From positions 1-39,976 of the forward strand of contig NZ_CALMAT010000042.1 in the NCBI RefSeq assembly GCF_937859865.1: a stretch of 39,976 nucleotides of DNA, read 5' to 3'. Below, one piece after another: positions 1 through 39,976 of this stretch. Both the position numbers and the translations under genes were made by a program. Origin of the DNA: an uncultured Mucilaginibacter sp. (GTDB lineage: Bacteria; Bacteroidota; Bacteroidia; Sphingobacteriales; Sphingobacteriaceae). Positions within the stretch are counted from its first letter, which is position 1, and the number at the start of each line of letters is the position of its first letter. Below the pieces are notes generated by a model. It searched no databases, was not told the origin of the DNA, and worked only from the letters and a program-made list of their open reading frames with translations.

Positions 1-581
1 GCAAAAACAATGGCCGAACTATCCGGCGCAATCGAAGCCCAAGTTGGTTTGGGTTTAATCTTTTCATAATTAACCAGCTCAACCACTTTGTCGGTTTGTA
101 AATTGTATTGAAAGTAAAAGGTTTTTTTCTCCAAAGAATCCGTCGCTTTTTTGTCTTTGCGGTCTTTTTTTGTTTGATCAATCGAACTTTTTAAATCGAA
201 TTGGATGCTTTTTTCATCCTTGGTAAACTTTAAATTTTCGATGGGCAAATGTTGCGCATCAAACGGGTCTTTTACAATCAAAGTAACGGCAGCCGCAATT
301 TTGGCATTGTCAAACAACAGCTTTTTGGTGCGTGCAGCCGGATCAACCAGATACCATTTTTTGCCCGCGCTCGTTTCAAATGGATACCAAAACTTGTTGG
401 AAGTTTTAAGCCAGTGCGCATCAACCGAAGTAGAGAATACCATTTTCTGCATTTTTTTGGGCGAAAAACGCGCCGCCAGCAAATAATTGGCTTTAGGTGG
501 ATTTGGGTTTTGGTAATAGTTTTGCGCTTGTGATTGAAAGCAAACAAACAGCAACAAAAGGATAAAGTAAAACTTTTTCAT
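1..581 (-). CDS. S9 family peptidase, DPP-IV-like, N-terminal part (cut by window edge)
   Basis: Translating the minus strand from the ATG at 581 gives an open frame of 193 codons to the window edge. It begins with a signal peptide (MKKFYFILLLLFVCFQSQAQ), so the product is exported. The following segment, with AARFSPKKMQKM near residue 37 and APDSSAIVFA at the edge, resembles the start of the DPP-IV-type beta-propeller in Bacteroidota S9 peptidases, which cleave dipeptides from peptide N-termini. The catalytic Ser-Asp-His domain would lie outside the window, so activity cannot be judged. Family assignment is from recognition of the N-terminal pattern only; another secreted propeller protein is possible. 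Confidence 0.65.
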   Translation of the reverse strand, partial: MKKFYFILLLLFVCFQSQAQNYYQNPNPPKANYLLAARFSPKKMQKMVFSTSVDAHWLKTSNKFWYPFETSAGKKWYLVDPAARTKKLLFDNAKIAAAVTLIVKDPFDAQHLPIENLKFTKDEKSIQFDLKSSIDQTKKDRKDKKATDSLEKKTFYFQYNLQTDKVVELVNYEKIKPKPTWASIAPDSSAIVF

Positions 582-897
582 GCAATATTAATTAATGCCG
601 AAAAGTATTCAATTGAAATGAAAAAAGTTTGGGAAATTTGCAGAAAAGGAAAATAGGCTTGTAATATTTTGAATACCTTTTGCCTCCGCCAAAAAAGTAG
701 TGCTAAAAGAAGCATCGGCAAATAAAATCCAATTGAATGCAAATGTTATTTTTACAGTGCACATTCACCTTTAATAAGCATGCAGGGTTATTATCAAAGT
801 TGGCAGTAATTAAGTTCTATGAGGTTATAAAAACATTTGGCATTATTTCATCACGTATCGTCTTTCAAAATCTAAAATTGCTTATACCTTTATCGCC
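582..897. other. Divergent intergenic region
   Basis: This AT-rich gap separates the divergent peptidase and MOSC genes and must hold both promoters. I see one copy of the dispersed element (686-715) and no convincing ORF or hairpin. Confidence 0.6.
686..715 (-). repeat. Dispersed element copy 1
   Basis: It reads CTAAAAGAAGCAT at its right end. This copy has the longer middle (GCACTACTTTTTTGG when read on the minus strand). It matches the leader-proximal CRISPR spacer 11737-11773 at 28 of 30 positions. Confidence 0.8.
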
Positions 898-1719
898 ATG
901 TTAAAAATCAGCGGGCTTTTTGTTTATCCCATAAAATCGCTCGGCGGCATTGCGGTCAGTTCGGCACAAGTAACCAGCCGCGGTTTAAAGCACGACCGCC
1001 GCTGGATGCTGGTGGATGAGCATAACCGGTTTTTATCGCAGCGCGAAGTCCCGCAAATGGCACTGCTTTTTGTAGAAATTACCGGCAACGGTTTGCTGGT
1101 GATGCACCGGCAGCAGCCCGAAGAATTTATCAATATCCCGTTTTTGTTTGAAGCCAACGAAACCGCATTGTGCAGCATTTGGGACGATACCTGCCTGGCG
1201 GAATTTGTGGATAACGGGATTGACCAATGGTTTACCGAAATGTTGCAAGTGAAATGCCGTTTGGTTTATATGCCCGAAGCAGCGCAACGGCAGGTAGACC
1301 AGCGTTATGCGCAGGCAGAACATATTACTTCTTTTGCTGATGCTTTTCCGGTTTTGATTATCGGACAAGCTTCGCTGGATGAACTAAACGGCCGGCTAAA
1401 AGAAGCGGTGCCAATGGACCGTTTTCGCCCAAACATCATTTTTACCGGCGGCGAGGCTTTTCTGGAAGACCAGATGCAGCATTTCAGTATCAAAAACATC
1501 AATTTTTTTGGTGTGAAACCTTGTGCCCGTTGTCCGGTTATAACCATTGACCAGGAAAACGCAACCACAGGAAAAGAGCCGTTGAAAACGCTTTCCGGCT
1601 ACCGCAAAAAAAACAACAAAGTTTATTTCGGCCAAAATTTAATTTACGAAGGCCTGGGCATTATTAGTGTTGACGATGAAATCCGGATCAAAGAATTACG
1701 CCCGGAAAAACTGATCTGA
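898..1719 (+). CDS. MOSC domain-containing protein
   Basis: This 273-residue protein has the two-part architecture of YcbX-like MOSC proteins. The N-terminal beta-barrel domain starts at residue 1 (LFVYPIKSLGG, then GLKHDRRWMLVD). The C-terminal MOSC domain contains FGVKPCARCPVI with the conserved cysteine expected to bind the molybdenum cofactor or its sulfur. Such proteins transfer sulfur to, or carry, Moco, or reduce N-hydroxylated compounds. The next gene, 27 bp downstream on the same strand, is a moaC-moaB fusion for Moco synthesis, which supports a Moco role. The start at 898 gives the expected N-terminus. Confidence 0.85.
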   Translation: MLKISGLFVYPIKSLGGIAVSSAQVTSRGLKHDRRWMLVDEHNRFLSQREVPQMALLFVEITGNGLLVMHRQQPEEFINIPFLFEANETALCSIWDDTCLAEFVDNGIDQWFTEMLQVKCRLVYMPEAAQRQVDQRYAQAEHITSFADAFPVLIIGQASLDELNGRLKEAVPMDRFRPNIIFTGGEAFLEDQMQHFSIKNINFFGVKPCARCPVITIDQENATTGKEPLKTLSGYRKKNNKVYFGQNLIYEGLGIISVDDEIRIKELRPEKLI

Positions 1720-1748
1720 CCCCAATTTTAGGCCGATAAAAGAAGCAT
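1720..1748 (-). repeat. Dispersed element copy 2, overlapping the moaCB start codon
   Basis: The element fills the whole gap between the MOSC stop codon (1717-1719) and the moaCB ATG (1747-1749). Its AAAAGAAG sits where a ribosome binding site would, and its terminal CAT overlaps the start codon. Confidence 0.85.
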
Positions 1749-2697
1749 GCAAAACGTTACCCATAAACAAATCACTTTGCGCACGGCACGCGCCGTCAGC
1801 GTTATTTTTTGTACCGCGCCAACCATCGAACTGATCAAAAACAACCAATTGCCCAAAGGCAATTTGTTTGATGTGGCGCAGGCGGCCGGTTTTTTGGGCG
1901 CCAAACTTACGCCGCAATTGTTGCCGCATTGCCATCCGGTGGCCATTGACGGGATGAGTATTAAGTTTGAATACCTCGACAAAGAAAAACATGCCGAATA
2001 TGTAGATGAAGCAGCTTTCGGCCGAACCGGGATTTTAATTCTGGGTGAAGCAAAATCCATCGGCCGGACAGGGATTGAAATGGAAATGCTGACGGCAGTT
2101 TCGGTAGCGGCTTTGGAAATTTACGATATGCTGAAACCGGTGGACAAGCAATTGGAGATCGGCCACATCAAACTGCTGGAAAAACGGGGCGGCAAAAGCG
2201 ACCGGCAGTTGTTGTATGAAGACGTTTCTGTGTGCGCCGTTTTGGTTTGTTCTGATTCTACCGCGGCTGGAACCCGGCAAGACCAAAGCGGAAAAATCAT
2301 CCGGGAAATGTTGGAAAGTTTTAATGCCGAAGTAGCCCATTTTGAGGTTTTGCCGGATGACAAACAGCAGATCCAGCAGCAAATTTTGGATTGGGTGCGG
2401 CAGGAGGTTCCGTTTATTTTTACAACCGGTGGCACGGGTTTAGGCCCGCGCGATAACACCGTAAAAGCCGTGGAAGAACTGTTGGAAAACAAAGCCGAAG
2501 GCATTGCCGAAGCGATGCGCGTTTTCGGGCAACAACGTACGCCCTTGGCTATGATGAGCCGCGGCGTTGCCGGAACCATCGGCCATACCTTAATTGTTAC
2601 GTTGCCCGGAAGTGCCAATGGCGCGCGCGAAAGTTTACAGGCTATTTTGCCGGCTGTTTTTCATGCCCGGAAGATGATTTTAGGAGGCGGGCATTAA
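1747..2697 (+). CDS. moaCB: Bifunctional molybdenum cofactor biosynthesis protein MoaC/MoaB
   Basis: The 316 residues join two enzymes of Moco synthesis. Residues 1-152 are MoaC (cyclic pyranopterin monophosphate synthase): LLPHCHPVAIDG near 58-69, EMEMLTAVSVAALEIYDM near 111-128 and the Lys-containing LLEKRGGKSD near 143-152. Residues 163-316 are MoaB/MogA-like (molybdopterin adenylyltransferase fold): VLVCSDS, TTGGTGLGPRDNT at 226-238 and LPGSANGARESL near the end. Fused MoaCB proteins are known in Bacteroidota. The enzyme is cytosolic. The ATG at 1747 gives the expected MoaC N-terminus and lies inside a dispersed element copy, which supplies the region just upstream. Confidence 0.93.
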   Translation: MQNVTHKQITLRTARAVSVIFCTAPTIELIKNNQLPKGNLFDVAQAAGFLGAKLTPQLLPHCHPVAIDGMSIKFEYLDKEKHAEYVDEAAFGRTGILILGEAKSIGRTGIEMEMLTAVSVAALEIYDMLKPVDKQLEIGHIKLLEKRGGKSDRQLLYEDVSVCAVLVCSDSTAAGTRQDQSGKIIREMLESFNAEVAHFEVLPDDKQQIQQQILDWVRQEVPFIFTTGGTGLGPRDNTVKAVEELLENKAEGIAEAMRVFGQQRTPLAMMSRGVAGTIGHTLIVTLPGSANGARESLQAILPAVFHARKMILGGGH

Positions 2698-2800
2698 GGG
2701 GAAATAAAGCTGAATTTGCGAAGAATGGATCAGGATTTGAAGGGAAATAAACAATTTCCTTTAGATAGAAGCTGTTTAGGTTTTATCCGGTTTATTGTCC

Positions 2801-2830
2801 ATGCTTCTTTTAGCACCTAAAAATCATTGG
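2801..2830 (+). repeat. Dispersed element copy 3
   Basis: It begins ATGCTTCTTTTAGCACC and continues into TAAAAATCATTGG, in the gap between moaCB and the CRISPR array. Confidence 0.8.
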
Positions 2831-2864
2831 CCCATTGTGTCTTTTGTATTGATAGGACAGCAAG

Positions 2865-2893
2865 CACTAAATTTCCGGGCATAAAAGAAGCAT
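2865..2893 (-). repeat. Dispersed element copy 4
   Basis: It is read on the minus strand as ATGCTTCTTTTATGCCCGG. It faces copy 3 across 34 bp, so the two form an inverted pair at the distal end of the array. Confidence 0.8.
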
Positions 2894-2956
2894 TGTGAAT
2901 TTTGATGATACAAATTTAAACAGGTTTTTGCTATCAACAGAAAGGAGTGCCTGAAG

Positions 2957-2986
2957 GTTTCAATTCCTATTTGGTACGATTAAAAG
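2957..2986 (-). repeat. Degenerate leader-distal terminal repeat
   Basis: It differs from the consensus at positions 1, 12, 14, 15 and 20 and contains CCTATTTGGT instead of CCAACATGGT. Decay of the terminal repeat is usual at the oldest end of an array. The same CCTATTTGGT variant appears in the solitary repeat at 20723-20752. Confidence 0.9.
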
Positions 2987-5900
2987 CAAAATTGCAAAAA
3001 GGTTGTTCCTCCAGAACCCTTATTTCAATTCCAACATGGTGCGATTAAAAGATGCCCGATTATCCAATTAAATCCGAAGATATCCTAATTTCAATTCCAA
3101 CATGGTGCGATTAAAAGCAATACCAAAGAGATTCTGTAGATATTGATATTTAATTCAATTCCAACATGGTGCGATTAAAAGTTGTGGCAAAGCGCAAGAA
3201 GCACTCCGTTCGATTACGGATTTCAATTCCAACATGGTGCGATTAAAAGCTTTCCCAACCCTGTTCCAATTGGTGACTTTACTATTTCAATTCCAACATG
3301 GTGCGATTAAAAGTTTTGAAAATATATTAATATTGTACAATGATGAAAAATTTCAATTCCAACATGGTGCGATTAAAAGCCAAAAACCGGAAGCATGACG
3401 GCCGATCGTAGCGATATTTCAATTCCAACATGGTGCGATTAAAAGCGGATTTTGATGCTTATTACAGGCAGCTTTCCAAATTTCAATTCCAACATGGTGC
3501 GATTAAAAGATTTTATCCATTTCTGAATAAAAATCTGTATCGTGATTTCAATTCCAACATGGTGCGATTAAAAGCATCGTCAGAACCGCTAAAGGTCAAT
3601 GTGCGACCATATTTCAATTCCAACATGGTGCGATTAAAAGTCGGTTAAAGCGATAGCAGGCCGTTGATCTTATGCTGATTTCAATTCCAACATGGTGCGA
3701 TTAAAAGCGGCTGCTGCGGCGGAGGAGGGCGGGGCGGGGTAAAGATTTCAATTCCAACATGGTGCGATTAAAAGCCTTTAAAAACTTAATATTTGTATTG
3801 ATACACTCTTATTTCAATTCCAACATGGTGCGATTAAAAGTGTAAATCAAAATTGGAAAAGACCATAGTTGATTCTTATTTCAATTCCAACATGGTGCGA
3901 TTAAAAGCATTTATGAATTTCTTATAATCATACAAACTAAAATCATTTCAATTCCAACATGGTGCGATTAAAAGTGTTTTAAAAGTTTAATTTTTTCCGC
4001 TGGCTCCCTCCATTTCAATTCCAACATGGTGCGATTAAAAGCTGTATCGGTTGCTTATATAGCGTGTGTGTTGTTATATATTTCAATTCCAACATGGTGC
4101 GATTAAAAGTTTTATGATTTCATTTGTGATAACATTTTCTTTTATTTCAATTCCAACATGGTGCGATTAAAAGTGTTTTGACTTTGCCCAATCCCTGTTC
4201 CTTGCTGCACATTTCAATTCCAACATGGTGCGATTAAAAGCCACGGGCTGCACGTTAAATTTTGCTTCTGTTTTATCATTTCAATTCCAACATGGTGCGA
4301 TTAAAAGATTTGACCCGCGTACGGGCAAAATGATTATCAGGCATTTCAATTCCAACATGGTGCGATTAAAAGTTTGGATTTACGGATTTCCCAGACCAGT
4401 CTTTCGCTATTTCAATTCCAACATGGTGCGATTAAAAGAATTAATTGACCCAACTGCTTATGCTATCATAATGAGATTTCAATTCCAACATGGTGCGATT
4501 AAAAGTTTTAGTGCTATCATTTAAAAAAACGATAGTGTCAATTTCAATTCCAACATGGTGCGATTAAAAGCACTTACGCAAAAGACGACCCATCCATCGC
4601 TATCAGATTTCAATTCCAACATGGTGCGATTAAAAGACAAAACCTAATATTTGCAAGTTATTTCCGGTAATATTTCAATTCCAACATGGTGCGATTAAAA
4701 GAGTTGTACCAGTACCAATGTATGCAGCCTTTGTCTGATTTCAATTCCAACATGGTGCGATTAAAAGCTTCATCGCAATCGCTATAAATATCTTCCTCGC
4801 TGTCATTTCAATTCCAACATGGTGCGATTAAAAGTTGTACTGCTGTAAGTCCCCTGCTAACGCAAAATAATATTTCAATTCCAACATGGTGCGATTAAAA
4901 GAGATGAAACGAATGATTGTTACTGCTTTATTAGGTGATTTCAATTCCAACATGGTGCGATTAAAAGTTAGTATGCAAAAACAGCACGCAATAGAAAAAC
5001 TTTATTTCAATTCCAACATGGTGCGATTAAAAGAGATGTTTCTCCTACTGATAAAAACGCAACAATAACATTTCAATTCCAACATGGTGCGATTAAAAGT
5101 ATCGTTGTGTGTGTAGTCTTCTTTTATGGAAGCCTATTTCAATTCCAACATGGTGCGATTAAAAGAAAAGGGTTAGAAAAAACGCCTGTAAATGGGTTTA
5201 AATTTCAATTCCAACATGGTGCGATTAAAAGGGCCGTGATGTTTTTATGCTTATTATTTATTTATATTTCAATTCCAACATGGTGCGATTAAAAGGCACG
5301 AAATCAGGTACGGTAAAATTGGCGGTACATATTTCAATTCCAACATGGTGCGATTAAAAGAAATACTGCCAGTTTTTGCAAGCATTTGTGCGTTTGATTT
5401 CAATTCCAACATGGTGCGATTAAAAGTCTTTCCCAACTGTAAAAAATCTCGGCTCCGTTCCAATTTCAATTCCAACATGGTGCGATTAAAAGAAAGTTCA
5501 CGCTTTCCATAACGGAATTTACAAGCGATTTCAATTCCAACATGGTGCGATTAAAAGGCAATAGCAACGCCTGCCGCTATCGCTCCCCGAAAATTTCAAT
5601 TCCAACATGGTGCGATTAAAAGAAATTATACACCATCGTTTTTCGCAAAACTTTGATTATTTCAATTCCAACATGGTGCGATTAAAAGTTGCAGGATAGC
5701 CGCCCAGCCCGCCAAGAGGGAGGGATTTCAATTCCAACATGGTGCGATTAAAAGACTTTAAAAATCTGCCGTCATGCTCCGCGAATTTATTTCAATTCCA
5801 ACATGGTGCGATTAAAAGACATATCCAAACATATCCTGATAAGCGGTTACCAATTTCAAATCCAACATGGTGCGATTAAAAGTGTGATAAACTGCTTTTG

Positions 5901-8900
5901 TGGCCAGCTTTCCAATGTATTTCAATTCCAACATGGTGCGATTAAAAGACTTAAATTACAGATAATAGCAATGCTTCTTTTATATTTCAATTCCAACATG
6001 GTGCGATTAAAAGAAAGTCAACTTTTAAAGTAAATGAAATTTCACCAAATTTCAATTCCAACATGGTGCGATTAAAAGTACCAGCAGTTTAGTAAAGACC
6101 ATAACTTTTTCATAATTTCAATTCCAACATGGTGCGATTAAAAGACATAAAAGCGACAAATAAGAAATACAAAACATTCATTTCAATTCCAACATGGTGC
6201 GATTAAAAGCCTCTATCATTTCGGCAGCTTCTTCGAGTTCGTTCTGATTTCAATTCCAACATGGTGCGATTAAAAGAAAAAAATCCCTCTTTATTTATCG
6301 TATCGGTTGGGAGATTTCAATTCCAACATGGTGCGATTAAAAGTGTTCTTCCGATAAAAGCAGGGCCAGGTTGGAGCTATTTCAATTCCAACATGGTGCG
6401 ATTAAAAGCAAACGGCTGTAGGGAGAAACACGAGTGCAAAGTTATTTCAATTCCAACATGGTGCGATTAAAAGGCATTTGATTAGCCTCTTTCCTGACCG
6501 GGAAATCATTTCAATTCCAACATGGTGCGATTAAAAGTATCGTTCAATACCGCGCCCATTTTGCCAGGTCATATTTCAATTCCAACATGGTGCGATTAAA
6601 AGAACTTACCTGTGTGTTTGCTGTGTGTTGCCTGTGTGATTTCAATTCCAACATGGTGCGATTAAAAGGTCGCTATCATCTTTGAACTTAAAATTATAAG
6701 TCTTATTTCAATTCCAACATGGTGCGATTAAAAGAATGAAGGGCCTTCCGTACACAGACGCTTTATTTTATTTCAATTCCAACATGGTGCGATTAAAAGG
6801 GCGATGTTGAAAGTAAAACTTCGGTCGAATCATTGAATTTCAATTCCAACATGGTGCGATTAAAAGACGCATTCCTTTATCAGAACAAACCATTATCTGA
6901 TTATTTCAATTCCAACATGGTGCGATTAAAAGGGAAAACGCAATTTAAAGCGTCTGCGCTTGTTGATCTATTTCAATTCCAACATGGTGCGATTAAAAGT
7001 GCCCTGCCGCCCGTAATGCCGGTAAAAGCAAGGCTAATTTCAATTCCAACATGGTGCGATTAAAAGGGGTCGCTCGCGTGAGTTTAGTAGCCTGCCGGCA
7101 GCAATTTCAATTCCAACATGGTGCGATTAAAAGAAAATGTGCCGATAAAAGAAGCACCACGCGGGTGGATTTCAATTCCAACATGGTGCGATTAAAAGGC
7201 ACAATAATTTTAAGTTTCATATCTGTATAGTTTATTTCAATTCCAACATGGTGCGATTAAAAGAAAGTTCGGCTTTGGTAACATTGACTTTTGTTACCTA
7301 ATTTCAATTCCAACATGGTGCGATTAAAAGGTATATCTTATATCTGCATCAATTTTCCATTTAGAGATTTCAATTCCAACATGGTGCGATTAAAAGCGTT
7401 TCACGCTTTTCTATCCCAGCCGCCTTTATCCTAATTTCAATTCCAACATGGTGCGATTAAAAGAAACTTTCCCTTTTTCATACCAACGGCATAATTTTAT
7501 TTCAATTCCAACATGGTGCGATTAAAAGTTCCAGCCTGGGTTTTGGCATCGGTAAAAAGAAATTATTTCAATTCCAACATGGTGCGATTAAAAGAACTTT
7601 TGTCGATCAAATTAAGCAGTACCTGTTCGATTTCAATTCCAACATGGTGCGATTAAAAGGTCGTATGGCTTTCTAAAAGTTTGGTTATTTTCCATTTCAA
7701 TTCCAACATGGTGCGATTAAAAGAATTTATAATTATTCATTGCGACAAGGAATTGATAAATTTCAATTCCAACATGGTGCGATTAAAAGTTTGTCCGAAC
7801 CAGTGGCTGTCTTTCGTGTTAATAGTATTTCAATTCCAACATGGTGCGATTAAAAGTTTCGGCTTTATAAATTGCACAACACCAGATATTCCATTTCAAT
7901 TCCAACATGGTGCGATTAAAAGAAAACGTAAAAATCAGATTCGCGAGTAATTGCAATATTTCAATTCCAACATGGTGCGATTAAAAGCGCCGGTTATAAC
8001 CGTATTGATATTTTTTAAAATATATTTCAATTCCAACATGGTGCGATTAAAAGCTTTGTGTTTTTTATTTGTAACAGTTGCCAGCAGATATTTCAATTCC
8101 AACATGGTGCGATTAAAAGTATTATCACAACAACGCGCACAATTATAAATAATACATTTCAATTCCAACATGGTGCGATTAAAAGCTGGTAGGAATAATT
8201 TACCAATTATACTTTTCGTGATTTCAATTCCAACATGGTGCGATTAAAAGTTATTCAACAATTCCTGGCCAGTTGAGAGAATCCCATTTCAATTCCAACA
8301 TGGTGCGATTAAAAGAACAAACTTACAAAAATGATGACCGATGATGGCTTATTTCAATTCCAACATGGTGCGATTAAAAGTTTCTGTTGCTGATCCAGGT
8401 CTTTGTTTGTTATATATTTCAATTCCAACATGGTGCGATTAAAAGTATGACCATCACGCTAATCGCTTGTCCGGTTTTGTTATTTCAATTCCAACATGGT
8501 GCGATTAAAAGTGTTGCCGATGTGGAGCGCGATATTATTGCCGATACCTATTTCAATTCCAACATGGTGCGATTAAAAGTACGGGTGCATTAAAAGAGTA
8601 TGATATGAGTGTTGATTTCAATTCCAACATGGTGCGATTAAAAGTATCTACTCTGACAACAACGACTATTTGGGAAACTTTATTTCAATTCCAACATGGT
8701 GCGATTAAAAGTCGTTTGGATTTATTCAGAATCTGGCTTTTTGATTTAATTTCAATTCCAACATGGTGCGATTAAAAGAGCAAGTCAACTTTCAAAGTAA
8801 AAGATATTTCACCGAATTTCAATTCCAACATGGTGCGATTAAAAGAAGAAAAAGGGTTAAGCTACTTTAATAGTATTTACATTTCAATTCCAACATGGTG

Positions 8901-11803
8901 CGATTAAAAGTAAAAAGCAGGCGAATACGACCGCCAAAAAGAAGTAATTTCAATTCCAACATGGTGCGATTAAAAGCATGATATTTTAAGTTTAAAGGGT
9001 AGTGAACAATGAAATTTCAATTCCAACATGGTGCGATTAAAAGAGTGATGTTATATTTCTGTTTTCCGTTGTTTAAAAAATTTCAATTCCAACATGGTGC
9101 GATTAAAAGAAAGTTACACGGCCAGAAGTTTTAAATTTGATTTCATTTCAATTCCAACATGGTGCGATTAAAAGTCTTGGCGGAAATACACGCCTGGGCG
9201 TTCTTTCAACAAATTTCAATTCCAACATGGTGCGATTAAAAGCAAAAACAAGAAAAAAAAGGCAAGATTTTAACAGATTTCAATTCCAACATGGTGCGAT
9301 TAAAAGTAATGAATATGAATGCTTTTGGAGACCGTAACGGATTTCAATTCCAACATGGTGCGATTAAAAGCACCATAACGCTTTTACCAACAAAAACATT
9401 TTTAAATTTCAATTCCAACATGGTGCGATTAAAAGTTCAACAAACACATCGTTGTAGCAAGTTTAGAAGACATTTCAATTCCAACATGGTGCGATTAAAA
9501 GAGCGCAGGAAATGAAGGTAGATTAAATAATATCACATTTCAATTCCAACATGGTGCGATTAAAAGATTAAATTGGGATTTTGATATGCCGGAAACAGCC
9601 AGATTTCAATTCCAACATGGTGCGATTAAAAGTATGCAAACCGCCTTTCCAGCCGGGTTGAACCATTTCAATTCCAACATGGTGCGATTAAAAGGGGGTG
9701 GTTCTTTCCGTTTGTATTCATCTTACTTTTCAATTTCAATTCCAACATGGTGCGATTAAAAGGAAACAAGGCCGATCACCATCATGCAGCTTAACTTATT
9801 TCAATTCCAACATGGTGCGATTAAAAGAACAGTTGGAACAAATGCCGTGAAGTAAATTCTGAATTTCAATTCCAACATGGTGCGATTAAAAGACTTGACC
9901 CATTATGCTTTATCATTTCAAAAATGTGATTTCAATTCCAACATGGTGCGATTAAAAGTGCAACTGATTAACAAGTTGCATATCTCTTATGTTGATTTCA
10001 ATTCCAACATGGTGCGATTAAAAGTTATATCTTTGGTCTCCCTTTAACACTTAAACATCAATTTCAATTCCAACATGGTGCGATTAAAAGCGGACGAATA
10101 CAGGAGCATCACAAAGCATAGTGCTACATTTCAATTCCAACATGGTGCGATTAAAAGTGACCTGATTTTAACAGGCAACACGCCTCAAACCCCATTTCAA
10201 TTCCAACATGGTGCGATTAAAAGTTCTATTGCTTTCATCATAATTTCGTTTTCTGCCATTTCAATTCCAACATGGTGCGATTAAAAGTGATAAAGAAAGA
10301 AATTATAGACTTGTTTTGTATTTATTTCAATTCCAACATGGTGCGATTAAAAGAACAAGCCGCTGTCAACAACGGGTGCCAGGGTGTATAATTTCAATTC
10401 CAACATGGTGCGATTAAAAGAGCTTAATGGTTTTACAAGGAAAAGTTATTGCAAATTTCAATTCCAACATGGTGCGATTAAAAGAATGGTTGCAAAGGCC
10501 ACGGCTATTGAATTTGGCTATTTCAATTCCAACATGGTGCGATTAAAAGCAAATGCTTGGTTGGCAAAAACACCAACCTCGAAATTTCAATTCCAACATG
10601 GTGCGATTAAAAGCGAAGATTGTTGCGCTGGCAGACCTGAAACATTCTCAATTTCAATTCCAACATGGTGCGATTAAAAGATGTATAATAGATGATTATT
10701 ACAATCCTAGTATAGCTATTTCAATTCCAACATGGTGCGATTAAAAGTTTCGCTCATGCGGCTACATGAAATAGATAACGCCATTTCAATTCCAACATGG
10801 TGCGATTAAAAGCCGTATATCTTCGGGTAGCTGATTGAGATAATGGTATTTCAATTCCAACATGGTGCGATTAAAAGTTGTTTAATGTTTTTTCCTAACG
10901 TAAACGCCGGAGCAATTTCAATTCCAACATGGTGCGATTAAAAGACGCGGCGGGAAGCGTACCTCGCTAACAAAGAAGATATTTCAATTCCAACATGGTG
11001 CGATTAAAAGTGCGCAAGAATTGACAATAACACGCAAGCTATGACATTTCAATTCCAACATGGTGCGATTAAAAGTTTTTGAAGTCCCTTTGTACCGCTT
11101 CTTTTTCACCATTTCAATTCCAACATGGTGCGATTAAAAGCATAGCCCAAAGAAGATTTTATACTGCCAATACTAATATTTCAATTCCAACATGGTGCGA
11201 TTAAAAGTACTACCGGATGAGGCTTTCCTCCAAAACATCCTCATTTCAATTCCAACATGGTGCGATTAAAAGCTTCGGGGCAAAATGGGTTATCTTTAAA
11301 TGTAGAAATTTCAATTCCAACATGGTGCGATTAAAAGTTCGGCTTGGGCAAGGGCGCTGGCTACCTGCTGGGATTTCAATTCCAACATGGTGCGATTAAA
11401 AGACTCTCTGGCGTAAAAGTACCGCTCATTAAAATACAATTTCAATTCCAACATGGTGCGATTAAAAGAATCGTTTGATTTTTCTCCTAACAGGTTAATG
11501 ATAACATTTCAATTCCAACATGGTGCGATTAAAAGTGCTTTTTTTACCGGCCTTTTTTTCGTGTTCGGTTTCATTTCAATTCCAACATGGTGCGATTAAA
11601 AGAATAAAAAATCAAGATTAAACTCAAAGATTGAAACCGATTTCAATTCCAACATGGTGCGATTAAAAGCCCTACGGGTCGGGCTATTCGCTACAAGTCC
11701 TCGCGCATTTCAATTCCAACATGGTGCGATTAAAAGCCACCAAAAAAATAGTGCTAAAAGAAGCATTTGTTAGATTTCAATTCCAACATGGTGCGATTAA
11801 AAG
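2957..11803 (-). CRISPR. CRISPR array, type I-B repeat, 135 repeats and 134 spacers
   Basis: I counted repeat starts one by one from 2957 to 11774. The repeat is 30 bp; on the plus strand it starts ATTTCAATTCC and ends GGTGCGATTAAAAG. Repeat-to-repeat distance is 62-68 bp, so spacers are 32-38 bp. Nearly all repeats are identical; exceptions are 2957 (five mismatches), 3152 (second base A) and 5853 (CAAATCC). On the minus strand the repeat ends in ATTGAAAT, the form of a type I-B crRNA 5' handle. Together with the degenerate repeat at the left end and the leader at the right end, this means transcription runs right to left, away from cas2. Short open frames through the array are repeat artefacts. 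Confidence 0.99.
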
Positions 11804-12037
11804 CCGTTTATAAAACGGCCCTAATATATATTTAAACAACGTTTTTTACAGTGTTTTTAATCAAAATTTTAGTCGGTTGGCAATAACCGATTGTTGTGCT
11901 TAAACCGACAACCTTTATGCAGCGCTCAAAAACCTTGTTTTTAGTCTAAATCCCTATTTCATTACATCAATGAACACCCGTTGTTATCCTCACCGACAAC
12001 TTAGAGCCTGTTTAAACTTCTATCGTAAAAACTTATA

Positions 12038-12066
12038 CTACTTCTTTTATGCCTATAAATTTGGTA
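12038..12066 (+). repeat. Dispersed element copy 5
   Basis: CTACTTCTTTTATGCC followed by TATAAATTTGGTA. It lies in the cas2-side part of the leader. Confidence 0.7.
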
Positions 12067-12102
12067 TGCCGGATATTTTACGTGCACAAAAACCAAAAAA
12101 GA

Positions 12103-12131
12103 CAATGATTTTTGTGTAGTAAAAGAAGCAT
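12103..12131 (-). repeat. Dispersed element copy 6
   Basis: It ends with TAAAAGAAGCAT on the plus strand, 24 bp from the cas2 stop codon; the distal half is diverged. Confidence 0.65.
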
Positions 12132-12154
12132 AGATAATGTTTTGAATATAATTT

Positions 12155-12418
12155 TTACAAAATATTATCCAGCTTGTTTTTCTCGGCACCGATTACTTCT
12201 TTTTCCAGCCATTTTTCTTCCCGGCTTTTAAAAATCAGGATGCTGTCTGTTTCTGCATCAATAATTAATTTCGCTTTCGCCAGTAGTTCTTTTAACTTAA
12301 CCGGCGTAATTTCTCCTTCAAAAACAGAATTCTGTATCCAATTTAAATACTGCCTGCACAATTTCAGTATTTTGGTAACCCGCTTTTCGCCAATATCATA
12401 CACTAAAATTACATACAT
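12155..12418 (-). CDS. cas2: CRISPR-associated endonuclease Cas2
   Basis: The 87-residue length and the N-terminus MYVILVYDIGEKR, with the first-strand Asp of the ferredoxin-like fold, are typical of Cas2. The central segment NWIQNSVFEGEITP also matches the family. Cas2 is the structural partner of Cas1 in the complex that inserts new spacers next to the leader. It lies 111 bp after the remains of cas1 and is the last cas gene before the leader. The frame is intact, but the Cas1 partner encoded here is disrupted. Confidence 0.95.
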   Translation of the reverse strand: MYVILVYDIGEKRVTKILKLCRQYLNWIQNSVFEGEITPVKLKELLAKAKLIIDAETDSILIFKSREEKWLEKEVIGAEKNKLDNIL

Positions 12419-12529
12419 CTTTATCTGCTTTTAGTTAATTGTTCCTGGTTAATAGTTTACCGTTGCTGCCAATACTTTGCATTGTTACACACTTTATACT
12501 ATCACAACATCTCATAATCGCCAATCCAA

Positions 12530-13460
12530 TCACCACCTCACTTTATAAGGTTTATACTCATCCAAGCCTAAAACGTGTTTGCCCAATTTATAACATTCTA
12601 ACTTGATCAAATGCTTGTAGCTTACACTTCGGTTCAATATCGGATGCTTGAATGTTTCGTTCAACCGTTCTTCCCAGGCTTTTACAAATGTTGAGCAGCC
12701 TAAAAATTGTACGGTCAACCATTACCGGTTTAAAAATCTCTGCCAGATCCAGTGCCAAAGAAAACCGGCGGTAACCTGGTTCGTGCAAAAAACTAATGGT
12801 TGGGTTTAATTGGGTGTGATACAATTGGTTTAAACAAGCCGAATAACATAGCATATTTCCAAACGAAATCATGGCATTGAGTTCATTTGCCGGAGGTTGT
12901 TTGCTGCGGCCTTCCATCTGGAAATCGTTTAAAATCGTATCAAAAGCCTGGTAATACTGCTGGCGGATGTTGCCTTCAATGCCCATCAGTTCGTCTACGG
13001 CTTTGGTTTGTTCAATCTGTAAAGCCAGCAACTCGATACTTTCCAGCGGAAGGCTGACATCTTTTTCCCGGTTGAGGTAATAACGCAAGCTTTTCGTCAT
13101 GTTAAACGCCGCACCACTTACAAACTTCCTGGCCAAGATCATCCGTTTTTTGGCATCAATATAATGTTTGGTTTGCGAAATTTGCATCTTACCGGCCAAC
13201 AAATATTCTTTCGGACAAAAGCTGCCGGTATAGTTTTCGTAATAATCAAAAAAGTGGACGGCAATGCCAGCTTTCCCCAAAAAATTGTACAAAGCACTAT
13301 TGGCGTCCAAGCTGCCGAAACAGAAAATATCAGAAACACCTTCTATCGGAATGTATTTCGGCGTTCCTTCTATGCCTTCTTCGCTTACCGGTAAAAACCT
13401 CAGCGTATTATCTTTCCGGCTCATCCGGCCGGGATTGAACAAGTAAAAAGTTGTTTTCAT
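12530..13460 (-). pseudogene. cas1: cas1 with internal deletion and frameshift
   Basis: Frame one, from the ATG at 13460, encodes a good Cas1: MKTTFYLFNPGRMSRKDNTL, FGSLDANSALYNFLGK, catalytic E162 (IEGNIRQQYY), H226 (FLHEPGYRR) and D238/E241 (LALDLAEIFKP). It stays on track to DRTIFRLLN near residue 257. The expected continuation then appears in another frame from about 12700 to the stop at 12530: STFVKAWEERLNETFKHP, NRSVSYKHLIKLECYKL, ending GLDEYKPYKVRW. The two parts together span 931 bp, about 70 bp less than a Cas1 of about 333 residues, and the missing part is the segment between LLN and TFVKA. As it stands, translation gives 290 residues with about 35 wrong ones at the end. Assembly error cannot be excluded, but a single-base error would not explain the missing segment. 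Confidence 0.85.
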
Positions 13461-13534
13461 GCTGATGCTTCTTTTACCGGTATAAAATTGGTGTCGAATT
13501 TAAATGGATAATCAAGCCGTAACTTTGTTTTCAT
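13457..13534 (-). CDS. Possible 25-residue ORF translationally coupled to cas1
   Basis: The frame begins MKTKLRLDYPF and ends FIPVKEASA. Its TGA overlaps the cas1 ATG as ATGA, the arrangement seen in translational coupling. It is one unit of the 74-bp tandem repeat, and its second half is encoded by the dispersed element. It could be a functional leader peptide, or simply a by-product of the duplication. No family is recognised. Confidence 0.35.
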   Translation of the reverse strand: MKTKLRLDYPFKFDTNFIPVKEASA

Positions 13535-13608
13535 GCAGATGCTTCTTTTACCGGTATAAAATTGGTGTTGAATTGGAACGGATAATCAGGCAGTAACTTT
13601 GTTTTCAT
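13531..13608 (-). CDS. Possible 25-residue ORF, upstream twin of the previous one
   Basis: The frame begins MKTKLLPDYPF and ends FIPVKEASA. It overlaps the next small ORF by ATGA. Six nucleotide changes separate it from its twin over the variable part, four of them changing the amino acid, yet the frame and length are kept. Upstream, a third open frame out of phase with cas4 also ends in KEASA with an ATGA overlap. Confidence 0.35.
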   Translation of the reverse strand: MKTKLLPDYPFQFNTNFIPVKEASA

Positions 13609-13671
13609 GCTGATGCTTCTTTTACCGATATAAAATTGGTGTCAAAAATTTGATCAACAATTTGGTTTAGT

Positions 13672-14184
13672 TCAAACAGGTTCTTCCACATAACAAAAAT
13701 CAAAATAGCTGCATTGCTTGCAAATGGGTTTGCGTAAAAGTGGCGGACAAATTTCGCTATTTACAATGTCCCTAATGCTGGTTTCCCAAGTTTGGATCAT
13801 TTCCTCATCGCCGTGTTCTAATTGTACGGTTTCCCGCTGCCGCATTTTTGGATATTCAATCAATCCGGTTACGCCTGCTATACCTTGCTGCCCCAACTTG
13901 TAGATGTAATATTTTACTTGTGCAATATGTGCTTTTTCTACCTTATCGCTTTTCTTTACCTCATGCACTACCTTGTTTTTGGCATCATAAAAATCTATTT
14001 TGATGCCATCCACTTCTACTTCGGTGTATTGCTGCGAACGGTCGGTATAAGTAGTTTCGCCTATCAGTTTTCCTTCTGCTACGGTTTCAGAAGTGTGTTC
14101 CATTTGGATACCGTTGGCAAACAACCACAATTTCCGATGGCAAACATGGTAGTAGTTAATGTGGGTGGCAGTAAGGTTAAGCAT
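13672..14184 (-). CDS. cas4: CRISPR-associated exonuclease Cas4
   Basis: The 170 residues carry the full Cas4 signature. C15 lies in CHRKLWLF and C155, C158 and C164 in ICKQCSYFDFC, together binding an iron-sulfur cluster. The RecB-like nuclease residues are D64 (IKIDFYD), E75 and K77 (HEVKK) and Q89. Cas4 trims and orients prespacers for the PAM before integration by Cas1-Cas2. It starts 7 bp after the pRiA4b-like gene, so both are in one transcript. It is separated from cas1 by 211 bp containing the 74-bp tandem repeats. Confidence 0.95.
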   Translation of the reverse strand: MLNLTATHINYYHVCHRKLWLFANGIQMEHTSETVAEGKLIGETTYTDRSQQYTEVEVDGIKIDFYDAKNKVVHEVKKSDKVEKAHIAQVKYYIYKLGQQGIAGVTGLIEYPKMRQRETVQLEHGDEEMIQTWETSIRDIVNSEICPPLLRKPICKQCSYFDFCYVEEPV

Positions 14185-14191
14185 CGTATTT

Positions 14192-14797
14192 TCAGACTAA
14201 TTCAAAATTGTTTTCCTGATCAAAATCTACATTGCGCACTGCCTCTTGTGCTTCTTTTAGGCTGAAAAAATTGAAATCCCAATCTTCGTTCTTTTTCAGA
14301 CCAAGCCACTTTCGGAATTCTTTGTGTTCCCGATGTTTTGGATCGGCCAAGGCAACTTTCAATTCTTCGTAGCCCCAAGGGCCACCGCAATCTTCGGGCG
14401 GACAATTACCTTTTCCAGCCAGACAATCTGCCAAAAACAGTTTTTCTCCGGTGATTTTTTCTGACGTAATTAAGTGCTCCCAGTTATCGCCTAAATCATA
14501 GGTGTACACAAACTTTTGTCCTTCGGCTTTAAAAATATCGGCTAACTTAATTTCCTTGCTGTCTATCAATTCATCATCCTCAAAAAAATCAATATCATAT
14601 AATTCTTTATCCGCTATTATTAAATTACTAAAACGATCATCAGGTGAAAACTCATATGCGTGTGCATCCTGCCAGTCAAAAGCTGCCTGGATAATCAAAT
14701 GGAACTGGTAAAAAGTAAAATTTTCCGGCACCAGCAAACGCCGCCAAACTGGTGGTTTGATGATGTCTTTGATTTGGATTTTGAATTGGAATGGCAT
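14192..14797 (-). CDS. Plasmid pRiA4b ORF-3 family protein inside the cas operon
   Basis: The 201 residues show the hallmarks of this family (PF07929): PPVWRRLLVP near residue 15, YDLGDNWEHLI in the middle, and CPPEDCGGPWGYEELKVAL toward the C-terminus. The biochemical function of the family is not established. It sits between cas3 (73 bp) and cas4 (7 bp) on the same strand, so it is probably co-expressed with the cas genes. Codons about 174-183 (SLKEAQ region, 14248-14276) resemble the dispersed element. Whether it takes part in CRISPR function or is a passenger cannot be told from sequence. Confidence 0.85.
   Translation of the reverse strand: MPFQFKIQIKDIIKPPVWRRLLVPENFTFYQFHLIIQAAFDWQDAHAYEFSPDDRFSNLIIADKELYDIDFFEDDELIDSKEIKLADIFKAEGQKFVYTYDLGDNWEHLITSEKITGEKLFLADCLAGKGNCPPEDCGGPWGYEELKVALADPKHREHKEFRKWLGLKKNEDWDFNFFSLKEAQEAVRNVDFDQENNFELV
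14248..14276 (+). repeat. Dispersed element-like sequence inside the pRiA4b-type gene
   Basis: TGCTTCTTTTAGGCTG followed by AAAAAATTG matches the core well and the rest loosely. It is inside a coding sequence, and chance similarity is possible. Confidence 0.4.
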
Positions 14798-14870
14798 TGT
14801 TAATGTTTTTTTAATTTTTTTATGTTTATGAATTACAGTATTGTTAGTAAAAATAGAAATGGATTAATTT

Positions 14871-17198
14871 TTAAATTAATTGCGTATCCCAAATTTCCTG
14901 CTCATTATATAAGAGCCCTAACTCTGAATCGTATTTCTTAGTTAGTATCCAGTAAGTAATTTCTAATAATTTGCCTTTTTCACTTTCAAAATTATAAGTT
15001 GTTTTGTATAAGTTTTGATCATTCTCTGCAATAAGTTGTGCGAACTTATTTTTTCTAATTTGTACTTTCAATCGTTCTGCACCAATAAAGTCAAAGTCTG
15101 ATAGATAATCCTCAAAGCGTTGCCTTAATTTTATTGGTAATACTTTTATTCCATCAAACAGTTTGTAAAAATCTTCTTCTTGTTTTTTAGAATGTAACAA
15201 AGGAATAAGCTGATTTTCTGATGTATATTTTAATAACTGATAGGTTTCGTCAAAGTCCTTTTTGCTTTTCTCATCCCAATGTGGATATACAAAATCAATA
15301 TACTTTTGCAATTTACTTTCTTCGATAACTCCGTCTTGTTTTAACGAGATTTTTTGTAAGACATCCAATGTTCGTAAAATCACATCTACGCTGTATATAA
15401 ATTTGTCGTTTTTGTTTGATTCGTTAAATATTACAACTGGAGATATTCCTTTTTTTCTTTTTCGATTTACTCTGCCAAATCGTTGTATTAAAGCATCTAT
15501 AGGTGCAGGCTCAGTGTATATAACATCATAATCAATGTCGAGACTTACTTCGATTGCTTGGGTTCCAACTAAAAGTTGAATAGGATTATTTTCGTCTTTT
15601 TCGCCCTCCTTCAAATCCTTTTCATGACTATTCCTGTCTTCACCAGTAAATGCACCATGCAATAAAACAGAATTACTTGCAAATTCCTTCAATTTTTTAA
15701 AAACCTCCTGAGCTTGAACAACTGTATTACAAACTACTAATACTTTTATGCCAGCTTTTAAATCTTTTTCAATCAAGTAAAGGCTATCAAATAATAATCC
15801 ATCTTTTAAAACAACTTTATGTCTGTCAAATTTTTTGTATAGCTTTTCATCTGCTGTTATAGGAGAAAAATGACCAATTGCCATTTCCAATTCTTTTTTA
15901 AAAAATGATGGCATAGTTGCCGTCATAATAAAAACTTTACCTTTCATCCATTTAACAACATATTCGAGGAAAACTTTAATCTGTGCAAATGTTTCAGGAC
16001 TATAGGCATGAATTTCATCAAAAACGAAATAACCTCCTGTCCACTCAAATATTCCTTGCTCAAAACCTTTTAGTCCAAATAGATTTTTCAGCAATTGAAA
16101 AGGTGTAACTACCTTTAATGGTGTATAAAGTGTTTTGAATTTATTTTTAATTTCATCAATAGCCTCTTTCTTTGAATTGTTGATATATTGAACGTTATCA
16201 AGGTAATCATAAAGGTAATCTTGTAATTTCCCATGCAACATTCCAACTTTTGAATTCCCCAAACCATCTCCATTTGAAGATAAACGTTCATACATTGCAT
16301 TAATAGAAGCAGTAAACGGCAATACATAAAAAACTCGGCCTTGTCCAAATCCTTCCATTTGTCGTTGTAGCCATAGCATAGCACTTTCAGTTTTACCCGA
16401 GCCTGTTGGTGCAGTTAAGATGACATTCCCAATTATCTTCTCACATTCTAACTGATGATTGTAAAAATCATTTTCTTCTTTTTGCAAGTTTATCCGTTGT
16501 TTATTTAAGAATGAAAAAGAAGATTTTTCTAATTGTTCAATATGTTCAATACGTGCAGAACCTAAATGGTCGCAATGTTTTAAAGCCCCAAATAAAAGTA
16601 GTAACTTAAAATAATCTTCACTATTTACATTCAATTCTCCTTTTGTTGATTTTAGTAAATACGAAAGTATTAGCTTTTGAGGATGCTTAATTTCATAATC
16701 ATTTAGTTTGATTTTAAAATCATTCTCCAATAAAGAATAAACTTCCTTTAAATAAATTTTTGCAAATTCCTCCTCATAGTTAAGCAATCCATCATCACCA
16801 AATTCATCCTCTATCTTTTGTAATAAATATGTATTTGCAACGTACTCTTTATTTAAACGCTCAAAATCTCGATGATGCCCTGCAACTATTAAACTAATTA
16901 ATTTTTTAACCGGAGCTTTAATATCTAATCCATCAATAAATGGTAAAGAAAAAAGTTCGTGACGTTGTCCATGCCATTCATTTTTTGAAATCCCCATTAA
17001 TAATTTTATAAACTCTGCATGCCCTTTACCCAAGTCGTGAGTAATAACAGATAACCTAACCACTTCCCAGAAGTCAATATCCTGAATTATTTCTTTTGCT
17101 TTAGAAAAACAAACTTTTAGATATTGCCAAATTTTTAGACAATCTATTATGTGCTGTTTTAAACTTATTCGAGGTTCAGATTTTGCTAAAAGTTCCAT
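14871..17198 (-). CDS. cas3: CRISPR-associated helicase/nuclease Cas3
   Basis: This is a complete 775-residue Cas3 with HD nuclease and SF2 helicase domains. HD motifs are H16, H54-D55 (THDLGKGH), the His cluster near 80 and 108-109 (VAGHHRDF) and KHCDHLG near 207-213. Helicase motifs are Walker A TAPTGSGKT (262-270), DEIH (394-397), TATMP (426-430) and QRFGRVNRK (572-580). Recruited by Cascade bound to a target, it nicks and unwinds foreign DNA. It starts 21 bp after cas5. All key residues are present, so the effector should be active. The gene is clearly more AT-rich than cas6 or cas1. Confidence 0.97.
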   Translation of the reverse strand: MELLAKSEPRISLKQHIIDCLKIWQYLKVCFSKAKEIIQDIDFWEVVRLSVITHDLGKGHAEFIKLLMGISKNEWHGQRHELFSLPFIDGLDIKAPVKKLISLIVAGHHRDFERLNKEYVANTYLLQKIEDEFGDDGLLNYEEEFAKIYLKEVYSLLENDFKIKLNDYEIKHPQKLILSYLLKSTKGELNVNSEDYFKLLLLFGALKHCDHLGSARIEHIEQLEKSSFSFLNKQRINLQKEENDFYNHQLECEKIIGNVILTAPTGSGKTESAMLWLQRQMEGFGQGRVFYVLPFTASINAMYERLSSNGDGLGNSKVGMLHGKLQDYLYDYLDNVQYINNSKKEAIDEIKNKFKTLYTPLKVVTPFQLLKNLFGLKGFEQGIFEWTGGYFVFDEIHAYSPETFAQIKVFLEYVVKWMKGKVFIMTATMPSFFKKELEMAIGHFSPITADEKLYKKFDRHKVVLKDGLLFDSLYLIEKDLKAGIKVLVVCNTVVQAQEVFKKLKEFASNSVLLHGAFTGEDRNSHEKDLKEGEKDENNPIQLLVGTQAIEVSLDIDYDVIYTEPAPIDALIQRFGRVNRKRKKGISPVVIFNESNKNDKFIYSVDVILRTLDVLQKISLKQDGVIEESKLQKYIDFVYPHWDEKSKKDFDETYQLLKYTSENQLIPLLHSKKQEEDFYKLFDGIKVLPIKLRQRFEDYLSDFDFIGAERLKVQIRKNKFAQLIAENDQNLYKTTYNFESEKGKLLEITYWILTKKYDSELGLLYNEQEIWDTQLI

Positions 17199-17219
17199 AC
17201 AAGATCAAAAAATCTTTAA

Positions 17220-17894
17220 TTACATTGTTTCAAAATTCAATTGATGTATATATATATCTACTTCACTTTTACCAATTGTATCTCGATAAGCTTTAAGATT
17301 GCTGCTAACTTTAGAATTATGATTAAGTACAGAATATGATTCTGTACCTATATTTTGTCGAGGAATTGTATTGGAGAAGTATTTTGGTAAAGCTTGGATT
17401 ACCCCGGGAAGATAATTATTAGCGAATGGCACAATTTGTCCTTTAATCTTATCAGCATTATCTACTTCTGGCAAATCCTTTTTATGGATTCCTGCTGAAT
17501 CAACAGATGCCAAATCATTCATCCTTCCTAATACTAATGGATATACCGGAAGTTTTAAATAGTTGACTATTTCTTCATCAGAAACATACAAGCGTAAAAA
17601 GTTTTCAAATAGAAACTCTCTTTTAATTACGTTTGATTTAGCGTTGTTTGTTGCTTTACCTTTATTGCTATCAATCATATAAATTGTTTCCAAATCAATT
17701 TCCTTTCCCTGAAATTCAAAGTAATATCCAATTGAAAGTTGTTTATGATTTATATAAAATCCTGCAGCGGCATTTATTAATCCCAAAACTGTACTTAGTG
17801 GTGGTACTTCTAAAGTAGGCTGTATGCCACTAATCAGATTTGGATAACGAAAACTGGCTGTCCAGCTTCTTATATCAATAGCATAAAATTCCAT
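17220..17894 (-). CDS. cas5: Type I-B Cascade subunit Cas5
   Basis: The 224-residue protein begins MEFYAIDIRSWTASFRYPN and continues with LEVPPLSTVLGLINAAAGFY, the N-terminal RAMP pattern of Cas5 proteins. In Cascade, Cas5 holds the 5' handle of the crRNA, here predicted to be ATTGAAAT. Its start codon overlaps the end of cas7 by one base, so the two are translated from one message, as usual for these stoichiometric partners. Confidence 0.93.
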   Translation of the reverse strand: MEFYAIDIRSWTASFRYPNLISGIQPTLEVPPLSTVLGLINAAAGFYINHKQLSIGYYFEFQGKEIDLETIYMIDSNKGKATNNAKSNVIKREFLFENFLRLYVSDEEIVNYLKLPVYPLVLGRMNDLASVDSAGIHKKDLPEVDNADKIKGQIVPFANNYLPGVIQALPKYFSNTIPRQNIGTESYSVLNHNSKVSSNLKAYRDTIGKSEVDIYIHQLNFETM

Positions 17895-18988
17895 TATACT
17901 AATTGTTGTTTCAACTGTTCACAATAATTATCAATAGTTTCATTTATTGATCCGATCTGAACTTTCGGGTATTCGTTGCCTAATGATTCTAATTCTTTTA
18001 AAGAATTGCTATAATCATCAAGAAAACCACTACGCCTGCCAATAAATATTATACCTAGGAATTGCTCTTTATAATCTTTAAGCACTTCTTTAATTCCTTC
18101 AGTATTTAAGTACATTTTATCGCTATTTATTCCCTCGCTTGTAGCAATATGAGAAAATGGATGATTTCCAGTAGTTGTAGTTGCTAATACAATAAACTTA
18201 GGTGTAACATCTGACATATTATTTGTCTGCATTGCCCCTCCTGAAATAGTTTTTAAGGCTTTTAATGTATCCTCAATTCTTTTTTCACGAACTTCCTTTG
18301 TTAAACGAACTAATTTTTGAGCATTACCCTTGCTATCTTTTACATAACTATCTTCAATTTCGATAGCACCATTTGCAAGAGCATCTTCTTTAAGTTTTTC
18401 TGTTAGATTTTTAAATCCTGTTTTATTATAATTAGAAAAGGTGCCAGCTTGTTCCAAATCTAAGGAGAACATCCCTTTCATTATGGCACTATATTCCTCT
18501 TTTACGTAAGGAACAGAGTCTCCTTCCTGGCGAGCCATACTTGACCAATTTTCTGCTGGACGAGTAGAACCGACAGAAACAATAACCGAATTTTTTAAAG
18601 GTGAGACACGCGTAACCGTTACGTTTTCCGTTTGTTCCTTACCATTTTTCAATATAGGTTTTCCTTCTTCATCTACTATCACATCCTTTGCCGCTTTCAT
18701 ATACCCAAACATATCATCATCAGGATATTTAATTGGGTCAGCAGATGTAAATGCAATTTTATTATCTCTTGTTATTGGCGAAAGAATCCAATCATGATTT
18801 CTTTGCAAAGCATCACGCCACCAATAACGCCATGCTTGACCAGATACATAAGTATATACTCTTCCGTTTTTAAAAACTTTCTTTGTAGCAACAGCATTAT
18901 CAAAATTACTAGTTGTGCTTTTGCCTGCATTGTTTAGAGCAACAACATCTACATCTAATAAAATAAACCCTTGTGTTTTTAATTTCAT
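17894..18988 (-). CDS. cas7: Type I-B Cascade backbone Cas7 (Cst2/DevR type)
   Basis: The 364-residue protein begins MKLKTQGFILLDVDVVALNN and contains TYVSGQAWRYWWRDAL near residues 47-62, typical of the Cst2/DevR branch of Cas7. Later SVGSTRPAENWSSMARQEGDS and FSHIATSEGINSDKMY fit the same family. Several copies coat the crRNA spacer segment. It lies 7 bp after cas8 and overlaps cas5. Confidence 0.93.
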   Translation of the reverse strand: MKLKTQGFILLDVDVVALNNAGKSTTSNFDNAVATKKVFKNGRVYTYVSGQAWRYWWRDALQRNHDWILSPITRDNKIAFTSADPIKYPDDDMFGYMKAAKDVIVDEEGKPILKNGKEQTENVTVTRVSPLKNSVIVSVGSTRPAENWSSMARQEGDSVPYVKEEYSAIMKGMFSLDLEQAGTFSNYNKTGFKNLTEKLKEDALANGAIEIEDSYVKDSKGNAQKLVRLTKEVREKRIEDTLKALKTISGGAMQTNNMSDVTPKFIVLATTTTGNHPFSHIATSEGINSDKMYLNTEGIKEVLKDYKEQFLGIIFIGRRSGFLDDYSNSLKELESLGNEYPKVQIGSINETIDNYCEQLKQQLV

Positions 18989-18995
18989 AATTATA

Positions 18996-20429
18996 TTAAT
19001 TTAAGATTGGTGATTCATTTTCTTCGTCTTCTAAAATTGGAATTGGCACTACCTTGTCAGTTTCGTGTAGCTTTTCATAAATTGCAATTAGTAAGACATC
19101 CCTTACCTCCCGCCAATTACCTCCATCTGGAAATAAATATTCTGCATAATCTTGAACAGTAATTAAAGGATTTTCTGCCTCTTTAAGATAATTTTCACTG
19201 TTTAGCTTTACAAAAAGCTGCCGAAGACCATGAGCTGATTTTTCGCCATTTAATCGTTTAATACTTTTTGTAATAAAATCTGTTTCCCGATCTATTACAA
19301 CAAAATCTGCTATTTGCTTAATTTTATCAATTGTTCTTTTTTCCATATTTTTAATGACTGTTTGATATTTTTCAACTATAATAAAAGGGAAAGAATGTTT
19401 TATATTCCAGTAGAGTATATTTCCTAAAATAGATCTTCCTGCTAACAGGTTTTCAAGGACACTATTTTTCCAGATTTTGTATGTTTCAAAATCAATAGTC
19501 TCACTTTTGCTATCCCAAACTTCTTTATCTTCATTAAAAGTAGCCCCTTTGTATTTAGAATTTCTATAGTTATTTCTAAGAAACTTATTCCAATCTTTTT
19601 TTATCTTGATACGATTACAAAAAGCATAGAACTTAAAAACCTTTGATTCGAGAACATAAATTACTACTTCCGGGCTTGCTCCAAAATTTGTAAAATGATA
19701 AAGGTTTAAGGTTATATCGGCTTTATTAAATAATTCTTCATCTTCATTGCTTTCTAATAAGGTTTTTAAATTTAGGCTTAAGTATTCATCAGCAAAACTA
19801 AATAAAGCATTTGCGGGATTATTAAATTTAGATCTTAATACACCTTCGGATGTACCACTACTAAATGCCTTTAAATTTTCTATGCAATTCCTTTCAACAA
19901 AAAATGCTGTTACTTTTTCGTGATTGCTACTAAGCATAGCAACTTTATCATTAAGTTGTACTAATCCTAATGGAACAAAGAAAATTCTAATTAATATTTC
20001 TTTAGAAAGATATAATCCGGATTCAAAGTTGTGATGAAAATTTATAAAAGTACCTGAGCCCGAAAGAATATGATTATCTCTCCCTGCTGAAAATAACTTT
20101 GTTTTCCGGCCGGATATTCTACAATATCCTTCCTGATGCTTTTCGGTTTCATCAATTAGTGCTTTGTAATATTTCAAAGCTTCGTCTATTTTTCGCTGTC
20201 CAGCAAAAGCTGCTTGTGTAATTTTAGAATTTAGAAAAAACGCATGTAACTTTCCTCCCCATTTATTTACGTAAAGATTTGCTGCAAAATCTATAAGACC
20301 TGATATGTCGCGATCTTTTAAATGCGGCAAAGTCCATAAATACTTTATTACTAATCCTCCTGTATCAGCAAAAGGATCGCCGGTTATGTTGGTAAGATAT
20401 TGTGTTGTTACTTTATCTGTTTCTTTCAT
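18996..20429 (-). CDS. cas8: Type I-B Cascade large subunit Cas8 (Cst1-like)
   Basis: The 477-residue protein has the N-terminal NITGDPFADTGG motif seen in Cst1-type large subunits and GYCRISGRKTKLFSAGRDN near residues 96-114. The large subunit recognises the PAM and positions Cas3. Sequence divergence in this family is high, so the assignment rests on that motif, the length and the place directly before cas7 and cas5. It starts 22 bp after the DUF433 gene, with which it is probably co-transcribed. Confidence 0.9.
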   Translation of the reverse strand: MKETDKVTTQYLTNITGDPFADTGGLVIKYLWTLPHLKDRDISGLIDFAANLYVNKWGGKLHAFFLNSKITQAAFAGQRKIDEALKYYKALIDETEKHQEGYCRISGRKTKLFSAGRDNHILSGSGTFINFHHNFESGLYLSKEILIRIFFVPLGLVQLNDKVAMLSSNHEKVTAFFVERNCIENLKAFSSGTSEGVLRSKFNNPANALFSFADEYLSLNLKTLLESNEDEELFNKADITLNLYHFTNFGASPEVVIYVLESKVFKFYAFCNRIKIKKDWNKFLRNNYRNSKYKGATFNEDKEVWDSKSETIDFETYKIWKNSVLENLLAGRSILGNILYWNIKHSFPFIIVEKYQTVIKNMEKRTIDKIKQIADFVVIDRETDFITKSIKRLNGEKSAHGLRQLFVKLNSENYLKEAENPLITVQDYAEYLFPDGGNWREVRDVLLIAIYEKLHETDKVVPIPILEDEENESPILN

Positions 20430-20451
20430 ATACTTTTACCCTATTGTAACC

Positions 20452-20688
20452 CTAAATACTATTATCTAATTCTGCATAAGCAACACAAGCTAAAACATCC
20501 TCTTTTGTCAACTCAGGAAAATCATCAATAATTCCTTCCATGGTCATTCCCGAAGCCAAATACCCGAGAATATCAGATACAGTTATGCGCAAACCTCTAA
20601 TACAAGGTTGCCCGCTTCTTTTTCCCGGTTCTAAAGTAATCCTACCATTATAATCAATTTCTTCGCTCATTTTTATTTTAAGAATCAT
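20452..20688 (-). CDS. DUF433 family protein (VapB-like antitoxin domain) heading the cas8 operon
   Basis: The 78 residues match DUF433 (PF04255): GKRSGQPCIRGLRITVSDIL, then DDFPELTKEDVLACVAYAE. The fold is a winged-helix DNA-binding type, and these proteins are usually antitoxins paired with a DUF5615 PIN-like toxin. No toxin gene is present; cas8 follows after 22 bp. The start may be at 20688 or at the second ATG, 20670, which gives the more usual N-terminus MSEEIDYNG. Its position as first gene suggests it could act as a regulator of the cas operon, which is inference. Confidence 0.8.
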   Translation of the reverse strand: MILKIKMSEEIDYNGRITLEPGKRSGQPCIRGLRITVSDILGYLASGMTMEGIIDDFPELTKEDVLACVAYAELDNSI

Positions 20689-20722
20689 AAATCCTTCAAC
20701 AACAACTTCACTAAATATGAAA

Positions 20723-20752
20723 ATTTCATTTCCTATTTGGTGCGATTTTTTT
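20723..20752 (-). repeat. Solitary degenerate CRISPR repeat in the 5' region of the DUF433-cas8 operon
   Basis: Aligned without gaps to the array repeat, the first 25 positions match at 21, including GGTGCGATT and the ATTTCA end; the last five are replaced by T. It shares CCTATTTGGT with the terminal array repeat. On the minus strand it gives a handle AATGAAAT (one change from the array handle) and lies 34 bp before the ATG at 20688, in the orientation that would put it in the operon's 5' leader RNA. Confidence 0.8.
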
Positions 20753-20756
20753 TATG

Positions 20757-20772
20757 TTTGTATCAGTACAAA
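20757..20772. promoter_or_regulatory. Small inverted repeat next to the solitary CRISPR repeat
   Basis: TTTGTA tcag TACAAA is a perfect 6-bp inverted repeat located 4 bp from the degenerate repeat, in the gap between cas6 and the DUF433 gene. It may be an operator; no U-tract makes a terminator unlikely. Confidence 0.4.
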
Positions 20773-20897
20773 TTGCTTTAGTATCTAAAACTCGCTTCAT
20801 GTGGGGGTTGCTTTAAGCACGGGGCTAAAAGAATTTGTATTTTTAAAAGTTTTCCGATTGGTTGTCCGTTTATCATTGTTTCTGTTTTTTGATTATT

Positions 20898-21701
20898 TTA
20901 TTTTTCTCCCACACAACCAAATCCAATCGCATTCATATTTCCAAGTCCTGCATTCAACGCCATTTCCAAAACCCTGCCCGAAGCACGCATCTCCAGATCA
21001 AAGCCTAAAAACCCACGCACTTTGGTTTCGGCGGCTTTGCCTGCTTTAATGGTCAAGAGGCGGCTTTGCAATTTTGCCAGTCCGCCGGTTTGTATCTCAA
21101 AAGGTTTTTGTTGGGTTTCCTGTGCTGCTGTTTCCGGGCCAAAAGCTACAATTAGTTTTTCAACCAGGTTTTGTTTCAGCAGCGAAATAAAACCGGCATC
21201 CTCCGGCGATAAGTAATCTTCGTTGCCGCGCTCGTTTTTCCGGCATACCACCATGGGCGAAAGCAGTTTCAGTTTTAAGGTATGCACTGTTTCAAGCTGG
21301 TTACTTGCAATGGGAAAAGGCATGGCTTCAATTTGCGAAATGGTAAAGTTGGCCTGTGCGGTGCGGTCGCCGATAGAAAGGTTTTGGCTGGCAAATATCC
21401 CTTTCACCAAGTTTTCTGCAAATTCAGGCATGTGGCAGGCCAAAACAAAAGTAACCTGGTTGCCTTGCAGCTTCAATGCTTCTTTTACCACTATAAATTT
21501 GGCCTGCAGGTTAGAAAAAGTAAAGAATTTAAAATGCCGGGAATGCCTGTTTTGCGCGTAGCCTTTCTGGTGCAAAAACTCGGCATAACCTGCATCGGCC
21601 TGCGCTATTTTCTGGTAGATAACAGCGGACAAAGGATACTGATAATTAAAAGGCACAAAGGTTTCCCTTTGTAAAGGCGTTAACGTTAATTTAAATTGCA
21701 T
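20898..21701 (-). CDS. cas6: CRISPR repeat endoribonuclease Cas6
   Basis: The 267-residue protein ends with GLGNMNAIGFGCVGEK, the Gly-rich C-terminal loop that defines Cas6, and has the RAMP N-terminus MQFKLTLTP with HFKFFTFSNL near 56-65. Cas6 cuts the array transcript within repeats to give crRNAs with an 8-nt 5' handle. It follows the GH25 gene by 67 bp on the same strand and is separated from the rest of the operon by 209 bp. Codons 67-76 (AKFIVVKEAL) are formed by a dispersed element copy. Base composition is closer to the ordinary genome than to cas3-cas8. Confidence 0.95.
   Translation of the reverse strand: MQFKLTLTPLQRETFVPFNYQYPLSAVIYQKIAQADAGYAEFLHQKGYAQNRHSRHFKFFTFSNLQAKFIVVKEALKLQGNQVTFVLACHMPEFAENLVKGIFASQNLSIGDRTAQANFTISQIEAMPFPIASNQLETVHTLKLKLLSPMVVCRKNERGNEDYLSPEDAGFISLLKQNLVEKLIVAFGPETAAQETQQKPFEIQTGGLAKLQSRLLTIKAGKAAETKVRGFLGFDLEMRASGRVLEMALNAGLGNMNAIGFGCVGEK
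21476..21504 (+). repeat. Dispersed element copy inside cas6
   Basis: ATGCTTCTTTTACCAC followed by TATAAATTTGG lies in frame within cas6, encoding about ten residues on the opposite strand without breaking the gene. Confidence 0.8.
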
Positions 21702-21768
21702 GTAAGGTTTTGGTGCTTACAAGGTAATTATAAATCAATACGAAACAATATTTAAGTATAAATTAAAC

Positions 21769-22668
21769 TTACGGCACCAACAATTTCTCAAACGCAAAAC
21801 CATCGCCTTTAAAAGCGTTAAAATCTACCAAATGGTTAATGCCGTTTACCTTGGCTTTGTCCGAATGCTGCCAAAACCACCAGTTGGTTGCCGGGTTTAT
21901 TTTCAGCTTTTCTTTGTAATAGTGGGCTATCCAGTACGGGTAAGCATCGAAATAACCCATTAAATAATCCTGGTAAAAGCTCAGGCCCGAATAAATGATG
22001 GGTTTGGCTTTGGTTTTCTTTTCTACAAAATCCAAAAAGCGCTGCAATTCTTTGCGCATTTGGGCTGGTGGGACGCCGTCCAACTGCTCAATATCCACCA
22101 CCATTGGCAAATCGCCTTTTTCCAGGTCCACGTTTTGCAAAAAGAAACGCGCCTGCCACACGCCGTTTTTCTCCGGCCTGAAAAAATGGTACGCGCCGCA
22201 AATTAGGCCCACTTTTGGTGCTTCGCGCCAGTTGCGTTTAAAATACGGGTCAACGGTAAGCAAGCCTTCCGTTGCCTTGATAAAAGCAAAACTGACCTGC
22301 ACGCTGTCTTCCTGCATCGCTTTTACCTGGTGCCAATCAATTTTGCCTTGTGCGTAAGAAACATCAATACCGTGGATGCTGTATTTCCGGGGGATGCCGA
22401 TACCAAAACTTTTGTAAACACGGTAGTTGGGGTTTTGGCCGATGTCTTTGATCCACTGCCAACTTGTGGTAAAAGTCTTCACAATGTAGCCGTAGTAAAA
22501 AGGCGAAAGCAGGATGAGCAAAGCGCCGGCAAGTAAGGTTTTCCAGGGAAACCACGTTTCCTGTTGCTGCTTGCCTTTCTGTTTTACAGGTGCTTTTTTA
22601 CCAACAGCAGGTTTTTTCTTAACGGCAGTTTTTGGTTTGGCAGGAAGCTTTTTGGCAGGCGTATCCAC
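21769..22668 (-). CDS. Membrane-anchored GH25 lysozyme
   Basis: A Lys/Ala/Pro-rich cytoplasmic N-terminus (residues 1-38) precedes one transmembrane segment (about 43-62) and a GH25 muramidase domain. The domain shows HGIDVSYAQGKIDW (D102), FAFIKATEG, GAYHFFRP and the catalytic MVVDIEQLDG with D192 and E194. GH25 enzymes cut the MurNAc-GlcNAc bond of peptidoglycan; the topology puts the enzyme in the periplasm. The annotated start is a GTG, and an upstream alternative cannot be excluded. It points toward cas6, 67 bp away, but functional linkage is not implied. Confidence 0.9.
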   Translation of the reverse strand: MDTPAKKLPAKPKTAVKKKPAVGKKAPVKQKGKQQQETWFPWKTLLAGALLILLSPFYYGYIVKTFTTSWQWIKDIGQNPNYRVYKSFGIGIPRKYSIHGIDVSYAQGKIDWHQVKAMQEDSVQVSFAFIKATEGLLTVDPYFKRNWREAPKVGLICGAYHFFRPEKNGVWQARFFLQNVDLEKGDLPMVVDIEQLDGVPPAQMRKELQRFLDFVEKKTKAKPIIYSGLSFYQDYLMGYFDAYPYWIAHYYKEKLKINPATNWWFWQHSDKAKVNGINHLVDFNAFKGDGFAFEKLLVP

Positions 22669-22737
22669 AAAGGTTAAAAGTATAAATTTAAAAAGAAGCA
22701 GGTTTTGATGTTGAAATTTTTTCTTCGGAAAATTGTA

Positions 22738-22766
22738 ATGCTTCTTTTACCACATAAAATTCGGAT
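22738..22766 (+). repeat. Dispersed element copy
   Basis: ATGCTTCTTTTACCACATAA followed by AATTCGG. It lies in the gap between the helicase and GH25 genes. Confidence 0.8.
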
Positions 22767-22799
22767 TTGTTGTACGTCTTTTCTTTAAATAGATGCAAA

Positions 22800-22828
22800 A
22801 CTCAAATTTATGCCGGTAAAAGAAGCAT
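22800..22828 (-). repeat. Dispersed element copy
   Basis: Minus-strand reading ATGCTTCTTTTACCGGC then ATAAATTTG. It lies in the same gap as the previous copy and in the opposite orientation. Confidence 0.85.
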
Positions 22829-22846
22829 CACGTTTCCGCATCAACC

Positions 22847-24754
22847 TCAAATTTCCGAAAATTCCCAGGCACTGTGGTAAGCGTTCAATTGCTCGGCATA
22901 AGTAATAAAATCAGTATAAAAAGGCAGTTTAGAAAGCGTGGAACTATCGCCAACCACCACCAATTTTTTCCGTGCCCGCGTCATTGCCACATTCATTCTT
23001 CGGATATCCGATAGAAAACCAATTTCGCCTTTTGCATTGCTGCGCGTCATGCTGATATAAACCACATCGCGTTCTTGTCCCTGGAAACTGTCCACGGTAT
23101 TAATAGAAATATTTTTGGCAACGGCTTGTAACGTTTCAAAATCTGCCATTTGTTCTTTCAAAACCCGTATTTGCTCTTTGTAAGGCGCAATTACGGCAAC
23201 GGTCGGGAAGTTTTCTGCGGACAAATGCGTTTTCAATTCCTGCACATAAGCCGCTAAATGTTTCAGCAAAAAGTTCCCTTCTTCGGGGTTGGTTACGCTC
23301 GTGCCTTCCTGCTTTTCCTCAAAACCGCAACCGGCCGTATCAATAAAAGTTAAAGGCGCATCCTGCGGAAACAACACACTTTTAGCAACTATTAAATTTG
23401 CTTTCAATTTATCCTGATAAAACACCTGCGAAGGAAAGCCCATAATCGCTTCGTTCATGCGGTATTGTTCGTCCAGCAAAACCACCGCTTCGGGGTGCAG
23501 GCGGATACATTTTTCAAAAAGCGTTACGCTGAAACCTTGCGCCGCCGCTTCGGGTGATTTGATGGTTGGCGGCAACTGGCAATGGTCTCCGGCCAAAACT
23601 ACTTTTTTTGCTTTTAAAATCGGAATCCAGCAGGCCGGTTCCAACGCTTGCGCGGCTTCGTCAATCACAACGGTTTCAAACTTTAAATTGCGGATGGTAA
23701 AATGGTTTGCGCCAACCAAAGTAGCCGTGATCACCTGTGCTTTTCCGATCAAATCATCGGTAATGAATTGCTCCATCGCGCCCGCTTCTTTCATCAATTT
23801 ATGCGCTTCGGTAAAAAGCGCTTTGCGTTGGTCGCGTTCGGCTTTGCCAAAACTACGCTTGTATTTGTGCGCTAGGTTTTTGTATTCGCCGGCCTGTTTT
23901 TTCAGCTTTTTAATCTCTTTATAATTTTGGTGTTCGGTTGTTTTTCGGTCTAAAGTCAGCGACAGCAATTTTTCTGAAACCCTTGCCGGATTGCCAGTCC
24001 GCAAAACATTCAAACCTAAATCGTCCAGTTTTTCGCTCAATAAATCAACCGCCGTATTGCTTGGCGCAACCACCAAAATTTGTTTTCCGTTTTGTTGGAT
24101 CAACGCTTTAATTGCCTGCACCAGTGTTGTTGTTTTTCCGGTTCCGGGAGGACCATGAACAATCGCCAATTCATCCGCAGCCATAATTTTTCGGACAGCT
24201 TCCGTTTGTGAAGAATTAAGCTGAGGGAAAGTTTCCGAAATTTGTGTGGTAAAAGAAGCATGGATATTTTCGCCGGTCAGCACTTGGATTAAATGGTTTT
24301 CCTCCGGGTTTTCACTCAGTTTGTCGGCCAGTTTTAAGGCCGATTGCATCTCGTTGTAACTGTTGTTGTCAAAAAGCAAATCAATGCCCAATTTCCCGTC
24401 GCGGCTCCAATCCGGCAGTTCGTCCACAAACAAATTAAGTTTAAGGCGGTTGCCGTTTACGAAAGTAACCACGCCTTCCACACGGTCTTTTTTTGGATCG
24501 TAGTTGGAGAAAAGTGCAGCCGGAATGCCAAAACGAAACTGGTGCGCCAAATCGGGGTGCGTCGTCCGTTCCACTTCCACGTTTAAATAATCGCCGTGGC
24601 TTGGTTCTGTTCCTCTTATCGCGATTGGGTACCAGGTCAATCCGTTTGCCCGCCGCTCTGCCGCCGAAGTGCTTTCGGTTAATTTAAAAAAAGTTTTCCA
24701 GTCTTCCTCTTTTTCGATGCGGAGCAGCTCGAGCTGGCGTTTAAAATAATCCAT
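22847..24754 (-). CDS. SF1 DNA/RNA helicase, UPF1/SMUBP-2-like
   Basis: The 635-residue protein has all SF1B helicase motifs: Walker A GPPGTGKT at 201-208, VIDEAAQALEP (motif II), LAGDHCQLPPT (motif III), LDEQYRM (motif IV), DSFQGQERDVVYISMTRSN (motif V) and MNVAMTRARKKL (motif VI). An N-terminal beta-barrel region of about 120 residues precedes the core, as in IGHMBP2/SMUBP-2-type proteins common in Bacteroidota. The role is ATP-driven unwinding of DNA or RNA; the exact process is unknown. Residues 165-173 (HASFTTQIS) are encoded by a dispersed element copy. Confidence 0.92.
   Translation of the reverse strand: MDYFKRQLELLRIEKEEDWKTFFKLTESTSAAERRANGLTWYPIAIRGTEPSHGDYLNVEVERTTHPDLAHQFRFGIPAALFSNYDPKKDRVEGVVTFVNGNRLKLNLFVDELPDWSRDGKLGIDLLFDNNSYNEMQSALKLADKLSENPEENHLIQVLTGENIHASFTTQISETFPQLNSSQTEAVRKIMAADELAIVHGPPGTGKTTTLVQAIKALIQQNGKQILVVAPSNTAVDLLSEKLDDLGLNVLRTGNPARVSEKLLSLTLDRKTTEHQNYKEIKKLKKQAGEYKNLAHKYKRSFGKAERDQRKALFTEAHKLMKEAGAMEQFITDDLIGKAQVITATLVGANHFTIRNLKFETVVIDEAAQALEPACWIPILKAKKVVLAGDHCQLPPTIKSPEAAAQGFSVTLFEKCIRLHPEAVVLLDEQYRMNEAIMGFPSQVFYQDKLKANLIVAKSVLFPQDAPLTFIDTAGCGFEEKQEGTSVTNPEEGNFLLKHLAAYVQELKTHLSAENFPTVAVIAPYKEQIRVLKEQMADFETLQAVAKNISINTVDSFQGQERDVVYISMTRSNAKGEIGFLSDIRRMNVAMTRARKKLVVVGDSSTLSKLPFYTDFITYAEQLNAYHSAWEFSEI
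24233..24261 (-). repeat. Dispersed element copy inside the helicase gene
   Basis: Read on the coding strand, ATGCTTCTTTTACCACACAA lies within codons for HASFTTQIS, just before the ATPase core. The reading frame differs from the one used in cas6. Confidence 0.75.
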
Positions 24755-25030
24755 CCGGCAAAGGTAAAGCTCGTTTTAAGTTTTTAAAAAGCGGTTTTGT
24801 GGAAAGGGAAGTATTTGTGCGATGCTTCTTTTACCGGCATAAAATTGGTTTGGCTAAACCTTTAAAAACGCTAAAAAAATAGGCATAAAAACAGCATTGT
24901 TATTTTTGATGTAGATTGATAGAACAGTAACACTATATTTGAGGGGACTAATTAAAGGCATCCACAACAATCCTTAAAAAACCATCGAAAGCAGTTTTGT
25001 AAGAATTTGCTTTGCATAAAACTAGGTGCC
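24755..25030. other. Divergent intergenic region before the GH30 gene group
   Basis: It holds one clear and one variant dispersed element. A possible Bacteroidota -7 box, TATATTTG, lies at 24934-24941; no -33 box at the usual distance was found. No ORF was seen. Confidence 0.45.
24822..24850 (+). repeat. Dispersed element copy
   Basis: ATGCTTCTTTTACCGGCATA then AAATTGG. It lies between the divergent helicase and GH30 genes. A weaker CTGTTTTTATGCC variant lies at 24871-24897 on the minus strand. Confidence 0.85.
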
Positions 25031-26476
25031 ATGAGAAAAAATTACTTCCTGTTGCCACTTCTTTTAAGCCTGCCGTTTATCCTTAATGCACAAAACAATC
25101 CGGCAAAAACCGGTAGCCATGTTACCGTTTATGTAACGGCCAAAAATACCGATCTCAGGTTTTCGCCTACCGAAACCTTGACCTTAAAACCTGTCGGCCA
25201 GCCTCCCGAAGGCCAGGTTTCAGTTTTTGTTGACCCCACCAAAACGTTTCAAACCATGATTGGCATTGGTGGCGCCCTGACCGATGCTTCCGCAGAAACC
25301 TTTTACAAACTGCCCGTGGCCAAACAGCAGGAACTGATGACGGCTTATTACGACAAAGACAAAGGCATCGGTTATACTTTTGGCCGCACCAATATCCAAA
25401 GCTGTGATTTTTCGAGCGATACCTACAGCTATGTAGCCAATAACGACGCGGCATTAAAAACTTTTAATATCAGCCACGACAGGAAATACCGCATACCGTT
25501 TATCAAAAGCGTGCAAAAAACAGCAGGAAGCCAATTCAACCTGTTTGTCAGCCCTTGGAGTCCGCCAGCCTGGATGAAAGACAACAACGACATGCTGAAC
25601 GGCGGCAAACTCAAGCCGGAGTTTATGCAAAGCTGGGCCAACTTTTTCGCCAAATTCATCAAAACTTATGAAAAAGAAGGCATCCCGGTTTGGGGCTACA
25701 GCGTGCAGAACGAGCCGATGGCGACGCAAAAATGGGAATCCTGCTTGTACACAGCTACCGATGAACGCGATTTTGTGAAGAAATATTTAGGCCCAACCAT
25801 GCGCAAAGAAGGCTTGGGCAGCAAAAAAATGATTGTTTGGGACCATAACCGCGATTTGATGTACCAGTACGCAAGCACCATTCTGGAAGATCCGGATGCT
25901 GCCCAATATGTTTGGGGCGTTGGTTTTCACTGGTACGAAACCTGGACGGGAGCCGGAATGCAATTTGAAAGCACGCGCCAGGTAGCTGAAGCTTTCCCGA
26001 CAAAAAATTTGGTTTTTACAGAAGGCTGTATCGAAAGTTTTGATTTCGCACGGTTGAACGACTGGTCTTTAGGCGAAAGGTACGGCCTTTCTATGGTCCA
26101 TGATTTTAACAGCGGCACCGTAGCCTGGACAGATTGGAACGTGCTGCTTGATGAAAAAGGCGGCCCAAACCATGTGGGCAATTTTTGCTTCGCGCCAGTA
26201 CATGCTGATACCCGCGATGGCAGTTTGCATTACACCAATTCGTATTATTATATCGGCCATTTCTCCAAATTTATTAAGCCCGGTGCTAAGCGTATTGCAA
26301 GTGTGACCAGTCGCGGTAACTTACTGACCACGGCTTACATTGCCCCGGATGGCAAAATCTCGGTTGTGGTGATGAACCCAACCGACGAAAAAATTCCTTA
26401 TACGTTGTGGATGAAAGGCCAGGGCGCGGCAACAACCAGCCTTCCGCATTCCATTGCTACTTTGGTTATTGATTAA
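25031..26476 (+). CDS. GH30 family glycosidase (glucosylceramidase-like), secreted
   Basis: I place the start at the ATG at 25031, which begins the signal peptide MRKNYFLLPLLLSLPFILNA; an upstream in-frame start would add eight residues before it. The 481-residue product has GH30 marks: QTMIGIGGALTDASAE, SPWSPPAWMKDN, the acid/base Glu228 in VQNEPMA and the nucleophile Glu331 in FTEGCIES. A C-terminal beta-sandwich ends the protein. GH30 enzymes cleave beta-glucosidic, beta-xylosidic or related bonds, and the substrate here is not known. Two more secreted-protein genes follow after 18 and 36 bp, suggesting an operon for extracellular or periplasmic glycan use. Confidence 0.92.
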   Translation: MRKNYFLLPLLLSLPFILNAQNNPAKTGSHVTVYVTAKNTDLRFSPTETLTLKPVGQPPEGQVSVFVDPTKTFQTMIGIGGALTDASAETFYKLPVAKQQELMTAYYDKDKGIGYTFGRTNIQSCDFSSDTYSYVANNDAALKTFNISHDRKYRIPFIKSVQKTAGSQFNLFVSPWSPPAWMKDNNDMLNGGKLKPEFMQSWANFFAKFIKTYEKEGIPVWGYSVQNEPMATQKWESCLYTATDERDFVKKYLGPTMRKEGLGSKKMIVWDHNRDLMYQYASTILEDPDAAQYVWGVGFHWYETWTGAGMQFESTRQVAEAFPTKNLVFTEGCIESFDFARLNDWSLGERYGLSMVHDFNSGTVAWTDWNVLLDEKGGPNHVGNFCFAPVHADTRDGSLHYTNSYYYIGHFSKFIKPGAKRIASVTSRGNLLTTAYIAPDGKISVVVMNPTDEKIPYTLWMKGQGAATTSLPHSIATLVID

Positions 26477-26494
26477 TTTTAAATTTTATTGTTG

Positions 26495-27289
26495 ATGAAC
26501 TTCATTTCCAAAAAACGTCAATTTTTGTTCGGCTTAGTTTTGTTGTTGCTTGCCGGTTTTACTTCTCCGGGTTTTGCTGCAGAGGGCGATTATTATCAGC
26601 TTAAAATCTATCATTTGAAAACCAAAGCGCAGGAAGACCGCATGGACAACTACCTGCAAAATGCCTATTTGCCAGCCTTGCATAGAATGGGCATAAAAAC
26701 AGTAGGCGTGTTTAAACCGGTTGAACAAGACACGGCGGCCGATAAAAAGGTTTATGTTCTGGTCCCTTTCAGTTCCTTAAAAAAACTGACGACGGTTGAC
26801 CAGGCTTTAAATTCCGACCAGCAATATCTAACAAACGGCAAAGATTATTTGGATGCCAATTATAAAGATGCTGCTTTTACGCGGATGGAAACGGTTATCC
26901 TCCAAGCTTTTCCAAAAATGTTGGAACCTGCCGTCCCCAATTTATCTTCGCCAAAAACAGAACGTGTTTACGAGTTGCGCAGTTACGAAAGCCCGACAGA
27001 AAAGTACAATATCAACAAAGTGAAGATGTTTAACGTTGGGAATGAAGTTGCGCTTTTTAAGCGGCTTAATTTTAATGCTGTTTTTTATGCCGAAGTTTTG
27101 GCCGGAAGCCACATGCCCAACCTGATGTACCTAACAGCTTTTAACAGCAAACAAGACCGCGACAAACATTGGGAAACATTTTCGAACGATACGGAATGGA
27201 AAACTTTATCGGCCAGGCCGGAATATCAAAACAATGTTTCCCGCAATGATATGGTTTTTCTTCACCCAACTGCTTATTCAGATTTTTAA
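26495..27289 (+). CDS. NIPSNAP family protein, exported
   Basis: The ATG at 26495 is preferred over the upstream TTG because it starts a normal signal peptide (MNFISKKRQFLFGLVLLLL). The 264-residue product contains two NIPSNAP-like ferredoxin repeats: YYQLKIYHLKTKAQEDRMDN near the N-terminus and VYELRSYESPTEKYN in the second half. The biochemical role of NIPSNAP proteins in bacteria is unclear. In Bacteroidota they often occur beside DUF1080 proteins, as here (next gene 36 bp on). Confidence 0.85.
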   Translation: MNFISKKRQFLFGLVLLLLAGFTSPGFAAEGDYYQLKIYHLKTKAQEDRMDNYLQNAYLPALHRMGIKTVGVFKPVEQDTAADKKVYVLVPFSSLKKLTTVDQALNSDQQYLTNGKDYLDANYKDAAFTRMETVILQAFPKMLEPAVPNLSSPKTERVYELRSYESPTEKYNINKVKMFNVGNEVALFKRLNFNAVFYAEVLAGSHMPNLMYLTAFNSKQDRDKHWETFSNDTEWKTLSARPEYQNNVSRNDMVFLHPTAYSDF

Positions 27290-27325
27290 TCATCTATTTT
27301 CGCCCATTCCTAAACTTCAACCTTA

Positions 27326-28024
27326 ATGAAAAAAGTAGCTTATACTTCGTTTATCGCCTTAATTTTGTTAAGCGGAATTGCAAACGCACAAGCCGTTGGC
27401 AAATGGGTTTACCTGTTCAACGGAAAATCAACCGCACAATTAAGAGGCTACAAAATGGACGGTTTTCCTGCCGAAGCCTGGAAAGTTGAAGATGGCGCTT
27501 TGGTAACCAACCCGGATGTGCCTAATGTTGATCTGGTATCAAAAAGCACTTATACCAATTTTGATTTAACGTTTGAATGGAAAATGTCCAAAGCGGGCAA
27601 CAGTGGTGTTTTTTATAACGTGGAAGAAACTTCGGCCCATCAATCTGGCAACGGAAACAGCCCGAACTGGCTGGACAATTTCGAGATGCAGTTGCTGGAC
27701 GATATTGATTTTAACGACAAAGAGCCGAAACGTTCGGCAGGTTCTTTGTATGATCTGATTGCGCCTCAAAACAAAATTTTAAAACCGGTTGGCCAATACA
27801 ACACTGGCCGGTTGTATGTAAACAAAGGCCACGTAGAGCAATGGCTGAACGGCGTGAAAGTGGTGGAATACGAAATTGGATCGAAAAAGCTGAACGATTT
27901 AATCGCTGCAAGCAAGTACAAAGACAACCCCAAATTTGCCAAAGCCACCAGCGGCCATTTGATGTTTCAACACCACGGGCAGAGAATCTGGCTGAAGAAT
28001 ATTAGGGTGAAACGGTTGTCCTGA
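27326..28024 (+). CDS. DUF1080 (3-keto-disaccharide hydrolase-type) secreted protein
   Basis: The 232-residue protein starts with the signal peptide MKKVAYTSFIALILLSGIAN and then shows the DUF1080 jelly roll: WVYLFNGKSTAQLRGYK, LVSKSTYTNFDLTFEWK, AGNSGVFYNVEET and a C-terminal HLMFQHHGQRIWLKNIRVKR. Members of PF06439 are related to concanavalin-like lectins/glucanases, and some hydrolyse 3-keto-glycosides. With the GH30 and NIPSNAP genes it forms a three-gene carbohydrate-related unit. The substrate cannot be inferred from the sequence. Confidence 0.9.
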   Translation: MKKVAYTSFIALILLSGIANAQAVGKWVYLFNGKSTAQLRGYKMDGFPAEAWKVEDGALVTNPDVPNVDLVSKSTYTNFDLTFEWKMSKAGNSGVFYNVEETSAHQSGNGNSPNWLDNFEMQLLDDIDFNDKEPKRSAGSLYDLIAPQNKILKPVGQYNTGRLYVNKGHVEQWLNGVKVVEYEIGSKKLNDLIAASKYKDNPKFAKATSGHLMFQHHGQRIWLKNIRVKRLS

Positions 28025-28156
28025 AATCATTAAAACTGGTTAATGCTTAATAACGTGAGTTCGGTTTTTAAATATTTCAAAACAGGCGTTAGTGAAAAAT
28101 AGGAACACAGAAATAATGTCGAAACTGTTTTCGTTTTATGGTCTGTTGTCGATTGC

Positions 28157-29092
28157 TTATAATACTCCAAAGAGTTTATTTTTATAGTCAATTATAACGG
28201 TATTTTTTAAAAAGAAAACATTTCCCGTTAATCCCCAAATATTTGCAGATTTATAAAAGTCTCCAAATGTTTCTTTTTCATCAAAGTAAATAAGAGACCC
28301 GTTAAGAACTTTGTTACCAAACTTTATTGGTTTATTGGTTTTTACTCCATAAAAAGTTATTTCCTTTCCCCAGCTCGTAACGGTTAAAGAATCTACAACT
28401 TTAGCGTTTGCTGTTTTTAGCGCATGCTCTTTTGATGTAGTCAAAGTGAAAATACTTGAGCCTGTGTCAAATAATAAATATTGAGTTTCGCCATTGATTA
28501 ACAATGGAACCTTTATTCTTCCATCGTCGTTTCTAAATGGTTGAAATGTTGCCAATTTATATTGTTTTGGTAATTCTTGACATACGCTAATTCTGTTTTT
28601 GGGATAATCTATTATTAAAATCTTATTTTGAAATATGTCCGGTCCAATCGTTCCAATATGTTTTTCACTATTAGTAAGTATTGAATCCTGATTTATTTTG
28701 CTACCGAAGTTTTCAAAATAGCCAACGTTAATATCCTTAAATGAGGTAGTGCTCATTTTGAGGTTCATGTTAGTGAACATAGGATTAATCTTTCCCTGTA
28801 TTAAAAACTTTTTCGATGTGTCAATTTTGTTTTTCAAATCAGGACAAACGTCTAAATAAGGTTTGATGGAATTTCCATAGATAACAGTTCTGACTGCGCC
28901 CAGATCAAACTGCATATTAAAATTGGCAGGAATATTATTGATTTTAACAGGGATGTTTATGCCGAGTTTATCAAAATATTTTCCGGAAACAGAATCACCA
29001 GCCCATTTGAAAGGTATCCATTTTAAATCTTGTGCGTTAGTAGTAACAGTAGAAACAAAAAGCAGAAAAGCAATAGAAATTTTCAATAACAT
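28157..29092 (-). CDS. Secreted pepsin/retropepsin-like aspartic protease
   Basis: The 311-residue protein has a signal peptide (MLLKISIAFLLFVSTVTTNA) and two aspartate motifs of the bilobed aspartic protease type: MQFDLGAVRTVIYG near residue 61 and LLFDTGSSIFTL near 206. The first has Leu instead of the usual Thr or Ser after the Asp, so catalysis could be altered. The C-terminus (NVFFLKNTVIIDYKNKLFGVL) matches the last strands of the fold. It probably acts in the periplasm. It is convergent with the DUF1080 gene and ends 132 bp from it. Confidence 0.75.
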   Translation of the reverse strand: MLLKISIAFLLFVSTVTTNAQDLKWIPFKWAGDSVSGKYFDKLGINIPVKINNIPANFNMQFDLGAVRTVIYGNSIKPYLDVCPDLKNKIDTSKKFLIQGKINPMFTNMNLKMSTTSFKDINVGYFENFGSKINQDSILTNSEKHIGTIGPDIFQNKILIIDYPKNRISVCQELPKQYKLATFQPFRNDDGRIKVPLLINGETQYLLFDTGSSIFTLTTSKEHALKTANAKVVDSLTVTSWGKEITFYGVKTNKPIKFGNKVLNGSLIYFDEKETFGDFYKSANIWGLTGNVFFLKNTVIIDYKNKLFGVL

Positions 29093-29258
29093 ATCTTAAT
29101 TTAATAGTGTAAAATGCTAATGTTATCGTAACAACAATTAAGCGTACCGATATTTAAATTAATTGCCTCGACTCAGCAAATATCATTAATTATTGTAAAT
29201 ACATTATTAAACCCGTTGGGTGTAATTAAATTGGGATAAATATGTGCAATAGATATTG

Positions 29259-29287
29259 GTCAAGATACTGAAATTCAGTATCTTGAC
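29259..29287 (+). promoter_or_regulatory. Perfect hairpin upstream of the IS982 transposase gene
   Basis: GTCAAGATACTGAA, one A, then the exact complement TTCAGTATCTTGAC: a 14-bp stem ending 21 bp before the transposase ATG. In an RNA from outside the element it could hide the translation start; this role is inferred by analogy with other IS elements. Confidence 0.55.
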
Positions 29288-29308
29288 GTTGCAAAACAAC
29301 CAATATCC

Positions 29309-30193
29309 ATGTCAAATATAGCTAAAAATTATTTTAGGGTTTTAGAAGTGCTGAGTTCTTTGAATATTGTTTTATTGCCGGCAAAACGGGCCGGAAGAAA
29401 GCCTAAAATGTCTGATTTAGAAGTTGTTGCCTTAAGTTTGACTGCCGAGTTTATGTCCATCGACAGTGAAAGTTCATTTTTTGGCCAGTTACAAAATGGG
29501 CAGATAGCCAACCTGATCGAACGCAGCCAATTTAACAAAAGGAGAAGGAAACTATTTTTCTTCACTGAACGAGTCAGGCAACACTTATACTCAAAGTTCA
29601 CCGAGTTCGAGGATTGTTTCATCATTGACAGCATGCCTTTAGAAATCTGTAAAATGGCCAGGCAAAACCGGGCCAAGATATGCAAAGAAGATTTTGAAAC
29701 AGCCCCGGACAAGGGCTTTTGTGCCGCCCAGAACATTTGGTTTTACGGCTATAAACTTCATGGTATCTGTACCATGGGCGGCGTGTTCCAATCCATAGAT
29801 ATCACCAAGGCAAGTGTCCATGACATACATTTGCTAAAAGATATAAAACATCAAATGGCTGATTGTGTGCTACTTGGTGATAAAGGTTATCTATCTTCAA
29901 AGCTACAGTTGGATTTGTTCGAGACAGCAAACATCAAATTAGAAACGCCTATGCGCACCAACCAAAACGGTTATCAAAAGCAACCCTATATCTTTAGGAA
30001 ATCAAGGAAAAGGATTGAAACCTTGTTCTCCCAATTATGCGACCAGTTTATGATCAGAAGAAATTATTCCAAGTCCTTTCAAGGCTTTAAAACAAGGGTC
30101 TTGGCCAAAATAACAGCCCTAACTTTGGTACAGTTTATCAACAAATACATATTCAACAGGAATATAAACAACATCAAAACACAAATCATTTAA
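29309..30193 (+). CDS. IS982 family transposase
   Basis: The 294-residue protein has the DDE catalytic triad at D107 (FIIDSMP), D191 (LLGDKGY) and E237 (RIETLFSQL). The N-terminal helical domain (RKPKMSDLEVVALSLTAEF) and IRRNYSKSFQGFKTRVLAKI near the end are typical of IS982. It is full length, fills almost all of the element, and is the only gene between the terminal inverted repeats. Confidence 0.97.
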   Translation: MSNIAKNYFRVLEVLSSLNIVLLPAKRAGRKPKMSDLEVVALSLTAEFMSIDSESSFFGQLQNGQIANLIERSQFNKRRRKLFFFTERVRQHLYSKFTEFEDCFIIDSMPLEICKMARQNRAKICKEDFETAPDKGFCAAQNIWFYGYKLHGICTMGGVFQSIDITKASVHDIHLLKDIKHQMADCVLLGDKGYLSSKLQLDLFETANIKLETPMRTNQNGYQKQPYIFRKSRKRIETLFSQLCDQFMIRRNYSKSFQGFKTRVLAKITALTLVQFINKYIFNRNINNIKTQII

Positions 30194-30208
30194 TTACACC
30201 CAACGGGT

Positions 30209-30637
30209 TTATTAAGATTTTATTTATTATTAAGATCTTACTTAATAGTTTTTGTTTTTTGCTGATACTGTTTTTATCGGCATAAAATCCGTGTCCGATT
30301 AACTGCAAAAACTTTAAATAAGGCTTCGTCAGGATACTTCTTTTATTGGGTAAAAATTGGTGCAAAATTTATTACGATGGATGGTTGCTTTTTTCGGTAT
30401 GCTTCTTTTACCGCCGGTATAAAATCATCATGGCTGGGCTTTTTATTTTCCCTTGGCAAAAAGTAAAAGCAAGAACGGGAACGAAATTTAAGGTAAAACC
30501 TGCTTAGTATTTGCACAATTAAACGCGTTTAAGACAGGAAATGACCCCGGATTTGCTACGGATGATGCAAAAGGCATAGTTAGGCAGAAGTAATTGCTTT
30601 TGTTGATGAATTAGCAATTATTGTTTAATTTAGGGTT
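30209..30637. other. Gene-free stretch with three dispersed elements
   Basis: Element copies lie at 30265-30293 (variant ATACTGTTTTTATCGGC), 30334-30362 (ATACTTCTTTTATTGGG then AAAATTGGTG) and 30399-30429 (ATGCTTCTTTTACCGCCGG), all in the same orientation and about 67 bp apart. Nothing else was recognised. Confidence 0.7.
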
Positions 30638-30808
30638 ATGACAGAAATAACTTTTTTAGTGCATGAGGCCGAAGAAGGAGGCTATCACGCCGAAGCCGCA
30701 GGTTTTGGGATTTTGGCAGAAGGCGATACGATCAGCGAATTAAAGGAAAATATTAAAAGCGGTATTTCTCTCTTTTATCACCATAAAATCAGTAATGGTA
30801 AACCTTAA
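30638..30808 (+). CDS. HicB-like small protein, orphan and short
   Basis: The 56-residue frame begins MTEITFLVHEAEEGGYHAEA and continues GILAEGDTISELKENI, the pattern of short HicB-like antitoxins. Members are usually about 70 residues with a HicA toxin gene adjacent. Here the tail is short, no HicA frame follows, and the stop codon lies within a dispersed element copy (30803-30831). It may be a shortened relic or a single-domain protein; ordinary codon structure suggests it is or was translated. Confidence 0.6.
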   Translation: MTEITFLVHEAEEGGYHAEAAGFGILAEGDTISELKENIKSGISLFYHHKISNGKP

Positions 30809-30831
30809 AATAATAGGGGTAAAAGAAGCAT
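30803..30831 (-). repeat. Dispersed element copy at the end of the HicB-like gene
   Basis: It ends GGGGTAAAAGAAGCAT on the plus strand and overlaps the TAA stop at 30806-30808. Confidence 0.75.
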
Positions 30832-30872
30832 TTGCCCGGGTTTTTAAAATTTGAACGAATATAATTTATCAC

Positions 30873-31961
30873 ATGAAAAATAATTTAACCGGCTTGCTTT
30901 GCCTTGTTGTATTGGGTTTGTTTTCGGCTTCCTGCAAAAAAAGTTCGAATGTTACGCCTGCGCCAATTGTCCCGCTTAAAACGCTGGGTTTGTACCAATA
31001 TGGATCGGGCAACAACCGACGGGTTTTTATCCCGATAAGCAAAGTAGGTACGCAGGCGGTAACTTATTACGGCGTTTTTGATACCGGTTCTACCGGCCTT
31101 ACGCTGGATGCCAACGGCATTTTACCGGCTTCGATGGTTACCAGTTCGGGCATTGTTTTTACCGGCGATTCCATCAACGTAAACGGGATTACCGTTACGT
31201 CCAAAACATCAACAATCAGCTATGGCGATAAAACCAACGGCACCAAAGAATACGGCAACTTGGCTTACGCGCCCATCACTATTGGCGACCAAAACGGAAA
31301 CATCACCACCAAAAGGATACCGTTTTTTTTATATTACAAAATAGTGAACAACCAAACCGGTGTGCAACTGGCGGCACATGCCGCCGATGTTTTTGGCGTT
31401 GCTACGGGCATCAGTTATTTTAATTCGGCCATCGGTAGTCCGCTGAGTTATTTTACGTTAGGTACCGGCCTTACCAATGGTTTCAGGCTGGCTGTGCTTA
31501 ACAGCAGCAGTTTTAGCAGCACAGGTGCTTACGTTTCCGGCTTGCTTTCTATCGGTTTAACGCCGACAGACTTGAGCAGCACCACCGGTTTTATCATGCA
31601 CCCGCTTATTTACAATGCGTCCGTTGGCTATTCGCCCAATATCCCGGCAACCATTACATACAACGGGCAAAGTGTTTCGGGTAATGTTTTGTTTGATACC
31701 GGCACGCCTTCCGTTTCTGTTATCGAAGACCCAAAAGCAACCGCAGGCTTGGGCAATTTGCCGGCAAGTTCGCAGGTAACTGTTACCACCAACCGCGGCT
31801 TTACCTACACTTATACCACCACTGGCACCATCAATTTAACGGCCATCCAAAACCCAAACATCAGCGGCGATTACCGGACCATTTTCAGTATTGATTTTTT
31901 TACCGCCAATGAATATTTAATGGATTATACCAACCACCGCATCGGGTTGAAAAATAATTAA
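30873..31961 (+). CDS. Lipoprotein with pepsin-like aspartic protease fold
   Basis: The 362-residue protein has a lipoprotein signal peptide with lipobox FSASC (Cys21) followed by KK. Two Asp motifs are present, YGVFDTGSTGLTLD near residue 67 and VLFDTGTPSVSV near 275, the spacing expected for a two-lobed pepsin-type enzyme. Bacterial pepsin homologues exist but are uncommon. It is likely anchored in the outer membrane or in the periplasmic leaflet. It shares little recognisable sequence with the other aspartic protease at 28157-29092 apart from the motifs. Confidence 0.75.
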   Translation: MKNNLTGLLCLVVLGLFSASCKKSSNVTPAPIVPLKTLGLYQYGSGNNRRVFIPISKVGTQAVTYYGVFDTGSTGLTLDANGILPASMVTSSGIVFTGDSINVNGITVTSKTSTISYGDKTNGTKEYGNLAYAPITIGDQNGNITTKRIPFFLYYKIVNNQTGVQLAAHAADVFGVATGISYFNSAIGSPLSYFTLGTGLTNGFRLAVLNSSSFSSTGAYVSGLLSIGLTPTDLSSTTGFIMHPLIYNASVGYSPNIPATITYNGQSVSGNVLFDTGTPSVSVIEDPKATAGLGNLPASSQVTVTTNRGFTYTYTTTGTINLTAIQNPNISGDYRTIFSIDFFTANEYLMDYTNHRIGLKNN

Positions 31962-32494
31962 GCAGGCTGGTTTTAACAGCAAGACGATACTTCTTTTATC
32001 AGGGAAAAATTGAGGAATTGTTGGTTTTTTAACCTCGATACTGTTTTTATGCCCCTAAAATCAGGCTAAGTAAAAAGCAGACAACACTACAAACAACACA
32101 CCAACACAAACTGCAACCCAGAAATAAGTACTGGCTTTCAGGTTGTTGTCTAAATGTTGTTTTAACAAACTCATCGTGTTGCAAATGTAGGTTTGCTTTT
32201 AAACGAAATTGTTAAGAAAAGGTTAAAGTTTAAGTGTGGAAAATTGTAAAAAATTATAATTTAGTTGTGAAGGGGAATACTTCTTTTATCGCCTAAAAAT
32301 TGGTGTAAATAATGCCAAGATATCCGGAGCTTTAAAAGCTACATTTTAAGGCTAATCCGCAGAGTATGTGATAAATTTAGAAGTTTGATATTTCAAATTA
32401 ATACTTGATAAATATTATTATATTTATAAATAAATTTTCATTTATGTTTATCAAACTCAATATTGCACTACATTTACTTGCAATATAAATACGC
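31962..32494. other. Long intergenic region with three dispersed elements and one small ORF
   Basis: Elements are at 31987-32015 (ATACTTCTTTTATCAGGG), 32038-32066 (variant ATACTGTTTTTATGCCCC) and 32277-32305 (ATACTTCTTTTATCGCC then AAAATTGGTG). A short membrane-protein ORF lies on the minus strand (32061-32174). The last 150 bp are very AT-rich and precede the two-gene cassette, so they probably contain its promoter. Confidence 0.65.
32061..32174 (-). CDS. Possible 37-residue single-pass membrane protein
   Basis: The frame starts MSLLKQHLDNNLKASTYFW and continues into about 17 hydrophobic residues ending SAFYLA. The amphipathic start and one transmembrane helix make a credible small protein. 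Its stop codon falls inside a dispersed element copy. No family is recognised, and chance remains possible at this length. Confidence 0.45.
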   Translation of the reverse strand: MSLLKQHLDNNLKASTYFWVAVCVGVLFVVLSAFYLA

Positions 32495-32926
32495 ATGCCA
32501 TTAATAAAATATACGAGAAACAACAATGGGACTTATGGCCCGACGGTAAATAATCATTATTATATATCAAAATTAGATCACAGAAGGACAGCGAAGCGTA
32601 AAAAAGGTAAAAATCGATGGGATATTACTGAAGGAGAAGAATTTAGTGTTTTTAAACCATCTGTTGAGAATTTCGATGATTGGTATTGCAAAGAAAATAG
32701 ATGTATCTTTAGTTTGATTGACAAAGGAGATGTAATTCTTGGGAGAAGCGGAGAAAGGCTTGCAAAATTTCCAAATAACAGAAATGATGGGGAACCGTGG
32801 CATGGCTACCCTGTGTTTACCGAAGATCCTCAAAACTGTCCAAGTGTAGAGTTGTTAGAGCGGTGGAAAACAGAAAAAAAAGTGCCATTACATATTATTG
32901 TAAGAATAGAAAGAGGTTCATTATGA
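32495..32926 (+). CDS. Unknown protein, first gene of an AT-rich two-gene cassette
   Basis: This 143-residue protein is not recognised. It has a basic N-terminal third (DHRRTAKRKKGKNRWD), an acidic/aromatic middle (FDDWYCKENRC) and a Gly/Asn-rich segment VILGRSGERLAKFPNNRNDG followed by EPWHGYPVF. There is no signal peptide or membrane segment, so it should be cytosolic. Its stop codon overlaps the start of the next gene as ATGA (32923-32926), so the two are translationally coupled and likely work together. Base composition is more AT-rich than the flanking genes, which suggests transfer. Confidence 0.8.
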   Translation: MPLIKYTRNNNGTYGPTVNNHYYISKLDHRRTAKRKKGKNRWDITEGEEFSVFKPSVENFDDWYCKENRCIFSLIDKGDVILGRSGERLAKFPNNRNDGEPWHGYPVFTEDPQNCPSVELLERWKTEKKVPLHIIVRIERGSL

Positions 32927-34104
32927 AAACTATAAGAATTCATATAAAAGGTGATTTTCAAGATGGCTACATATATGGGGGCCAGTTATTTTTAATTGAA
33001 AATAATGGTAATATTAATTGTGTCACCTTATGGGATGTTATTTCTAAAAACTTAAATCATGATTCTGATGAGTATAGCTTTTTTAAACTTGTTTTTTCTC
33101 AAAACAATTGGTTATTAAATGAACAAGGGAGTACACTTTTGAAAATTAATGAATTTAAAGAATCTTTTAATAAACTTTGGAAAAGATATTCAAAAATAGA
33201 GTATTCATTTGATTTAGAAACAAATAACCAAAAACTGCTTCATACATTAGATACTACTCCAACTTTAGACTTTAAAATTTATGGAATGAGGATGTTTGTC
33301 GGAAATAGAAATGGCCTATATGAGGCAGGGTTTAGTATTGATGACAGTAACAATGTATCGTTAAATGAAGGAATAAGTAGAGTTTTTGATGCTAAAGTAA
33401 CTAACTTATCTGCTAAATCCGGTTCAGTTATGATTTCTTCAAATTATGATGGTCTTTATCACGGTCAAATGATTGGAATTGGTGAGCGATTGAAAGTCAA
33501 AAATCAGTCCATATATGGAAAATCATTTAGGTCTGGCTGGAGTGGCTACGATGTTGTTAATTACGAATCTCAAAAAAACTTAAACTATTTAACGAGCGAA
33601 TTTAGTAGAACTGAAGACAGACGTTACCTATTTAAAGACGAAGCCGAAACACGTAAAATAAGTATAGATGTTGTTGGTAAGGAAATTTATGGGTTGAATG
33701 AATTGCTTGGAAATTCAAAATTAAATGAGGACAAAATAGTTTTTTCATTCAACAGCGCTGCTCATTGTTTCTTTTTATTAGATAATGGAAATTTTGAAGC
33801 CTTTAGTTTCAGAAAGGACTTGAGGGACAGTCCTGTCAAATTGAGTACAAAAGCTTTTCAATTACCAAAGGGTATAACTAATAAAAACAAGGTGTTAAGA
33901 CCTATTTCCTCTAAAAATGTCCCTAATGGCTGTGTAATAGAATATTTTGACCAAGTTATTTTAATTCATAATAATGAAAGGATTGTATTGGAAAACCGTC
34001 CTGTTATTTCGATAAAGACATATCCTGGCTCAATTCGTTATAAAAATATTATTACAATATTCGACGGAGATGGAGTAGCAATTCACAGTATGTATCCTTT
34101 TTAA
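32923..34104 (+). CDS. Unknown 393-residue protein, second gene of the cassette
   Basis: I choose the ATG at 32923 because it overlaps the upstream stop codon and begins a plausible MKTIRIHIKGDFQDGYIYGG; a longer in-frame start at 32797 would run 42 codons through the first gene. No family is recognised. Regularly spaced short beta-like segments with aromatic ends (YIYGGQLFLIENNGN, RMFVGNRNGLYEAGF, SVMISSNYDGLYHGQ, IVFSFNSAAHCFFLLDNGN) suggest a beta-propeller or similar repeat fold. It is cytosolic by sequence. With its coupled partner it is a candidate two-component accessory or defence unit; function is open. Confidence 0.8.
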   Translation: MKTIRIHIKGDFQDGYIYGGQLFLIENNGNINCVTLWDVISKNLNHDSDEYSFFKLVFSQNNWLLNEQGSTLLKINEFKESFNKLWKRYSKIEYSFDLETNNQKLLHTLDTTPTLDFKIYGMRMFVGNRNGLYEAGFSIDDSNNVSLNEGISRVFDAKVTNLSAKSGSVMISSNYDGLYHGQMIGIGERLKVKNQSIYGKSFRSGWSGYDVVNYESQKNLNYLTSEFSRTEDRRYLFKDEAETRKISIDVVGKEIYGLNELLGNSKLNEDKIVFSFNSAAHCFFLLDNGNFEAFSFRKDLRDSPVKLSTKAFQLPKGITNKNKVLRPISSKNVPNGCVIEYFDQVILIHNNERIVLENRPVISIKTYPGSIRYKNIITIFDGDGVAIHSMYPF

Positions 34105-34216
34105 TATAACAATTGCTGCTTACTCTTTTAAAATAAACATAGAAACACATGTAGTTTGATATCCAATAAAGTCGTACCTGCGACTATATCGAAATACTAA
34201 AAAACTCTTTTCAGAT

Positions 34217-35038
34217 TTACCTGATCATCTTTTTTACCGTCCTTAACAAAATCGGAGGGACAAAGTCAACCACAACATCCCGAAAAGTCAAAGGTTCTTT
34301 TTCCGTGTCGCCTTTAACGCCGGCACGGTCAACAAAAAGCGTGGCATGTGCTTTTGGGTTCAGTTCGCTTTTTGGGCGTCCGTTGGTGTAATAATACAAA
34401 GCGAGCGATTTCCGGCTACGATCAGGCGGACAACTTAACGCATCCGGATGCCCGTGAAAAGAAAAATCAGTGGTCGAAAAAATGGCAATACGGTTAAATA
34501 TCGGCAGCACTTTTTTGTAGGCGCGCGTCATGTCTTTGTCCCACAACTCAAAATTGCCGCCGTAGCTTTCTTCCCAATCTTTGTTCAAATAAACCAACAG
34601 GTTAATCCTGCGGTCCAGAAAAGTCATTTCGTGCTTGTTAAAATCAGCATGTACTTTTAGCAAACCGCCGGGTTTTATTTCGTGGTAACCGCCACCAACA
34701 AAATATGGGTCGGGCAATAAAGTCTCTTTAATGCCGGTTAGTTCCTGCAAAAACTGCAGAACAGGCTGCGAATTTAAAAAATGCGCCAACAAGCGGCCGG
34801 TTTCGCTAAAATGCCTTTCGCCTTTGGCCTCAAGTTTTTTTTCGTTGTGGTTATCGTAGGTTTTTACATCGGCAAGCTTGGAAAGGTCTGGAAACTCGTT
34901 CGCCACTTTGCTGAGCATTTCCTCATTAAAAAAATTATCAATTACGATGCTTGGAAAAGGCGAGGCGCTGATATATTCCTGGTGCTTGTCTTTGCCAAAC
35001 TGCTTCAAGTCTGTGATAGATTGATTGATAAAATCCAT
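34217..35038 (-). CDS. 2-oxoglutarate-Fe(II) dependent oxygenase
   Basis: The frame is open far upstream, through the tRNA-Leu gene, but the natural start is the ATG at 35038 (MDFINQSITDLKQFG), giving 273 residues. The double-stranded beta-helix core shows HxD at H130-D132 (LLKVHADFNKH), the distal His in FSFHGHPDAL (H195 or H197) and the 2-oxoglutarate-binding Arg in DRSRKSLALYYYT. The pattern is that of the prolyl-4-hydroxylase-like group (PF13640) which hydroxylates protein or small-molecule substrates; the substrate is not predictable. Confidence 0.9.
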   Translation of the reverse strand: MDFINQSITDLKQFGKDKHQEYISASPFPSIVIDNFFNEEMLSKVANEFPDLSKLADVKTYDNHNEKKLEAKGERHFSETGRLLAHFLNSQPVLQFLQELTGIKETLLPDPYFVGGGYHEIKPGGLLKVHADFNKHEMTFLDRRINLLVYLNKDWEESYGGNFELWDKDMTRAYKKVLPIFNRIAIFSTTDFSFHGHPDALSCPPDRSRKSLALYYYTNGRPKSELNPKAHATLFVDRAGVKGDTEKEPLTFRDVVVDFVPPILLRTVKKMIR

Positions 35039-35102
35039 AGCTGTGTGTTCTGATCGGACAAAAATAGTTAACCTTAAAGTTTTAATTGCCAAGTTCTGTT
35101 CA

Positions 35103-35146
35103 ATGCTTCTTTTACCGCACAAAATTTGGTGTGGTAAAAGAAGCAT
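35103..35146. repeat. Full palindromic form of the dispersed element
   Basis: ATGCTTCTTTTACC at 35103-35116 is repeated exactly as its complement at 35133-35146. The 16 bp between are also nearly self-complementary (two mismatches), giving a 44-bp imperfect palindrome between the oxygenase start and the tRNA-Leu terminator. Confidence 0.9.
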
Positions 35147-35162
35147 TTGGAACAAAAACAAA

Positions 35163-35191
35163 AAAGCGGATAACCAAAGATTACCCGCTTT
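35163..35191 (-). terminator. Rho-independent terminator after tRNA-Leu
   Basis: The stem AAAGCGG plus TAA/TTA pairs with CCGCTTT around the loop CAAAG, followed on the minus strand by a run of T. It directly follows the tRNA 3' end. Confidence 0.8.
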
Positions 35192-35278
35192 TGGTGCCCA
35201 CGGAGAGACTCGAACTCTCAAGAGACAATCCTCAACGGCTTCTGAGACCGCAACGTTTACCAATTTCGCCACATGGGC
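35192..35278 (-). tRNA. tRNA-Leu (CAG)
   Basis: On the minus strand the acceptor arm GCCCATG pairs with CGTGGGC, followed by an encoded ACCA. The anticodon loop reads CTCAGAA, giving CAG for Leu. The long variable arm and the 87-nt length are typical of tRNA-Leu, and GTTCGAGTCTC fits the T-arm. Confidence 0.95.
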
Positions 35279-35421
35279 ATGCTGCTGCAAATATAGTTTT
35301 TTCGGGGAAAGTTTTTTAACAATCCTTAAAATCCGGGTTTTTTGTGTTTGGTTTGAAATTGCTACTTTTAACCGGAACGTCGGCGGCCGCTTTTGCACCG
35401 TTTTTAATTTCACAAATTTTT

Positions 35422-36438
35422 ATGTCGAAAAAAACCCTTTTGCTTTTTCTGTTGCTCATCGCTCTAAAAAATTTATTACAGGCGCAATCAGTTTTGCCTT
35501 TGCAGGAAGGGCCAAATTGCAGCATTCGCGGCTTATCGGTTGTAAATAAGCGGATTGCATGGGCGAGTGGGAGCAAAGGGCAAGTTGGGCTAACGAAAGA
35601 CGGCGGCAAAACCTGGAAATGGCAGCAAATAAAAGGTTTCGGGCAAAGTGATTTCCGGGACGTGGAAGCTTTTTCAAGCCGGGAAGCTGTGATAATGAGT
35701 TCGGGCACGCCGGCTTTGATTTTGAAAACGAAAGACGGCGGCACAAGCTGGCAAACCAAATTTCGGCAAAACGATAAAGCTTACTTTTTGGATGCTTTGG
35801 CTTTTGCCGATGACAGGCACGGTTTTGCTTTGGGCGACCCGGTAGCGGGAAAGTTTTTGTTATTGGAAACCAAAGATGGCGGCGAAAGCTGGAACCCGAT
35901 GTTAAATTCACCAACTGCTTTGCCCGGCGAAGCTGCTTTTGCCGCCAGCGGAACTTGCATCAGTACAAACGGCAAAACATTAACTATTGTAACAGGTGGA
36001 AAAGTGAGCCGAATGTTGATGTTCGAGATTGGCAGTAAACAAAAAAACGCGAAATGGCAAACTCTGCCGCTTCCTTTGCTGCAAGGCAAGGATAGCCAGG
36101 GTGCTTTTTCATCTGCAAGAAATAAAAAACAACAGTTGGTTGTGGGCGGAGATTACCAGGACAAACAACGTACGGATTCGGTGGTGTGCGCTGTTTCTGG
36201 TTCTTTGTTGGCCAATGTTTCGGCCCGTCCGCCTGCCGGTTATCAATCTTGTGTGGCATTTATTAAAGGAAATATTTTTATCTCCACCGGTACATCTGGC
36301 AGCAATATTACTACCGACAACGGCAAAACCTGGAGGCAGATTGACAAAACTAGTTACAATGTTTGCCAGAAAGCCAAGCGCGGCCGTTTGGTTTTATTAT
36401 CCGGCGACCAGGGGAAAATAGCCGTTTATAAAAATTAG
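35422..36438 (+). CDS. Secreted Asp-box/YCF48-like beta-propeller protein
   Basis: The ATG at 35422 starts a signal peptide (MSKKTLLLFLLLIALKNLLQ); an upstream in-frame start would put 26 residues before it. The 338-residue product has repeated Asp-box motifs: TKDGGKTWKW, TKDGGTSWQT, TKDGGESWNP and TTDNGKTWRQ. Such repeats form a propeller related to YCF48/HCF136 and to sialidase blades, used here probably as a binding or scaffold domain outside the cytoplasm. No catalytic residues were identified. Confidence 0.85.
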   Translation: MSKKTLLLFLLLIALKNLLQAQSVLPLQEGPNCSIRGLSVVNKRIAWASGSKGQVGLTKDGGKTWKWQQIKGFGQSDFRDVEAFSSREAVIMSSGTPALILKTKDGGTSWQTKFRQNDKAYFLDALAFADDRHGFALGDPVAGKFLLLETKDGGESWNPMLNSPTALPGEAAFAASGTCISTNGKTLTIVTGGKVSRMLMFEIGSKQKNAKWQTLPLPLLQGKDSQGAFSSARNKKQQLVVGGDYQDKQRTDSVVCAVSGSLLANVSARPPAGYQSCVAFIKGNIFISTGTSGSNITTDNGKTWRQIDKTSYNVCQKAKRGRLVLLSGDQGKIAVYKN

Positions 36439-36560
36439 CGGCCTGGCCATAAAGTGTTTAATTTAACGTTCAAAAATATTTTGCTTTACACCTTGCACGC
36501 AATAGCTAATACTGCTATATTTGCACCACTTTAAAAAAACGGCAACGTTTTGAAAAGGAT

Positions 36561-36633
36561 GATTCCGTAGCTCAGCCGGTAGAGCATAACACTTTTAATG
36601 TTGGGGTCCTGGGTTCGAATCCCAGCGGGATCA
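36561..36633 (+). tRNA. tRNA-Lys (TTT)
   Basis: The acceptor GATTCCG pairs with CGGGATC, with discriminator A. The D arm is AGCTCAGCCGGTAGAGC, the anticodon loop CTTTTAA gives TTT for Lys, and the T arm is CTGGGTTCGAATCCCAG. CCA is not encoded. An integrase gene follows within 250 bp, so the 3' end is a likely attachment site. Confidence 0.96.
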
Positions 36634-36660
36634 CTGGTCTAAGTATCAATTTCGTTTAAA

Positions 36661-36692
36661 AGCCTGCAAATCACATGATTGCAGGCTTTTTG
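36661..36692 (+). terminator. Rho-independent terminator after tRNA-Lys
   Basis: AGCCTGCAA at 36661-36669 pairs exactly with TTGCAGGCT at 36679-36687, followed by TTTTTG. Confidence 0.85.
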
Positions 36693-36742
36693 TTTTTTGT
36701 GACACCCTCAAATATTCACTGACTCTCATAATAAATGAGCGT

Positions 36743-36786
36743 AATTCGGTGAGTAGTTTTAGAAAATCGTTTTTACTCACCGAATT
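36743..36786. promoter_or_regulatory. Long inverted repeat upstream of the integrase
   Basis: AATTCGGTGAGTA and its exact complement TACTCACCGAATT flank an 18-bp spacer. It may be a protein-binding site for recombination or regulation of the integrated element. Confidence 0.55.
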
Positions 36787-36806
36787 AAGTGTAACTAATT
36801 GTAATA

Positions 36807-36861
36807 CAAGATGTTCAGCATATGAACATCTTGATGTTTTCAGACTGCAAGGCTACTTTTG
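36807..36861 (+). promoter_or_regulatory. Integrase promoter overlapped by an inverted repeat
   Basis: A Bacteroidota-type promoter is visible: CTTG at 36830-36833 as -33 box, 20 bp, then TACTTTTG at 36854-36861 as -7 box. A perfect 11-bp inverted repeat, CAAGATGTTCA with 5-bp loop (36807-36833), overlaps the -33 box, the layout of an operator. Confidence 0.6.
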
Positions 36862-36880
36862 TTAACCTTTTAAACAGTCT

Positions 36881-38101
36881 ATGATGAAAACTAATTTTAG
36901 TTTGCTTTTCTACATCAAGAAGCAAAAAAACTATTCAACAGGTACTGCTCCAATTTATTTGCGGATAACTGTAGCTGGCAAACGTTCTGAAATTACTTCT
37001 GGACGCGAATGTGAACCTGAGCGTTGGAACGCTAAAACAGGACGAATGTCCGGTACTAAGCAAGCCACGAGAAATTTTAATGCCTATCTTGATATTTTAC
37101 AGCATCAGGTGTATAAGGCTCACAAGGATTTAACAGATTCAAATGAAACGATTACAGCAGATAGTATAAAAAATAGATTTCTTGGCAAAGACGAGAAATC
37201 ACACACACTTTTAGAGGCCATTAAAGATCACAACCAGAAGATGAGAGCCTTGATTGACAATGGATACGCAATTGGAACTTTAAATCGGTTTGAGGTTTTA
37301 GAAAGGCACGTCATCTTGTTCTTGCAGGAAAGATACAAAGTCACTGATTTAAATGCTAAAAAAATAGATCATGCTTTTATAGCTGATTTCGAGTTTTATT
37401 TACGGACTGAAAAATCCTGCGCTCATAATACAGCAATTAAACACATTAAAAATCTTGGCAAAATTCTTCGCATTTGCTTAAGTCTTAACTGGATTGACAG
37501 AGATCCGATGTTTGGTTACAAACTGAAATCAAAAAATGTAGAAAGGCCTTTTCTTACGGAGGATGAACTAAAGCGAATTGCTGCAAAAGAATTTAGCACA
37601 GAAAGACTTTTAAAGGTACGTGATGTATTTCTTTTTTGCTGTTTTACCGGCTTGGCCTATGCGGATGTACAAAAACTTAAGCTTTCAAATATTGCAAAAG
37701 GGGTTGATGGCAACAAATGGATATTTACTAATCGAAAAAAAACCAACACCAGAACTGCTATTCCTTTGCTACCATCAGCCGTTACAATCTTAGATAGATA
37801 TGCAGATTGCCCTTATTGTGTGAGTAGCGATAAGGCGATGCCCGTTGCTACTAATCAAAAAATGAATGAATATTTAAGAGAGATTGCTGGACTTTGCGGA
37901 ATTGACAAAGAATTAAGTATGCACATTGCACGGCATACGTTTGCCACTACTGTAACACTATTGAATGGGGTACCTATCGAAAGCGTTTCTAAAATGCTTG
38001 GACACACCAGCATAAGAACTACCCAGATTTATGCTAAAGTTTTAGATATTAAAGTTGGAGAGGACATGGCCGCCGTAAGAAAAAAATATTTCAATATATA
38101 A
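36881..38101 (+). CDS. Tyrosine-type site-specific integrase
   Basis: The 406-residue protein has an N-terminal arm-binding domain (PIYLRITVAGKRSEITSG), a SAM-like core-binding domain in the middle and a catalytic domain with HIARHTF (H348, R351), the GH at 374-375 (KMLGHTS) and the nucleophile Tyr384 (TTQIYAKVLD). The first catalytic region reads CCFTGLAYADVQKL, a form common in Bacteroidetes integrases. It is complete. Position just after tRNA-Lys suggests it integrated the DNA to its right at that tRNA. Confidence 0.93.
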   Translation: MMKTNFSLLFYIKKQKNYSTGTAPIYLRITVAGKRSEITSGRECEPERWNAKTGRMSGTKQATRNFNAYLDILQHQVYKAHKDLTDSNETITADSIKNRFLGKDEKSHTLLEAIKDHNQKMRALIDNGYAIGTLNRFEVLERHVILFLQERYKVTDLNAKKIDHAFIADFEFYLRTEKSCAHNTAIKHIKNLGKILRICLSLNWIDRDPMFGYKLKSKNVERPFLTEDELKRIAAKEFSTERLLKVRDVFLFCCFTGLAYADVQKLKLSNIAKGVDGNKWIFTNRKKTNTRTAIPLLPSAVTILDRYADCPYCVSSDKAMPVATNQKMNEYLREIAGLCGIDKELSMHIARHTFATTVTLLNGVPIESVSKMLGHTSIRTTQIYAKVLDIKVGEDMAAVRKKYFNI

Positions 38102-38155
38102 AAGCGTCTGGTAAGATCTATCAAGTACGTTGACCAAATGAATTAATCAGCTTTT

Positions 38156-38290
38156 TATATTGAAACGGTTAGCAAAATGCCCAGCCATACCAATATTAAA
38201 AATAGACAGCACTACGCTAAAATATTAGATATGAAAGTCAGCCATGGTAGGGTATTGCTAAAAGAGAAATATAAAGCAGGCACTTGTTAA
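38156..38290 (+). pseudogene. Remnant of a second integrase, C-terminal end only
   Basis: About 45 codons keep the pattern of an integrase C-terminus: ETVSKMPSHTNIKNRQHYAK followed by ILDMKV and LLKEKYK, with a stop at 38288-38290. The GH of the normal motif is changed to SH, and there is no upstream domain. It resembles but is not a copy of the intact integrase just upstream, so it is probably left from another element at the same site. Confidence 0.7.
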
Positions 38291-38351
38291 AAAAGAAACT
38301 AAAACTTCTGCGACCTAACAAAACATCAATTTATTAAATACCTATATTTGT

Positions 38352-38624
38352 ATGAGTACAACACACCAAATGATGAGCAGCACAACCACAAACGACTTAC
38401 GTTCAGCTTCAATCTTTGAGCTATCGAATGAGGAATTGCGGGAAAGACTGCGTCCGGCCTATGAAAAAATTAAACAAGAAGCGTTTGCAAAACATAGCTA
38501 CCTCACTTATTATGACCCCTTAGTATGTCCGACCGTAGCACATGCCGTACACGAGTATCGTGACCGGAAGGAGTTGATGTGGATGGATCAAACCGGTAAA
38601 GAACAGTTTGTAAAAATTCTTTGA
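38352..38624 (+). CDS. Small protein upstream of the zeta-like kinase, putative antitoxin
   Basis: The frame encodes 90 residues, or fewer if a later ATG is used. A possible -7 box TATATTTG ends at 38350, just before the first ATG, so the start may be one of the ATGs at 38370 or 38373. The body is mostly helical and charged (LSNEELRERLRPAYEKIKQE), ending MWMDQTGKEQFVKIL. It does not look like the epsilon antitoxin. Only 4 bp separate it from the kinase gene, so a toxin-antitoxin-like pair is likely but not proven. Confidence 0.7.
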   Translation: MSTTHQMMSSTTTNDLRSASIFELSNEELRERLRPAYEKIKQEAFAKHSYLTYYDPLVCPTVAHAVHEYRDRKELMWMDQTGKEQFVKIL

Positions 38625-38628
38625 TCCT

Positions 38629-39294
38629 ATGTCAGATAACCCGCAGCTACTATTCGTCGCGGGGCCAAACGGTGCAGGGAAATCGACCTTTTCCAAAGAG
38701 TTGTCGCCTCTCGGTGCTGTTATCTTTGACGTGGACAAAGTTATTGCCCGCATAGTGGCCCAATCACCTGATATGCCAAACAAAGAGGTGTATGATATAG
38801 CGACTCAGGAATTTTTTGACCAAGCCAATAAAGCAGTCAGTTTGAAGCAGCATTTTACTTTAGAAACTAATTTTAGAGATAAGGAATTAGTGGATATTAC
38901 TGACCAGTTCAAACGATTTGGTTATACCACAAACATGGTCTATTTGACTTTGGACAGTATGGAACAATCAACTTACCGGGTAAATCAGAGGGTGCTGAAT
39001 GGCGGTCATTTTGTAGATCGTAAAAATATCCTATTGAACTATCATGAAGGCTTACAATATCTTGAGCGTTTTGCTGACCGCTTTGACAATGTGGAGATAG
39101 TTGACGGTTCAAAAAATTTTGGTGAGTTTAGATCACTGTTGAGTATAAAGCAACAAGAGCTTATCTACCTAAGCACGAACCTTCCCGCCAGTGTGGAACA
39201 AACTGTCATCAATATTGCTAACCGCTATAGGGATAAATCAAGAGATGAAGATAATGATGAAGAACAAGACTGGGATTATCGTTTAGGACGATGA
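38629..39294 (+). CDS. Zeta-toxin-like P-loop kinase
   Basis: The 221-residue protein has Walker A GPNGAGKST at residues 12-20, the following IFDVDKVI and FTLETNFRDKE, as in zeta toxins, which phosphorylate UDP-GlcNAc and block cell-wall synthesis. NQRVLNGGHFV carries the Arg/His expected in the lid region. The acidic C-terminal tail (DEDNDEEQDWDYRLGR) is unusual. The paired small gene upstream would be the antitoxin. It lies in the integrase-associated region, where such modules stabilise mobile DNA. Confidence 0.82.
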   Translation: MSDNPQLLFVAGPNGAGKSTFSKELSPLGAVIFDVDKVIARIVAQSPDMPNKEVYDIATQEFFDQANKAVSLKQHFTLETNFRDKELVDITDQFKRFGYTTNMVYLTLDSMEQSTYRVNQRVLNGGHFVDRKNILLNYHEGLQYLERFADRFDNVEIVDGSKNFGEFRSLLSIKQQELIYLSTNLPASVEQTVINIANRYRDKSRDEDNDEEQDWDYRLGR

Positions 39295-39341
39295 AAATCT
39301 GACACGAAAAGCAGTTTTAACACTTCGCCAGGTTACAATTG

Positions 39342-39378
39342 GAACAACGTCTTTCCAACAGTCGGAAAGACGTTGTTC
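39342..39378. promoter_or_regulatory. Perfect 15-bp hairpin without U-tract
   Basis: GAACAACGTCTTTCC, a 7-bp loop AACAGTC, then the exact complement. No run of T follows on either strand, so it is not a simple terminator. It lies between the zeta-like gene and the truncated transposase gene. Confidence 0.6.
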
Positions 39379-39452
39379 GCTTACTCTGAGATAGTCAAGA
39401 TTTAATCTGACAGTTACGAAAAAGAGCAGTAACTTAAAAACAGATTAAAGCA

Positions 39453-39884
39453 ATGACAACACAAGAGAAAATCATTAAAAACAAGCTGGGTATTTTAGAG
39501 CTTGCCCAGCATTTAGGGAACGTATCTCAGGCCTGCAAAGTGATGGGCTACAGCAGGGACAGCTTTTACCGTTTCAAAGAATTGTATGAACAGGGCGGCG
39601 AACTAGCCTTGCAGGAAATCAGCAGAAGAAAACCTGTACTAAAAAACCGGGTAGAGGAACACATCGAAAAAGCAGTGCTGGAAATGGCCATCGAGCAGCC
39701 AGCGTTAGGGCAGCTCCGCGTTTCCAATGAACTGAGAAAGAAAAGCATTACTATTTCACCAGGCGGTGTAAGGAGCATTTGGCTACGTCATGACCTGCAG
39801 ACCTTTAAGCTTCGTTTGAAAGCACTCGAAGCCAAGTCGGCACAGGAAGGGCTGGTATTGACCGAAGCGCAAGTCGTGGTGTAA
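39453..39884 (+). pseudogene. IS481 family transposase, truncated after the N-terminal domain
   Basis: The 143-residue frame ([20 protein letters not shown], then [18 protein letters not shown] and [18 protein letters not shown]) matches the helix-turn-helix half of IS481 transposases, which normally run to about 340-360 residues with a DDE domain. Here the match ends at LTEAQ, followed by VVV and a stop. The 90 bp after it do not resume the family sequence in any frame I could see, so the gene is most likely broken. The window ends at 39976. Confidence 0.8.
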
Positions 39885-39976
39885 GCTTCCCCTTTTCAGT
39901 ACGCCTCAAAAGTAGATTTTTCTATTAACCTGAGTTCGATTAATAAATATTGATAAAAGTTTGCCAATCAATAGAA

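Follow-up and report, generated by a model that had tools for sequence, protein, structure and literature searches.

Among those described in the accessible literature, the characterised crRNA-like regulators come mostly from haloarchaea. CreR is a crRNA-like RNA by which Cascade is directed to the promoter of its own cas genes, and CrePA involves a protein toxin that is repressed by Cascade, the CreP toxins typically carrying a KilA-N domain (PMC12737573). In the type I-B CreTA systems of H. hispanica and H. hubeiense (PMC8501985, PMC9458426), the one-repeat CreA of H. hispanica lies between cas6 and cas8 and has an 8-nt handle; CreA pairs at positions 1-5 and 7-11, while positions 6 and 12 are free (PMC8501985). 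Racr RNA anti-CRISPRs and solitary repeat units, which are found on phages and plasmids, mimic the repeat in order to inhibit (PMC10651486).

Regulatory ectopic repeats are already known, and the cases presented here are new members, i.e. a solitary degenerate repeat in the window (the whole stretch of 39,976 nt that was analysed, which is contig C42 of a 3.98-Mb Mucilaginibacter genome), a second copy on contig C66, and a repeat-guide-repeat unit in the sister genome L005. Like CreR, the window repeat is degenerate, ectopic and part of a type I cas locus; it differs from CreR in consisting of one repeat, sense to the operon and placed in the operon leader, for which no target was found. The L005 unit resembles CreR more fully, with two degenerate repeats, a guide, a terminator and a partial match to the putative cas8 promoter. 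With CreTA the window repeat shares the one-repeat layout between cas6 and cas8 and the 8-nt handle, and the L005 guide obeys the CreA seed rule exactly; in contrast, the window guide has no seed target, and the block that might be a candidate toxin RNA has no tandem rare codons. As with the Racrs, a single non-array repeat could engage Cas6, but the window repeat lies inside the host's own cas operon. Two sister Sphingobacteriaceae show different solutions at a single cas locus: one has a CreR-like unit whose target is of the textbook kind, the other a lone repeat without a target. The second lone repeat, within a toxin-antitoxin operon, comes on top of these.

The type I-B locus of the window

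The CRISPR system of the window is of type I-B, with the minus-strand gene order cas6, DUF433, cas8b1/Cst1, cas7/Cst2, cas5, cas3, a PRiA4_ORF3-family gene, cas4, cas1, cas2 and array. The cas6 gene upstream of the solitary repeat is full length (20898..21701, minus strand; TIGR01877, E 1.6e-24; PF01881, PF21350), and Cas6 is intact. The first gene after the repeat encodes a DUF433 protein with an antitoxin-like domain (20452..20688, minus strand; PF04255, E 5.6e-24) and is followed by cas8b1 (Cst1; 18996..20429, minus strand; TIGR01908, E 1.2e-10). Profile matches on the same strand place cas7 (Cst2/DevR), cas5 and cas3 at 14871..18988, and the PRiA4_ORF3-family gene, cas4, cas1 and cas2 at 12155..14797. 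The array (2957..11803, minus strand) has about 135 repeats with the leader side at 11803, and its oldest, distal repeat CTTTTAATCGTACCAAATAGGAATTGAAAC (2957..2986, minus strand) has AAATAGG in common with the solitary repeat.

A solitary degenerate repeat upstream of DUF433 and cas8

The solitary repeat occupies 20723..20747 on the minus strand, with 25 of 30 repeat positions recognisable. Read in array-transcript orientation (20747 to 20723), it is AATCGCACCAAATAGGAAATGAAAT, compared with AATCGCACCATGTTGGAATTGAAAT in the array core, which gives an identity of 21/25, and of 22/25 to the distal repeat at 2957. An earlier note on this DNA had claimed the 21/25 match, and both a recount and the odds under a first-order Markov model bear it out: 21/25 or better has p = 5e-9 per position, corresponding to 0.0003 expected sites in the non-array window and 0.04 in a 4-Mb genome. 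The same note had placed the repeat in isolation between cas6 and DUF433-cas8, in the orientation of the array transcript and 34 nt before the first ATG, all of which agrees with the sequence, the DUF433 ATG lying at 20688. A whole-genome degenerate pattern search, whose reversed controls gave 0 matches, found only the distal repeat and one site on C66 as further convincing non-array sites.

The handle is AATGAAAT (20730-20723, minus strand) where the array has ATTGAAAT, and at the far end an A run (20748..20753, minus strand; a T run on the plus strand) replaces the first five repeat bases, so that the preserved handle-like end and the T run noted earlier are both present. These five positions vary among the repeats of relatives too; the invariant core AATCGCACC is kept 9/9 and the handle is near-intact, while freely varying positions are lost. 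The adjoining inverted repeat TTTGTA/TACAAA does exist, but a better partner for TACAAATT is AATTTGTA, located about 60 nt further on, and this pairing forms the outer stem of a conserved block described below. Neither a second repeat nor a terminator was found between the solitary repeat and the DUF433 gene. TAnnTTTG is the Bacteroidetes -7 motif; none was found reading into the repeat from the operon direction, and any transcription of the repeat would therefore have to run through cas6.

Arrays of the same repeat family were found in, and compared across, a dozen further family genomes. Their repeats have AATCGCACC and (A/T)TTGAAAT in common, with the first five and the central bases variable. 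A central A is found in the solitary repeat, in the oldest window repeat and in the C66 copy, whereas the array repeats of the window and of relatives have T at this position. This private base supports the descent of the three from a common ancestor, and the earlier argument for common descent over chance, which had been drawn from AAATAGG in the oldest repeat, is thereby extended to the C66 copy. The cas operons of about ten further members of the family were scanned, and at the thresholds applied none had an ectopic repeat next to it. Of note, one genome of the family carries a broken cas6 with a short array of the same repeat family directly behind it (G137:C170; L063 14087-15260).

The stretch that follows the handle, TTTCATATTTAGTGAAGTTG... 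up to the DUF433 ATG (20689..20722, minus strand), is guide-like, has no second repeat, and no target was found for it. When these 34 nt were aligned in five frames to the cas region, no target with a 1-5/7-11 seed was detected in the cas locus, the best runs of 7-8/15 being at background level. Allowing up to two mismatches in the 15 seed letters, the whole genome gave 27 non-self matches versus 59 in the reversed control, none of them in a telling place, and a search of the window with wobbles and type I-B (CC-type) PAMs yielded nothing above background. A target of the window guide within the solitary repeat itself (20729, plus strand) was also considered and rejected, with mismatches at 5 and 11 and a hairpin z of only -1.3. 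Since seed target, second repeat and terminator are all missing, a guide-directed CreR or CreA is not supported in the window. The earlier idea that a single guide leads Cascade to a cas promoter thus finds no footing here, and no PAM-flanked partial match to the cas promoters in the downstream nucleotides, which had been suggested as a check, rises above background.

The sister genome and a CreR-like unit

Further relatives with the same cas8 were limited to L005 (genome G027), a lichen metagenome assembly, and a short Ferruginibacter contig (L006), and an order-wide search added none. In the latter, DUF433 and the repeat are missing from the cas6-cas8 interval, which contains another gene instead (1294-2193), presumably encoding a WYL-type regulator. 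L005 is the only full-length close relative of the window cas locus, its cas8 being 86% identical. At the position orthologous to the solitary repeat it reads CGGTAGAATTGGAAATGAGAT, i.e. it retains GGAAATGAGAT with the handle variant AATGA as in the window, while the core AATCGCACC is gone. The shared handle part suggests that an element at this position probably predates the split of the sister species. Loss of the repeat-like block in relatives was one of two observations which the earlier note had named as speaking against its reading, and in this only available pair the block is indeed not conserved.

The gap between DUF433 and cas8 is about 450 nt in L005 vs 22 nt in the window, and within it lies an antisense mini-array (L005 9597-9665) that consists of the degenerate repeat psiR1 AATCGCATCGCTTTGAAATTGAAAC, the guide GTATTTAAAGATTCTTATCAG, a second degenerate repeat psiR2 ATTAATCGCACCAAAAGG and a strong GC hairpin with a T run, so that both repeats, handle, guide and end signal are present. 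The target of the guide, GTATT-AAAGA-TCTTAT (L005 9759-9742, minus strand), is part of the putative cas8 promoter and is closely followed by a TAnnTTTG motif, a 51-aa ORF and cas8. Positions 1-5, 7-11 and 13-18 pair, the only mismatches are those at 6 and 12, and the site is flanked by CCA. The run of 15/15 at non-6th positions stands against 7 at the next best site, and by chance 3e-6 such matches are expected in the intergenic stretch and 1.5e-4 in the locus; no comparable guide-target pair was found in 13 other loci scanned likewise. In a different type I-B system CCA has been proven to act as a PAM (PMC6079278), and we infer that it is the PAM of this system too and that the target site is a promoter. 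On these grounds the L005 mini-array is a strong candidate for a CreR. The crRNA-based autoregulation proposed earlier is therefore supported for the sister genome, with its hallmark target, but not for the window, whose guide has no target.

The 51-aa ORF (L005 9801-9956), directly behind the CreR-like target and before cas8, has no Pfam match and is absent from the window; should it encode a toxin, the L005 unit would better be called CrePA. A strict pattern revealed no further convincing ectopic repeats in G027.

A conserved structured block between cas6 and the repeat

Between cas6 and the solitary repeat lies a block of 77 nt (20767..20843), predicted to fold into a three-way junction on the plus strand and followed by a T run. 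It is 72/77 (94%) identical in L005, compared with 62% at the four-fold sites of the neighbouring cas6 and cas8, and the same plus-strand fold is predicted in both genomes. Both also have TAnnTTTG before the block and a T run after it; in the window the motif is matched by TATGTTTG (20753..20760, plus strand), reading away from the operon, and in L005 by TATATTTG at a conserved position. Judged from these identities, it is the 77-nt block, not the repeat, that is kept by selection. A 5-codon ORF on its plus strand (ATG TGG GGG TTG CTT TAA; MWGLL) is conserved in L005; of its codons GGG is rare (6 per 1000) and TGG, TTG and CTT are not, so that no two rare codons are consecutive. Comparison of the block with Rfam, viral contigs and plasmids gave no match.

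A second ectopic repeat in a toxin-antitoxin operon

The second ectopic repeat, ATCGCACGAAGTAGGAATTGAAAT (L027 9513-9536; G000:C66), has a near-consensus handle and is located between higB and higA, which encode a HigB-type toxin (PF09907) and its HTH antitoxin. The gap between the two genes is 106 nt on C66 vs about 6-48 nt in a dozen relatives of the gene pair (sizes good to about one base), which places the C66 copy in additional DNA. At the higB start, a site flanked by CCT matches the guide of this copy at 9/10 with one wobble, about 0.1 such matches being expected by chance. As in CrePA, a crRNA-like repeat adjoins a protein toxin gene; the differences are the HigB-type toxin, in place of the KilA-N domain typical of CreP, and the weakness of the match at the higB start. 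We regard it as a possible lead that the C66 locus represents a CrePA-like or a Cas6-regulated toxin-antitoxin pair. This repeat copy and the conserved structured block are the most interesting loose ends of the analysis.

Possible origin and role of the solitary repeat

Most likely, the solitary repeat belongs to, or is left over from, a crRNA-like self-regulation of the CRISPR locus, of the kind whose locus is seen intact in the sister genome. Its sequence retains the features required by Cas6 and by the handle-binding subunit, but none that can be recognised as required for a guide; the simplest reading is that, in the window, no more is left than a leader transcript which Cas6 may bind or cut. 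Accordingly we rank first, although at a probability of only about 0.42, that the window repeat is a Cas6 recognition or cutting site left in the cas-gene transcript without a usable guide-target pair. On this view an older repeat of the system itself would have been copied to an ectopic position upstream of DUF433-cas8-7-5-3 before the sister species split; if the copy still acts, the leader may be bound or cut by free Cas6 some 42 nt ahead of the DUF433 start, and effector expression would be lowered whenever Cas6 exceeds pre-crRNA. Consistent with this are the repeat identity far above chance, the private base common to the oldest repeat and C66, the 9/9 core and near-intact handle next to an intact Cas6, the persistence of GGAAATGAGAT and AATGA in L005, the CreR-like unit there, and a window guide without a target. 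Against it speak the loss of the core AATCGCACC in L005, the only available pair, the lack of a -7 motif reading into the repeat and of ectopic repeats beside about ten other cas operons of the family, and the fact that a copy younger than assumed could have been retained by chance.

This last point leads to the second-ranked and somewhat unlikely explanation, namely that the repeat is a functionless leftover of an ancestral array or mini-array beside cas6. It would account for the missing second repeat, terminator and target and for the decay in L005, and the small same-family array directly behind the broken cas6 of G137 demonstrates that arrays do occur at such a place. Core and handle are, however, better kept than expected of a neutral copy of that age: at about 0.26 substitutions per site per lineage, at most one change in 25 has p near 0.01 for an AAATAGG-type ancestor, a value that rises to about 0.3 if the ancestor was of the present array type. 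Mere chance resemblance in AT-rich intergenic DNA, to which one might point because only 21/30 full-length positions match, is practically negligible given the 0.0003 sites expected in the window, the correct strand, the location in a cas locus and the private variant of the oldest repeat.

Readings that give the window repeat a working RNA product fare less well. A one-repeat CreR or CreA, in which Cas6 cuts after the repeat and the RNA AATGAAAT-TTTCATATTT takes Cascade to the promoter of a cas or toxin gene (the functional guide RNA would start AATGAAATTTTCATATTT), has the architecture of H. hispanica CreA, with one psiR between cas6 and cas8 (PMC8501985), and a CreR-like counterpart on the same genes in L005. 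Considering that the guide runs straight into the coding start without a terminator, and that neither the cas-locus seed search, the genome matches (fewer than in the reversed control) nor the CC-type PAMs gave a signal, a guide whose target, perhaps distant or unusual, was not recognised here is unlikely and ranks third. It is also conceivable, albeit very unlikely, that the 77-nt block gives rise to a small toxic RNA, transcribed away from the operon, to which the solitary repeat supplies a crRNA-like antitoxin, as in CreTA. The conservation of the block beyond four-fold sites, its shared fold, -7 motif and mini-ORF, and its placement between cas6 and cas8 as in H. hispanica fit such a module; the repeat, on the other hand, has been lost in L005 while the block was kept, the mini-ORF has no two consecutive rare codons, and the putative promoter of the block shows no canonical seed match to the guide (best 8/10, mismatches at 5 and 11, near background).

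Returning to the Cas6 site, the occurrence of ectopic repeats in the leaders of antitoxin-type genes at two places (DUF433-cas8 and higB-higA) makes it tempting to speculate that Cas6 regulates translation or mRNA stability through such repeats, a generalisation that we nevertheless hold to be distinctly unlikely. If true, CRISPR activity would set its own effector level and the toxin-antitoxin balance by mRNA cutting, without a guide RNA. The question raised is whether an mRNA can be regulated through nothing more than a Cas6 site, and the birth, replacement and decay of crRNA-like regulators are directly testable in the sister pair.

Spacers and dispersed repeats of the window

Attempts to derive a PAM from spacers gave only chance-level matches for the arrays of the window and of L028 against phages, and no match in scans of viral contigs; one strong spacer match, to a repeated host element present in many family genomes, provided no usable PAM. 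The newest array spacers (11670-11706 and 11737-11773) match dispersed host repeats at 91-97%, including the intergenic GCTTCTTTTA family, and are possibly self-derived. Between cas4 and cas1, three 74-bp tandem copies (13451-13672) are members of the dispersed GATGCTTCTTTTACC family, which is present across the window and the genome.
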